A stretch of DNA of 64,000 bases from Nereocystis luetkeana. Lineage: Eukaryota > Sar > Phaeophyceae > Laminariales > Laminariaceae. Made by a program: the position numbers and the translations under genes. Below, in pieces: positions 1-64,000 of the stretch. Every line of letters begins with the position of its first letter. Position 1 is the first letter of the stretch. The notes beneath the pieces were generated by a model that did not search any database, had not been told where the DNA came from, and saw only the letters and a list, made by a program, of their open reading frames with translations. The stretch spans positions 10,511,601 through 10,575,600 of the forward strand of contig JARUPZ010000009.1 of assembly GCA_031213475.1 (NCBI GenBank), written 5' to 3'.

Positions 1-162
1 GCTCGAATGAACCCTGTCAACCATTGTTTATAGGTTGTTTATATAATGGTTGTATGTTGCATCTATAATGGTTACATGCTACATAGAACAAGCCTGGTTA
101 TACGAGCTGCTTGCTCATCTTGATTCTTTCACTTTTATTTTGTCATCCTTTTCGGCTCAAAT

Positions 163-250
163 CCCTTTAGAACCGCAGTCCCGTTTTGGGGACAAACTAC
201 TTGATATTTGAGTGGTTTGTCCCCAAAACGGGACCGCGGTTCTAAAAGGG
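163..250. mobile_element. Fam2 MITE
   Basis: The arms CCCTTTAGAACCGCAGTC and GACCGCGGTTCTAAAAGGG are inverted around a TACTTGATATTTGAGTGG centre. The whole element is one imperfect palindrome. The flanks are TCAA-like rather than perfect TTAA. Confidence 0.85.
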
Positions 251-363
251 TCAAGTGTCGGTAGGGTTTTTGTTTTTCCGGAAACAGCGTTTGAGTCCAC
301 CGAAGAACAAAAAAAAAGGAGGAGCGCGAAGGCCGGCCTCGGTTGTACGCGGGAGAAGCCCCA

Positions 364-466
364 TACGGGGGACCATAGTTAATAGGACCTATGGTATACA
401 TAAAAACCTACATGTTTAACCATTTTTACTGACAATATTTGGTCCTATTAACTATGGTCCCCCGTA
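364..466. mobile_element. Fam1 MITE
   Basis: Both terminal arms are intact (ACGGGGGACCATAGTTAA and its complement). They surround the AT-rich centre containing TGTTTAACCATTTTTACT. There is no coding capacity. Confidence 0.9.
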
Positions 467-634
467 CTATATGTGCACCTGGTACATTTTTTTTCCAGTT
501 CGAAGCTTGCGACAAGGGGTTGGGACAACGCCGTGAAAAAAGACAGCCTGATCCTGTAGGCTAGACCAGCTCGTAGCGATATGTGTAGTTCGTTTGTGTC
601 GTACGCAGACAGCGGCTTGCGTCTTGCCTGCACC

Positions 635-706
635 ATTAACCGTTCTTTTCTACCCAACTGCATCGGTGTACCCAGTGTCCGTCCTGATATCCTTATCCTA
701 GAGGGA
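635..706 (+). repeat. RepH fragment
   Basis: It has the family signature, an ACCGTTCTTTTCTACCC-like block followed by CCCAGTGTCCGTCC, also seen at 39131, 48367 and 54345. It is cut off by the Fam1 copy that follows. Confidence 0.5.
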
Positions 707-713
707 TCCTATT

Positions 714-1063
714 TACGGGGGGACATAGTAAATGGGACCAAATATTGTTGGTAAAATAGGGAAACATATAGTTTTTGTGTGTACCGTAGGTCCTATTTAG
801 GGTCATTCTTATCGGAGAGCTTTTCTCCCAAATTTTCGACATTTTTTTCGCGCAATTTTTCTATATTCCATATTTTCCTGTTCTTTTTTTTTCCCAAATA
901 TTGGAATGTTAACGAACTTGATATTTTTGCTTCTGGAGAATTTCACGAATAGAGAACGCCTCCGTATATCGATACATATCTCCAATTATTTCCAAACTTT
1001 GGAAAATTTGGAAAAAAAGCTCTCCGATAAGAATGAGCCTTACTCTTGCCCCCCCCCGTAACA
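714..1063. mobile_element. Fam1 MITE split by a Fam4 insertion
   Basis: The left arm and centre run to about 799. The degraded right arm (ACTCTTGCCCCCCCCCGTAA) resumes after the Fam4 copy at 800-1039. The Fam1 insertion is therefore older than the Fam4 insertion. Confidence 0.75.
800..1039. mobile_element. Fam4 MITE (Tourist-like)
   Basis: The left end GGGTCATTCTTATCGGAGAG and right end CTCTCCGATAAGAATGAGCC are inverted. Both sides are flanked by TTA (797-799 and 1040-1042). A 3-bp TTA/TAA duplication is typical of PIF/Harbinger MITEs. The interior is AT-rich with no coding sequence. Confidence 0.85.
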
Positions 1064-1300
1064 ATGATGTGATCACGTGGTCACAGACTGTTGTTCTGAA
1101 ACAGAGAAAGACTGACGCAAAAACAACCGCAACTGACTGGGTACGCACAGCATGTAAATGCCAACGTACCGGGTACGAGAACACAACGAACGCAAGCCAG
1201 AGACACAAGAAAATGAGAGTGAAAAGACAATGAAAAAACGTGGAATGAAAAAAAAGCACACACTCACACAAACCACGCAAGGACGTCAGAATGGCTGCTA

Positions 1301-1397
1301 TTAACCCTTTTAGGACCGCAGTCCCGTTTTGGGGACCAACTACTTGAAATTTGAGTGGTTTGTCCCCAAAACGGGACTGCGGTTCTAAAAGGGTTAA
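1301..1397. mobile_element. Fam2 MITE with TTAA on both sides
   Basis: TTAA at 1301-1304 and 1394-1397 flanks arms CCCTTTTAGGACCGCAGTCC and its near-complement. This is one of the copies supporting a TTAA target. Confidence 0.9.
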
Positions 1398-1460
1398 ATT
1401 GAGAAAATCGTTCGTGCTCAAGAGGAACAGATACCTGCTGCACGGACGAAGCAACATTCA

Positions 1461-1550
1461 CCCTTATTATAACTGCAGTCCCGTTGTTAGGGACAAACCA
1501 CTCAAATTCCAAGTAATTTGTCCCCAAAACGGGACTGCGGTGCTAAATGG
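1461..1550. mobile_element. degenerate Fam2 MITE
   Basis: The left arm is decayed (CTGCAGTCCCGTTGTTAGGG) and the right arm is well kept (CCAAAACGGGACTGCGGTG). The central CACTCAAATTCCAAGTA block is recognisable. Confidence 0.75.
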
Positions 1551-1813
1551 ACGAAGACGAAGAGGATACCATAATGAGGGCAGTGGCGTGGGGGGGGGGG
1601 GCAGGGAACAAAGGGAGAAACATGGCCAAAAGCAAGAAAAAAGAGAGAAGAGAGGAAAGAGAAAATCGTACTCCAGGCGGTGATAGCATCATGGGTGCTC
1701 GTCTTCTCTGCTACAAAACCGACCCGGGGACCTTGCCACACCGTCTGCCATCTCCTTCCTACGCCCTCGCCATTAGAGGTGTCAAGCGCAAGTGCTGCCG
1801 CTGTTGCGCGCCC

Positions 1814-1934
1814 GGGGGGCCATAGTTAATAGGACCAAATATTGTTAGTAAAAATGGTCAAATATATACCCAGGTACCTGGTAGGTTTTTTTTATGTAAT
1901 CCATGGGTATTATTAACTATGGTCCCCCGTAATA
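1814..1934. mobile_element. Fam1 MITE with micro-insertions
   Basis: The arms are clear. The centre carries CCCAGG-TA-CCTGG-TA at 1869-1883, where other copies read AAATATATAGGTTTTT without interruption. Confidence 0.88.
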
Positions 1935-2100
1935 ACTGATACCGAGAAATTCAAGCGCTAGTCGAACCGATACCATGCCACATGATCTACCTTTTTGTTT
2001 ATGCGTTCATTCGTCGACAGCTGTGTCAGTACGGCTGCTACTCCTCCCCCCCCCCCCCCCTACCCTCCCCTCCCCTCCCCTCCCCTGTGCCAACGTTTTA

Positions 2101-2327
2101 GGTTCATTCTTATCGGAGAGCGTTTTTTCCAAAATTTTCAAAGCTTGGAAATAATCGGAGATATGTATCAATATACGGAGGCGTTCTGTCACTATTCGTG
2201 AAATTCTCCAGAACCAAAAATATCAATTTCGTTAACATTCCAATACTTGGAAAAAAAGAAACAGGAAAATATGAAAGATTGAAATATTGCGCGAAAAAAA
2301 TGTCGAAAATTTGGAAAAAAAAAAACC
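2101..2327. mobile_element. Fam4 MITE (Tourist-like)
   Basis: The left end GGTTCATTCTTATCGGAGAG is good and the right end is eroded to an A-run plus CC. TTA lies at 2098-2100 and 2328-2330. The interior aligns with the copy at 800. Confidence 0.8.
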
Positions 2328-2502
2328 TTACTCGGGCAAGAAGTTGTACCAAGCAAGCTCCACCGACAGGCCGGCTAAAAAATCCCTTTTTTTGGTCGTT
2401 TCCCCCCCGATAAAATCATCTCGCTTTTGATTTTCGAAACAACGAGCGAACAGTGAACAACCCAGGAGACAGAGAGAGAAAGCAAAGCGAACCCCAACTA
2501 CT

Positions 2503-2610
2503 TCGGGGGGCCATGGTTACTAGGACCAATTATTGTTACTAGAAATACTTAAATATATATAGGTTTTTGTGCGTACCGTAGGTCCTATTTACTATGGCCC
2601 CCCGTAAATA
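2503..2610. mobile_element. Fam1 MITE
   Basis: The ends CGGGGGGCCATGGTTACTAG and ACTATGGCCCCCCGTAA show the variant arm GGCC instead of GACC. The terminal TTA is mutated on the left. Confidence 0.85.
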
Positions 2611-3039
2611 GCCCTTGGTTGCCTCTTTGTCTTCCACTCTCTCTCCTTTTTTTTCGTTTCCCGTGTACTGCGCCCTTATGTTCCCTTCTCCCTTCCCAAG
2701 CCGCAACCATGCAGGCTCTTCTTGCCCCTCCCCGCTGCTGCCCCCCCCCCCCTATTTTATATAGGATGGGTTGGCGTCGGTTGGTAACGGCACTAGAACA
2801 TGCCGCTCACTACGTGAGCTAGACAACCAGTGTACCGTTTTTTTTTTGGCGGTCACCCACACCCGGGTTGTCGAGTTGTATCATTTGTGCGAGGTAAAGA
2901 ACCTTTACTTCGCACTATTGGGAATTGATCGTATCACGTAGTTTTCGAGGTAAGGCACCCAAGAGGCAGTTACATAGTACCCCCATTGCTGTCTCTGGAA
3001 ATGCCTACACCGGAAATTAAATCAACTCATTGAAGCTGT

Positions 3040-3275
3040 CATCCATATGCAAGTCCGCCTCACAAGCGGTTCTTAGTAGGATGCAGCTCACCCTTCATGC
3101 GACTCGCCAGACACCTCACGGCGCTTCGCGCCTGGTGCAAGCAATGTCTACCTGGTCGATGAAAACCCGACATGCTCCGTCCCGGCATTGTAGGGATGCG
3201 AGGGTCTATGGCCATACGACTACGGCCATGCATGAGATCGAGTGCATCTCTCCTATCGAGTACACCCCCGCTGCT
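3040..3275 (+). repeat. RepE interspersed repeat
   Basis: It contains CACCCTTCATGCGACTCGCC, TGGTGCAAGCAATGTC, GTCCCGGCATTGTAGGG and GGCCATGCATGAGATCGAG, and ends in a C-rich run. The same blocks recur at 11005, 18082, 19838, 26596 and 59541. No protein family is recognised. Confidence 0.65.
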
Positions 3276-3544
3276 GTGTGAGGTGTGTGTTGTCTTCACA
3301 TGAGACCGTCATGTCTACCCATGACTACCCATGATCTGCGTCGGTGCGCCCGGAGTCTAAGTCCTGAGTCCTGGCCATTTGTCCTCGGGAGAGATACGAT
3401 TTCGTGGTCGCAGCCTGTGTGCAGCCTGTGCAGAGACTGAGAAAACCAGAGAGAGAGTCGCATCAAAAGGGTAATGCAAAGTGACGTTACAACGCACCGG
3501 GTACGTATGCAGAGGAAAACACGTAAACACAACAACGCAAGCCA

Positions 3545-3810
3545 GACCAGAGAAAAAAAAAATGACTAGAAGAGAAAAAACAATGACAAAAACAGAAAAA
3601 AAAACAATGCCAAAAAAAAAAGAAGAAAATGACAAAAAGAGAAGAAAAAAATGACAAGGAGAGATAAAAATGACAAAAAGAAAAAAAATGGCTGGCAGAG
3701 AATGAAAACGACAAAAAGGGAAGAAAAAAATGACAAAAGGAGAAAAAAAAATGGCAAGGAGAGAAAAAAATGACAAGAAGAGAAAAAAAATGAAGTATGG
3801 AGTGAAAAAT
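3545..3810 (+). repeat. purine-rich (AAAATGACAAAAAGAGA)n tract
   Basis: Degenerate tandem units of roughly 15-22 bp with the core AAATGACAA recur about 15 times. The complementary strand gives a Phe/Ser-rich open frame in several frames at once. That is a composition effect, not coding evidence. Confidence 0.8.
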
Positions 3811-3962
3811 AGTACAAAAGACGCAATCAAACCAGAAAGGCTTGGAGAAGATAAGGGCAAGCGCTGAGGAGGTACATATATGACTGCTACACGGACACAG
3901 CAGGACGAAACACAAAAACAAACATAGGCAAAAAATCAAGACAAACCATACTCAAGGCTATG

Positions 3963-3992
3963 ATATATATATATATATATATCTATATATAT
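3963..3992. repeat. (AT)n microsatellite
   Basis: Alternating AT with one CT interruption. Confidence 0.9.
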
Positions 3993-4164
3993 GCTTACGA
4001 AGTATATAGTGCTGTATGTATAAGTATGACACGTAGTAACCAACATGGGTTCCCGTCGCTGCTACGGAGTCGGTCCGGGGACCTTGCCGCACCCTCTGAC
4101 ATCTCCTCCCTGCTCTCCACGAATGAATCCGACGCCGTCGATCCGCCGTGCGATTGAATCAGAC

Positions 4165-4190
4165 GGGTGGGTGGGTGGGTGGGTGGGTGG
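4165..4190 (+). repeat. (GGGT)n tract, potential G-quadruplex
   Basis: Six or more GGG runs are separated by single T residues, which fits the simplest G-quadruplex pattern on the + strand. Confidence 0.8.
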
Positions 4191-4320
4191 TGGATGGAGG
4201 GCCCCATGGATTGGTGTTTTTTTTTTCGCGATTCACAGGCGTACGTACCTTTTTTTTCCGATGCTGTTTGTGTATGATGCCGATATCGATCGATTGAATA
4301 GTATACAAAGAGTGGGCATC

Positions 4321-5544
<1,224 letters not shown>

Positions 5545-5608
5545 TTGAAGAAATCGGAGACTCATCATCAGTCGGTTGCTGCGCTTCAAGTAATCACAGC
5601 CACCTACC

Positions 5609-5717
5609 TATTACGGGGGACCATAGTTAATAGGACCAAATATTGTGAGTAAAAATGGTTAAATACATGGTTTTTTATGTATACCATAGGTCCTATTAAC
5701 TAAGGTCCTCCGTAATA
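5609..5717. mobile_element. Fam1 MITE
   Basis: Full length, flanked by CTA and TAG. The right arm has CCTCCGTAA instead of CCCCCGTAA. Confidence 0.9.
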
Positions 5718-5834
5718 GCTCTTTTACGTATCAGGCGCATCATTTTTTGCTATTGATTCCGTTGTCGTTAAGTGGTACACGATTGAATCGGATGGACGGA
5801 TCGGTTGCGATTCACAGCAGTCCTGCCGTTTTTT

Positions 5835-6361
5835 TGCGGTTCGGATGTAGACATACCGCCCCTCGTCCCTTCGCGTATTGCACATCTATACGATGTGGTA
5901 AGTTCAAGTTTGCCGGTTTGAACCCAACGGATCAGCTGGGATTCACATAAGATGCACCTCCCACCCTACCGGTAATCTGGTACGTATATGACATCCTCCC
6001 TGCGGTTCGGATGTAGACATACCGCCCCTCCTTCGTGTATTGCACATATATACGATGTGGTAAGTTCAAGTTTGCGGGGTTGAACCCAACGGATCAGCTG
6101 GGATTCATATAAGATGCACCTCCCACCCTACCGGTAATCTGGTACCGGGTACGTATATGACATCCTCCCTGCGGTTCGGATGTCTACTACCGTCCCTCGT
6201 CCCTTCGCGTATGGCACATATATACGATATGATAAGTTCAAGTTTGCCGGGTTGGACCCAACGGATCAGCTGGGATTCACACAAGATGCACCTCCCACCC
6301 TACCGGTAATCTGGTACGTAAATATGTACCAGGGTACCTGGTATATAACATCCTCCCTGTG
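5835..6361 (+). repeat. three tandem copies of a ~166 bp unit
   Basis: Units begin TGCGGTTCGGATGT at 5835, 6001 and 6170 and share CAACGGATCAGCTGGGATTC. Unit 2 lacks about 10 bp near its start. Unit 2 also gains CCGGG plus TA at 6145-6151. Unit 3 gains a TACCAGGGTACCTGGTA-containing segment near 6326. The duplications allow micro-insertions to be read directly. Confidence 0.9.
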
Positions 6362-6937
6362 TATCCGGTAATACCGTTCATTCCCTGTGAGCTGTGAGTC
6401 GTATCGTATCATATCCACCTAAACAAAACACGTCCCCTGAGGCATATCGTATGTATACGTTCGTGCGAGCACGGTGTTTGTGTGTACGATGTCATACGCG
6501 CTCGATGGTACGTGCCTGGTACCTGCGGCATGTCGACTGATGTGTTTTGAAGATGCAGATAGGTAGGAGGTCGATTCGAGAGTCGAGACAGCAGTAGCGG
6601 CCCCTCCGCCTCTACTGCCTGTCTATGCTCGTGGCATGGTTTATGATGAGCGTATACGTAGGTATATATCTTCCCTTTGCGTGCGATCGTATCGATAAAA
6701 AGGATAAAAAGGATGAAAGGGACGGAGGTTTGGAGATAGAAAAGGCAGTGAGTGTTAGCCTTATCTTGACGTCTTGACGTCTTGACCCACACAACGCACC
6801 TGATAAAGTACCGAAATAGTACCGTTTTCGTGGGGGTCCGCACTTTTTTGTTTTTCAATTATGTCCAAATCGACCCACTGCAGTATTAACAACAGCAGTA
6901 GTGGGCGACAGGTGCTATGATAATAAACGTCGATCTG

Positions 6938-7092
6938 GTGTCCAGGCTCAAATATCTCACCTGGTATTTTTCCCCCGACCTCGATCTACGAGTAACTCGT
7001 TTCAGGTTTGTGTAAGAATCAGAGTTGGTCACAGGGTTGAGGCGTGTTTCTTATCCGAATTTCCGCATTGTTCGTGACGATCTGAGCCTATT
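6938..7092. mobile_element. RepK repeat
   Basis: It shares TGTCCAGGCTCAAA, GAGTTGGTC, TTGAGG and GATCTGAGCCTAT, in order, with 12985-13145. The terminal AGGCTCA/TGAGCCT pair is inverted, so it may be a short MITE. Confidence 0.55.
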
Positions 7093-7097
7093 TTTTA

Positions 7098-7198
7098 TTA
7101 ACCCTTTTAGGACCGCAGTCCCGTTTTTGGGGGGCAAACTACTTGCGATTTGAGTGTTTTGTCCCCACAGATGGGAGGGAGTGCCGTTCTAAAAGGTG
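7098..7198. mobile_element. Fam2 MITE
   Basis: Left flank TTAA at 7098-7101 and good left arm. The right arm has diverged (CCCACAGATGGGAGGGAG). It lies immediately beside the RepK copy. Confidence 0.8.
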
Positions 7199-7338
7199 TT
7201 TCTTAGCCTGGACTAATGTTCGGGTTGGGGTTAACGCCTCCTCGTGATTTGTAGAAAAGAAAAACATCCAAAAGCACGTGGAATCGTGAAAAAACGCACC
7301 ATGGTACCTGGTATCATATATTTGATACATGGTTTATC

Positions 7339-7446
7339 TATTACGGGGGACCATAGTTAATAGGACCAAACATCGTGAGTAAAAATGCTTGAATATATAG
7401 GTTTTATGTATACCACAGGTCCTATTAACTTTGGCCCCCCGAAGTA
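7339..7446. mobile_element. Fam1 MITE
   Basis: The left TA-TTACGGGGGACC is intact. The right end is CCCCCCGAAGTAG, with two changes in the terminal bases. Confidence 0.88.
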
Positions 7447-7756
7447 GTACCCTGCTTGTGACGGCGCCCCCAGGAAAGAAGGGCGGAGATAATAAATGGG
7501 ATGGAAGCATGTCATGTACCGGATACCTGGTATGTATGTATGTATGTATGCATGTAATAAAAAGGCATCAACACCACCCGTAGGCAATGTATCACAGGGT
7601 GCTACCATATGTCATAGCACATTCCTACAGTAGTACGCGGTTAGACGAAAACATCTCAATGCAATTGTCAACAGGTGTGTAACCAACAGCTGGATGGTCT
7701 GATGCCCACCATTAACGTTAGTGCTGCTGTCCACCAGCTATGATGGTACGATAGAC

Positions 7757-8105
7757 ACCGTATCACGCTAGGGTGATAAGATAACACACCCCCTCGGACG
7801 ATTTTCAAACCCGGGTTTTCTCGACAATGGCGAGGGCGTACTGAATACGACAACCGATGATGCGTCTAGATGCAACCTTCTCGACGAAATATTTCCAAAA
7901 CCGCCATTTTCGTTGTGTGCGCCCCCCTTAACCCCTTTAGAACGGAGTCCCGTTTTGGGGCCAAACTACTTGAAATTTGACTGGTTTGTCCCCTAAACGG
8001 AACCGCGGTTCAAAAGAGGGTTAATACATGTTTTCGCAGGAAGCCGGGTCTGAAATTCGTCTCGGGGGGGGGGGGGTGTTATCTTATCACCCAGTGTGAT
8101 ACGGT
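7757..8105. mobile_element. Fam3 MITE carrying a Fam2 insert
   Basis: The ends ACCGTATCACGCTAGGGTGA and TATCACCCAGTGTGATACGG are inverted. Internal CGTCGAGAAGG-like and CAGACCCGG-like blocks match 16487 and 23489 in opposite orientation. Fam2 occupies 7928-8024. An inner G run precedes the right end. Confidence 0.82.
7928..8024. mobile_element. Fam2 MITE nested in Fam3
   Basis: TTAA lies on both sides (7928-7931 and 8021-8024). The Fam3 junction is the same as in the copy at 16573, next to an ACATGT block. Confidence 0.88.
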
Positions 8106-8194
8106 ACTGCTGCCTGCCGCTGCTGCTGCTGCTGTCGCATCCAGGACGTTGGCACAGCGTTGCATTGCCTAATCTCCTTCTGCGTGTTGTCTTG

Positions 8195-9125
8195 ACATTG
8201 AACCAGTTCGTTCTATAAAAGCACGCCGGAGCACCCAGTGTCCGTCGTGTTCCCTTCTTCTGGAGGGATATTAATCACTTCGGTATGTGGTCGCAGACTT
8301 GTTTGAGACCGCCAAAAAAACACACACACACACAAATTAAAAAAAAAAAATGATCACGAATGATTGGGTAACGCAAGTGAAGCGCGAAGGTGCCGGGTAC
8401 GAGAGCACAACAGCACTCCACACGGGACAGAACGTAAGAATGAAAGCACACTAACCAAGCTGCTGCACTCACGAATCAACACTAAGGGGAGCGAGATGCC
8501 GGCATGGTGACGGCCGGGGGGGGGGGGGGGGGGGGGGAAGAGGAACAAAGAGCGAAACAAGGCCTTAATCAAGAAAATAGTAGAGAAGAGGAGAACAGCA
8601 AAAAAAAACGTACCCAGGACGGTGATAGTAAAACATGGGTGTCTTCCTCGGCTAGAAAACCGATTCGGGAGCCTATCCACACCCTCTGCCGTCTCCTTCC
8701 TGCTCTCGTCTACAGCGGTGTCAAGTTTCACGTTTCAGTAATGCCGCGATCGCGACCCCCCCCTCCCCGCCCCATTGAACAGCTCAACAAAAAACAGGCA
8801 AGAAACTACGACAACATGTCAAGGGCTATTATAGTTGAATGAATATCTTGCCACCCGATCGATCTATCGTTTCGTTTCTGCACTCGTCGACAGCTGTATC
8901 AGGTACATCAGCAGCTCAAGCTTCATTCTTACCAATCCTCCGGAGGACGAAAATCAAAAAAAAAAAAGAAAAAAAAAAATACGGCTGCCCCTCCCCCCTC
9001 TCCCCTTGTCGCCGCTCTTGGCGTCCTGAGCGGCGTGGAGCAGCCGGCTCCTCTCCGCCTCGCCTCTGTGCCATCTCGCCACGAAACGGTCCGCCGCTTC
9101 GACGACCCACCGATACCACATCCCA
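8195..9125 (+). repeat. RepNP interspersed repeat, copy 3
   Basis: It begins with a RepH-like CACCCAGTGTCCGTCG segment. It continues through GGTCGCAGACTTG, GGTGCCGGGTACGAGAGCAC, a 22-base G run at 8516-8537, a GGACGGTGATAGTA block and TCGTCGACAGCTGTATCAG. The order is the same as at 1065-2095. The shared RepH start suggests RepH and RepNP are parts of one longer element. Confidence 0.55.
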
Positions 9126-9820
9126 CTCTTCTTAGGTACCCTCCGTTACTTTACTGTCATGGCATCCTATCTACAGTATGTACGTACGTAGCAATAGTAG
9201 TATGACGTGGTCTCTCTATGTCGTAGTTTGTGACGACAGCTTACTAATAGCTATATATATATGTGTGTATATATACGGAGAAAAAACGTACTGGTATTGA
9301 CGTGTGTTTGACCCACAGGAAATGAAAAACAGAAATTGAAAATGCCGTATATTTGTATATTTGCAAAACGTGTACGGTATCAATAGTTCGACCGCAAAAA
9401 AAAGAGCGTGGATAAAAAAGTATGCGTATTTCGATGAGGTACGTGTTAAAATGAGGGTATTTTCTAATTTTTGTAGAACAACTGAGGACAAAAACGGTAC
9501 GTGCACTATTAATGTTCATGTTACGTATCAAATGTAAGTAAGATTGAAACAGGGAGTTCATCCAACCGCTGAAAATTTGATAAATTATGGTGGAAATGAA
9601 AAGTGAAAACTATTTCAGCGAACATGCCAAAAAAAGCCGTATAAAACAGAGAGTTCAACCACAATAAAAAAGAGGGGGAGAAAAAGTAGAACAAAAACTA
9701 ATGGAGATTGAAAGATTTCCGTGGGCCGCGGACTCTTGGTCCATTGATACTCGTATTCTGCCCTTCTCGAAGTTTTGATTTTCAGCTGTATTCATGTAAT
9801 AATAACTGAAATTACTTTTT
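9126..9820. other. unassigned AT-rich spacer
   Basis: No recognised repeat or convincing gene. It holds a TACGTACG patch near 9180, an (AT) patch near 9255 and short open frames rich in Tyr, Ser and Phe on the minus strand that look like composition effects. Confidence 0.5.
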
Positions 9821-9928
9821 ATTTCGGGGGACCATAGTTAACAGGACCTATGGTACACATAAAAACCTATATGTTTAACCATTTTTCCTAACAATATTTG
9901 GTCCTGTTAACTATGGCCCCCCGCAATA
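9821..9928. mobile_element. Fam1 MITE
   Basis: The ends TTTCGGGGGACCATAGTTAA and CTATGGCCCCCCGCAA are clear. Both TTA/TAA terminal bases are mutated. Confidence 0.88.
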
Positions 9929-10243
9929 GTAAAAATACCCCCAAAAAGTTCCCGAATCGTATCTATGGATGGTTTCGTCGAGAAGCCGGCGAGCCGGGAC
10001 GTAAACGGACCAAGAGCTCGCGGAGACTTACTTTTTTTCTGTTGTTCGTGTTCTTGTGGTTCTCTCCGTAACCGATACGTTGTCTTTTCATGTATTCGCT
10101 TGTGTAGTTTCCTCCATGAATATGTTTTTGAATTTGATCTGTCTCGCCCACAGCCAGCCAGGTACGTGCGCTTTAGATTTTTAGAGGGCTTGGCCGAACA
10201 AGCGAAGGAAATCTGGGTTTTTTTTTTCGTGCCGGAGTACTAA

Positions 10244-10467
10244 GGGTCAATCTTGTCGGATATATATATATATTTTTTTTCTTAATGTTCTACGTTTTCT
10301 TCGCGCAATTTTTCAATGCTCCAATTTTTCCTGTTTTTTCTTTTTCCAAATGTGCGAAACTTGACGAGCTTGATTTTTTTAATTTCAGGAGAATAGTGAC
10401 GGAACGCCTCCGTCTATTGATACATACTGGAAATTATGGAAAAAAAGCTCTCCGATAAGAAGGAGCC
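10244..10467. mobile_element. Fam4 MITE (Tourist-like)
   Basis: TAA at 10241-10243 and 10468-10470 flanks GGGTCAATCTTGTCGG and CCGATAAGAAGGAGCC. An (AT) patch sits inside the left end. This copy gives a clean 3-bp TAA duplication. Confidence 0.85.
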
Positions 10468-10938
10468 TAAGCAGCGACCAAAAGGTGATTATCCAGGGGC
10501 AGGTTTCAGCGAAGTCACCATCATGTCGAATACCAGCCAATCAGTATCTCTGTGATGATTATTTCTAAAAAAGAAAAAAAAGCCAGAATTCGCGATTTCC
10601 CTTCCCGTTCTCTAGGGATAGTGACTCCATAGATGGCCTTTCGTGGTCAGGTGAAACCCCGATTTTTTTTTCTGCAGACGCGGGAGCGCGATTTTTCGCC
10701 GACCTTTACGAGCGGAACCCCGAGACTTCCTTTGGAGGGGCGGGTGACAACACGTGCGAATCCACCGCCGCGAGCGCGTGGCCGTGGCTTTTTGCTTGAG
10801 CGTCGATGTTTTCAACGACGGGTAAAAACAGAAGGAAAAAAAACTGCGGTCGAGACGAGATAAGATTATTTTGTTTTCGGCCCAAAGCAGAAACTGAACC
10901 CTGAATACTTGAGGTAGGCCTATGGACGCATATTTTGG

Positions 10939-10982
10939 TTGTTTGTTGTTGTTGTTGTTGTTGTTGTTGGTGGTGTTGTTGT
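10939..10982 (+). repeat. (TTG)n microsatellite
   Basis: About 13 TTG units with TGG interruptions near the end. The complementary strand encodes an Asn run in one frame and Gln or Thr in the others. Confidence 0.9.
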
Positions 10983-11004
10983 AAGCCTGACGAACATCCA
11001 ACCC

Positions 11005-11144
11005 TCCGTCTCGAAAGGGATGCGTGGTCGATGGTCAAATGACTAGAAGGCGAGCAACTAATGAGTACCCCCCCCCCCCCCCCCGTCTATGGTCATACGA
11101 CTACGGCCATGCATGAGATCGAGTACATATCTCCTATTGAGTAC

Positions 11145-11180
<36 letters not shown>
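11005..11180 (+). repeat. RepE repeat with two poly(C) runs
   Basis: The CGTCTCGAAAGGGATGCGTG and GGTCAAATGACTA blocks lead to a C run. Then come GTCATACGACTACGGCCATG and GAGTACATATCTCCTATTG, and a second run of about 33 C at 11146-11178. Confidence 0.65.
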
Positions 11181-11181
<1 letters not shown>

Positions 11182-11352
11182 ATGAAACGCCTGACAGGTT
11201 GGAAACCCAGGGCGCGTCGTCGTGTCGGCTACCGCTGTCGGAGCCTGGCTGGAGCACAACATGGAAGCGAAGAGGCCGGTGATGGCGAGGCTGGCTGCGG
11301 CGCTCAACACCAAAGCGAGATCGATGCATGCCGTCGATCTCGACGAACCTGC

Positions 11353-11530
11353 TGGCGACGCCCTATCTGGCGATGCTTTATCTAGCGATGTTTCATCTAG
11401 CGAAGCCTTATCTGGCGAGGCCTTATCTAGCGAAGCCTTATCTAGCGAGGCCTCAGTTGAGAATGCCGTGGCGGGGGAAGCCTTGTCTGGCGATGAATTC
11501 TCTGGCGGTGCCTCATCTGGCGAAGCCTCC
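11353..11530 (+). repeat. 15-bp minisatellite (GGCGAAGCCTTATCT)n
   Basis: Six consecutive 15-bp units start at 11353, 11368, 11383, 11398, 11413 and 11428. Degenerate units follow to about 11530. It lies inside an open frame (11222-11683) reading SGEAL/SSEAL repeats, but a second frame is open across the same units. The frame is therefore weak evidence for a gene. Confidence 0.85.
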
Positions 11531-11905
11531 GATGAGTCCCTATACTTCCGAGCCTCTGGAAAAGAAGTCTCTGATCAGGAAACCCTGCCCACCGACAAGG
11601 CAACCGGGGTTTCCAGCGGAGGCAGCGAGGGGGGGAGGGGGGGGGGCGGGGCATGCGATGGAGGTCGAGGTGGAGGAGCGTAGAAGAGGGGCAGAGGAGA
11701 AGGAGGGGGAGGAGTGGGAAGGGGAAGGGGACTGGGCGGAGGAAGGGGAGTGGGAGGAACGGGAGGGTTGGGAGGCGGGAGAGGAGGAGGGGGGGGGAGG
11801 GGGGTCAGACAGAGTGGGGGCTCTCACGGGGGGCGTTCACTGAACCGGTGCCGCCGCAAGGACCCGACGCGAATTCCAAGGGGGTTGGTGGTAGTAGCAT
11901 ACCCG

Positions 11906-11936
<31 letters not shown>

Positions 11937-12100
11937 CGGTGGCAGTAACGTTGGCGGTAGCAGTAACGGTGGCAGTAGCGTCAGCAGCAGCACCGCGAGC
12001 AGAATATCCCTCCCGTCTGGCAGCAGCAGCTTTCGGGCGATGGGGATGGCGGCTTCGCCGAAGAGCGGACGCCCGCGGCCGCGGACAAGGGGGGCTGCCG

Positions 12101-12322
12101 CCGCTACAGCCAAGGCTAACGCCAAGGGTAGTGCTAAGGATAGCGCTAACGCTAACGCTGAGGCTGAACGCTAATGCTGACGCTAAGGACATCCTCAAGG
12201 CTAACGCTAAAGGTTAACGCTAAGGCTAAGCTTGCCGCTAGTATTAACGCTAAATATAGTGCTGCGGCTAACGCTGAAGGCTGATGCTCAAGGCTAAAGC
12301 TAAAGGCTAGCGCTAAGGAAAT
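12101..12322 (+). repeat. degenerate GCTAAC/GCTAAG repeat
   Basis: GCTAA recurs every 6-12 bases with AC, GG or AGG spacers across about 220 bp. It resembles a decayed hexamer array. It follows a GGCAGCAGC-type triplet region at 11905-12030. Confidence 0.8.
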
Positions 12323-12384
12323 TGGTAAGACTAACATCTATCGCTGACCGTAGCGTCCAGGGGTAGTGCGACAGGGATAAATAG

Positions 12385-12965
12385 TCTGCGAGACCGCGGT
12401 TTGACCCCTTGCAGACCTGGCCGCCCCCTTTACACTAAATATGTAGTATCGAGGCCGGAAGACGCCTCGACGCGTTCGAAGAGACCGGTCTTGAAAGCAG
12501 GGTATCGTTATTAAGGATAACGCTGAGGGCAACGCTGCGAGTACTGCTAAGGAGGAAATAGGCAACGAGGAGACCGCGGTTTGACGCCTTGTCTGACCAC
12601 CCCTATACTGTAACACTATGAATAGTGTTGACCCATTTGGGGGCCCAGTTAAGCCCAGGTACTTCACACGTGGCTGGGACTACCTTGACGCGTCTAAAAA
12701 GACCGCGGTTTGACGCGGGTTGACGCCTTGACTGACCGCTCCTCACACTAAAACTAGTATGTGAACGCCAAAATACGTCTAAAAATACCGTGGGTTGACG
12801 CCTTGACTGACCTCCCCCTACTCTAGAAGTAATATGTTGAGGACAAAAAACGCTTTTGACGCGTCTAAAACGACGGTGGGTTGACGCCTTGACTGACCGC
12901 TCTATACATTATAACTAGCACGTCAACGCCAAAAGACGACTTGACGCGTCTAAAAGTGGGCGCCT
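12385..12965 (+). repeat. tandem array, ~75-85 bp unit
   Basis: The block TTGACGCCTTGACTGACC recurs near 12722, 12797 and 12880. Diverged copies lie near 12573 and 12400. Each is preceded by GACGCGTCTAAAA and a GACCGCGG- or GACGGTGGG-like block, and followed by a CCCCTAC/CTCTATAC segment with AACTAG. Confidence 0.8.
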
Positions 12966-12984
12966 CGGTGTTAAGAACCATCAT

Positions 12985-13145
12985 AATTTGATGTCCAGGC
13001 TCAAACGTCTCTTCTTTCCCCCCCCCCCCAACCTTCGTCTTAACTCTATCGTGAACAACTTGGAGTTGGTCCCATTGTTGAGGTCCGTGTGGTTTTTTTG
13101 GACCAAGATTCTTGTTGTTGGTGACCCGATCTGAGCCTATATTTT
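12985..13145. mobile_element. RepK repeat
   Basis: Second copy of the element at 6938, with TGTCCAGGCTCAAACGTC at the left and CGATCTGAGCCTATATT at the right, plus a C run at about 13020. The 230-codon minus-strand frame at 12865-13557 crosses it. Confidence 0.55.
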
Positions 13146-14045
13146 TCTCAGCAAAATGCTTCTGAACTGCGGGTGTCCACCACCACCACTGTAAGGTACT
13201 TCGACCACGATGACGGTGTATATGCCGCACCACCCGTAACCCCTTCGGGAAGGTTTTCGTCACAAGGAATACACCGTAACCACAGCAGCGGCAGCGGCAG
13301 CAGCAGCAGTATGCTACGTTTCGCCGTTTGCCGTATATAGCGCCGTTTTTTGGCGCTCGTTTTTTTTTTTTTTTTTCCTTTTTTCTTGTTTCCCCCGCCC
13401 AGAACGCGAGAAAACTTTTGGTTTTTCGCCCAATGTACCTACCGAACAACAACGGCGTTTTCGGGCGGAAAGAGTCTCGGACAAGAAAATCCCTTCCGAA
13501 AAAATGAAAAATGAAAAAAAGCCTGCTCGACTTGAGCACCCTTTTTCTTACCGCCATGGAGAAAATCAGCGCGGGAAAACGATCGCAACGTCAGTAAGAA
13601 CTCAACGCTCCCCACGGTGTAGCTCGCTATGACTTACCTGGTATTAATTATTATTTCTCTTGCCATCCGACAAAGTGCAGCATGATCTTCAACATGGACA
13701 GCTCAGAACTTTCCCGAAAGAAGAAAACCTCGCAAACAAAAGGAAACCCATGCACCACGTCTCCCTTCTATGTCAACTTTCGGCTTGTCTACTCCATTTG
13801 CAGTCTTTGCTCCTTCCTTCTCATTACGTTCTATTCTTATTAATACCTGGTAGACAGTAACCTGGTGCGTGCACGTTTTGTTGCGCACAAAAAAATGTCA
13901 GCAGTATTTGTAGACCCCTCTGAAACGCACGCACCCCGAAGAAAAAAGAGCGGGCTTAGCATCACACATCACGTCTGCAGTAATAGCTCGCAATATATAC
14001 CAGGTATATACTGCCACCACTCTGATCCAAAATATTGGGACAGTT
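13146..14045. other. unassigned spacer
   Basis: It contains a short GGCAGCGGCAGC triplet patch near 13284, a run of about 20 T near 13360 and TACCTGGTA-type motifs near 13637 and 13846. No family repeat or gene recognised. Confidence 0.45.
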
Positions 14046-14191
14046 AGGGTTGATGATCGATCTTAACGAGGAGTGTTTTTCGGCTTTTTTGTCAGAAAAT
14101 CCCCGAAATTTCGGTAAAATACCGAGAAATCCCGAAATTTCGGGAAAATAGTGAAAACAAACAAAAAAACGTCCTCGTTAAGATCGACCCT
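14046..14191. mobile_element. Fam5 MITE
   Basis: Near the ends, CGATCTTAACGAGGA and TCCTCGTTAAGATCGACCCT are inverted. The interior is a nested palindrome, CCCCGAAATTTCGG and CCCGAAATTTCGGG. The second copy is at 38693. Confidence 0.8.
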
Positions 14192-14348
14192 TGGCATATA
14201 GAAAGATTTGATCCGAACGGTAGTTATATTTTGGGTCAGAGTGGTATTATATACGATCCTTTTTTTTCAACTAGAACAGCTGTGAGATCGAGGATTTCGT
14301 CGAAAGATGTATCATACTGCTGCTGTGGGTGTGTATGGATTTTGAGGC

Positions 14349-14368
14349 GGGGGGGGGGGGGGGGGGGG
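14349..14368 (+). repeat. poly(G) run
   Basis: Twenty consecutive G. No RepE blocks are recognised next to it. Confidence 0.9.
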
Positions 14369-14973
14369 ATCTCACAGCTTGACGGTGTTTTTTTTTACAT
14401 GTACGGGAAATACAGCCCGTGCTATGTGTGTGTATATGTAGCATAACAGGCACCGCTGTAAATATGTCTGAATACATCGTCGCGTAAAAGTGGGGAATAT
14501 CTGGATCAAACCGTCCGAGTCAAATTTCGTAATACGTAATTTCAATACTTGGAAGTAGTTGAGAAAAACACCCACGCCAACCGAATTTTGATCGACAAAA
14601 AGTCCATATTATTACAGGTGACACGACTTTTGGCGTCAAGGAGCTTACAACGGGTATATCATACATATGTGCGTACGTGCCTGGTTATACATCATCGGAA
14701 ATAAAAAAACACGAAATATACAATAGGTTGTACCCCCACGATATTTCACAGATGATACACCCGACGTTCGGCCTAATAACAATACCTTCTCCCATCCAGC
14801 CTGACTTCCATGAAGCGTGTGTGTGTGCGTTCTTTTACTTTGTTTTGCACACGAATGAATCTGGAACTCTCCTACCCCAGCGCCAGACTCCTTCTGCTCG
14901 CCCGCACCCACGAGCAGAGCTCCGCACTGCTGCTTGTAGGTTGTACACGGTCTCCTCCTTTTCTATCTCAATG

Positions 14974-15066
14974 TTAACCCTTTTGGGACCCCAGTCCCGT
15001 TTTGGGGACAAATCACTTGGAATTAGACTGGTTTGTCCCCAAATCGGGACTGGGGTCCTAAAGGGG
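14974..15066. mobile_element. Fam2 MITE, cluster member 1
   Basis: TTAA on the left. The arm variant reads GGGACCCCAGTCCCG, with compensating changes in the right arm (GGGACTGGGGTCC). The hairpin is preserved although the sequence has shifted. Confidence 0.85.
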
Positions 15067-15069
15067 ACA

Positions 15070-15157
15070 AACCCTTGTTAGAACCGCAGTCCCGCTCGGG
15101 GGACAAACCAGTAAAAAATCCAAGTAGTTTCCCCCCAAAACGGGACTGCGGTCTTGG
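15070..15157. mobile_element. Fam2 MITE, cluster member 2
   Basis: CTTGTTAGAACCGCAGTCCC to GGGACTGCGGTCTTGG. The outer bases are eroded. It lies 3 bp from the preceding copy. Confidence 0.75.
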
Positions 15158-15184
15158 TCCGTTCGGCTACTACTGGTAGAAAAC

Positions 15185-15281
15185 TTAGCCCCTTTAGGAC
15201 CGCAGTCCCGTTTTGGGGACAAAACACTTGAAATTTGACTGGTCTGCCCCCAAAACGGGACTGCGGTACTAAACGGGTTAA
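15185..15281. mobile_element. Fam2 MITE, cluster member 3
   Basis: The left flank is TTAG and the right flank TTAA at 15278-15281. The arms are nearly perfect. Confidence 0.87.
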
Positions 15282-15282
15282 C

Positions 15283-15597
15283 CGACCGCCCACCTGAAGC
15301 AAAAACCTCGTAACTCGGAACATTCTCCAGCACGCGGTTCCAGTTTCTGGGGATCGAGGAGCATTTTTCGGCTTCTCCTTGCCATGAGGAAATTCGCTCT
15401 TCTTTAAAAGGTGTTTTTTCATATTAACACACTTTTAGGACCCCAGCCCCGTTTTGGGGACAAACTACTTATGATTTGAGTGCTTCGTCCCTACATATGG
15501 GACTGCAGTGCTAAAAGGGTTAATAGTGGACGTGAGATTCGAAGTCACGCCCAACGACCCATGTCCTGCCGACGACGCCAGTGTTAAGTTTAACTGT
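15283..15597 (-). repeat. RepF repeat interrupted by Fam2
   Basis: GAGGAAATTCGCTCTTCTTT and GTGGACGTGAGATTCGAAGT match 19200-19300. On the minus strand GACTTCGAATCTC resembles a tRNA B box, so this may be a degraded tRNA-derived SINE. Fam2 sits at 15424-15523, where the 19240 copy is continuous. Confidence 0.6.
15424..15523. mobile_element. Fam2 MITE nested in RepF
   Basis: TTAA at 15424-15427 and 15520-15523. The right arm has diverged (CCCTACATATGGGACTGCAG). The host RepF copy at 19240 lacks the insert. Confidence 0.87.
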
Positions 15598-15904
15598 CGG
15601 GCTGTGTGTATGGATCTAGGGACCGACTACTGCTGGCAGGTGATGCCTTCGGCGCTGCTGTGATCACTCACAAAACGTCCTTGAGAATGTTAGAAGGTAC
15701 AAGCTCTTGTATTATTGATAGTTGCTGCTTGCCTCGCCAGATTTATTCTGAGCGAAGGGGCGAGGTACTCATCAGAAAGGCGGACGAATAAACGCCTGCC
15801 AGGTATGATGAGGGGACGATTTGCTACAAACCATAACGCCGCAACAGGGGGAGGGGGGATACCATAGCATCAACCCTTCCCCGCCTCTGTTTTCCCAGTC
15901 CAAC

Positions 15905-16260
15905 CAACATCACCCATCGTTCACTCTATGACCCTCTTGCCCATCCCCTCTTTGCAAACATGCCAACGAATTTTGACCTCTCCACAACCCCCAGGCTTCC
16001 TCCGTTCAATCTTCCTCATTCGACCGTTCTTTCTCCCCGTCGACATCCAGCAGAACCAAGTGTCCGTGCCGATTATTTTACCCCGAAGAGATATTTGCAT
16101 GCCTCTGTGGTCGACTACAATGTACCTTGTTATTGCAGTAAGAAGAGTCGACAACGCAATGCCATGCCATCGTACTGGATACGACAGGAGCGACCTCCAT
16201 CCTACGAAAGAGATAAAAATCGAAAAATCGAAAGAAACAAAATAAAAAACGAATTGAACG
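15905..16260 (+). repeat. partial RepH/RepNP copy
   Basis: CGACCGTTCTTTCTCCCCGT, CGACATCCAGCAGAACC and AAGTGTCCGTGCCGATT are the RepH signature. CTGTGGTCGACTAC and an A/G-rich segment follow, in the RepNP order. Confidence 0.5.
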
Positions 16261-16486
16261 AAGAAAAAGAGAGAGAAAAAAGCATGCCGGCGCATGCATG
16301 TATTCGTATGTGCTCAATGACCAGATTGTCACGGAACTAGTTTTACATTTTCACAGGCGTGTACCATCAAACTTCGGTGGCCTGTAGGTCACGATCTTAC
16401 GTAGATAACATTATTTAGATATTAATAGTATACCTGGGTATAGTTCGATTGCCGATAACAAAAGGGCAGTATGGGGCTGGCCCGAC

Positions 16487-16845
16487 TACCCTATCACACT
16501 GGGTGATAAGGCACAAACCACAAAGACACCCCCCGGGACGGATTTCAGACCCGGTTTCCTCCAAAACATGTCTTAACCCTTTTAGAACCGCAGTCCCGTT
16601 TTGGGGACAATTCACTCAAATTTCAAGTAGTTTGTCCCCAAAACGGGACTGGGGTTCTAAAGGGGCACAAACAACGAAACTGGTGGCTTATTTGGAAATA
16701 CTCCGTCGAGAAGGTGGCGCAGGCGCATCAACGGTTGCTTGTCGTATTCAGTATACGCCCTCCACGTTATCGAGAAAACGCAGCTTAGAAGACTCGTCGG
16801 ATGGGGGGGGGGGGTGTTGTCCTACCACCCTAGTGTGATACGGTG
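16487..16845. mobile_element. Fam3 MITE carrying a Fam2 insert
   Basis: The ends CCTATCACACTGGGTGATAA and CCACCCTAGTGTGATACGG are inverted. The interior has GGTGGCTTATTTGGAAATAC and CGTCGAGAAGGTGG. It aligns with 23489-23724 except for the Fam2 insert. Confidence 0.85.
16573..16666. mobile_element. Fam2 MITE nested in Fam3
   Basis: TTAA on the left at 16573-16576, right side eroded to GGGGCACA. It follows CCAAAACATGTC, the same junction as at 8024 (reverse orientation) and 41478. Confidence 0.87.
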
Positions 16846-17400
16846 GTACTACAGCTGCAATGCAGGTCGAGCTATATTGTAGATAATGTGAGATCGGGGA
16901 TAGTGTCAGAAAATACCAGGTATCGATATCGTTTTTCTTGTTATGAGGGTACAGGTGCGTTACATCATGGCGTGACCTGGTGAGCAGTTGTTACGATAGA
17001 CGTCGCATGCAAAATTTCAGACATCGGTACCCTCCGTTGCCCAAATAGCGGGTCCCACGCTATCAATACTGCTAATAATAGCTCAAGACAAATACATCAC
17101 AGGCAGATATATTACAACAGGAGTTTTTTCATCCACCACCCCAAGAGACAAAAAAACTATTTTCGGGGGAAAAATGAAATAAAATCGCATCAACATAAAT
17201 AGATCATGCTGCACATTGTCGGGTGGCAAAAGAAATAATAATAATAATAATAATAATATACAGGAGAAAATACGTATCCTAGCGGAAGCTTTCGACATAT
17301 CATACCGACGAATGCGTTTTTTGTAGGCCCCCTTAAACCCTTCAAAAAGGGTGAAATCGTTGTTTTCCCTGGACGATACTCTTCGGTTTACGCTGTACTT

Positions 17401-17775
17401 TGTCGATATCGGACCGGACTCGATTTCCGTTTATCGCTATATTATCGGACTCGAGCCCGTTCATCGATATCGTGTCGTGTCGGGCTCGACTGAGTTTATC
17501 GATGTACAGTAGTATATATCGGGATCTCGATCTCGTTTTTCGATATAGAATCGGACTCGATTTCCGTTTATCGATATATTATCGGAGTCGATCCCGTTCC
17601 TCGATATCGTGTCCGACTAGACTGCTGTGTTCACCGATACAGCAGTACATATATCGACATCGATCCCGCTGGCCGGTATCGTATCGGGATCGATTGTGTT
17701 TGTATCGATACAGTATTAGACTCGATTCCGTTCCTCGGTATCATGATATCTGGCCCGATTCCGTCTATCGGTACC
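17401..17775 (+). repeat. degenerate satellite of ~35-40 bp units
   Basis: Units of the form GGACTCGATTTCCGTTTATC plus GATAT(C/A)T recur about ten times with substitutions. ATCG and CGAT dominate. TACAGCAGTA occurs inside at 17638. Confidence 0.8.
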
Positions 17776-18081
17776 CATCACGAAAACCAAAATATACCAA
17801 CACCACAGGTATGCTTATGAATACAAACAAAACGTCGGTCACACATCATATGCCCGGTACGTATCATATCGTATATACATGTTGAGGTCTCTCAAGTCCG
17901 TTGGGCTACTGGCAAAAGGTTAGCCCAACACCTAGCCAACCTAAGCCTCAAGAACACTCTCCCCCCCTTCGGAACAGCGCGGCCATTGGTCTTACTATGG
18001 GGCCGTACGGGCTTAGTCCGCATTTTGTTGTACATCCTTCGAAGTGTCATGTTATTCTGCGACGCCGTGGCGAGGGGAGGG

Positions 18082-18298
18082 GGTGGGGTGTACTCGATAG
18101 GAGATATGTACTCGATCTCATGCATGGCCGTAGTCGTATGACCATAGACCTCTCGCACCCCTACACTGCCGGGACGGAGCACGTCTGGTTTTCACCGACC
18201 AGGCAGACATCGCTTGCACCAAACGCGAAGCGCCTTGAGGGGTCTGGCGAGTCGCATGAAGGGTGAGCAGCGACGTAGGGCGGGGGGGGGGGGGGGGG
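18082..18298 (-). repeat. RepE repeat, inverted
   Basis: Reverse of the 3040 copy: ATGCATGGCCGTAGTCGTAT, CTGCCGGGACGGAGCACG, ACCAGGCAGACATCGCTTGC and GCGAGTCGCATGAAGGGTG. It ends at an 18-base G run. Confidence 0.68.
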
Positions 18299-18478
18299 TC
18301 TACTGGCATGATACGACAGCCGCGACACCAGCCGCTGACTCTCGTCGCCTACCGTACTGCCAGCGCCCGGCAATTCCCCCCCCCCCCCCCGGGCCGACTG
18401 GCCGGGGCTCTAACAGACGCGTCTCGCCGGACGACCGAGACCCAAATGACAGTGAACCATTGACTTATCCCGCTCTCC

Positions 18479-18587
18479 TATTACGGGGGACCATAATTAA
18501 TAGGACCTATCGTATTCATAAAAACCTATATATTTAACCATTTTTACTAACAATATTTGGTCCTATTAACTATGGTCCCCCGTAATA
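18479..18587. mobile_element. Fam1 MITE
   Basis: Near-consensus copy with CTA and TAG flanks. One change in the left arm gives CATAATTAATAGG. Confidence 0.93.
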
Positions 18588-18698
18588 GTGAGCGCCCCGA
18601 ACCACTACCAGTTAAATCACAAACATTATTAAAAGTATCGTGCGGCGTGGCCAGCACCATGTGGCCGCTCCGTTCCACCCACCTTCGAAAGAAGAAAG

Positions 18699-18733
18699 GG
18701 GCGGGCGGGCGGGCGGGCGGGCGGGCGGGCGGG
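18699..18733 (+). repeat. (GGGC)n tract, potential G-quadruplex
   Basis: Eight consecutive GGGC-type units on the + strand. Confidence 0.9.
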
Positions 18734-18825
18734 AGAAACCATGACAGTAGCCCTAGCCTCTCTAGGCCTATCGATCGGCAGCGAGCAGTGCCGTGCTCTA
18801 CGATACTCGTGCACCTATCACGAGG

Positions 18826-18899
18826 TACTATTACGATCAAATATTGTCAGTAAAAAATGGGTAGATATATAGGGGATTGTGTATACCATAGGTCCTATC
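18826..18899. mobile_element. truncated Fam1 MITE
   Basis: The left arm is reduced to TATTACG, then runs directly into the centre (ATCAAATATTGTCAGTAAAA). The right arm stops at GGTCCTATCTAA, where the Fam2 copy begins. Confidence 0.75.
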
Positions 18900-18993
18900 T
18901 AACCCTTTTAGAGCCGCAGTCCCGTTCTGGGGACAAACCAGTCAAATTTCAAGTAGTTTGTCCCCAAAACGGGACTGCGGTTCTAAGGAGGGA
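18900..18993. mobile_element. Fam2 MITE at the end of a Fam1
   Basis: Arms CCCTTTTAGAGCCGCAGTCC and GGGACTGCGGTTCTAAGGAG. It starts inside the TATTAAC part of the Fam1 right arm, a TTAA-like site. Confidence 0.85.
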
Positions 18994-19139
18994 ACACGGG
19001 ACGAGTGTGGCCGTTCTTCTCTTCTTCTCTCTGCCTCTAAACAAATGAAGCCATTTATTAATAGTTTCCGTCGGTACAGCCCATGACTATACACAATTAA
19101 TTCCGTCGGTAGTGAACAAAACAAGCACCTCACGTGAAC

Positions 19140-19312
19140 TTTAGAGATACTACGACTTTTACCAATCTCAGGGGGCTCAGGAAGAGCTTTTTCAGGTTAT
19201 TGATGTGGGGAAATTCAATTTTTCTTTAAACCGCGTTTTCATGGTGGACGTGAGATTCGAAGTCACGACCAACGACTCATGTCACTGCCGACGACGCCAT
19301 TTGTTGTGAAGG
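19140..19312 (-). repeat. RepF repeat, uninterrupted copy
   Basis: GGGAAATTCAATTTTTCTTT leads directly into TTTTCATGGTGGACGTGAG with no Fam2 between. It is an empty-site reference for 15283-15597. A B-box-like element is present on the minus strand. Confidence 0.6.
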
Positions 19313-19317
19313 TCTTG

Positions 19318-19425
19318 TTACGGGGGGCCATAGTTAACAGTACCAAATATTGGTAGTCGAAATGGTTAAATATATAGGTTTTTATGTACACCACAGGTCC
19401 TATTAACTATGCCCCCCCCGTACTA
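19318..19425. mobile_element. Fam1 MITE
   Basis: Variant arms ACGGGGGGCCATAGTTAAC and ACTATGCCCCCCCCGTA. It abuts the RepF copy. Confidence 0.87.
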
Positions 19426-19576
19426 GTCCGTTGAGCTGCTGGTAGAAGGAAAACTCACTCACCCACCCAATCGAAGCCTTCCAACACGCATCTATACCAT
19501 GCACATATCACCATGATATTGTATTCACATCACATACATATTCCAGGTAAATTATGTACCTTACGATACACATTAC

Positions 19577-19738
19577 AGGTCATGACCAGACCCGCGGGTC
19601 GAGCCAGGAAGTTTTCAAAATGTCGAGGGTCGGGCCGGGGCGGGGCGAGGCGTGCCGGGTTGGGTCAGGAGGTTATCTAACTCTGACATGTGGGGTCCGG
19701 TCACCCCTACCCGCGAGGTTTAACCCGACCCATGAACA
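19577..19738. repeat. RepJ (CCCGA-rich) repeat
   Basis: ACCCGCGGGTCGAGCC, GGGTCGGGCCGGGGC and CGCGAGGTTTAACCCGACCC resemble 44519-44790, including the same CCCGCGAGGTTT(A/G)ACCCGACCC core. Confidence 0.55.
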
Positions 19739-19837
19739 GCCCCACACAGATCATTATTAGATCATTGCATATACACGTATATCGCAATATATTAAGGTAC
19801 CCCGCATCATGAAATTTGGAAGCAAGCGCGATCCCAC

Positions 19838-19948
19838 CAACGCCCTCGCCTCCCTTCATTGCCGGGACGGAGCACGCACGGCTTTCACCGACCAAGGAGA
19901 TATTGCTTGCACCAAGCGCGAATCACCGTGGGGAGGGAGGCGGGGGTG
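19838..19948 (-). repeat. RepE partial copy, inverted
   Basis: TTGCCGGGACGGAGCACGCA, TTTCACCGACCA and TTGCTTGCACCAAGCGCGA match the middle of the RepE copy at 26596. Confidence 0.65.
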
Positions 19949-20023
19949 CTGATACTGCTGCCGACGAAAGCAGAAACAAAACGGCAGATAGTGTAGGCAC
20001 GGCTCCACTTCGGCTATGCTAGT

Positions 20024-20117
20024 AACCCCTTTCGAACCGCAGTCCCGTTTAGGGAACAACCCACTCAAAAGCTTAAGTAATCTGTCCCCAAAAACGGTAC
20101 TGCAGTCCTAAAAGGAA
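20024..20117. mobile_element. Fam2 MITE, diverged
   Basis: CCCCTTTCGAACCGCAGTCC on the left and CTGCAGTCCTAAAAGG on the right. The centre CACTCAAAAGCTTAAGTAA is altered. Confidence 0.8.
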
Positions 20118-21120
20118 TAAGCGAAACCTGCGCTGCTGCTGCTGCTGCTGCTGATGCCATGAGTTCCAGTTGGTCCGTTACAAAAACTACCACGTATACT
20201 ATTTGCCTTTTTCCTGGCGAGGCGGAGCGGGGCGGGCGGGACAGCGGCGGTACTGAGATAAAAGCAAACCTCGACCCACAACAACTACGATAAGAGCGGG
20301 AAGGGAAACACATGGCGGATCTCGGTGGGTCAAAAGCTTCCCGGCTCGACTACGTATGCATCTATACTGCACGGACAGAAACTTCACGTGCTGGGAACTG
20401 CTGCCTTGATGAGTAACTATTCAGCTAGCTTGGCGATATGGTTCTTTCCCTCTCTCTCTCTCTGTCTTTCTTTCTTCTCCTTTTTTTCTTCTCGCGTTTC
20501 GTTAAGGTGCCGCGTGAGATTCAACGTTGATCACTCAAAAACATGCGCCCAAAGGACGAAGGAAGCCATGGGGGGAGGCAAAACCAAGAACTGTACCAGG
20601 TATTCTCGGGTCCGTCTTACTCCAGGAGCCCCCTCGGCGCTATACAGTCGACTGGTAAGTTGAATTTCATCATATATACGAGTACATACCATTAGTTATG
20701 TTTTTTGTTTTTTTTGTTTGGCTTATTTTTGTGTGTGTGTGTGTGTGCTTTTTTATTAGGTACCCCCCGCCGGTGTAAGACGTTGATATTTCCTTCGCTC
20801 GCTTCGTACGTTCCTCGATTCATTTGTAGACAAGCTGAAAGTTGGCACGGAAGGGAGGTAGACTTGGTGCATGGGTTTCCTTTTGTTTCCGAGGTTTTCT
20901 TCTTTCGGGAAGGTTATGAGTGATCCATGCTGAAGATCATGCTACACATTGTCGGATGGCAAGAGAAATAATAATTCATTTGCGATCAGTGTTTTTTTCT
21001 TCTCTGCCTCACACCGCTGCTCTACTGGTATATTAATAGTTCCTATATGTTCACACCATATCATTGTATTCCGAGTCTTGACAGGTTTGCAGGCAGAATA
21101 TGTATATTATGTTATGAAGT
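20118..21120. other. unassigned spacer
   Basis: A short CTG patch at about 20130, a pyrimidine-rich patch near 20450-20495 and a (GT) patch near 20730. No recognised family or gene. Confidence 0.45.
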
Positions 21121-21124
21121 ATCA

Positions 21125-21412
21125 CCGGGGGGTGATAATATAGCGCTACCGTGTCACACGGGTGGTAAGATAGCACCGCATCACACGGGTGACAAGATAA
21201 CACAGTATCACACTGGTGTTAACTTAACACGGTATCACACGGGTGATAAGATAACACGCCCTTTATCTCACGGGTGATAAGATAACACTACCGTATCACA
21301 CGGGTGATAAGACAACGCTACCGTATCACACGGGTGATAAGACAACACGACCATATCACACGGGTGATAAGGCAACACTCCGGTATCACACGGGTGATAA
21401 GGTATCACACCT
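21125..21412 (+). repeat. tandem array of Fam3-end units (~30 bp, ~10 copies)
   Basis: Each unit reads approximately TATCACACGGGTGATAAGA followed by CAACAC and contains the inverted pair TATCAC/GTGATA. The unit is the terminal segment of Fam3. The array runs straight into CCTCGGACGAGTTTCTGAC, the next internal part of Fam3. It looks like a MITE end amplified in tandem. Confidence 0.85.
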
Positions 21413-21469
21413 CTCCTCGGACGAGTTTCTGACGGGGAGGGTGCAAACGCGGAGCGATGCGTCCACTTG

Positions 21470-21690
21470 TAGAATAGAAAGATCTCGTCGATGTCTTGGA
21501 AGATCTCGTCAGCATCTTGGAAATATCTCGTCGACATCTTTGCAAGATCTCGTCGATATCGTGGAAGTAGATATCTTGGAAAGATATTTAAAAAAAAACA
21601 GTTCATCGAGATCTTGGAAATTTAAAATACAGAAAAACTAATCCCGTCGAGATCTTGGAAGTATCTCTTCCAGGGAGATATTTCCAGAGC
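21470..21690 (+). repeat. satellite of ~30 bp units (AGATCTCGTCGA-CATCTTGGA)n
   Basis: Six to seven degenerate units with GATCTCGTCGA and ATCTTGGAA. It begins shortly after the Fam3-end array. Confidence 0.82.
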
Positions 21691-21952
21691 GAGATATTTT
21701 CCAAAGCCAGCCTCTTCGTATCTTAGTGCCTTCGCACCTTGCCGTGACACGATTTACCAGGCACTATTTAAAACTCAATTTCATGGTGGGTGTTTTTGAA
21801 AATACGCAGAATTTTCAATGTGCTCATAGTTGAAGTATTATTAACAATGCCATGCGCATGCATGCATGTCATGTGTATGATAGACGATAGCTTGTGTCAG
21901 CATCTACGAGTATAACAAAATCATCATTGCCGTCTTTGCTTGATAACCCTAC

Positions 21953-22047
21953 TAACCCTTTTAGAACCGCAGTCCCGTTTTGGGGGCAAACCACTCAAAA
22001 TTCTAGTAGTTTGAGCCCAAAACGGGACTGCGGTTCTAAATGGGTTA
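21953..22047. mobile_element. Fam2 MITE
   Basis: CTAACCC and GGGTTAG flanks (TTAA decayed symmetrically to CTAA/TTAG). The arms are near perfect, but the centre has GAGCCC instead of GTCCCC. Confidence 0.87.
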
Positions 22048-22584
22048 GTAGAGCAGTACAGGGTAAGGGCCATCTATTGATGTGGTACTTAGGGGGATAT
22101 CTCTGATAGTGTATCCGCGTGAAATGCGCGATCGCAACTCCCTCCTCATCAGCAGGTGTGAGCAGGGCTATAACGTATTCTGACGTTACAATTCTCAGGC
22201 TCAGGTGGTCAAAAGTCACGCTGGCGCAACCCTTTTCGCCAAGATAAGATGCCGCTGATGGGAGCACCATAAAAAAAAAACGGCATGTATGCGTGCGTGC
22301 GTGCGTGCGCGCGGCTTGCCGCACACACTTGCTGCACACATCCGGTTTTGGATCCCCGCATCTTTCTCCGCTGTGGGGGCGAAATAAAGTAAAATGTTCC
22401 GAGCCTAACTTGGCCGAATTTGGAAAAAAACTATTCGGGTCTGTTTTCGCCTGATAATATCATTTTTGGGTGAAAATCATTTTTTGGGCTTCTCGTTTCC
22501 ATCGCACGGGGCGAACAAACATGTTTTATTGCGTGATATAATATATACGTGGTATTGATATATATATATATATATATATTCATA

Positions 22585-22678
22585 TTAACCCTTTTAGAAC
22601 CGCTGTCCCGTTTTGGGGACAAATTACTTGAAATTTGAGTGGTTTGTTCCCACAACGGGACTGCGGTTCTAAAAGGTG
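22585..22678. mobile_element. Fam2 MITE
   Basis: TTAA on the left, right side eroded to AAAAGGTGTC. It follows an (AT)n tract at 22558-22579. Confidence 0.87.
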
Positions 22679-22679
22679 T

Positions 22680-23488
22680 CTTTTTAGGTCTTTTTTGTCA
22701 CTTTTTTTTCATTCCATATTTATTTTTTGTTTGTTTGTGATTCTCCGCTGTTCAGGAAATGAAGTTCAAACTTATTATGACGTTTTCCTCATACACACCA
22801 AGTATTATTAGATATTTTTTCAAATGCACGCATACATATATATATATATTATACATGGTATGCTCCATTCTTTCTACACTTACTTGCGGCCTTCCGGGCC
22901 GCCTGCCCCCGGGAGGCCCTGCGGGGGGGCGTATCTTGTATCTTGCCCCCCCGCTCATCACGGTTCGAGCCACTATTAATAGCAGTAGCCCGGAGGCCCA
23001 ACTATAAATATATGGCCGTGATGCACACACAACACACCTCGCGTCCATTCACGGGCAGCTGGTGATAAATCCTTCTTTTCGCTTCGCGTAATATATATAC
23101 CAGAGGGTGTATCAATACGGAATAATAGTATCCTATCTCGCGTATATTGGAGCTCACGTATTCACGTATTTAGATGCTTGGGTCTGCGTCGCTGCATCGA
23201 CGAGGAGAGAGCTCTGTGATAACGAGAGTGTCGAGACGCGCGTCTACTATTGATACGAGTATCACCTGTTCATGGCGATAGTATTATTGTATTATAGTAC
23301 CTGTAATGCCGTTGCTGGGGCGGTTCGACTTTCGTTCTCAACTTTTGGATTTCTCCGCTTGCCTGCAGAACCCCGCCCGCAGTACGGACCGAAATACGTA
23401 TCGTGCATGTTATACGCGCAGACTCTCCGTCTCTCCCACGAGGATGCATTCGTCTTCTCTTCTGCACACGTGGCCGTATAACAGCAGT
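22680..23488. other. unassigned spacer
   Basis: A GC-rich inverted patch at 22885-22930 contains GGCCGCC and CCCCCGGGAGG. CTATTAATAG occurs at 22973-22982. No recognised gene. Confidence 0.45.
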
Positions 23489-23724
23489 GCCGTATCACAC
23501 TGGGTGGTAAGATAACACACACCCTGAGACGAATTTCAGACCCGCTTTCCTCCACAACACAGAACAAAAATGGTGGCTTTGGGAGAGTATTTCGTCGAGA
23601 AGGTTATCGTGTATAGACGCATCATCGGTTGTCGTATTCAGTACGCCCTCACCCTAATCGAGGAACCCCAGCTTTAAAAATCGTCCGAGGGGATGTGTTC
23701 TATTATCACCCAGTGTGATACGTA
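23489..23724. mobile_element. Fam3 MITE without insert (empty site)
   Basis: The ends CCGTATCACACTGGGTGGTA and TATTATCACCCAGTGTGATA are inverted. At the point where 7757 and 16487 carry Fam2, this copy runs from CTCCACAACACAGAAC into AAAAATGGTGGC without interruption. Confidence 0.85.
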
Positions 23725-23744
23725 CGGTAGCCCCCCTCCCCCTC

Positions 23745-23900
23745 CCGTGTCGAAAGGGATCCATGCAGTCGTGGTCAATGGTCAAACTGCCTCAATATAC
23801 GCTCAAGGCAAGCGACACATGAGCGCCCCTCCCCCCCCGCAAGCATCTCCAGGTCATGAACACGACTACACCCATTCATGACAACGCGTACCGCGCCCCA
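23745..23900 (+). repeat. RepE partial copy
   Basis: CCGTGTCGAAAGGGATCCAT, GTGGTCAATGGTCAAACTG and GGCAAGCGACACATGAGCG match 11005-11060 and 59435-59500. C-rich runs flank it. Confidence 0.55.
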
Positions 23901-24243
23901 CCCCCCCGCCCCAGGCACTACCCACCACCACCACCACCACTACCCCGGCCGGGGAGGGTCGCGAGCCCGTGAGGCCCCGCTAAATACTATATTACCGGAC
24001 ACCTACTATTAATACCAAGAGACGGGAACGTTGAGTTAAGGCTGGATTTCATTTTTAAGAAAATGGGGTGCGTTCTCGTACACCACACACTTCAGTAGAA
24101 CAACCCTCGAATTTCTCGACGTCCTGTAGCGCCTCATAAAACTTTTCTTGGCGCTCGTTTTCTTAGTACCTGGTAGTAGGGTAGAGCCCTGTACTCACCG
24201 CTATATACTGCTTGCTGTGCATGCACACTTACCTGATGACATG

Positions 24244-24355
24244 TATTACGGGGAACCATAGTTAATAGGACCTATGGTATACTTGAAAAATATATATATA
24301 TTTAATCATTTTTACTAACAATATTTGGTCCTATTGACTATTGTCCCCCGTAATA
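24244..24355. mobile_element. Fam1 MITE
   Basis: TA-TTACGGGGAACC to TGTCCCCCGTAA-TA, with three substitutions in the arms. Confidence 0.92.
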
Positions 24356-24570
24356 GTAACAGCTCCGCCAACAAGAAGCACCTCATCTGAGCAAGGCTTA
24401 ACGCAACAATCTTGATGCGACACCATTCATCAACAACCTTGAGCATAGGCCGCATGTATGCCATGGTGATATTTATTTTAGTGTTGCGCTCGCTCGCCGC
24501 CGATCACGTTTTTGTTTTCTTAGCGTTCCCCCTAGAATGAGTCTGTTACAGGTACGGAACGCAGCATGTT

Positions 24571-24842
24571 GTTGATGTCGGAGAGCTTTTTTGCCAGAAT
24601 TTCCAGAACTTCGACAAAATTGTTCGTGATTTTTTTGCCAAGATACGGAGGAGGCGTTCTGACACAATTTTTGAAATTTAGAAGAAGAGGGCAAAATATC
24701 AGCGACGTTCAGTATCAGCATTCACACGCCTGGAAGAATAAAAATTGGAAAATCTGGAAGAAAATAGTTTTTGAGCACACAACAAACGAAAACGTGGGAA
24801 TTTTGGAAATTCTGGGGGGAAGAAAAAGCTCTCCGACATCAG
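24571..24842. mobile_element. Fam4-variant MITE
   Basis: The ends TGATGTCGGAGAGCTTTTTT and AAAAAGCTCTCCGACATCA are inverted. The inner part (CGGAGAGC) matches Fam4 but the outer bases differ, and no TTA/TAA duplication is seen. It may be a sister family. Confidence 0.65.
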
Positions 24843-24956
24843 CGGTAAGTAAGGCCTTTTCTTGTTCGTGATGGGTCTATAATCTATACCAGGTACTGCT
24901 GTACGGTGTGTGGTATTGCTACGCGGTCATTTGCCGTCTCTTGTTAGCTGTCGTCA

Positions 24957-24965
<9 letters not shown>

Positions 24966-24992
<27 letters not shown>
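24966..24992 (+). repeat. (GA)n microsatellite
   Basis: About 13 GA units after ACACAC. Confidence 0.92.
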
Positions 24993-24993
<1 letters not shown>

Positions 24994-25593
24994 TGTCCCG
25001 ATTGCCTCTTGTTGCCCCTTCTTCTGCAGCGCACCCTCTCTTCGACCCGTGGGGCATGGCCTCCTCGCTCTTCTCCCCGGCTCCTTTATCCCGTGCCACC
25101 CGTCTGCCCAATGTGAAAACCGCTTTCGGTTTGCTTCGAGGACCTTCACCGCCCCCCCCCGTCTCGAAAGGTGCGCGCGGTCAATGGTCAAATGACTGAG
25201 GCAATCAACAAATGAGCCCCCCCCCCTCCCTCCCCCCCGCCGGGCGCCCCATACCACCTGCCCCCTCTATTTAATCGCAGGGCACTTTATTTATGACATT
25301 GAATGCTGCCTATTAATGCTGGTCGTACCGCCGCTGGGCGTTCTGTCGGCCACCGGTGCCGGTGTTCTAGGATGGGCACCGGCCGCTGAGGTGCAATGTC
25401 TTCGTGGAAAGGTCGAATGATATGTGGACAAACCTCGTAAGGGTATACCAGTATGCGACATAAGGCTCACTCTATTGGTGGGGGGCGGCGGGGGGGAGGG
25501 GGGGGGGGGGGGGCTACGTAAGAACATTGGACTGAGAAATAAATCGCACCCAGCGGCAAGTGCTACGTACCTACATACCTGAAGTATTCATGT

Positions 25594-26034
25594 TTTCATC
25601 ATCACTTTCACTTTCCAGCTTTTAACCCTTTTAGAACCGCAGTCCCGTTTTGGGGACAGACCACTCAAATTCTAAGTATTTTGTCCCCAAAACGGGATTG
25701 CGGTTATAAAGGGGATAACTCGTAGGAGGTTTTATTGACCCTCCGCCTTCTTCTTCTAGACAAGCCGTGGTCACAGGTAGGTGTCGTCCCTTCTCCCCCC
25801 CGGTGCGTGCCTTCATTTCTATGGCGGAAAGGGTTCAGCATACCCCCCGCTCGTCGATTCTCCATCGAATGTGGCTAACTCACGCTCTCGCGCTTTTCGC
25901 TTCGTAACTCATTTTTTTTTTAATTGCAAGAAAAACTCTTTACGTCGTACGAGTATGCACTCGGTGAGACTCGAACCCACGAAAATTATCTCATCGAGTA
26001 GGGACGCGGACTACCTACCAACGCCTGTAGACAC
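25594..26034 (-). mobile_element. SINE-B interrupted by Fam2
   Basis: On the minus strand it reads from the tRNA-like head (B-box-like GGTTCGAGTCT, near 25970) to the tail ending in CTGGAAAGTGAAAGTGATG. Fam2 at 25622-25716 separates the tail from the body. An extra CGTCG plus TA (about 25942-25950) is absent from the copy at 42178. Confidence 0.78.
25622..25716. mobile_element. Fam2 MITE nested in SINE-B
   Basis: TTAA on the left. The right side is GGGGATAA. It interrupts the SINE-B sequence CCAGGCTAACTCG at the TAA. Confidence 0.87.
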
Positions 26035-26086
26035 GCACTTAAAATGCTACCACGGTACCTGGTACTGGTATATGGTATATATTAGC

Positions 26087-26178
26087 CCAACCCTTTCAGG
26101 ACTGCATTTCCGTTTGAGAGACAAACTACCCAGAATTTGAGTGAAAAGTCCCCCAAAACGGGACGACTGCGGTTCTGA
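26087..26178. mobile_element. Fam2 MITE, diverged
   Basis: AACCCTTTCAGGACTGCATT and AACGGGACGACTGCGGTTCT. There is a 3-base GAC duplication in the right arm. Confidence 0.75.
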
Positions 26179-26595
26179 GCTATTCATGGAGGCATTTTTT
26201 GTTGGCGGACCCATGCCGTACATATGTATAGGCATGTGTACATAGCGTGAGTACTAATAGGTCAGGTCGACTGCGTGAGTTCGACCCCCCCCCCCCCCCC
26301 CCCCTCAAACCATCCCCTTTCTCTTACCCGGAGATTTTGACCACGTAACAGATACGTTGGCACATAGCGCCTTCCACGCGTACGCACGTACGTTGCAACA
26401 CAGCAACATGTGTATTTGAGGTCTCGACTCGAGTCGACGAGGAAATAAAATGCCGCACGCTTCGCGATAAAAATGATGGCCCGCCCAGCGTCAGGGTGTG
26501 TGTGCTCATGCCAGCCATGCCACGACCGCAGTGCAGTCGAGAAAAGAGTCATCGCACCGTAGGAGAGAGATTCGCGCCTCTACAATGAGGTAGGG

Positions 26596-26862
26596 CGGGG
26601 GGGGGGGGGGGGGCGCTCATGTCATGCATGGCCGCAGTCGCGTAGGACCATGGACCCTCGCATCGCATCCGTACAAGGCCGGGACGGAGCACGCCGGGCT
26701 TTCACCGACCAGGCAGACCTTGCTTGCACCAAGCGCGAAGCGAAACGTGTGGTGTTCGGCGAGGCGCATGAAGGGTTAGCTGCATCCTACTAAAGTAGCC
26801 GCTTGTGATGCTGACTTGCGTATGGATGACCGCGTCGACTGGATTTGGGGGGGGGGGTGGGC
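26596..26862 (-). repeat. RepE repeat, inverted, longest copy
   Basis: Bounded by a G run at each end (about 26596 and 26848). Blocks include CATGCATGGCCGCAGTCGCG, GGCCGGGACGGAGCACG, ACCAGGCAGACCTTGCTTGC and GCGCATGAAGGGTTAGCTGC. Confidence 0.68.
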
Positions 26863-27034
26863 GGAGAAGTGCCTGCCATATCACCCCGGATCAGACCTAC
26901 GAAAAGGAAGGAGATGGAGAAGTAGGGCAAAGACCACAGACGGGATGGCGCAGCAAAGGGAGCGCACACTAAGAAAACCTATTAATAGTAGCTGAAACTG
27001 CCATGAAAAAATATAAGTCTGGCAGTCGTAACAC

Positions 27035-27152
27035 TATTACGGGGGACCATAGTTAATAGGACCTATGGTACACATAAAAATCTACCAAGGTATATATTTA
27101 ACCATTTCTACTAACAATATTTGGTCCTATTAACTATGTTCCCCCGTGATAG
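27035..27152. mobile_element. Fam1 MITE with micro-insertion
   Basis: Near-consensus, with CCAAGG plus TA inserted at 27085-27092 into the central CCTATATATTTAACC sequence. Confidence 0.93.
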
Positions 27153-27642
27153 TACTTGATTACAATATGGGCCGGCCAACAAGAAACCCCTATTCTGAGC
27201 AAGCGCAGGCCGTAGAACATTGTTGAGTCACCATGCGTGCTTGTTTAGCCTTTGAGCATAGACTACAGTAACTGTAGTATATACCTGGTACCGTGTGGTT
27301 GATTATTATTATTATGCTTGCCTTCCGACAATATAGCGTACAGTAGTAGATGCTGTTCCCATCTAAACCGAGTACCCGTCCGTAAGTCAGCAGTGTCTCT
27401 CATACGCTTCTCTGCCAGCCGTTTCCCAATTTCCATTCCCCGCATCATCTCATTTTAGCTACCGGAATACATATACCTGGTGTAGCTCTCGCGGGAAAAA
27501 GTGTCCAGAATTTTCTCACGTAGGGCGTCGCGCCCCTATTTTTTTAGGCTGTTCTGCTCGTCATTTTGGCTCTTTCAACGCCGGGGGGCTCTACTGGGGC
27601 TGTTGTACGGAAGAGAGCTGTCAGTACTGCTGTAGATAGTAG

Positions 27643-27751
27643 TATTACGGGGGACCATAGTTAATAGGACCTATGGTATACATAAAAACCTATATATTTA
27701 ACCATTTTTACTAACAATATTTGGTCCTATTAACTATGGTCCCCCGTAATA
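27643..27751. mobile_element. Fam1 MITE, consensus-like
   Basis: The arms form a perfect TTACGGGGGACCATAGTTAA pair with TA flanks. It is a good reference for insertion comparisons. Confidence 0.95.
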
Positions 27752-27808
27752 GTGTAAAGAACGCCCCCATTCTCTCCAGTAGTAAGGAATCCAGCCCGGA
27801 TAGGCCTG

Positions 27809-27908
27809 CAACCCCTTCAGGACAGCGGTCCCGTCTTGGGGACAAACTACTTAGAATTTGAGTGTTTCATCCCCAAAACGGGACTGCAGTTCTAAATGGG
27901 TGGGTTAA
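27809..27908. mobile_element. Fam2 MITE
   Basis: AACCCCTTCAGGACAGCGGT to GACTGCAGTTCTAAATGGG, moderately diverged. Confidence 0.82.
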
Positions 27909-28111
27909 ATAAAGTTCTTTTCACCGCCGCTAGTAGTGCTGTTGTAGGTGGGTCAAAATTGAACCTGCAGAGCGCAAAATAATCATTGGCTGCCTGCTAT
28001 TATTGTGTGCCACTGCTGTGACCCAACATACAAGGAACGTGTTGACTGAATATTTGCTTGCTAGCTGTCCCTAAATTTCGGGTCAGACTGGTATACTATT
28101 ACTGGTGACCA

Positions 28112-28248
28112 CATTACGGGAGACCATACCAGGTAGTTAATAGGACCAAATATTGTTAGTAAAAATGGTTAAAATACATACCAGGTACCAGGTACCAGTT
28201 TTTTTTAATGTATACCATAGGTCCTATTAACTATGGTCCTCCGTAATA
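28112..28248. mobile_element. Fam1 MITE with three CCAGG-type micro-insertions
   Basis: CCAGG plus TA interrupts the left arm at 28129-28135. A tandem TACCAGGTACCAGGTACCAG lies in the centre at 28179-28198. The arms otherwise match the consensus. Confidence 0.92.
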
Positions 28249-28342
28249 GTAATCAGGACCAAATATTCTTCGTAAAAATACTGGAATATATAGTTTTTTG
28301 TATGTACAATAGGTCTTGATTACTATGGTCCTCCTGTAATAC
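28249..28342. mobile_element. Fam1-like element, truncated
   Basis: It starts at GTAATCAGGACCAAATATT, lacking the outer left arm, and ends TACTATGGTCCTCCTGTAAT. Its inner arm is AATCAGGACC/GGTCTTGATT rather than AATAGGACC, so it may be a sub-family. Confidence 0.75.
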
Positions 28343-28800
28343 GATACTCTCGTTAAAACGAGTACGTCAGCAGTACCGGCCGTCTGACAAAAAACACGGA
28401 CAATTCTGGCCACAAGGCTACTTTTATTTTCTTCGGTGTCTATGAGAGCGAAATCTTGTTTTTGAAACACACACCCTCTACTTTTGACTTCTCCTAAATT
28501 AAAGGTAAAAGCAAACGAGCCCGACTTTTGACAAATTTTATCTGGTAAAATACACCCTATCAATAGGCATCTATCTGTGTGTACACTGTATCTAAAACGG
28601 AAATGTAAGCCGTATCATAGACCCAAGCCGTACGTGGGTCGTAGTTGTACGTCGGTGTGTCTCACTCGGGTTCCTGTAGTAGTAGTGCGGAATCGCGGGG
28701 GCGCCCCCCCGTGGCGTTCCGGCCCCGGATTTCGTCGCGGGGTAAGGGGGCTGGATATGGCGAGTATACGCAAAGGCTCCACAAGCGTGGAAAAGGAAGG

Positions 28801-28909
28801 TATTACGGGGGGCCATAGTTAACAGGACCTAGGGTATACATAAAAACCTATACATTTAACCATTTTTACTAACAATATTTGGTCCTATTAACTATGGTCC
28901 CCCGTAATA
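28801..28909. mobile_element. Fam1 MITE
   Basis: TA-TTACGGGGGGCCATAG to CTATGGTCCCCCGTAA-TA. Full length. Confidence 0.94.
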
Positions 28910-29152
28910 GTACCTCCCGCCTTTTCCCGGAGGCTCTCTCCCCATCTCACCCATAAGCCGGCAACCCGAAAGAAACAAAACCAAGCATGAGCATATATAT
29001 ACTACTGACTGTAGTAGTCCCAGTGGCATGCCCTTACAGTAATAATAGGTATGCCGCGAATGGAACAATAACACAACAACTGTAGTAATAGTTGCTCTAT
29101 AACACAAAGGGCCCTTTGTTAATTAATTGTCACATTCCCACGAGATTGGGTA

Positions 29153-29230
29153 TATATATACCAGGTATACCTGGTACAGGTATATACCTGGTACAGGTAT
29201 ATATATATATATACCTGGTATATATATGTA
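29153..29230. repeat. cluster of TACCWGGTA motifs in TA-rich DNA
   Basis: TACCAGGTA and TACCTGGTA occur in direct succession inside (TA)-rich sequence, with two TACCTGGTACAGGTATA-type segments and a further TACCTGGTA near 29213. Confidence 0.85.
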
Positions 29231-29519
29231 TGTATGTATAGCTTCTAACCGCCGAAATAAAGTGACGGGTTAGACAAGACAGCACAATGACCACTGCTGT
29301 TGTTGCGAGGTTGTGGGAGAGATAGATAGTGGTAGAAATTTCGGTTATCCGAGTTACTACAACACATATATGCAAAGAGCCGCACGGCGGTGTGTTCGGG
29401 CGAAACAAGTTCCTACACGCCCATACTTTTGGGGGCCTCCGCTGCTCCTGGCCCGAAGTCGATAACACCGAACTTGGCATTGGTTTGGTGGCCATGTCGA
29501 GTCCCCAAGAGGTTTAAAT

Positions 29520-29608
29520 TCAACCCTTCGAGGGCAAAAACTGCGTTCCCGATGTGGGCACAAACCACACTGTGACTCCAAGTAGTTTGTCCCCCCAAAA
29601 AACGGGCG
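29520..29608. mobile_element. very degenerate Fam2 MITE
   Basis: AACCCTTCGAGGGCAAAAAC on the left, TCCAAGTAGTTTGTCCCCCC on the right. The right outer arm is lost. Confidence 0.55.
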
Positions 29609-29699
29609 GCTAGTTATCGTCCCGAAAGGGCCAAAAGTCAAAAGGACCTTCACAGTCAGTTGTTTCATACTTTGCCCCCAAAAGTGCTACCTACCTCTG

Positions 29700-29960
29700 T
29701 CGTAGGACGAGCCTTTCACTTCGAAAAAAACGGGCGGGCTGGGGTAGACCGGCTGGGGCGGGCGTGCAGAGAGAGAGAGAGAAAGAGCCCGGCCTCGCGC
29801 TCCGTCGGCGCGAGCGCGGGCTCGACGTCGCCTCCGGTGGCGGCGTTCGCTGGCGGGCAGAGGGGGGAATCGGAAGGGCGGGGAGGGGAGAGGGGGTGGG
29901 GCCGCTCTGTTTCGTGTCTGTCGTGTCTGCGAGCCGTTTCGTGGGGTCGTCGAGGGGCTT
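29700..29960. other. GC- and CpG-rich segment
   Basis: Dense CG dinucleotides (CTCCGTCGGCGCGAGCGCGG is typical), in contrast to its surroundings. Several frames are open because of the composition. It could be a promoter-like island, but no gene is recognised on either side. Confidence 0.35.
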
Positions 29961-30255
29961 TCTGTCTCTCCGGCATTACGATAACTTTCTTGCGGGCCTC
30001 GCTTGTTCATGAGATTCTCATGAGAGGGTTTGTAGACGGGTACGAGTGTGCGACTTTTTAATGCGTGGCTTCTCGTGATTCGGGCCTTGCGGGCCATCCG
30101 TTTTTCTTCCAGCGTACCAGGTATTGTATATCAGTACATCAGTAGGTAAAGGTACCAGGTCGATTAAGAATTCGGGAAGCTCGGGTTCCTTCGATGCGGA
30201 TAAAGTGCGGACATACTCGCCGCGCCAGTATTTACATATACCAGATATACAGTAG

Positions 30256-30363
30256 TATTACGGGGGGCTATATTAAATAGGACCAAATATTGTGAGTAAA
30301 AACAGCGACATATGTAGGGGTTTGTTTTCACCGTAGGCCCTATTTACTATAGCCCCCCGTAAC
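30256..30363. mobile_element. Fam1 MITE
   Basis: TA-TTACGGGGGGCTATATTAA and TTTACTATAGCCCCCCGTAA. The paired substitution CTATA/TATAG keeps the hairpin. Confidence 0.88.
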
Positions 30364-31503
30364 ATTTCGTGGAGGTATTAATAGTTGCGTCGGAGAACAC
30401 GTACCACACAAAAACATGTCATACCGGTGCTATGCTATCACGAGTGCTGTTGTTGTTCAGTAGTAGTAGCAGTGGGGAGCCATATATTACCTCGATCTCG
30501 GGTATACTGAAACCAGGTGGGTAGGACTTTTCGCCCCTCCTCGAGGTTTCTCATGGTTCTGCTTCGCTATTGTTCATGCGGTATGGTGACGGTGACTCTG
30601 AGGGGAAGGTGGCAGTGCTGTAGTGGTAGCGGAGATTTGAAGCAACAGGGAAGCGGAGAAATAGTCCGCGAGAGGCGAGAGCGTGGCGGCGGAAGGTCAG
30701 GCAGTCGTACGACGGTACGTACGTGGGTGTTATTTGTAGGACAAAGGGGACAGGTACGATTCGTACGTGTCACTAATATTACTACTAGTATTAATACAGC
30801 AGTAATATCATCAACGCGCTGAAACATGCGCTGTATGAACACATACAATTTTGTCGGTTGTAGATCGCGAAAAAAAACGAACAATGAGTCTCGTAGGTGG
30901 CGCAGTACGGACGGCTTTTTCCGACCGAAAAGAAGAGACTGGTCCAGCACGTTGTGCATACAAGTGCCACACTACGATCGATCGTGGCCACGAGAGACAA
31001 GAGGCAGGTGGACAGATCAGAATCGGAACACAGCTCCCACGACGGCTGCTCTGTGCTGTTTCTGTCGCGCAACGCGTACGTGTAGAGCTGCAGCGGCAGT
31101 ACGTACCTGGTACATTGTTATATTGTATATTTCATGCGCGTTTTGTTCATCAGTGCTTGTTCGTATATATATATATCTGGCACGTAGGAGGTATACATAT
31201 GTACTCACTCCTCGTACCACTGCTGTAGTCACACGCTGGTACTCTGGTACTTCCACGGACCTGTCATGCTGCTACTACTGATTGCTTGATTGATTACTTC
31301 TGCTGTGTCACTTGTTGTGTGCCCCTCTGTTTAGTTATCTTCTTATTAATATATATTCACTGCTGTCTTCTTTGCCGCCTGCTGCTTTGAACTTCGCTCT
31401 GCTGGCAGCGTGTGTGTGTTGCGCCAAACCGCACCACGCACACTCTCCACTGCTGCTTTTATTTCTTCTACTCATCTTGGTTTGCTTATACGCCCTGCAG
31501 CAA

Positions 31504-31538
<35 letters not shown>

Positions 31539-31541
31539 CTG
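31504..31541 (+). repeat. (CTG)n triplet repeat
   Basis: About 12 units with one GTG. More CTG patches follow to about 31860. Confidence 0.9.
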
Positions 31542-32085
31542 CAGTTGCTACAGCTAGCTGTTGTTGTTCCTGCTGGTCTGCTGCTTCCTTCTCTTGCTAC
31601 TGCTGACTGTCACAGTAGTAGTGTGTGCTTCTTCTTCCCTAGTGTCTGCGACCATGTATGCGCTCTGCTTGTTCCTCTGCGCTGACTTTTTTTTTTCGCT
31701 ATTGGTGTGTTTGCGGCTCATGGCTTTGCTGCCTCTAATTTATTTCTTGTCTTTGCTGCTGCTGCTGCTGCTGCTGCCTGCTTCTTCTGCTGCATCACAA
31801 CGGATGCACATTGTGGCTGCTGCTACTCTGTCTGCTGCTCCTTCTTCCTTCTTGTATTCGCTGCTTGGTTCTTTTTCTGCACCTACCTTCGTTTGAAACT
31901 GTATGTTCCGCTTCTCTCCCCTCTGCTCTCTCCCCCATTCTCGCATTTTGCTCCACAACTCATCACTCGCCATGGCATGCTGTCTTCGAACCTGGTCTTT
32001 TCTTTCTGATCGATGATGATGCTGCTTTGTTGTCTATTTAATTCCGCTTCTTCGTTTGCTGATACTCGTAGCTGTGCGTGTTGTG

Positions 32086-32086
32086 G

Positions 32087-32145
<59 letters not shown>

Positions 32146-32147
32146 GC
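32086..32147 (+). repeat. (TTG)n triplet repeat
   Basis: About 20 units. It encodes the Gln run of the minus-strand frame 31883-32365. Confidence 0.93.
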
Positions 32148-34881
32148 TTCTTGCTTCTTGCTTCTTGCTTCTCTCGCTGCTTGTTTTTGTTGCCGGTGCT
32201 GCCTGCTGCCCGCTTCCTGCTGCTGCTGCTGCGTGCTAGCTGTGATGTCATGATTGATGCTGTGGCTGCTGCTGCTGCTGTCATCATCATCATCATCGTC
32301 ATGAAGGTCTCACTATCATCATCACCATGCATCAATGATGAAATTCTCAAGCACAGAATAAACAAACGACATACTACAGCAGCAATACTTTACTGCCGCT
32401 CTACAAAGCAGTAATATCTTTACATCTCACAGTATATAGCGGTTTGCGCATCACTGCTGCTTTATTCCATGGAAGAGCAAGATGAGTCTTCGGGGGGCAG
32501 GCCTACCTATAATCCACCAGACAGAGAAGACGTGTGGGTCTCTGTGTTGGTGCTCGACCCAACAATAATGAACTTTGCTTGTTCTGTGTTGCTCTAAAAT
32601 AAACTCTGTACTTTTTAGTCAAATCCCTTTCTCTTTTTCTAGGTAGTAGAAAATACAGGAGGATCGACTTGCTTGTTTATACTCGTACCTTGTGTATAAA
32701 GGAAGAAAAAGTTTTCCCGTATTTGGACTTGACATTTTATTTGTACAAACATTTTCTCTCGCCTGCAAATAATCATCCCAGTCCAACCGATCCCAACAAA
32801 CAGACAGACAAATCGATACCAAAGATCCGACTCTTTATTGTTTATGCTGGTACCAACCATCTGCCGATCTGCCCGACACAACACAACCGACCAACCATCG
32901 ATAAAAATATCCACAAACCGCAACAGCAAACAATAAAAATATATTTGGATTTTTACATTTTTTCGGCCCACAAACAAAATCATGATCAGCACTCGTCCGA
33001 AACAAACAGTACATGGTAGTATGAAAATATATGCAAGCAAAAGTCCGAGCGAAAAAGAGCTTCCGGTGCGAGCACAGAAGAGAGAAAATTGAACAAAGAA
33101 GAAGGAAAAAGACAGGAAAATTATGATTTTTGATGAGATGTCTTATTATTATTACTTGAAAAAAAATGTTTCGAAAAACTTGAACCAGGAAACAAATGTT
33201 TTTATGTGGAAAAATGTGTTGGTCCTCCCAGCCCAACCCCAACCAGTCCTCTCACATCACTCATCAACTTTTTTCGCGTGTGTGAGGGACCAAAGCAGCC
33301 AGCACATACCTTCAAAAATCAAGATAGAAATTTTGCATTTTTCAACGCAAGCCTACATTTTTTTTGAGGGGGAGAAACGACAAAGCAACCACGACGGGGA
33401 GCACGGCTGCACGAAGCGACAGAGCTCGGGGCGGGGGTGGAGCACTGGAGCAGACTTTTTGGCTGGACCGTGGGCTGGTCTGGGCCGGTCTGGGCTGTGC
33501 CCATCGAGTCTCCTGCTGCGGAGTTCTGTCTGGATTCTGCTAAACAGGTCTGAGGCTTGCTGCCTTGTTGTGTGTTGTGTCTGTCCGTCTGCGTCTTTTT
33601 TGTTAGAGCTGTATTGGTTTTTGTGAGCACGACACCAATTCGTTTGTTTGTTGTACATGTGCTTTCCCTCGTGCTGCTGCTACGCTGAGTGCGAATGCCA
33701 GCGCCGAACGCCTGCTGGCTTTTACAGAGCGGGTTGCTCACAGCCCGCGCGCAGTCGCACATATAGAGAAAGAGAGAGAGAGAGAGAAGAGACAAGCGAG
33801 TAGAGTTGTATCGGGCAGCAGAAGAGCTCTAGAGCTACAGAGCAGTAAACTATTTTTTGCTTCATTTTTTTTTGCGTTCCTAAAAAAATGGTACCAGGTA
33901 CAACATACGCACATCCATTCGTACCTTTGTGAGACGTTGGGGCTGCCTGCGTACCGGCTACACTGTATTTAGTATAAAGTCACGAATACACCGGTACAAA
34001 TTTCCACCAGCAGTTTGCTTTTTTTTCTTGTGTTCATCCATGCCGCCCAAGAGCTGAGAGATCAGACCTGACCATCCAATTATGGAACCCTACTGCCTAC
34101 CCTCCCTCCCCACCAGAGCAACTCTCCTCCTCGTAAGTCATGGGATCGCATCGCAGGGCTGCAGCCTACATGCATCGCGCGTGTGCCTGCCTTGACTTTC
34201 TATATAGATGCGGTCTGTGACTCTCGCCGCTCGTACGTACCAGCACAGAGCACGTAGGCCCCTCTCCGCTCGTACGCACATACTCTATCTCCTCTTTCTT
34301 GCAAAAACAAGTAATTAGGGTCCTCGCCTCTCTCCTCTCCTCTCCTTGCTTTCTTCTGGTGACATCCCCCCGTCGCTCATTTTTGCAGCCCGATTTTTTT
34401 TTTTTCACTTCAAAATAGTGGAGGAATCTTCGTTCTACCTTCGTATCGTACGGGTTTTTGGTACGTCGTTCGTATACTCATACCTGGTACGTACTATTTT
34501 GCAAACGCGGCACGTATTTGTGAATTTTCAGACTGCTGTGGTGCATACGTACGTGAACCGATTTCGTTTCCGGGTCTCAACGAGTAGCAGACACCATCGC
34601 TATGCAGAGCCAAGCACTCTGTTTGTCCCTCAACCATCTGCAGCAGCCGCAGCAGCAGTGTCCTGCGTCGCGAAACGAGCGCCGGTTCTTGTGGCAGGAG
34701 ACTCTTCTTGTGCGTATGATACAACTATTTTGCCAACAAAAATGCTGCTGCTCTATCTCCGAGTATCCCACCGACACCACTACTTGCAGTATGAGTAAGA
34801 TATTTATGTGACAGCAACACAACCAGCAGCACCAACAGCAGCAGTACATCTCCGGACCTTCTTCACTACGCAGCAGCTGCC

Positions 34882-34882
34882 T

Positions 34883-34931
<49 letters not shown>
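34882..34931 (+). repeat. (CAG)n triplet repeat
   Basis: About 16 uninterrupted units, then AGTAGTAGCGGCGGCGGC-type triplets. It reads as Leu on the complementary strand. Confidence 0.93.
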
Positions 34932-34932
<1 letters not shown>

Positions 34933-35151
34933 CTAGGAGCAGTAGTAGCGGCGGCGGCACCGGCACCGGCAGGAGCACCAATAACAGCAGTAGCAGCGGC
35001 AGTAGCTTGGAGCGATCCGCGATGAACAAATCCGGATTGCTCGACGAGTTTGTGCTGTTGCTTCTTTTGTTCAGAGTTCCGTGTTCAATAGTTCATTTTC
35101 AGTGAGTTATTCTTTTCTTGAGCTTCGTATCACAATATAATAGGATCATCC

Positions 35152-35152
35152 T

Positions 35153-35189
<37 letters not shown>
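35152..35189 (+). repeat. (CAG)n triplet repeat
   Basis: About 12 units, 220 bp after the previous CAG tract. Confidence 0.92.
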
Positions 35190-35190
<1 letters not shown>

Positions 35191-35639
35191 GCGGCATCAG
35201 TAGTAGTCTCGACGAGAAGGACTGCAGCTGCTGCTGCACATGTACCTGTTTTCTACTGCTGTGTTCCGCAGTTCTTCTTCGCTCGACCTCTCAGCAAAGC
35301 TCTGGGTGGATGATAAGACACCCCATACACACTGCTGTAAATACATGCGCTCATCAGAATAATCGTACGTAGAACGACAACAATTTTTGACGCGCAAGAC
35401 GATTACTTGCGCGATACCTGGTACCTGGTACCTGCGGTACCCTCGCTGCTCTGGTCCGTACGTACATACTTGCAACATCAACATCATGATCACCGATACA
35501 GCAATAAATACGCGGGCACAGCACAGCAGGGCGAGCATCACTGCCAACAATCAACATTCCTGGAGGGAGAGGGAGATAGACGGGAGGTTAGGCTCGGGTG
35601 TTAATGGTGGGTACGTGCGGGGGGACACATTTAGCGCGC

Positions 35640-35683
35640 GCGGCGGCGGGGGGGGGGGGGGGGGGGCGGGGGGGGGAGGGTTT
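35640..35683 (+). repeat. poly(G) run
   Basis: About 20 consecutive G within a longer G/C-only stretch that starts with GCGGCGG. Confidence 0.85.
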
Positions 35684-36717
35684 CAGGTCTAATGTATACG
35701 ACTCTGGCCGATAAATTAATACCCGTTTAATCTTTATAATATAAGCAAAACGCGTATTATTTTCACGAACAGTGTATCAGTGGTTTTGTGGAGTGGTGAA
35801 CCCCACATTATCCCGTTCTCCTCCATTTGCCCTGAAATCTTGAGTAGGTTTAGCAGTCTGGGAGATTGTTAAAGGTCCTCGAAATCTTAATCTCACTCGT
35901 AGAAGCCCGTGGTCCCCTTGGGTGGTCCTCTCATCACCTGGTCATAATTTTAGCATTATTTTTGTAGCCTTCATTTTGTTGACGGGATATTTTTCTGCCG
36001 AACTTCTTTACCCTCTCTGTGCTTGGTACCATCGCCAATCGCTCTATCCGCGCGCCGCATGCACTCACTCCCCCACAGATTGTACGTGTTTACTTGTATT
36101 AATCAAAATTGTACTAGTTTCCCTAGCCTCGCAAGGCAGGCAGACTTCAGAGGCAGACCTGTTCTTTCCTTTGGTCGTACAAATGAAATGTTGAGAAATT
36201 CATACCCTGGAAACAACAATCTCATTTTTTATCGTATGCTACTACCATAATTCATCATCGCCATCGAGCTTTTGTGGAGACTAACTACTTGAGCAGCGGT
36301 ATAATGCCGGTTAACTACTGCCGGTTTCTTGAGTATTAATGAGGCGTGTACTTTAGGCCGGCACGGTTTTTCACTTTCGTACTAAAGCCTACCGGTATAT
36401 ATCCCTCAATCCGGAGTAGTGCCGGTTGCGGCGGGTATACATATTGCCGATTTTCTGGCTGGCACATACCTGGTACCTGGGATCGGGCCACCACTACTAT
36501 TGATATTGATACCAGGTATTGTATATATATGTTTACCCACCACTCTTTTTTTTTCTTCAGATTTTTTTTTTTTTAGTTTTGTTGTCTTTATACTCTTATT
36601 TTTTCGTTCTTGCTTGTGTTGTTTTGTTTTCGTACCCGGTACGCCGACATTTCACTTGCTGACACTTGAATTTGCGATTTAGTTTTTTTTTTTTTGTTGG
36701 TCTTCCTCTGTCTCACA

Positions 36718-36831
36718 GCAGTTAGTCTGTGACGACAGAAGCAGTATCTCTCTAGGATAAGGGAGGAACCAATCAGGACGGACACTGGGTGTACTGATGA
36801 ACCTGGGTAGAAAGGACGATTTAATGTGAAG

Positions 36832-36862
<31 letters not shown>
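36718..36862 (-). repeat. RepH repeat with (ACA)n tail
   Basis: AGCAGTATCTCTCTAGGATA, ACGGACACTGGGTG and GTAGAAAGGACGATTTAATG match 43222-43378. The end of the element runs into about ten ACA units, where the 43222 copy has (AC)n. Confidence 0.68.
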
Positions 36863-36930
36863 CTATTAATATTGATATTGATACCAGGTATTGTATTTAT
36901 GTCAACCCGTTCGTGGTCCCGCTCTTGTGC

Positions 36931-36984
36931 GGTGCCAACGGTGCCAACGGTGCCAACGGTGCCAACGGTGCCAACGGTGCCAAC
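36931..36984 (+). repeat. 9-bp minisatellite (GGTGCCAAC)6
   Basis: Six perfect units. Read on the minus strand in one frame it gives Pro-Leu-Ala repeats, which alone does not establish a gene. Confidence 0.93.
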
Positions 36985-37089
36985 GTAAAGCAGTAGCTTT
37001 TCCGAGACGACGATGTCAGCACTAACAGCTGGCGCGCACGCACCGCACTACAGCCGAGGATGTCAGGAGGCATGCCAACCAAAGACAAA

Positions 37090-38020
37090 CGTGCGCTGTC
37101 GAGGGTGTACAGTAGTGTAGAGCGCCAGAGTGTGGACCGAGTTTTGCTCCCTAAAACCTACCTGGTAGTTTTGTAGTGCTCATTCATTCAGTCAAGGAAT
37201 GTCAAGGCAAACTTGCTTCATGTCAAGGGGTGATGCTGCTGTCGCCTGATGTGATGACATCTCGGACTATTAATAGAGCAGGAGGGGGGGGGTGCGGTAC
37301 TGGTACTATTAATACTGCTATTTAGGATATATAGATAGGACGAGGTGTGTGTGTTCTTGACAATTGAACCGTTATTTTTAGGAGTAGGATGATGATGATG
37401 TCGAGAGGAGTGAAGTGACGACCAGGTATTTATTTCTGATACTCCACGACACACCATTCATATCCATACCACAGCAGTATTTTGGAGTTTTTTACGTGAC
37501 AATCTCCAGCGCTGTGTACACCCGCACTATAGAGGGTACTGCTGGACTATTCAGGGGCCACCATCTGTCGAATAGGAAGTACCGGTACCAGGTATCGTAT
37601 GTCACAGAGTGGAGTCGTAGGTAGAATTCGGATACGGTTCATGATTCGGATCTTATTTGCCCTCTTTCACAGCTGCTGTGCTGCCTGTGCAATACGTACT
37701 GCTGTTGCCGTACGTACTATTTTTCTATTTTTAAAATGCTATATTTTTTCTGAGAAACAAATACAGCAGTATCCAAGTACGTGAAAAGGTCAAGGAATTT
37801 GAAATGTGTGCCCAAAACGCTATTATTATTGATAGTTATAGTCGGCAGTCTTGAAAAGGGTGTACGTACCACTGCTGTACTGTTAGTAACACTATCGATC
37901 GACGACAGCATAGCTAACTTTCCGATGAGTGACACCATGTTGATATAGTCCCCGTTGTTGATCGGGTTTTTTTTTATGATCTGCGTACCACATACCTGGC
38001 ACGGCATTTAGCGGTATGAT
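37090..38020. other. unassigned spacer
   Basis: CTATTAATAG occurs at 37267-37276, TACAGCAGTA at 37762-37771 and a few TACCWGGTA motifs. No family repeat or gene recognised. Confidence 0.4.
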
Positions 38021-38026
38021 GCATCA

Positions 38027-38028
<2 letters not shown>

Positions 38029-38061
<33 letters not shown>
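38029..38061 (+). repeat. (CTG)n triplet repeat
   Basis: Ten to eleven units, then CTACTGCTGCTCCTG. Confidence 0.92.
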
Positions 38062-38069
<8 letters not shown>

Positions 38070-38344
38070 CCTGCTCCTGGCGGTAGGTGTGAACAATATC
38101 ATGAGCTACGTATTAATGCTGCACTTGAGCTTCATCAAATTATATACCTGGTACTAATCACGATCATCCCACCCCTCCCTGGTTGCGTTGTGTTTTTTTG
38201 TTGTTGTTTTCACTGCCTGTTTCGTCTCCCATCATCCCATCTAAGTTTATTGGACGTATATATTCGCCCTTTTTCTCCAGCTTGCTTGCTCCACCCTAAA
38301 ATAGTACGTACCGGTACCTGGTACCTGGTACGTATTAATATTAC

Positions 38345-38612
38345 AATTAAAAGCAACTCAGATCCGGGTTCGCATACAGCAGTAGGCTCTTATCCCCTCT
38401 CCTCACATGCATCATTAATACATCACTACAGCGCCAAGGTTCGTAACTTGCATTTTCATCGCGAGAAGACCGCAGCCTTGTTTCCCCTCGTTGACTCGCG
38501 TCGAGTTCCGCCTGCGAGCACCCACGCCTGCGAGTACCCACGCTAACAAGGCGCCCTCAAGTATTATAATTGTCTCCTTAAGGCGGGATTCGAACTCGGG
38601 TGCCTTCAACCA
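38345..38612 (-). mobile_element. SINE-A-related element with different head
   Basis: Body blocks match SINE-A in reverse: CTCAGATCCGGGTTCGCATA, TTTTCATCGCGAGAAGACCG and CTCGTTGACTCGCGTCGAG. The head on the minus strand has B-box-like GAGTTCGAATCCC but is otherwise unlike the SINE-A head. TACAGCAGTA is inserted at 38375. Confidence 0.65.
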
Positions 38613-38692
38613 GGTACAAGCAGTGTAATGGTACCGTGTTAATTACCAGGGAATTGATTTTGGGGTACCTATGATATTAATTGTAGCGTTCG

Positions 38693-38845
38693 GGGTCAAT
38701 CTTAAATAGGAGTGTTTTTCATTTTTTTTTCAATATTTTCCCGATATTTCGGTACTTTCCTGTAGGAAAAAAACGAGAAATACCGAAATTCGGGAAAACA
38801 CTGAAATAAACCTAAAAAACAGTCCTCGTTAAGATCGCGACCCTA
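38693..38845. mobile_element. Fam5 MITE
   Basis: GGGGTCAATCTTAAATAGG at the left pairs imperfectly with TCGTTAAGATCGCGACCC at the right. The centre CGATATTTCGG/CCGAAATTCGGG is shared with 14046. Confidence 0.78.
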
Positions 38846-39130
38846 ATAACGGACTGTTAATACCTTGTCCTTTTTTCTTTCCGTCGGCAGGCAGCAAGAT
38901 CACGTGTGGTGTGCCTCGTATATAGGAGGAGGGCACGCAGCACGCACGGCAGCACCAAATGAGAACACACACAACATTTTCCGTGCTGATTCTTCACCAT
39001 ATATACGAACAGAGAGAGAGACGCAAGCTCTCGAGGCCACAAACTACGACCCCTTGCAAATGCGGTGTATATATACGCGTACACGAGGAGTCTTGAGTCT
39101 TGAGAGACCCCGCGAAGTACATAGAGCTGT

Positions 39131-39288
39131 GTGTGTGCTCTTGACATTAAACCGTTCTTTCTACCCGTCGACATCTAGCACAACCAGTGCCCGTGCCGAT
39201 TCTTCAATCCTAGAAGAGGTACAAGTTCTGTGGTCACCAAGCTACGCCACAGAGATACTACGTTGCCACGTATGCAGTGTACGAGTAC
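39131..39288 (+). repeat. RepH repeat, near full length
   Basis: TTAAACCGTTCTTTCTACCC, GTCGACATCTAGCACAACCA, GTGCCCGTGCCGATTCTTC and GCCACAGAGATACTACGTTG. A GTGTGTG tract precedes it, in the simple-repeat tail position. Confidence 0.72.
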
Positions 39289-39967
39289 ATGGAGCTGTTC
39301 AAAGAACCTACGTGTATTGACTGGTCCCTTGTTTTTATCATGTCCTGCCATTTGTACTCGTAGTCTGGTTTGCTGAGTTTTTCTTCCCATACTACTATTA
39401 AGTAGTATGGCGTTTTTGCCTGTCGTATTCCACCCACCCATAGTATCCCCCTGGCTCAAGCACGCCAAGCCATTGCCATGCGATGTACAATGCATTCTCT
39501 CGGATACACTGGGCGTCTCTCCATGCCTCCAAAAGTTAGAATACCCCTAAAAAGCGCTGAGTTCGTTCGGCCGTGCAGTCGTTTTTCAGCTCTCTCTTGT
39601 TTCACTGGACAATGGCAATAGCTGCTAATATTAATATCAAAGTCGAACAAAATACGTACCTGGTACGTATATATTTTCGGAAGGCTCTCTCTCTCCGACC
39701 TCCACCAGATATTTCCGAGAACACCTTTGTTGTTCGGCTTTGGCAACCCCCCCGCTCCGGAGAAATTCGAGCGCTTGAAACACCATCGCAGCCCTGTGCA
39801 GAGTGTGCGCTGTTCACCGTGACGATCTATGGTAGCTCGGAGGCTGCACGCACGCGCACCGACGCTGGGATCTGCTGTGTTCGACACAGCACAACAGTCG
39901 TGTTTCCTCCCTGCATGGTGCCGGTTGGTTGCCCGCTGTGCTCGCAGTGCCCGTTAAATCGCTACTG

Positions 39968-40050
39968 TTACGGGGAACCATAGTTAATAAGACCTATGGT
40001 GTACCTGGTATATAAAAACCTACCAGGTATATATTTAACCATTTTTACTA
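39968..40050. mobile_element. truncated Fam1 MITE with two micro-insertions
   Basis: The left arm and centre are present and the right arm is missing at the start of the next copy. CCTGG plus TA (40004-40010) and CCAGG plus TA (40023-40029) interrupt sequence that is continuous in the consensus. Confidence 0.88.
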
Positions 40051-40163
40051 TTACGGGGGACCATAGTTAATACCAGGTAGGACCTATGGTATTCATAAAA
40101 ACCTATTTATTTAAGCATTTTACTAACAATATTTGGTCCTGTTAACTATGGTCCCCCGTAATA
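40049..40163. mobile_element. Fam1 MITE with CCAGG micro-insertion
   Basis: Full length. CCAGG plus TA at 40073-40079 splits the left arm sequence GTTAATAGGACC exactly at its TA. Confidence 0.94.
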
Positions 40164-40297
40164 ATAGGCGCAGATGGGCTTGATTCACCGGTGTGGGCCA
40201 GTGTGATGAGAAGTGCCGGTTGCCGCTACGGCAATGCCGGTATACTGGGCTGGCCGCACACCTGCATTGTAGAGAGGGAGGGCACGACTGCCACTAC

Positions 40298-40352
40298 CGA
40301 AACTCAAATTCTCATGTAGTTTGTCCAAAAAACGGGACTGCTGTTTTTGCCC
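40298..40352. mobile_element. half Fam2 MITE
   Basis: Only the centre and right arm remain (CTCATGTAGTTTGTCC and AAAACGGGACTGCTG). It is the first of five Fam2 pieces in a row. Confidence 0.6.
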
Positions 40353-40360
40353 TCAGGCTG

Positions 40361-40450
40361 CCCTTTAGAACCGAAGTCCCGTTTTGGGGACAAGCTGCTT
40401 GAAGTTTGAGTGGTTTGTCCCCAAAAACGGGACTGCGGTTCTGAAAGGGT
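40361..40450. mobile_element. Fam2 MITE, second in the 40.3-40.8 kb cluster
   Basis: CCCTTTAGAACCGAAGTCCC to CGGGACTGCGGTTCTGAAAG. The arms are almost intact. Confidence 0.85.
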
Positions 40451-40454
40451 TGAC

Positions 40455-40546
40455 GCTGTTAGGACCGCAGTCCCGTTTTTGCGGACAAATCACTCTGATT
40501 CTGAGTAGTTTGTGCCCAAAACGGGACCGCGGTTCTTAAAGGGGTT
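40455..40546. mobile_element. Fam2 MITE, third in cluster
   Basis: GCTGTTAGGACCGCAGTCCC to GGGACCGCGGTTCTTAAAGG. It begins 5 bp after the previous copy. Confidence 0.83.
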
Positions 40547-40550
40547 ATAA

Positions 40551-40643
40551 CCCCTTTTAGAACTGCAGTCCCGAATTGGGGGCAAACCAATCTAATTCCA
40601 AGTGATTTTTCCCCACAACGGGACCGCAATACTAAAACGGTTA
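40551..40643. mobile_element. Fam2 MITE, fourth in cluster
   Basis: CCCCTTTTAGAACTGCAGTC to GACCGCAATACTAAAACGG, with TTAA at the right. Confidence 0.83.
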
Positions 40644-40736
40644 ACCTTGTACTACCATATCCTGGTCCCAGGTACCAGGTAACGCTCAAGGTATATATAA
40701 CGCGCATCCCCCCACATTGGGACGAACGTTGAAAGC

Positions 40737-40825
40737 TGTTAGGACTGCAGTCCCGTTTCGGGGATAGACTACTTGTAGTTTGAATAGTTTGTCCCCAGCA
40801 CCGGGACTGCGGCCCTAAAAGGGTT
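40737..40825. mobile_element. Fam2 MITE, fifth in cluster
   Basis: CTGTTAGGACTGCAGTCCCG to CGGGACTGCGGCCCTAAAAG. The centre reads CTACTTGTAGTTTGAATAG. Confidence 0.83.
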
Positions 40826-41478
40826 ACTGCTACTGTAGTTATTCTTCTCCAACAACGTGGAGTGCGGGTGAAAACGCCGACCGACACGTCACGAGACGTT
40901 CCCGAAGCCTCCGTTTTCGTCGGGTACGCGCGCCCCGCACCCCCCCATGGTTTTTCATGTTTACCCCCGAGGGTGTGTGTATCTTAAGTACATTGCGTGC
41001 TATTGTAACGGTGTGAAAGACGGTAATAGAAAACAGCACACCTACGTACACACCTAACAAATATTAGTAATATTAATGGTGTTAACACGGGAGTCACCTT
41101 TCTTACCTTGGCTGAGTGAATTATTATCTCATAGCCCACGGGCGCGTCGAAGCTGCCTGTACTGACGGTTTCATATCCAAGTAAACCGCTATACCATACA
41201 GTACGAAACCCGATATCTTATTGAGTCGTTTTTGCACCATAGATACCCTGACAACTGCCGCAGGGTCAAACCCACTAATAGTACCACCGTATGTGTGTCA
41301 CTTACGTGTTTCACGCGTGACAACTACTACCTCTGTCCCGAAATGTAAGCACCGTTTGACTTAACAATTAGCCTAGAACCGTTCCTTATAGTATGGGACA
41401 TAGTGGTCCGTGGCAAGATAACACCCCCCCCCTCTCGGCCGCATTTCCCGGCCAACTTTCTCCAAAGCATGTCTCCAC

Positions 41479-41570
41479 CCCTTTTTAGGATGCGGTTCCC
41501 CTCTGGGGACAAACTGCCCTATGTTTGACTGATTTGCCCCAAAAACGGGACGGCAGCACTAAAAGGGTTA
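41479..41570. mobile_element. Fam2 MITE in Fam3, first of two
   Basis: CCCTTTTTAGGATGCGGTTC to GGGACGGCAGCACTAAAAGG, at the recurrent Fam3 junction. Confidence 0.8.
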
Positions 41571-41582
41571 TTACATTTCAAG

Positions 41583-41673
41583 GGCTTTTAGGACTGCAGT
41601 CCCGTTTTGGGGACAACCTACTTCTAATTTGAGTGCTTTGACCCCCAAACGGGACTGCGGCCCCAAAAGGGCC
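41583..41673. mobile_element. Fam2 MITE in Fam3, second of two
   Basis: GGGCTTTTAGGACTGCAGTC to GGGACTGCGGCCCCAAAAGG. Confidence 0.8.
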
Positions 41674-42112
41674 ATTAAAAAACGAAAATGGATTGTCAGG
41701 AAAGATCTCGCCGGTACGTTTCCATGATTATAGAGAGATGACGTATATATAGATAGACGCCCCTAATGCCAAACACCGGTTGAGTCTGGTTTTGTTTCAC
41801 GCAAGATTCCGCGCAATAGGATATCGTGTACTTGGTACCTGGTATATATAACAGTAGTTTAAATCTGAACGATCTATCTGCAAATGATCTGTTTGTAGTA
41901 ATGTATCTGTGATTTTCCATCTGTACATGATCTATCTGTAGAGGATATATCTGTGCCTGACAGGTGGGAAGTCACAATATGTGTCCCGACACATGTGAGA
42001 TGTCACGACATTTTCTAAACAACCTGCCGCGGTGGACATATAAAATGCCGGCAACGCTTCCCCCGTGGGCTTAGTCGTTCGTTCGCGATTGCGACCTCCT
42101 ACAGAGTAGTAA

Positions 42113-42686
42113 GGCTCATTCTTATCGGAGAGCGTTTTTTCCATAATTTCCAAAGTTTGGAAGTAATTGGAGTTATGTTTTTTGTTCGTTTTTCTTTAGT
42201 CGTCACTTTTACTTTCCAGGCTAACTCTTCGGAGGTTTTACCCTCAGCGATCTTCTGGACAAGCCGTGGTCACAGGTGTCGTCCCTTCTCCACCCCGGTG
42301 CGTGCCTTTATTTTTGTCGCGCATAGGGTTCAGCATTCCCACTGCTCGTCGATTTTCATCGAATGTAGCTAACTCACGCTCTCGCGCTTTCCGCCAGTCA
42401 TTGTTTTATGCAAGAAAAAGTCCCTACGAGCATGCACTCGGTGAGACTTGAACCCACGAAATTGATGGTGATAGGCACGCGGACCACCTACCAAGCCACC
42501 GGGGACGTATGTATCAATAAACGGAGGTGTTTTGTCACTATTCGTCAAATTCTCCAGAAGCGAAAAAAGAAAGTTCGTTAAATCACGTATTTGGAAAAAA
42601 AAAATCTGGAAAATATGGAAGATTGAAAAATTGCTAAAAAACAAATGTCGAAATTATGGAGAAAGAGCTCTTCGATAAGAACGGCC
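42113..42686. mobile_element. Fam4 MITE split by SINE-B
   Basis: The left part 42113-42177 ends TTGGAGTTATG. The right part resumes TATGTATCAATAAACGGAGG at 42508. It aligns with the continuous 2101 copy. TAA precedes the left end. The right terminus is eroded. Confidence 0.83.
42178..42507 (-). mobile_element. SINE-B, full length, nested in Fam4
   Basis: On the minus strand the head has A-box-like TGGCTTGGTAGG and B-box-like GGTTCAAGTCT. A body and A-rich tail follow. It is flanked by TATG at 42174-42177 and 42508-42511. The T-arm can still pair (GTGGG with CTCAC), but the copy is not a tRNA gene. Confidence 0.85.
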
Positions 42687-42789
42687 CGAAGACAAACGTT
42701 GAGTACACCTAAGACACGCATTTCATTGAGACCCGGTGGGACCTTCTCATGATCTTATATATCATATTGTCCCTATTCCTTTCATGTGC

Positions 42790-42855
42790 TGTGTGTGCTG
42801 GTGTGTGTGTTCTTCACATTAAACCGTTCTTTCTACTCGTCGACATCCTGGTATA
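42790..42855 (+). repeat. RepH fragment with (GT)n
   Basis: TGTGTGTGTTCTTCACATTA, AACCGTTCTTTCTACTCGTC and GACATCCTGGTATATACC. The element is cut at a TA-rich point. Confidence 0.55.
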
Positions 42856-43221
42856 TACCGCGTATTTATTGCCCACCAGGTGTATATTGCCTCCCCCACC
42901 TTTCTAAATATCATATATTATACACCGGTGCTATAGGTACCTCGAAATGCGCTGCAGTCTGCAGTGCAGTTAGTTTACCGGTGACGTCGGGGCCCAACGG
43001 AGATATTTTTTTGTTTTTCAGGCCTCCGAGCAAACCCCTGTTTATACTATTAATAGTATATAGTTATAACAGTAGGTAGGGGTGTGAGGCAAATCTATCA
43101 ACTCGTAGTTGAGACCTACACCACGTGAACTTTCCGGTATGTTAGACTTCCATGTTTTTTTTCCCCTCCAAGTTTTTTTTTTTTCATCATACTGTTTACT
43201 TTCCTGCTTCACCCCTGTCTA

Positions 43222-43378
43222 GTCGTGGCAACGTAGTATCTCTGTGGCGTAGCTTTGTGACCACAGAACTTGTATCTCTTCTAGGATGGAAGAATCGGCA
43301 CGGACACTGGTTGTGCTGGATGTCGACGGGTAGAAAGAACGGTTTAATGTGAAGAACACACACACACACACACACACA
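43222..43378 (-). repeat. RepH repeat, full length, (AC)n tail
   Basis: GTCGTGGCAACGTAGTATCT, GTGACCACAGAACTTGTATC, CGGCACGGACACTGGTTGTG, ATGTCGACGGGTAGAAAG, then GTGAAGAAC and about 12 AC units. Best copy of the family. Confidence 0.75.
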
Positions 43379-43472
43379 GTAGGACCGCAGTCAGTCCCGT
43401 TTGGGGGACAAACTACTCAGAATGTGAGCGGTTTGTCCGCAAAACGGGACTGACTGCGGTCCTGGAAGGGTT
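43379..43472. mobile_element. Fam2 MITE between RepH and SINE-B
   Basis: AGGACCGCAGTCAGTCCCG and CGGGACTGACTGCGGTCCTG. Both arms carry the same extra AGTC/GACT, so the hairpin is longer but still symmetrical. Confidence 0.85.
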
Positions 43473-43785
43473 GACTCGTGGGAAGTTTTACCCTCTGCGA
43501 TCTTCGGGACAAGCCGTGGTCACAGGTGTCGTCCCTTCTCCCCCCCTGTACGTGCCTTTATTTTTTGGTCGCGCATAGGGTTCAGCATTCCCACTGCTCG
43601 TCGATTTTCATCGAATGTAGCTACCGCCGTAGCTCACGCTCTCGCGCCGTCCGCCACTGGCCAATCAAATACCATGCGATAAAAAGTCTGATCATGTACT
43701 TGGAGAGACTCGAACCCACGAAATTGACCTTACTACGTTGTGGTAGTCGTGGACACTCGAACCACCTACCAAGCCACCGGGGACG
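43473..43785 (-). mobile_element. SINE-B, tail truncated
   Basis: It starts at GACTCGTGGGAAGTTTTACC, missing the tail at the same point where Fam2 interrupts the 25594 copy. The head end CCAAGCCACCGGGGACG is intact. CCGCCG plus TA is inserted near 43625. Confidence 0.8.
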
Positions 43786-43951
43786 CCGGTTTGTGGACGG
43801 GAATATCTAAGGATGAAGAAAAAAACAAATGAACAAGAAAAAAAAGAAACACACACAACAACTTAACAGCCACAAACAGATACACACCCGAACTGATTTG
43901 AAAATTACGATTTATTTATTTCGCTTCCCATTTTTTTTAACAACACTCGTA

Positions 43952-44048
43952 TTAACCCCTGTAGAACCGCAGTCCCGTGTTGGGGGCAATCCAGTCAATT
44001 TTCAAGTAGTTTGTCCCCAAAACGGGACTGTGGTTCTAAAAGGATTAA
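43952..44048. mobile_element. Fam2 MITE with TTAA on both sides
   Basis: TTAA at 43952-43955 and 44045-44048. CCCCTGTAGAACCGCAGTCC to GGGACTGTGGTTCTAAAAGG. Confidence 0.92.
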
Positions 44049-44144
44049 TGTTATGAATAGTATTAGTAGTATCTTCATTCTTTTCTGTCGCTCTCCTGTT
44101 CATAGTCAGTCGTATGTACAGTAACTCGGACCCGGAGCCACATG

Positions 44145-44275
44145 TGTCGTGTGGCGTGGTTTTCTGCCCTCAGAACTCTCAGTCTCTGGAGGATTGGTTG
44201 CAGAATCGGCACGGCGGACACTGGAGAGTACTCGTAGGGAGGAAGGATGGATGCGTGTCAAGAACACACGCACCC
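44145..44275 (-). repeat. RepH repeat, diverged
   Basis: GTGTGGCGTGGTTTTCTGCC, CCTCAGAACTCTCAGTCTCT and GCACGGCGGACACTGGAGA. An ACACACGCACCCACCC tail follows. Confidence 0.55.
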
Positions 44276-44323
44276 ACCCACATAGCAGGCTCTCTCCTAC
44301 CCCCATCCCCCCCCGCCACGGTT

Positions 44324-44440
44324 CGTTGTTGTTGTTGTTGTTGTTGCCGTTTGTTGTTGTTGTTGTTGTTTTTGTTGTTGTTGCCGTTTGTTGTTGTTGT
44401 TGTTGTTGTCGTTGTCGTTGTTGTTGCTGTTGTGTTGTTG
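44324..44440 (+). repeat. imperfect (GTT)n tract
   Basis: About 35 GTT-like units with GCC, TTT and GTC interruptions. It gives Cys, Val and Leu runs on one strand and Gln/Asn/Thr runs on the other. Confidence 0.9.
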
Positions 44441-44518
44441 TATCTTTCAACAGCTTCGACGCCCTCTCTCTCTGCTCTACTATGCAGCGATCGCACCAAT
44501 ATGTGCGATTCAGATTAA

Positions 44519-44790
44519 GCTGACCCGACCCGACCCGACCCTTCCGAAATTGTTTTTTTTTTTCAACAACTTCGGCACCCTCTCTCTTCCCTCCGCATTT
44601 TCGAAAAAACGAGCTTCAAAAACCGATCGCAGTTATGTGTGAAACAGAAAAAGCTAACCCGACCCGACCCGACCCGCGAGGTTTGACCCGACCCGTGAGA
44701 CTTGGACAACTTCCTGTTCCCACTCGACGCGACCCAACCCGAGCCGACCCGCGATATTTTTTTCAATTCCTGACCCGTGAAGTTTCCTCG
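44519..44790. repeat. RepJ (CCCGA-rich) repeat
   Basis: Two GACCCGACCCGACCC blocks (about 44522 and 44660) and CGCGAGGTTTGACCCGACCC. A CAACTTCGGCACCCTCTCTC segment lies between. It resembles 19577-19738. Confidence 0.55.
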
Positions 44791-45175
44791 GGTATGTGTG
44801 GTGGTATGCATCGGCCAAACGATTCGTAGAAAAGAAGCCTCGGCGCAAAAGGCCATTTTTAGCGTCGATACTCAGTCAGCAAACAACTCGAGCATTGAAT
44901 TGATGGTATCACCCTACGAAGTAGTACAATGGTTGGAGGTACAGTATACCTGGTATATAAATGAGCTTGCCAAAGAGAGTTTCAAGGTAATTTTTTTGAT
45001 CTCCCATTTTTTGCCTTCTTTTTTTTTTTTCTTCGAATAGTCGACGCGAGTTGGCGAGGGCAGGAAGGAAGGGCTGGCGTCTTCCCGCGATCGAGGTGCC
45101 AGGCGCCAACCGTTGCGGAGGAGGGGGGGAAGAGGCTCTGCTGTGCCACCCCGGATCTGACCCTCAGTTACAGTT

Positions 45176-45422
45176 ATTACGGGGGGCCGTATTAACCCTT
45201 TTAGAACCGCAGTCCCGTTTTGGGGGCAAACCAGTCAAATTTCAAGTAGTTTGTCCCCAAAACGGGACTGCGGCTCTGAAGGGGTTAAATGGGATCTACG
45301 GTACAGACAAGAACCTAAATATTTCGCTTTTTATACCTACAAAATTTGGTGGTACACACGAGCACCTATATATTTCCCTCTTTTTTCCAACAATATTTGG
45401 TCCTACTTACCATGATCCACGG
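45176..45422. mobile_element. Fam1 MITE, rearranged, containing Fam2
   Basis: TTACGGGGGGCCGTA is interrupted by Fam2 and resumes as ATGGGATCTACGGTAC. The centre is duplicated (two CCTAAATATTT/CCTATATATTT segments). The right arm is decayed to TACCATGATCCACGG. Confidence 0.72.
45192..45288. mobile_element. Fam2 MITE nested in Fam1, exact TTAA
   Basis: TTAA at 45192-45195 and 45285-45288. Removing the element and one TTAA rejoins GGCCGTATTAAATGGGA, which aligns with the Fam1 variant arm GGCCATAGTAAATAGGA. Confidence 0.93.
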
Positions 45423-45525
45423 CGGGCCATAGTAAATAGGACCTATGGTATACACGAACACCTACATATTTCCCTATTTTTACCGACAATATTTGGTCCT
45501 ATTTACTATGGTTCCCGGTAAAATA
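45423..45525. mobile_element. Fam1 MITE
   Basis: GCGGGCCATAGTAAATAGG to CTATTTACTATGGTTCCCGG. It abuts the previous copy. Confidence 0.85.
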
Positions 45526-45529
45526 GTCC

Positions 45530-46025
45530 TTCTACGTCGTACGAGTACGACTACTTTTTGTTTTTGTTTTTGTTTCTTGTCGTCTATTATCTTTGTATCT
45601 TCGCCACTCTTTTTTTCTCTCTCTCCCTCTTGCACAATGGTCTTTCTTCACGCTGGAGTCAGACCCGGGGTACTGACTGACCGAGCGGGCTCGCTGAGTG
45701 TCGAGTGGTGTCAAAAATGGGATGACTCTTGGAGAAAAGGCCGCTTCAGGGAAACAAAGGCTCGGGGCGGTGAACTGTGGTAACTTCAGATGCGGTTCGA
45801 CGAATGCACGTGCGGTGTGTTCAAACACTCCAGGTCCTCAATCTTGATGGCCTCTTACAGCAGCCAACGCCTATCGACGACGGCTTGTGACTGCAACTCG
45901 TCGATTTCAAGAACCTGCTGAACAGGTCATCTAAATGTCCCGTTACTCATAATGCGGTGTAATTAGTTGAACCGCAACCGGCGAAGCATTGACCCAATAG
46001 GCTACGTATGTCATTGTACGTACTG
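45530..46025. other. unassigned spacer
   Basis: The segment near 45680-45830 has open frames on both strands without recognisable domains. No family repeat seen. Confidence 0.4.
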
Positions 46026-46029
46026 CGTA

Positions 46030-46415
46030 TTTCTTATCAGGGTGGTCACACGTATCGCAGGCCGTCTCCTCACTGCCCCCCCCCCCCCCCCCCCCCCCGC
46101 CCCCTGCCTCCTCCGTCCTCTACCGTCCTTATCGCGAGAAGACTATGTACTATCAGCTATGTATTCTCTCGTGAAGTCGCGTCGAGTACCGCTAGATACC
46201 AACGCTATATATATGCGCTCTCAGCGGTTGATCCTTTTAATTTTCACTATCCATATTACGGGGGACCATAGTTAGTAGGACCAAATATTGTTTGTAAAAT
46301 GGTGAAATATATAGGTTTTTATGTACACCATAGGTCCTGTTAACTAGGGTCCCCCGTAATAGTAAAAGTCCCAATCTCGCTGACGGCGGGATTAGAACTT
46401 GCGTACGGTCAACCA
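46030..46415 (-). mobile_element. SINE-A-related element split by Fam1
   Basis: Reverse body blocks CCTTATCGCGAGAAGACTAT, GTGAAGTCGCGTCGAGTACC and GCTCTCAGCGGTTGATCCTT, then a Fam1 insert, then the head GACGGCGGGATTAGAACTTG. A 23-base C run at 46076-46098 lies in the body. Confidence 0.65.
46254..46361. mobile_element. Fam1 MITE nested in a SINE-A-related element
   Basis: TA on both sides of TTACGGGGGACC and GGTCCCCCGTAA. Host sequence continues on both sides. Confidence 0.93.
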
Positions 46416-46477
46416 TGATCAAATATTAAATTTTATAAAATTAATAGTACCATGCGGGGATCTTCCTATTATTGATA

Positions 46478-46574
46478 TTAACCCTTTTAGAACCGCAGTC
46501 CCGTTCTGGGGACAAACCAGTCGAATTTCAAGTAGTTTTGTCCCCAAACGGGACTGCGGTTCTAAAGGGGTTAA
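46478..46574. mobile_element. Fam2 MITE in duplication copy 1
   Basis: TTAA at 46478-46481 and 46571-46574. The empty copy has a single TTAA at the same point (CAACATTAATAGCAGG, about 47021-47036). This is direct proof of the TTAA duplication. Confidence 0.96.
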
Positions 46575-46599
46575 TAGCAAGCCATCAGAGGGTAACCGT

Positions 46600-46945
46600 A
46601 TTTTTTTTTGCTCATCCCTTTTTATTATCTTCGCACATCTTCTGTCTATCCTTCCAACTCGTACCTCAGATCCGGGGTCAGGGTCACATAGCGGGCTCTG
46701 CTACCCCCTTCCCGCTACGGTACGTGCCTTCATTTTTATCGCGAAGAAGATTTCAGCCTTTTCTTCCCTCGTCGACTCGCGTCGAATTGTGCCTACCCAC
46801 GCTGCAAGGCGCTCTCAACAATTGAATCCTTTTTTATTTTTATTTTTGCAAATAAAGTCAAATGTCCGACCCACCTAGGGGGCTCGAACCCAGAACTCGA
46901 ACACATGTAGAATTCGAGGTTAACCACTTGAACCACCGGGGCTTT
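46600..46945 (-). mobile_element. SINE-A in duplication copy 1
   Basis: The T-run at 46600 is the tail and the tRNA-like head ends at 46945. The B box is the reverse of GGGGGCTCGAACCC. It is absent from the empty copy at about 47053. Confidence 0.9.
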
Positions 46946-47423
46946 GCCGGCTTACACTATGTTCTCACTCGTACTATTAATAATGGTAATTCGCTCCGTT
47001 CTTTACGGTCTTCCTATCATCAACATTAATAGCAGGCCATCAGAGGGTGACCGTATTATACGATGATCTCACTCGTACTATTAATAATAGTAATTCGCTC
47101 CGTTTTTTTTGGGGCCCATTTTTCTGCACGATGTTGACGCAAATGCTCCAATCAATAGACCGACCCTCACCTGCTCTCTCGCTCGGCATGTCCTCCATCA
47201 ACACCTGCCCTCTCGCGACCCTCCTCGGCCCGTGCGGCATCATACATACATGCCTGCTGGCTACCAACCAGAACCATTGTATCAACATAACCACAGTAGA
47301 AGTACCGGTGATCGACAAGATTATCTTTCTCCTTGTTAGGAGACGATACGCGGAAGCAGTCCCAACCTCTCCCCTCCTCCCCTATCCTCCCCTCTCTCCC
47401 CCCCACTCTATACCTGGTAGTGA

Positions 47424-47535
47424 TATTACGGGGGGGGGCGTAGTAAATAGGACCCACGGTACACATCGAAAGACTATGTATTTACTCAATTTTACCAACA
47501 CTATTTGGTCCTATTTACTATGGTCCCCCGTAGTA
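47424..47535. mobile_element. Fam1 MITE
   Basis: TA-TTACGGGGGGGGGCGTAG to TTTACTATGGTCCCCCGTA. The left G run is expanded. TACCTGGTA lies just upstream at 47410. Confidence 0.88.
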
Positions 47536-47606
47536 TAGTAGTAGCGTCTCTGTCCGAAACGGTTTGTAGACTTTTCTGTCGATTTTCCCCGTCACGAAGG
47601 TGAAGC

Positions 47607-47607
<1 letters not shown>

Positions 47608-47653
<46 letters not shown>
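47608..47653 (+). repeat. (CTG)n triplet repeat
   Basis: About 15 uninterrupted units. Confidence 0.95.
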
Positions 47654-47714
47654 CTGTTGAAGGCTGCGGTGGGGATGATCCCTCTATCATGTCTGTTGAG
47701 TATTTATAGTACAG

Positions 47715-48068
47715 GTTGCCCCGGTGGTTCAAGTGGTTAACCTCGAATTCTACTTGTGTTTGAGTCCTGGGTTCGAGCCCTAGGTGGGTCGGACATTTGA
47801 CTTCATTTGCAATAATAAAAATAAAAAGGATTCAATTGTTGAGAGCTCCTTGCAGCGTGGGTAGGCACAATTCGATGCGAGTCAGACGAGGGAAGAAAAG
47901 GCTGAAATCTTCTCGCGATAAAAATGAAGGCACGTACTGTAGAGGGAAGGGGGGAGAAGAGCCTGCTATGTAACCCCGGATCTGAGTTACGAGTTGGAAG
48001 GAGAGAGAGAAGAAGATGTATGTGCGAAGATAATAAATGGGATGAGCAAACAGAAAAAAAAAAAAAAA
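47715..48068 (+). mobile_element. SINE-A
   Basis: The head has A-box-like TGGTTCAAGTGG and B-box GGTTCGAGCCC. The body includes GATTCAATTGTTGAGAGC and AAAAGGCTGAAATCTTCTCG. It ends in an A-rich tail at 48054-48068. Confidence 0.9.
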
Positions 48069-48139
48069 GTTGCCCGCTATTTGTACGGGGTCCCGGTGAA
48101 ATCGCTTGGCACGTCAGTAAACCAGTGTGGCCGTGTGCT

Positions 48140-48249
48140 TTTACGGGGGACCATAGTTAATAGGACCTACGGCAAACATAAAAACCTATGTATTTCACCG
48201 TTTTACCAACAATATTTGGTCCTGTTAACTATGGTTCCCCCCCGTAACA
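48140..48249. mobile_element. Fam1 MITE
   Basis: TTACGGGGGACCATAGTTAA to TTAACTATGGTTCCCCCCCG, with two extra C in the right arm. Confidence 0.9.
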
Positions 48250-48366
48250 GTGAGAAATTGTGCCGGTTGCCGTTATTGTACCGGTATTGCTGCCTGACGC
48301 ATATACCGACCGGCACTACAGATTACGAGGGACGAGGACTGACTCTGCCGTGGGCGCGTGCTTTGT

Positions 48367-48450
48367 GTTCACAGCAAACCGTTCCCTCTACCCAACTGCC
48401 TGGGACAGCAGTGCACCCAGCGCCCGTCCTTCGTTAGCCGAGAGGGAGAT
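48367..48450 (+). repeat. RepH partial copy
   Basis: TTCACAGCAAACCGTTCCCT, CTACCCAACTGCCTGG and CACCCAGCGCCCGTCCTTCG, matching the copy at 635. Confidence 0.5.
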
Positions 48451-48456
48451 CGATAC

Positions 48457-48565
48457 TATTACTGGGGACCATAGTTAATAGGACCAAATATTGTTTGTAA
48501 AAATGGGTAAATATTTAGGTTTTTATGTATACCACAGGTCCTATTAACTATGGTCCCCCGTAATA
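48457..48565. mobile_element. Fam1 MITE
   Basis: TA-TTACTGGGGACCATAGTT to AACTATGGTCCCCCGTAA-TA. Full length. Confidence 0.94.
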
Positions 48566-49026
48566 TTAATAGCTAGTCCTGGGGTCACTGAGTGCTGTGA
48601 GAAAAAAAGAAAAAATAACAAAACCAAAATCAGCTCAAATGTATAAATTTATGGGTCAAGCGAGTGAAAGGTCAACGTAAGTAAGTAATCACACCAATCG
48701 TGCCCTACAAGCCAGACAACAAATAAGAACAGAAATAAAGACAATAAAAAAAACTTACCACGTGAAACGATTATGAAATGAAACAGGATACTCGTACAAC
48801 AAGTAAGAGACCAGAACGAAAGCAGATACCAGGTACCAGGTACGTACGTAGGCTGCCAAAATGGCCGAAAAGCATACATGCTGAAGAGGAGCAGCAGGTA
48901 CAACTGCTGCACAGACGAAGCAACACAACAAGCAACCCGAAGGAGCAGAGAGCAGAGGAAGACACCCGCACGTCTGAATATCTCCACTTTTATGAAATGC
49001 GCAGGGACGTAGGGACGTAAGGACTG

Positions 49027-49050
49027 CCCCCCCCCCCCCCCCCCCCCCCC
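49027..49050 (+). repeat. poly(C) run
   Basis: Twenty-four consecutive C, preceded by GGGACGTAGGGACGTAAGG. Confidence 0.9.
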
Positions 49051-49285
49051 GTTTTGGTGCTTTCGTTTTTTTGTTTTCGAGTGCGCACGTACGTACGTAC
49101 GTATGTACTTACGTACGAGTATTTTTTTGTTCTTGTTTTTTGGCACTGCTGTTTGTACGATTCACCAACCAGCACGTACTGATTGTTTCTTTTCGTTTCA
49201 CTATTTCATAGATTGCGTATGTCGTGCCTCTCGTATTTAGTATGATGACATGGCTTTGCATTGCCCACTGCAGTGCGTACTGCAC

Positions 49286-49416
49286 ACGTGGCAACGTAGT
49301 ATCTCTGTGGCGTAGCTTTGTGACCACAGAACTTGTATCTCTTCTAGGATTGGAGAATCGGCACGGACACTGGTTGTGCTGGATGTCGACGGGTAAAAAG
49401 AAATGTGAAGAACACC
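49286..49416 (-). repeat. RepH repeat
   Basis: GTGGCAACGTAGTATCTCTG, GACCACAGAACTTGTATCTC, ATCGGCACGGACACTGG and ATGTCGACGGGTAAAAAG. Close to the 43222 copy, but it lacks the GAACGGTTTA segment. Confidence 0.72.
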
Positions 49417-49509
49417 AACACGTACTGGTGTTGTATTGCGGTAGATAGCACTCTCCTGAAGATGTCAGGAGACAAGTCATGCACGAGGCAAAACTCGCTC
49501 TCCTGGGGT

Positions 49510-49604
49510 CCTCTAGAACCACAGCAGTCCCGTCATGGGGTCAAACTACTCGAAATTTGACTGGTTTGTCCCCAAAACGGGACTGCGGCTGTCAAGGGGG
49601 GTAA
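49510..49604. mobile_element. Fam2 MITE
   Basis: CCTCTAGAACCACAGCAGTC to GGGACTGCGGCTGTCAAGG. An extra CAG in the left arm is mirrored by CTG in the right arm. Confidence 0.82.
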
Positions 49605-49744
49605 TAGCGCTCCGCACCAAAACCTGGTGTATAGTTTGGTCTCGGCCAAGGCATGCCAAGGCATAATGAATTGCTGTATGTCGAGGGGTGAAAATGCTGT
49701 CTACTCCTGACACCTCCGACTCTCCTCGTCTTCCCTTCGGCCGT

Positions 49745-49848
49745 GCGGAATCATCACACGGATACTGGGCGTGCCGGATGTCGACGAGTGTTCAGAAGAA
49801 CGGATCATTTTAGTGCGAAGAACACTCACTCACTCACTCACTCACACA
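49745..49848 (-). repeat. RepH repeat with (ACTC)n tail
   Basis: TCACACGGATACTGGGCGTG, CCGGATGTCGACGAGTGTTC and GTGCGAAGAAC. About five ACTC units follow, where other copies have AC or ACA. Confidence 0.62.
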
Positions 49849-49855
49849 TCCTCTA

Positions 49856-49955
49856 TTAACCCTTTTAGAACCGCACTCCCGTTGTGGGGACATACCCCTC
49901 ATATTATTCTAGTTATTTGTCCCCAAAAAGGGGCTGCGGTCCTAAAAGGGGTTAT
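49856..49955. mobile_element. Fam2 MITE
   Basis: TTAA at the left. CCCTTTTAGAACCGCACTCC to GGCTGCGGTCCTAAAAGGGG. Confidence 0.87.
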
Positions 49956-50059
49956 TAGGCAGTTTCTTCTTCCTCCTCTTCTTCTTCTTCTTTTTATTCT
50001 TCTTCTTCTACTGCTACTACTACTTCTACTACTTCTAAACCTATTTATTTTTTTCGCTC

Positions 50060-50170
50060 CCCTACCCCCCCCCCCCCCCCCCCCTCCCCCCCTCCCTCTC
50101 TATTAATAGCCACCTTTCGGATTAGGGGTCACTGCATATAGCAGCAGGCTCTCCCCCCCCCCCCCCCCTC
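50060..50170 (+). repeat. two poly(C) runs around a SINE-A-like fragment
   Basis: C runs at about 50066-50084 and 50151-50167 with TATTAATA (50101) and CACTGCATATAGCAGCAGGC between. That segment resembles the CACATAGCAGGCTCT part of SINE-A in reverse. Confidence 0.5.
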
Positions 50171-50404
50171 CCGCAAACCCCGAACGATGTCTGCCTGCTT
50201 TGTTTTTTTTACCGAGTTTACCGCTGGAAGGGTTCGGCATTTGCTCACCCGCGCAGCGTATCGTAGGACACGCTTTCCGTAGCTTGCCTCTCGAGAGAAA
50301 TTTTAAACTCCATACGGCTGCAGTGGCTTACGTATGTTGCGTGTAATACCTTGTACCAGGTATTTATAAAGATTCTGGTATAATATATCGTACTGCAGTA
50401 CATC

Positions 50405-50511
50405 TTAACCCTTTGAGGACTGCAGTCTCGTTTTGGGGACGATTGGGAACACATTACTTGGAAATTGAGTGGCTTGTCCCCAAAACGGGACTGGAGTTAT
50501 AAAGGGGTTAA
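50405..50511. mobile_element. Fam2 MITE with TTAA on both sides
   Basis: TTAA at 50405-50408 and 50508-50511. The centre has about 10 extra bases (GGGACGATTGGGAACAC). Confidence 0.88.
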
Positions 50512-50792
50512 TGCTGCTCGAGTACGTATGATCTACTTATATACGTCCTCAGTTTTTTTTTTTTTTTGAATAATTTTGCGAATTTCCGACGCCGCCGCTG
50601 TGGCTTGGGTTGGGTTGGGTGTAAGATTTTTTTTTTTTTTTTATCCCGAGAAGACATCACAATTGATACGTCAGAAGACATGCCAAGCGAAAGGGAAGCC
50701 AACTCCCTGCTTTTTTTTTCTTTTTCTTTTTCTGTCATGCTGTGTCAAAGCTGTCATCAGTCATGGCTGCAGGTAGGGCCGAGGGCCCACTG

Positions 50793-50887
50793 ACCCTTTT
50801 AGGACCGCGGTCCCGTTTTGGAGACAAACTACTCCCATTTTTCGCGGGTATGTCCCCAAAGTGGGACTGCGGTCCTAAAGGGGCTAA
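50793..50887. mobile_element. Fam2 MITE
   Basis: CCCTTTTAGGACCGCGGTCC to GGGACTGCGGTCCTAAAGGG, with TGA and CTAA flanks. Confidence 0.85.
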
Positions 50888-50964
50888 CTGTGTGTTCACA
50901 AATAGTGGAGTATTTTAATATGTCCGAGCGGTACGTGCGTGCGTATGTGTGTGTTGCCTTGCTT

Positions 50965-51245
50965 GACGTCTCCACATCCACGATTCGATCTTTCTACCCG
51001 GCCAGCTTCATCAGTACACCCAGTCTCACTCCTGGTTCCTCATCCTACTGCTGTACCAGGTACGAGGTAAATCATGATTGTGTGTGGACGCAGACTGAGA
51101 CAAAGCCGGACGCCCGAAAGCGAACACCAAATATTAATAATCGCAAATTCACGGGTGAAAAGCAAGCGAAATGCCAGCGTACCGGGTACGAGAACACAAC
51201 GCAAGCAAAGGCCAAGAAATGGAGAAAAATAAAAAATACCAGGTA
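50965..51245 (+). repeat. RepH/RepNP partial copy
   Basis: TTTCTACCCGGCCAGCTTC and TACACCCAGTCTCACTCC are RepH-like. GGACGCAGACTGAGAC, GCGTACCGGGTACGAGAACA and an A/G-rich end (RepNP) follow. It connects the two families, as at 8195. Confidence 0.55.
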
Positions 51246-51631
51246 CAATTCAATAACTTGAAATGAAGAAAAAAAACAATTACAACTGTTGTCTTACCGG
51301 TATGTCTTACACAACAGATCAAGGGTGCTATGAATATTTTTAGAAGGAAAACAAACGTATGTTGTACGTTGTCAAGGGCAGATCGCTGTACGGACGAACT
51401 GCGAAGGAGAGGATGTACGGGTATCATATTGTATTTTTACGGATGCAGATTGCTGTACGGATGAAGCAATACTAAGGAGGGGATGTACCGGTGCTACGTG
51501 TAGCACTATGTGGTATCAATAGTACTGCTTGTAGCAGCTTGGGGGTGCTCCTAATAGGTCAAGGAGAAGTCAGGCATCGTGTTGTGTAAATCGAGCTACA
51601 GAATAACACGAATAAAAAACGCTGGAAGTTA

Positions 51632-51739
51632 CTTGACCCTTTTAGAACTCAAGTCCCGTTTTGGGAAGACACCAGTCAAATTCCAAGCAGGCTATCCCCA
51701 ATTGTCCCCAAAACGAGACTGCGGTTCTAGAAGGGTTAA
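51632..51739. mobile_element. Fam2 MITE, expanded centre
   Basis: GACCCTTTTAGAACTCAAGT to GAGACTGCGGTTCTAGAAGG, with TTAA at the right. A duplicated CCCCAATTGTCCCC lies in the centre. Confidence 0.83.
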
Positions 51740-51844
51740 CGGCAATTTTGGCTGTCTTGTCAAGCAGAGCTCGTCAAGCAAGTGGTGAAAGAAAGGGGAG
51801 TCTCCTGGCATTTTTTTTTTAATGTTGATGTGACCTCAAGATCA

Positions 51845-51960
51845 CGATGATCAGGGTGATGATGGTTGGTGCTGATGGTGATGATGATGGTTGGTGCTGA
51901 TGATGAGGTTGATGTTGGTGGTGTTGGTTGACGATGATGATGATTATTATGATGATGTTC
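51845..51960 (+). repeat. (GAT)n-rich tract
   Basis: Imperfect GATGATGGTTGGTGCTGATG units, repeated twice, then GATGATGATG patches. Confidence 0.85.
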
Positions 51961-52152
51961 TCACATTATTAATAATAGCTCACTTCCCTGACATCCTGCC
52001 TGTGGCCACAAAAACAATCTGTAAACGAAAACGTATTTCGATGGGAGAAAACAAGCAAGTACAACATACCAGGTACCAGGTATTAATGGTGCGCAAGGGA
52101 GTACGTTACCATACCAGTCCGTAGGGTAAACGGTACTGACGAGCCGTGGGAT

Positions 52153-52224
52153 ACCATCCCGTCTCGTTTGCAGGCAAATATGGCGAGGACCATCCCGTCT
52201 CGTTTGCAGGCACATATGGCGAGG
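52153..52224 (+). repeat. two tandem copies of a 36-bp unit
   Basis: ACCATCCCGTCTCGTTTGCA recurs at 52153 and 52189, each followed by GGCA(A/C)ATATGGCGAGG. One base difference is seen between the units. Confidence 0.92.
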
Positions 52225-52960
52225 AACGTATCCATGGTATGGTATGTATACCCGAAAGAGAAATTAAACAAAGGAAGTAGAAGAACACGAAAGAGGGATG
52301 AAAACGCGAACAAGAAAGAGAGAGGAAAGAAAGGAAAAACGAAGGAACGAAAAATGAAGCAAACACGGGCTCGGGGTGCAACCCCGAGCGAGTACCGAGG
52401 ACGAGGTCGCGCTTTGCCGGTGCGATCGGTCCTACGATATAGCCAGCTCGTGGACCAACTTAAGGGCGTCGCGAGATGACCAGACGAACGGCGAGGAGAC
52501 AAGAAGAGGGGGTAGAGACAAAAAAAAAAACTAACAACAACCGAAAAAAAACCGAGCAGAGTCTGCTAATAATGTGTCAAGGACGACACAAGAAAGGCGA
52601 CAGAGGCAGACGGATCAAGGGGGGCTATAACAACAACGTCAGCAAATCTGAAACAAAATGGTGAACATGGTGATGAGGCGACGCAGCCGACGCAGAATGG
52701 CAGGTTACGGGGGGAGAGGGGGTACCATCGACTCGGCGGGGAATATTATATAGAGGGACACAGCAACAAAAAAAGAACGAAGAACAAAAAATAACGCAGG
52801 GGTTGGAACACAGCATTATATAGATAGGCAGCAGTAGCATTGGGCAGTAGTTAGTCACTGGGCGCCTTGATTAGAAAGGCGGTCAGCAGTGCAATGTTTC
52901 GGGTCGTGAAACAATCATACCACAGATTTTGGAAGAGCGGTCGTACCCGTCGTTTTTGCT
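52225..52960. other. unassigned, purine-rich in part
   Basis: 52260-52360 and 52480-52620 are A/G-rich. A minus-strand frame over 52083-52502 is Phe/Ser/Leu-rich and looks compositional. No gene recognised. Confidence 0.4.
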
Positions 52961-52962
52961 TT

Positions 52963-53071
52963 TTAACCCCTCTAGAACTCCAGTCCCGTTTTGGGGGCAA
53001 AATCCTCTCAAATTTCGAGTAAATTGTCTCCGATTGTCCCCGACACGAAACCGCAGTCCTGGAAGGGTTAA
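52963..53071. mobile_element. Fam2 MITE, expanded centre, TTAA on both sides
   Basis: TTAA at 52963-52966 and 53068-53071. CCCCTCTAGAACTCCAGTCC to ACCGCAGTCCTGGAAGGG. The extra centre includes GTCTCCGATTGTCCCCGAC, as in the copy at 51632. Confidence 0.85.
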
Positions 53072-54340
53072 CGCGCCGCAAATTAAGCTAGAACGTTCAA
53101 ACCGTTCGCGAGAAACGCAGCCTTAAGGAAAAGAAATCAAAGACCCGTTGGAAAAACCAGTGCCACGGCGATAGAGGTTACCACATGCCCAAGAAAAGGA
53201 GTGGTACACACACGGGGTACGAGGCAATTGGGGCTATTGCTTCCAACCATGGTTGACTCGGTCTGACTGACTGACGGTCGGCGTTACTGGTTGTAGTCGT
53301 CATTTGTCTCGTAGACAGCAGTAGTGACTCTCAACCATTGTCTCGAAGGCACCAAAGTTTTTGAATCGCATCGATTTTTTTATCGTGTACGATAGAGGTT
53401 GCTTCTGTTGCTGATTGCTCTTGGTGGTCTAAAACTGAATCACCACGGAGGCTTCTGTAATTCGGGCGCACGACGTACTAGGGCTCACACTAACGAGTTG
53501 TTTTTCAAAATGATATATCGCCAACATTTGTTTCGTTCGATTTGGTTTGAATCTGATTGGTCGAAAAGTGAATTACCAAGCAGGCATTTTGACTCGAGAT
53601 TTGTTAAAAACGAAGTAAAAGTTAATTCTTCAAGAAGTCTTTCGGGCGTCTTTTGCTTTTTGTGGTATATTCAATTTGGGGAGTTTGTCCCACTCGACGT
53701 GGCATGTTCCTGAAACCGAAGCAAGCCACGCAAACTTGAGCGGTGTCGTCGGCTGCTTCGTAGGTGGGATCCACCATTCCCGAGAGACAGGGCCCTCGGA
53801 GCAGCCGCAGCGCGAGGTCCGACGCCCCCTAGCACAGAGTCGACCACCCGCGGCTCCTCAAAATTTGCAAGGCCGTCGCAAACCCAGTTTTTCCTCCCTC
53901 TCTTGCCTCGCAAACCACACGAGCACCGACCAGGTCACGACTTTGCTCAGAAGTTTGATCGCTGCAACCCCGTCGCTGCTGCCTGCGTGGGGCTTCGGGA
54001 CTGCGCCAGCCACCCAAGACATCCCAAGAACGATAGATAACCTCTTCGGCGATGCCGGCTGAAACAATGGGCTTCTGACCGCGGCGCCCCGGGGAGGACG
54101 CTGGCTGTCGCTTGCCTCGTTGGTTGCCCTCGGGTGTTCGTTGACCGTTGCGCGTTCTTCGAGTTTTTCAGCGAAAAACGCTATTCCTCGATAGGACAGA
54201 GGACCGAAAGGCGTGTTTCTTCACGAAATTATGTTCCAATCAAAACCAAAATCATTTTTTCCTATTCTATTGTCATAACAACCGTCTTTTTTTCCCTTTA
54301 GAACCGCAGACCCTAGAGGAGATTTGATTCAACTCGATGT
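53072..54340. other. unassigned, GC-rich in its second half
   Basis: 53670-54070 has open frames on both strands (for example 53676-54062 on +) without recognised domains. No family element was found. It is one of the longer element-free stretches outside 30-36.7 kb. Confidence 0.4.
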
Positions 54341-54344
54341 GCGT

Positions 54345-54450
54345 GTGTTTTCAGATGAAACCGTCCTTTCTACCCGTGAACATGTACAAGTAGCACAACC
54401 AGTGTCCGTGCCGATTCTTCCATCCTATTGGTAGAAATATACAAGGTCTG
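54345..54450 (+). repeat. RepH copy with two TA micro-insertions
   Basis: GAAACCGTCCTTTCTACCCG, GCACAACCAGTGTCCGTGCC and GATTCTTCCATCC. Compared with 39131, CAAG plus TA is gained at 54387-54392 and TTGG plus TA at 54428-54433. Confidence 0.68.
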
Positions 54451-54469
54451 TGGTAACAAAACTACTTCC

Positions 54470-55585
54470 TGGTATAATAATACGACCCAGCAGCACAGCA
54501 GAGAGACAGTAAATACATTGTCGTGCAGCGATCAGTTCTGCTATCATGAGTGGCAGGTACGTGGTTTACCGATGTGGACGCAAACCTCGTTTTTTTCCCA
54601 CCAAATCGAATCGATTTTTTGAAGAAAACATACAACGATTGAAAACCGTTTCAAGGTGGACCCCGCCAAACCCTCCCATCACAAAAATTGCACGTACGGG
54701 TTTCCGACATGCGTGGAGGCGTCCCCCACCAAGGGCCGGCACAAATATATCCCGAAACCCCAATTTTCTTGCTAATCGCACGGTGCGTGTTTCGGGCGTT
54801 TTTCGAGGTATCAAAACATCCTTGCCGTGTTACTGGATTCACGCGAGGGCCACACGAGACTCCTGTAGATAATAAGACAAGAGCGCTACCTGCCTGAGGT
54901 TCCAGTGGTAAGTTTTTTTCGAAATCTCAAGACACAATGAGACGCCAACCCTCCCCCCCCGACCCCCGCCTCTAACGATATGAAACCTTTGTCTCGAACA
55001 AAAACACTTCTTTTTTTTTCTTCTTCTTCTTCTTTTTTCAAAATCGGTTGGTCACTCGGAACTTTTACAGAAAAAAAACGGTCCCTGGCTGCGTCGATAC
55101 TCCCCACATCCTCTACTGATGTCGATTGAAATGCTGCGTGTGTTGCGGAAAAGGCTGCCGGACCTGGGGAGCACCGGCCTAGAACCGCGTGTGTGCTGTC
55201 TGGTTCGATGCGAAGACTCGACGGCAACAAACACACAAGCACGGCTACGGCGCTACGTACGGAGTGTGAGATGCTTTCTTCCTATTTTTTTTTTTTGGTG
55301 TGCGTGGAGTGCCATGCGCCTCCGTTCTGCCGTGTGTTCTCCGCCCCCAGCAGACACGGCGATCACGAGACGGCGAGACAACAGGCACCTTCCTCCACGT
55401 GTGTACCCACGTCCCACCGGTGACCACGGCCGCGTACGGGGTACGATACATGCCTACGCGAAAAGTTGCCATCGCCCGTTTTGCGCCCGAAGCACTCCCA
55501 CCCGCCCAACCATCGTTGGTGCCGTTGTTGTTTGTGTTGTTCTAGAAATGAAGCCCCGTCCTGGTGTACAAAACCGCTTGATTGA
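54470..55585. other. unassigned spacer
   Basis: A pyrimidine-rich (TTC) patch lies at 55015-55038. Several open frames of 60-190 codons overlap in both strands with no recognised domain. Confidence 0.4.
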
Positions 55586-55589
55586 CCCC

Positions 55590-55687
55590 ATTTACTGTAG
55601 TACTGGAGTCCCGTTTTGGGGACAAAGCAGTCAAAAATTGCAAGTAGTTTTGTCCCCAAAACGGGTCTGTGGTTCTGGAAGGGTTGG
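55590..55687. mobile_element. Fam2 MITE
   Basis: CTGTAGTACTGGAGTCCCG to CGGGTCTGTGGTTCTGGAAG, diverged outer arms. A further CCCCAAAACGG fragment lies at about 55718. Confidence 0.75.
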
Positions 55688-55857
55688 TTGAGACCCAAGA
55701 CTTCGAGTGGGTTTTGCCCCCCCAAAACGGCTGCGCTGTTCTCGAAACGGGGCTGGCAGTTCCAAAGGAGAGTCGAGACGGGCGTCGCCTGTTCTGTTTT
55801 TGATCGTTCCGTGGTCACGCGACGGACCCGATCGCACGACAGGCTCCAATAACTTCT

Positions 55858-55896
55858 GTGCGCGCGCGCGCGCGCGTGCGTGTGTGTGTGTGTGTG
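55858..55896 (+). repeat. (CG)n(TG)n alternating tract
   Basis: About 8 CG then about 10 TG units, strictly alternating purine and pyrimidine. A Z-DNA-prone sequence. Confidence 0.92.
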
Positions 55897-55922
55897 TTTT
55901 CACATTATTGACGGACTACTAC

Positions 55923-56028
55923 TCTTGCTCACGTACCCTGTTAAGGTGTTTGCCCACTGAGCTATAGGGGTAAAATATCAGTACAAGACCGATCGATTAC
56001 CCAGCCCAGGGTAGTCCTTGTAGCACTC
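55923..56028 (-). repeat. tRNA-derived fragment (A-box half)
   Basis: On the minus strand CCCCTATAGCTCAGTGGGCA contains a canonical A box (TAGCTCAGTGGG). No B box is seen. The downstream part GATCGATTACCCAGCCCAGG is shared with 56178-56302. Confidence 0.6.
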
Positions 56029-56177
56029 TCCGCCCCCCCTAAACGGCGGGATCTTTGGGGGCGTCGGAACCGTATACGTCCGTACGCTGACCTACCCGCT
56101 TCGTTTCATTACCTGGAGAACCAGGGAGATGTGTGTGTGTGTGTGTTTTTAGGCACGCGCAAGCGTTTTCCATAAAA

Positions 56178-56302
56178 GAAACGATCGAAGTGAGGTTCGA
56201 ACCCGTGACTTGGACGACGTCAAACGTGAAGGTGTTATCCTCTGAGTTTTAGGGGCAAAAGATCGATCGATTACCCAGCCCAGGGTAATCCTTATAGCAT
56301 AC
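56178..56302 (-). repeat. tRNA-derived fragment with A and B boxes
   Basis: On the minus strand CCCCTAAAACTCAGAGGATA (A-box-like) and GGGTTCGAACCTC (B box) are about 50 bp apart. The T-arm does not pair well, so I do not call a tRNA gene. GATCGATTACCCAGCCCAGG repeats the 55990 segment. Probably a SINE head in two copies about 250 bp apart. Confidence 0.6.
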
Positions 56303-56345
56303 CCATCGAGACCCAGCAAGTGGCGTTGTCCTTGCTATTAATAGC

Positions 56346-56466
56346 ACGGGGGACTGTAGTTGATAGGACCTAATATTGTTAGTAAAAACGGTTAAATATA
56401 TACCTGGTAGGTTTTTTATGTATACCAGAGGTCCTACCAGTATTAACTACGGTCCCCCCGTAATAG
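56346..56466. mobile_element. Fam1 MITE with two micro-insertions
   Basis: ACGGGGGACTGTAGTTGATA to CTACGGTCCCCCCGTAA. CCTGG plus TA lies at 56403-56409 and CCAG plus TA at 56437-56442, each splitting consensus sequence at a TA. TATTAATA lies just upstream at 56336. Confidence 0.92.
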
Positions 56467-56519
56467 TTATTCACCGGTTCACCAACTAATCACCACCGGC
56501 ATTACAATAGTCGGACTAC

Positions 56520-56900
56520 CGCAATACTTAGTTCGTCGTTTCCCAGAGGCAGGGGCCGAATATCCGACTTGGTGGGTTTCCATGCGCGTAGGAGAGATTG
56601 TTGAATGCGGGGATACGTTTTTTTTTTCTTGCTTCGGTGGGCTAGTCCGCCCCCTTCGCTCGCACCGCCGAGAAAAGGCTGAGGGGGGCTGGCTGGTTCG
56701 GCTCTCTTCGCGATTTTGGTTCGGCCATAATAAGGGAGCCTGGCCACCTGCTGGCTTCGCCATCCGACGCGCCGACTTAAAGTCAGTTCCTAATGGTTGG
56801 CGAACCGCGCCCCCTACTTCCGGATTCGTTCGTTGTCGTGGAATCTTTCGGACTCTAAAGGTCATTCGCAAAATTGTGAGAGCGCGTATCGTTGATTGAT
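56520..56900. other. unassigned GC-rich segment
   Basis: Open on both strands (56479-56946 minus, 56582-56899 plus). No recognised domain. Confidence 0.35.
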
Positions 56901-57086
56901 ATCGTGGACGCAACTCAACTCGACGCGAGTCAAGGGCATGATCCAACCCAGCGGCTTGCTTTCAGCTGCACCGTCGTGTGCTGCCCGAGTCTGTAGCCGT
57001 CGTTTCCTCTGTGTGGAGTGTGGGCATGCCCATGTATTCGGCTCTGAAAGAGAGAGGAATTTCATGCCGTGTTTGATGCCACCTCG

Positions 57087-57175
57087 TGTAGGACCCTAGT
57101 CCCTTTAGGGGGGCAAATCCCTCGGAATTAGACTGGTTTGTCCCCAAATCGGGACTGCAGTACTAAAAGGGTTAA
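57087..57175. mobile_element. Fam2 MITE
   Basis: TGTAGGACCCTAGTCCC to GGGACTGCAGTACTAAAAGG with TTAA at the right (57172-57175). The centre is GGAATTAGACTGG. Confidence 0.83.
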
Positions 57176-57903
57176 TACTACTCTTCTGTAGTATCCTTTA
57201 TTTCGATATTATAGCATACCCTGGTACATGATAATTCAGCATTATTGATAGTACAGCAATAACCCTAACCGTGAGCCGCAATCTAAAATCTGATCAACCA
57301 TTGTTTATCAGCACTTCTTATAGGCCCTTTGTCTCTCATATCCAGATTTTTATATTTTTATTTAAATCAGGAAACGAGAGCTGTGAGATCTTGGAATAGT
57401 CCTTCAACCATAGTAGTAGTGTCGTATACTTCCGTCGTCAACTCTGCTGCTGCTGTGCCTGGGTACAGAGTACACAATAATTATTGGAAATTAGAAATTA
57501 ATCGTAGTAAAAAATGAACGATTTTCGATCCCAATAACGCCTATTTATATTGCCACTGCTGCTGTTGCAGAGCAATATGCTTCCAGGAAATTTCTTCGAT
57601 TCCGAGGCGTGACGCACAGCAGCAGTACTCAACGATTAATATTATTAATTTACCAAGTGACAAGCAATGATCATGATTCTGGCTGCTGTCGTACGGACGA
57701 GTGCCCTATCGAAGATGATGTATTGGATGGCTTCGAAATCGCAAGACGCAGCACTGCTCGCTTCTGCTGCTGGTGCTGCTGGTGCCGTTTGTTCGTTCTC
57801 TTTTCGAAGTATCATTTACCAGGTACCAGGTATTTATTGCATACCGGATATGTTTTCTCTCGATGCAACATGTTTGCATATTTGTATTTTCCCCCCTTTG
57901 GTA

Positions 57904-58009
57904 CTATTACGGGGGACCATAGTTAATACCTATTGCCTCCACAAAAACCTGTATATTTACCTTTTTTTACTGACAATATTTGGTCCTATTACTATGGTCC
58001 CCCGTAATA
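57904..58009. mobile_element. Fam1 MITE with small deletions
   Basis: TA-TTACGGGGGACCATAG to ACTATGGTCCCCCGTAA-TA. GGAC after GTTAATA and one A in the right arm are missing. Confidence 0.93.
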
Positions 58010-58049
58010 ATAGGACGTACCTGGTACGAAGCCAAGGTAGCTATATCAA

Positions 58050-58128
58050 CCGTTTTAGGGCCGCAGTCCCGTGTTCGGGTAAAACACTCGGAATTGGTGT
58101 GGTTTGTTCCCAAAACGGGACTGCAGGA
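58050..58128. mobile_element. Fam2 MITE, right end lost
   Basis: CCGTTTTAGGGCCGCAGTCC to AAAACGGGACTGCAGG, then unrelated sequence. Confidence 0.75.
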
Positions 58129-58430
58129 AGTGTACTGCAAGGGTCAAAACGACGTTTGTGTTATTTGTATACGAGTATTCAAAAACACATTTCCACCGAT
58201 CAACATCGCTCTTTTTGCTTTACATAATATATATTCACCAGGTACATGTCCTGCTCAAGCATACCACTCTCTCCCGGACAATCCGAACCGTTTACCGTGA
58301 ATACCTGTGGTATCAAAATGCCAGTATATGAACACTGGTACGTGAGGGGCAGCAGTACTCGTGTGCCAGGTATGTATCTTGTTTGATACGCTTTTGCTTG
58401 GATACGTTCTCACGCGATTATTGTGTCGTC

Positions 58431-58431
58431 G

Positions 58432-58483
<52 letters not shown>

Positions 58484-58490
58484 GTTGTTG
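58431..58490 (+). repeat. (TTG)n microsatellite
   Basis: About 19 units with one TGTG interruption. The reading frame starting near 58423 gives a Leu run. Confidence 0.94.
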
Positions 58491-58728
58491 TTTGTTGATG
58501 TCATACGAGTACCTGTTGTTAGCTTCCCTCTGCAGTGAGTCGTTCTTACGTATCTATCTATCCGTGGCTTTGTGGCCTCCGCCGGCTTCCAACTTCCCTA
58601 TCGTTACATATATATTTCACGTATTGTGTCTTATTTTTCTCGTGATGAAGCAAAACCTTTTGTTCGTTTCTTTTCTTGCAAATAACCCTCAACATCCCGC
58701 AACCAACCCACACGCGTGCGTGCGCTTG

Positions 58729-58746
58729 GGGTTGGGGTTGGGGTAC
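58729..58746 (+). repeat. (GGGGTT)3 motif
   Basis: Three GGGG runs separated by TT. It resembles a telomere-type unit but is only three units long and internal. Confidence 0.7.
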
Positions 58747-58846
58747 GGACAGACCCTGTAGCCCCTCCCCCCCGGAAAGTCAAAGGCGCTTCCTCTCTTC
58801 GCGCCCCCGGGCTTGTTGATGATTTGATTGGTGTTTAGTTTTCGCT

Positions 58847-58896
58847 GACCCCCGTCCTGGACGGGGGTCGATTGACCCCCGTCCTGGACGGGGGTC
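58847..58896. repeat. two tandem perfect hairpins
   Basis: GACCCCCGTCC-T-GGACGGGGGTC occurs at 58847-58869 and again at 58874-58896, separated by GATT. Each has 11-bp arms with a single-base centre. Confidence 0.93.
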
Positions 58897-58915
58897 AGAT
58901 CGGCAAAAAAAATAA

Positions 58916-59021
58916 ATCACGGGAGGCCATAGTAAATAGGGACCGAATATTGTCAGTAAACATAGATGAATGTATTTGTTTGTGTGTACCATAGGTCCTA
59001 TTTGCTATGGTCCCCCGTAAC
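58916..59021. mobile_element. Fam1 MITE
   Basis: ACGGGAGGCCATAGTAAATA to TGCTATGGTCCCCCGTAA. It starts about 20 bp after the hairpin pair. Confidence 0.9.
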
Positions 59022-59184
59022 AGTACCTGGTATATATACTCATCCGTACCATTCAGTAGTATGTACCAGGTATACAGCATAAGTGGCCCCTCTATTCTGG
59101 TATTGTCTGTGCATGCGCCAGCCAATAATAACGGCGCTATATCTTGCGGGGACAGGCACCATTAGTAGCACACTGCCATACTGG

Positions 59185-59281
59185 CTAACCCCTTTAAGAC
59201 CTCAGTCCCGCTTTGGGGACAATTTACTTATAATTTGAGTAGTTTTTCCCATGTATGGGATTGCGGTCCTAAAAGGGTGAA
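59185..59281. mobile_element. Fam2 MITE
   Basis: CTAACCCCTTTAAGACCTCA to GGGATTGCGGTCCTAAAAGG. The right inner arm is diverged (CCCATGTATGGGA). Confidence 0.83.
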
Positions 59282-59434
59282 TCAATCCCACCAGTGCCAA
59301 GCGGCACTACAGCGAACAAACGGCACTATAGAGATACCGCTACTACTGCTATGCACCGTATGGAACTTACGTGATGAACGCCCGACTGCTGCCGGAGTTG
59401 TCTCTGTTTGGAGTTGGAACGGTGCTCCCGATCT

Positions 59435-59519
59435 CGGAAGGGTACGCGTGGTCAACGGTCAAATGACTACATAAGGCAAGCGACGTATAGGTGCGGTCCC
59501 CCCCCCCCCCCCCCCCCCC
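59435..59519 (+). repeat. RepE left part with poly(C)
   Basis: CGGAAGGGTACGCGTGGTCA, ACGGTCAAATGACTAC and GGCAAGCGACGTATAGG, then 22 C at 59498-59519. Confidence 0.62.
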
Positions 59520-59540
59520 GTAGTACCTTTTTATGTGGAA

Positions 59541-59860
59541 GGAAGTCCGCCTCGCGAGAGGTTCTCTCTATTAATAGCAGAGGTTGCATCTCATTCTTCC
59601 TGCGACTCGCTCTTTTGACACCTCGCGGCGGTTCGCGCTTGGTGCGGGCAATGTCTCCTTGGTCTGTGAAAACCCGACGCTGCTCCGTTCCGGCGTGGTA
59701 GGGAAGCGAGGGTCTGTGGTCTTACGGCTATTATATGGTCATGCATGACACAAGGAATCCCCCCCCCCCCCCCCCCCCCCCTCCGAAGGGTGTATGGGCA
59801 CACGACTACGGTCATGCATGGCATGAAAGCTCCCCCCCCCCCCCTCCCTGTCAAAGAGGA
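59541..59860 (+). repeat. RepE repeat with two poly(C) runs
   Basis: GAAGTCCGCCTCGCGAGAGG, TGCGACTCGCTCTTTTGACA, GGTGCGGGCAATGTCTCC and GGTCATGCATGACA, then 23 C at 59759-59781. A second ACACGACTACGGTCATGCAT block and another C run follow. TATTAATA at 59569-59576 is absent from the 3040 copy. Confidence 0.66.
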
Positions 59861-59877
59861 CCAACGAGCAAGCTTCT

Positions 59878-59910
59878 TTACGTACGTACGTACGTACGCA
59901 CGTACGTACG
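59878..59910 (+). repeat. (ACGT)n tract
   Basis: About eight ACGT units with one GCACGT change. Confidence 0.9.
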
Positions 59911-59999
59911 GTGACACCACTACTCTCTCGCGATCACCCCCCGCCTCTGTTTTCTACATCGTCGTCACGATCTCGATTCACACCGCCGAACACCCAACC

Positions 60000-60050
60000 A
60001 TCACCATCACCACCACCACCACCACCACCACCACCACCACCACCACCACA
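60000..60050 (+). repeat. (CAC)n triplet repeat
   Basis: About 15 CAC units after CCATCACCAT. Confidence 0.94.
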
Positions 60051-60269
60051 GCCATCTCTGACGACGTGCTTGCGTGGTCCTTCCCGGTCTGAACAGCACC
60101 GAACAGACACCGGTAGGGCTGCTGTGAGCTGGCTCGACTGTTGGTCAGCGACCAGTGTTCTCAGTTGGCCTCGGTAGGTTTTACATACAGTCATACAGTC
60201 GATTGCGGGCGATAATTTTGCGGAATTGTGCGCCTTTTGCATCCGAGAGTCGCGTTTTTTTCCTTGTGC

Positions 60270-60393
60270 TATTACGGGGGACCATAGTTAATAGGACCTA
60301 TGGTAAACACAGAAACCTATATATTTCCGTATTTTCACTAATAATATAAATATTCATATTTGTTCCTATTTTACTCACAGGCCCCCCGCAATA
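60270..60393. mobile_element. Fam1 MITE, right arm rearranged
   Basis: The left arm is perfect. The right centre carries extra AATATAAATATTCATAT, and the arm is decayed to TTTTACTCACAGGCCCCCCG. Confidence 0.85.
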
Positions 60394-60442
60394 TTATATA
60401 CTCTGTACGTATATATTAATAGTAAATGTTGAAGATAAGTTC

Positions 60443-60508
60443 GGTTGACCCTTTCAGAACTACAGCGGAGTGGTTCGTCCTCAAATCGGCAGTGCAGTCC
60501 TCAGCGCT
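60443..60508. mobile_element. Fam2 MITE with internal deletion
   Basis: GTTGACCCTTTCAGAACTAC joins GGAGTGGTTCGTCCTCAAAT and GCAGTGCAGTCC. About 30 bp of the left inner arm are missing. Confidence 0.65.
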
Positions 60509-60888
60509 TTTTAGTTGGCATACCTCACCACGCCCAACTATTAATACTATACTATTAATAGTAATAATCATACGAATTATCTCTGGTATTATTAGTCAGT
60601 CGTCAGGTCTAACCAACTATTGATAACAGCCCCGGTCAACAATGAAGCGAACGAAGATTTCGGAATCCTCTCCTATTTACAGCGGTCTGGTGCGCGCGGG
60701 GTAGAGGGGTGTGTGGCGTGGAGTGTACGGAAAATGTTTTGATAGTCGAAGTCGTCGTATCACACGAGGCGTCCGAAGACTATCTTCACGTCGTGTGTGT
60801 GCGTTCGGTGTTTCGGTGTGTCTTTCGTTCGTGTTCCCGTGCTCGACGGAAGTACCATCGATTTTGGACACGCGCGATGTCTACCCAT

Positions 60889-61249
60889 GGTCGCCCCGGT
60901 GGTTCAAGTGGTTAACCTCGAATTCTACTTGTTTGAGTCCTGGGTTCGAGCCCCAGGAGGGTCGGACTTTGACTTTATTTGCAAAAATAAAAAAATAAAA
61001 AAGGATTCAATTGTTGAGAGCGCCTTGCAGCGTGGGTAGGCACAAATCGATGCGAGTCGACGAGGGAAGAAAAGGCTGAAATCTTCTCGCGATAAAAAAA
61101 AAATGAAGGCACGTACCGTAGCGGGAAGGGGGGAGAAGAGCCTGCTATGTGACCCCGGATCTGAGTTACGAGTTGGAAGGAGAGAGAGAAGAAGATGTGC
61201 GAAGATAATGAATGGGATGAGAAAAAAATAAATAAAAAAATAAAAAAAT
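60889..61249 (+). mobile_element. SINE-A, full length
   Basis: The head starts GGTCGCCCCGGTGGTTCAAG. The T-arm pairs CTGGG with CCCAG around TTCGAGC, and the D-arm pairs GGTT with AACC, but no acceptor stem is seen. The tail is A-rich with T interruptions. ATGG flanks both ends. Confidence 0.92.
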
Positions 61250-61337
61250 GGAGGCCACCTGAATACCATCTCCACCCTCGGCCACTCGAGCCCAGCGTCG
61301 TCATGGAATTCGCGAAAGCCAATATGTCGGTGTACAG

Positions 61338-61446
61338 TATTACGGGGGACCATAGTTAATAGGACCTAAGGTACATACAAAATCCTATATATTTACCTAT
61401 TTTTACCAACACTAGTTGGTCCTATTAACTACGGTCCCCCGTAAAT
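61338..61446. mobile_element. Fam1 MITE
   Basis: TA-TTACGGGGGACC to CTACGGTCCCCCGTAA. The centre has ACACTAGTTGGTCC. Confidence 0.93.
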
Positions 61447-61567
61447 AGTACCAGGTGGTTGGACTTTATTTTACCAGGGAGTGGTTCCGCTCACAACAAC
61501 CGTGTTCTGCTGCTGCTGTGCCGGTGCACTGTTGCGAGAGACCAACAGCAGCAGCACGGAGCTACCA

Positions 61568-61662
61568 TGACGGGGGATAGGACCCAATTTTGTTAGTAAA
61601 AATGATTAAATATATAGGTTTTCATGTATACCATAGGTTCCATTAACTATGGTCCCCCGAAA
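61568..61662. mobile_element. Fam1 MITE with left-arm deletion
   Basis: GACGGGGGATAGGACCCAAT lacks the CCATAGTTA part of the arm. The right arm ACTATGGTCCCCCGAAAT is present. Confidence 0.87.
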
Positions 61663-62033
61663 TATATATTAATAATAACAATAATAGCGATTTTACACTT
61701 GGAGGACTCCAGAAAGAAAAACGTCTCCTCCGAAAACGCGATTGTGAAAATTCTCCCACGGCCACGTTAGCCCGTTCTTTTTCTGCACGGAGCAACAACA
61801 GCAGAGCAGACAGAACGTACTTTTTTCGAATTCACTGCAAGATGCATTCCGAAGGACACTGTTTACTTTTATCTATATACGAGTATGGTTAATTATGTAC
61901 CGCTCTGTAACGATTTATGGTTAGCTTTAGGATGCTATTATAGCGTTCAACAAAAAACGTTTTTTTTTGTGGTGACGGATACTTCCATGCTCATTTTATA
62001 CTCGTGTAATAAGTATCTGGTTATTCATCATAC

Positions 62034-62351
62034 GGTCGCCCCGGTGGTTCAAGTGGTTAACCTCGAATTCTACTTGTTTGAGTCCTGGGTTCGAGCCCTA
62101 GGAGGGTCGGACTTTGACTTTATTTGCAAAAATAAAAAAAGGGATTCAATTGTTGAGAGCGCCTTGCAGCGTGGGTAGGCACAATTCGATGCGAGTCGAC
62201 GAGGGAAGAAAAGGCTGAAATCTTCTCGCGATAAAAAATGAAGGCACGTACCGTAGCGGGAAGGGGGGAGAAGAGCCTGCTATGTGACCCCGGATCTGAG
62301 TTACGAGTTGGAAGGAGAGAGAGAAGAAGATGTGCGAAGATAATGAATGGG

Positions 62352-62386
<35 letters not shown>
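62034..62386 (+). mobile_element. SINE-A, full length
   Basis: The head is nearly identical to 60889 (B box GGTTCGAGCCC). It ends in an A run of about 32 at 62355-62386, which abuts the tail of an opposed SINE-B. Confidence 0.92.
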
Positions 62387-62387
<1 letters not shown>

Positions 62388-62389
<2 letters not shown>

Positions 62390-62741
62390 TCACAATTTGT
62401 TTTTTTATTTTTTAGCCATCACTTTTGCTTTCCAGGCTAACTCGTAGGAGGTTTTACCCTCAGCGATCTTCTGGACGAGCCGTGGTCACAGGTGTCGTCC
62501 CTTCTCCCCCCCGGCACGTGTCTTCATTTTTATCGCGCATGTATAGGGTTCATTCAGCATTCCCGCTGCTCGTCGATTTTCATCCGGAATGTAGCTTAAC
62601 TCACGCTCTCGCGCTTTCCGCCAATCAATTTTTTTATGCAAGAAAAAGTCCCTATTAATAGGAGCATGCACTCGGTGGGACTTGAACCCACGAAATTGAT
62701 CTTGATGGGCTCGCGGACCACCTACCAAGCCACCGGGGACG
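62388..62741 (-). mobile_element. SINE-B, full length, with TTAA micro-insertion
   Basis: The minus-strand head ends at 62741 and the tail reaches 62388. TTAA plus TA at 62655-62660 is absent from the copy at 42178 (CCCTACGAGC). TGTA is also gained near 62543. Confidence 0.9.
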
Positions 62742-62753
62742 CCGGCTTATATA

Positions 62754-62862
62754 CATTACGGGGGGCCATAGTTAATAGGACCTATGGTATCCTCAATAAC
62801 CTTTATATTTAACCATTTTTACTAACACCATTTGGTCCTACTTACTATGGCCCCCCGTAATA
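62754..62862. mobile_element. Fam1 MITE
   Basis: ATTACGGGGGGCCATAGTTA to TTACTATGGCCCCCCGTAAT. Full length. Confidence 0.93.
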
Positions 62863-63315
62863 GATACTTGTATAACCAAGACAACACACAGACTGAAATG
62901 AAGAACGGCACAAAAAAAACGTCAATAATTCTAAGTTCGTTCGAATACTCGCATGCGAGTACGAGTGTACCGTCCGCGAAAGTGCAGTCGTAAATTGGGT
63001 AACTTTTCAGCTCTACGATCGTATGCCTTTGGTACGTACGTACCTGGTATGGTTTAGGTACCCTGCATGATATATATGATACGAGGTACCAGGGTATCTA
63101 TTAATATGATCGCTCTCTGTATCAGTATACCAACCAGTATCAGAGCGTACTAATAATATTAAATATTAATACTGTATCAGTATTTTTCAGTAGACGGTCA
63201 TCAGTATTATAGCAACTATACCAACTATTATCGTTTTTATTAATGTCAGGTATTTTTAGACTTTTCGATTCTAACCAATACCTGGTGTGATAGGAAATAG
63301 TACTGACAGCAGTCC

Positions 63316-63757
63316 TTAACCCTTTGAGTACCCCAGTCCCGTTTTGGGTACAAATCGCTTGGATTTTTTTTTTTTTTTTTTTTTTTTCCATCCCATTTAT
63401 TATCTTTGCACATATTCTTCTCACTCTCCTTCCAACTCGTAACTCAGATCCGGGGTCACATAGCAGGCTCTTCTACCCCCTTCCCGCTACGGTACGTGCC
63501 TTCATTTTTATCGCGAGAAGATTTCAGCCTTTTCTTCCCTCGTCGACTCGCATCGAATTGTGCCTACCCACGCTGCAAGGCGCTCTCAACAATTGAATCC
63601 CTTTTTTTATTTTTGCAAATAAAGTCAAAGTCCGACCCTCCTGGGGCTCGAACCCAGGACTCAAACAAGTAGAATTCGAGGTTAACCACTTGAACCACCG
63701 GGGCGACCGGTCTAGACTGGTATGTCCCCTCATCGGGACTGCGGTACTAAAAGGGTT
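63316..63757. mobile_element. Fam2 MITE split by SINE-A
   Basis: The left half, TTAA-CCCTTTGAGTACCCCAGTCC to CGCTTGGA, is at 63316-63363. The right half, TAGACTGGTATGTCCCC to CTAAAAGGGTT, is at 63711-63757. Together they match the GGAATTAGACTGG sub-type at 14974 and 57087. Confidence 0.88.
63362..63708 (-). mobile_element. SINE-A nested in Fam2
   Basis: The T-run at 63366-63387 is the tail. The minus-strand head (GGGCTCGAACCCAGGACTCA and CCACTTGAACCACCGGGGCG read in reverse) ends at 63708. Confidence 0.92.
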
Positions 63758-63758
63758 G

Positions 63759-64000
63759 GCAATCAATTAATTTGTCCTTCCACCAACTTTCGCATACAGC
63801 AGCAGTAGTTTCATACACCAGGCGTAATATTAAATACCCTGGCACGCGATATCCACACATGGACTACTGCTGTCTATTCTATCTATTAACAGTTGTAAGG
63901 TAATGAATAGTGTAATAACGACGTAACTTCAGCATGATATCAGTGATACATAGATGAGATGAGATGATCAACACCAATATCTGCCAGTGTCTCTTAATCA
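63759..64000. other. unassigned end of window
   Basis: TACAGCAGCAGTA near 63795 and CACCAGG near 63817. No family repeat or gene seen. Confidence 0.4.

Follow-up and report, generated by a model that had tools for sequence, protein, structure and literature searches.

TACC(A/T)GGTA words in the genome of Nereocystis luetkeana as probable excision footprints of a TA-targeting transposon

The genome of Nereocystis luetkeana (465,085,209 bases in 1,987 contigs) carries the word TACCWGGTA 182,395 times, against 1,744 occurrences of the reversed word in the same 465 Mb, these numbers being counts of copies and not of events, inflated by arrays and repeat families. The word is probably the excision footprint of a cut-and-paste transposon that targets TA and whose ends would begin with 5'-CCAGG(G). 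This reading draws on a window of 64,000 nucleotides (the whole stretch of DNA analysed, G000:C9:10511601-10575600), which together with 20 stretches of 10 kb forms the main counting sample (264 kb), on a motif-blind indel scan covering 309 kb, and on genome-wide word counts. The window is rich in MITE copies and in long microsatellites, the longest dinucleotide run among those listed for it being a perfect AC x570 at 4403-5542, and neither tRNA genes nor Rfam matches were found in it. A second MITE-like family occurs at many places of the window (e.g., 27818-27905, 40365-40627 and 45190-46576) with ends (TTAA)CCCTTTTAGAACCGCAGTCCCGTTTTGGGGACAAA; its TTAA and CCCTTT start hint at piggyBac. Five of ten large sampled ORFs have Pfam matches, including IPT/TIG, ephrin-receptor-like and reverse-transcriptase domains, as befits a eukaryote.

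Gains at TA in Fam1 copies and across the genome

The origin of the word can be followed in copies of the MITE family Fam1, where the preliminary description had cited a series of micro-insertions. All of them are present in the sequence, each at its verified position, and they are given here in window coordinates, located by alignment to the copy at 27643 unless otherwise stated; a strand is assigned to the reference copy only.

27643..27751, plus strand: uninterrupted Fam1 reference MITE, bounded by TA, with terminal repeat TTACGGGGGACC
40004..40010: gain of CCTGG+TA, left (truncated) Fam1 copy
40023..40029: gain of CCAGG+TA, left (truncated) Fam1 copy
40073..40079: gain of CCAGG+TA, right full Fam1 copy (40049-40163), empty homologue at 27640-27708
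28129..28135: gain of CCAGG+TA, Fam1 copy 28112-28250
28181..28194: tandem gain of CCAGG+TA and CCAGG+TA, Fam1 copy 28112-28250
56403..56409: gain of CCTGG+TA, Fam1 copy 56345-56466
56437..56442: four-base variant CCAG+TA, Fam1 copy 56345-56466
1869..1883: tandem of CCCAGG+TA and CCTGG+TA, Fam1 copy 1812-1936
27085..27092: six-base variant CCAAGG+TA, Fam1 copy 27034-27154

Two further features of the window belong with these:

6327..6343: TACCAGGGTACCTGGTA, a six-base CCAGGG scar fused to a canonical scar
29159..29220: four TACCWGGTA clustered in 62 bases of TA-rich DNA

When the units are omitted, the alignment score against the 27643 copy rises and the number of gap runs falls in six of six Fam1 copies. 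Identity changes from 65/82 to 64/68 columns in copy 39966-40049, from 104/116 to 104/109 in copy 40047-40165 and from 104/136 to 104/115 in copy 28112-28250; with units and variant units omitted, it changes from 98/120 to 98/107 in copy 56345-56466, from 97/122 to 97/107 in copy 1812-1936 and from 107/119 to 106/111 in copy 27034-27154. The improvement requires omission of the variants CCAAGG, CCAG and CCCAGG, fully in copy 27034-27154 and partly in two other copies. The earlier statement that the copies without their units match the uninterrupted one therefore stands as a better fit throughout, but not as an exact match, since gap runs drop to zero in two of the six copies and persist in the other four, which also bear other indels. 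The right copy of the pair at 39966-40165 has seemingly been inserted into the left one, the rest of which is missing, and scars are found in both.

The same gains emerge when no motif is assumed. Among 627 distinct insertion sites in the motif-blind scan, TA is duplicated in 11 of the 32 gains of 7 bp, and 8 of these 11 are CCAGGTA or CCTGGTA; further TA-duplicating gains of the scan include CCGGGTA, CCAAGGTA, CCAGTA and CCCAGGTA, one each. Whether gains fall preferentially at TA had been named as a decisive question for the footprint idea, and the idea survives it, since both in the Fam1 copies and in the scan the gains sit at TA and consist of inserted bases plus a duplicated TA. BLAST recovered an empty homologue for no more than 13 of some 140 scars, compared with 34 of 1,029 other TA-N5-TA words, a control that is uncleaned; the raw figure for scars was 15 of 142 rows, from which a self-match of L001 and one site doubled in the overlapping L005 and L006 were dropped.

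The word had also been called common throughout the window, and the comparison with composition bears this out: 56 copies occur there, against a mean of 0.48 and a maximum of 2 in 100 dinucleotide shuffles, and the 264-kb sample holds 117, against 2.9 expected from a second-order Markov model. Moreover, 56 of the 161 CCWGG in the window stand between two TAs, while any other pair of flanks accounts for at most three. Per 1,000 TA, Fam1-like stretches (n = 46) carry 12.8 scars (11 in 859 TA, the window supplying 8 of the 11) and the sample as a whole 7.2 (117 in 16,162 TA), densities within a factor of two of each other, which indicates that insertion at TA is frequent enough to account for the words outside Fam1. 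Density ranges from 0 to 17.8 among the 20 stretches, with 14.0 for the window, and no scar lies in the 297 TA of three stretches of Pfam-bearing reading frame, a number of TA too small to prove depletion. Neighbours of the scar with a single mismatch number 125 against 65 expected, an excess of about twofold that implies a mean decay of roughly 5% per base or less. It had been suggested that footprints this dense would record large-scale past transposition, and the density of scars is sufficient for that. Two local features concern TA statistics in themselves: a (CTA)n-rich array with a recurring TACCAGTG/TACCAGGG word at L023:3900-9550, which distorts them, and an excess of TACGTA (316 against 187 expected on both strands of the window and L016-L035).

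Length variants, target motif and the proposed excision chemistry

According to the proposed mechanism, the transposon would insert at TA and duplicate it, and its terminal inverted repeats would begin with 5'-CCAGG(G). On excision, the five terminal bases of each end would stay on the flanks as 3' overhangs (CCAGG-3'). These would pair with each other everywhere but at the centre (C:G, C:G, an A:A mismatch, G:C and G:C; four positions of five) and then be ligated; with the A:A mismatch resolved to A or T, the site would have gained CC(A/T)GG and one TA. Overhangs of six bases would give CCAGGG, or CCCTGG when read on the complementary strand, and those of four bases CCAG. Each scar would retain two TAs and thus be open to further hits, and neutral scars would become fixed at the rate at which they form. 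The scars may have been made over a long time by parent elements that are now scarce or lost, which would be no obstacle, since even moderate numbers of active elements could produce this many within the lifetime of the scars.

The spectrum of footprint lengths, in which 5 bp dominates and 6 and 4 bp are minor, speaks to this chemistry. TACCWGGGTA occurs 13,000 times genome-wide against 771 for its control, and among the first 100 listed copies 93 are CCAGGG and 7 CCTGGG; without eight rows of one array and seven of a 317-bp repeat described below, the ratio is still 78:7 (78 of 85, P about 3e-16). That array (G000:C1:1304145-1308362, mostly of 528-bp period, carrying TACCAGGGTA and eight listed TACCWGGGTA rows) is an old scar amplified along with its surroundings. 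Within the sample, TACCAGGGTA is found at 12 loci whose flanks differ and TACCCAGGTA at 3. CCAG is enriched 3-fold and CCTG 1.6-fold, in the direction expected from CCAG-3'. The preponderance of CCAGGG argues against one-base slippage in a finished CCWGG, which would yield equal numbers of both forms. Paired CCAGG-3' overhangs have the single A:A mismatch at their centre and can give CCAGG or CCTGG, whereas in CCAGGG-3' overhangs the outer two bases of each side pair and two centre positions are mismatched, giving CCAGGG or CCCTGG but not CCTGGG. The variant spectrum thus suggests that the parent ends should begin with 5'-CCAGGG and that the usual stagger would be five bases. The pattern of CCWGG, CCAGGG and CCAG fits paired 3' overhangs, and TACCAGG edges are found in the one copy read of a 317-bp candidate.

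Other short words between TAs were considered alongside. CCATG and TCAGG show enrichment too, again with flanks resembling the target, and may be further scars or products of decay. In the window and sampled loci, TATCAGGTA, at 11 single sites, and TACCATGTA, at 12, likewise exceed expectation and have flanks like those of scars; the latter two are possibly scars left by a relative whose ends are TCAGG, or products of decay at one position. CCAGTG was rejected as a scar, 7 of its 8 copies (0.4 expected) lying in one minisatellite in L023, and so was CCGG, which is enriched 3.4-fold yet has flanks without the target motif.

This motif was read from the flanks of 119 single scars, oriented with the A-form on top, with 1,216 other TA-N5-TA words as control. 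W at -7 has a frequency of 0.80 on the left and 0.80 on the right (control 0.56), A at -6 of 0.44 and 0.49 on the two sides (control 0.28), and a purine at -1 of 0.82 and 0.87 (control 0.65), while T at -1 is rare (0.03 and 0.04). The profile around the empty TA is therefore two-fold symmetric, and the equality of its sides points to a symmetric, two-ended enzyme, in agreement with the reading of the scars as the work of a TA-targeting transposase. Tc1-like elements prefer AYATATRT as their TA target, with A and purine favoured just outside, and positions -3 to -1 of the scars (A, pyrimidine, A/G) resemble this preference. Fam1 ends instead have C before TA, at -1, in 0.62 of cases (n = 39), so the scars do not come from the Fam1 enzyme.

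An improbable alternative is that the scars are micro-insertions made without any transposon, in which TA would be cut with a two-base stagger, a polymerase would copy CCAG, CCAGG or CCAGGG from a template, and the ends would be joined, the 7-bp unit being the insert. Such a process would agree with the lack of a proven parent element and with the appearance of the scars as nested prefixes of one strand, visible in the unequal enrichment of CCAG and CCTG and in the 93:7 ratio among listed six-base copies. However, it leaves unaccounted for the dominance of five bases, the overhang length that pairs best with itself, and the target motif, equal on both sides, is that of a two-ended enzyme; moreover, we know of no enzyme for templated micro-insertion of this kind at TA.

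The variants also bear on the chemistry originally put forward, namely a Tc1/mariner footprint of an element whose ends start with CCA or CCT, cut with a three-base stagger and joined over one mismatch. This scheme yields CC(A/T)GG with the right centre, and a three-base stagger has been described in Sleeping Beauty and in mariner (PMC7827188), but the scheme predicts the full fill-in CCATGG as a by-product, of which there is one site in 264 kb, and joining over one mismatch predicts neither the dominance of five bases nor the one-sided excess of CCAGGG over CCTGGG. It is rated a little below templated insertion, at a low probability. The footprint idea is thus retained from the preliminary description, and sticky ends of five, sometimes six, bases of CCAGGG fit better than the CCA/CCT chemistry.

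Tandem units

Tandem pairs number 15,917 genome-wide, against 2 for the control: 4,522 are CCAGG-TA-CCTGG, 1,856 are CCTGG-TA-CCAGG and 9,539 have the same orientation. Pairs of mixed orientation, which slippage cannot make, are 40% of the total, or about 36% after correction for the 317-bp repeat; this family contributes 7 of 35 listed convergent pairs and so inflates the convergent count, which is about 3,618 when corrected. Convergent (AT) pairs are 2.44 times as numerous as TA pairs, or 1.95 times after correction. The target preference predicts a ratio of 1.68 (bootstrap 1.22-2.49), because TACCAGG before TA makes a better half-site than TACCTGG does; the footprint TACCAGG itself has the favoured base at -7 (T), -6 (A), -3 (A) and -1 (purine).

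It had been argued that the two TAs kept by each unit allow it to be hit again and so explain the tandems. Their occurrence in both orientations agrees with this, but their number does not follow from it, since reinsertion at the average rate would give about 2,480 tandems, about six-fold fewer than seen, and pairs of the same orientation make up 60-64% instead of the 50% expected of independent insertions. Local hopping, an uneven density of targets and some slippage could each contribute to the excess. This leaves some room for the self-propagating 7-bp unit that had also been raised, although hopping, uneven targets or slippage could suffice. A search of viral_contigs with the triple unit gave 0 matches, which is weakly informative. 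Among the points that weigh against the footprint reading are the length of five bases, the six-fold tandem excess, the 7 CCTGGG among 100 listed six-base copies and the share of same-orientation pairs.

It is very unlikely that the word is simply a microsatellite with a 7-bp CCWGGTA unit, grown by slippage or unequal exchange. The abundance of tandem pairs and the 60% of them in one orientation are what such growth would favour, but single units sit at TAs with a common target motif, the 182,395 units far outnumber the tandem pairs instead of forming arrays of one orientation, 36-40% of tandems have opposite centres, and exactly 7 bases separate neighbouring scars in 6 of 55 spacings in the window, so that slippage explains part of the tandems at most. 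Least probable of all is a binding or modification site made by mutation and kept by function, for which the abundant, near-palindromic word with CCWGG inside would be suited (CCWGG is a methyltransferase site in other organisms, and the abundant HIP1 site of cyanobacteria offers a comparison), but which is contradicted by the origin of the word as a precise gain of CCWGG+TA in MITE copies, by the concentration of CCWGG between TAs in the window and by the twofold excess of one-base neighbours.

Candidate parents, related systems and significance

The excision reading calls for a parent element, and a Tc1/mariner transposase had been proposed as its mark. In this genome, DDE_3 (PF13358) had 0 matches among 30 scored candidates, with controls responding in 3 of 14 genomes; the mariner Transposase_1 model also gave 0 matches, a weakly informative result, as its controls were silent. 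DDE_1, the domain of the pogo group, which likewise targets TA, has at least 28 matches in the genome, but at the 2 of 28 loci read there are neither notable TA-flanked inverted repeats nor CCAGG ends beside them.

The strongest pointer to the parent is a repeat, about 317 bp long, both edges of which carry inward TACCAGG words; it was found at 7 of 35 listed places on contig C1, among them C1:1475098-1475411 and C1:2622152-2622463. It came to light because, among the listed places, TACCAGGG lies 294-307 bases from 7 of the 35 convergent tandems, always facing inward, where the expected total of pairs of TACCAGGG and a tandem less than 1 kb apart is about 1.2; none was found within 1 kb of the 41 same-orientation and 11 divergent listed pairs. 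One copy was read:

L007:1501-1817, equal to G000:C1:239145-239461: copy of the 317-bp repeat, starting with TACCAGGTACCTGGTACAGTTTTACGGGAGT and with inward TACCAGGGTAAATTATACGACGAGT at the other end

Beyond the words, the likeness of its two ends is weak, being equalled by 108 of 6,000 random stretches; the longest reading frame in the copy spans only 73 codons, and the copy folds no better than shuffles (z -0.26). About 900 copies are extrapolated from the listed places, and a second copy was not found in the sample. The repeat may be either a MITE with TA-CCAGG ends or a dispersed repeat that carries two old scars.

In a wider search, 7,540 TACCAGGG ends had V as the following base and B as the final one, with 93 strings listed. 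A word TACCAGGGCCACGCTTATGACTTTCAATATAGCTT recurs with few changes in 7 of these 93 (e.g., C1:1848909, 2013715 and 2649460) and has perhaps several hundred copies genome-wide. A stretch of 2,209 bp at C1:2557159-2559367 has identical 35-base inverted ends starting with TACCAGGG, the end word being single-copy in the genome. A paired-end pattern of 213-273 bp was matched 33 times, where the density of the words would predict about 21, with a class of 240-248 bp (12 of 33) that is weakly above chance when the two matches that suggested it are removed (10 of 31, P 0.011). The reversed controls of these searches (42,683 for TACCAGGG ends and 319 for the paired-end pattern) exceed the counts and were left unused, since GGGACCAT, the word in reverse, occurs within the Fam1 end.

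Several candidates were rejected as parents. Fam1 has ends TTACGGGGGACC and favours C before TA, and CCWGG is not expected on its excision. The TACCAGGGCCCAGCCCTA family (178 ends with at most one mismatch) has seven listed pairs in minus-then-plus order, 0.89-1.02 kb apart, so that CCAGGG points outward from the flanks into the intervening space; it is probably another inverted-repeat element, with pairs about 0.9 kb apart at C2:6159148-6160051, C5:3045214-3046170 and C6:8779911-8780852, for example. Likewise, the sequences that follow TACCWGG in the sample, 131 of which do not start with TA, contain no family like an element end, although this filter dropped those starting with TA and hence hid the 317-bp repeat. 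Finally, a group of four loci with ATGATACAAAC has sequence common to both sides of the word and is not an element end.

Among known systems, ciliate IESs are TA-bounded like the scars and of Tc1-like origin, but they are excised exactly, leaving one TA, whereas a 5-bp scar plus TA is left here. The closest resemblance in mode of action is to Sleeping Beauty and Tc1, with which the scars share the duplication of TA, the preference for A and purine just outside it, and a scar of odd length, nearly palindromic around an A or T, the shape that two identical 3' overhangs with a single A:A mismatch should leave. For Sleeping Beauty, the passages concerned give the footprint as TAC(A/T)GTA (PMC3432063) and describe three-base 3' overhangs that become the footprint and chromosomal donors that hop locally (PMC7827188). 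The scars differ in having five bases instead of three, in a further target preference six and seven bases out, and in their number, about 182,000 in one genome, with a parent that is not proven. Tc1/mariner footprints are stated as 2-4 bp in the relevant part of PMC7913693, whereas here 5 bp is dominant. Owing to this length and to the DDE_3 result, the element is not filed as a member of Tc1/mariner but is regarded as one that works alike. Stowaway elements also target TA. Excisions of Stowaway MITEs, natural elements as well, have been traced in Triticeae genomes (PMC1925063), and there the elements are known, whereas here the scars, in hundreds of thousands, are the main evidence. A survey of Ectocarpus transposons describes 17 Mariner-Tc1 families, and its main text has neither 'footprint' nor 'excision' (PMC12477816). 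No report of five-base footprints, of genome-wide scars of this kind or of TACCWGGTA was found in the open-access literature.

More tentatively, the parent could represent an undescribed group of TA-targeting transposases whose cut lies five bases in from the element's ends and whose scar restores one half of the preferred target, a possibility that we hold to be doubtful. Since TACCAGG followed by TA fits W-A-N-N-A-N-R before TA, excision would create a better landing site beside the scar. If true, this would make the growth of scar arrays self-reinforcing and would explain the six-fold tandem excess. A five-base stagger would widen the known range of TA-targeting transposases.

With about 180,000 copies of TACC(A/T)GGTA, past transposition could be counted site by site without the parent in hand. 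Because neutral scars should build up as fast as they form, a recognisable scar acts as a transposition clock that can outlive the element. From one genome, these marks would provide a density map of landing and leaving, and would show which targets a natural transposon prefers and how its excision sites are repaired. Moreover, many 7-bp indels, which shift the frame when they fall in genes, can share one mechanical source.
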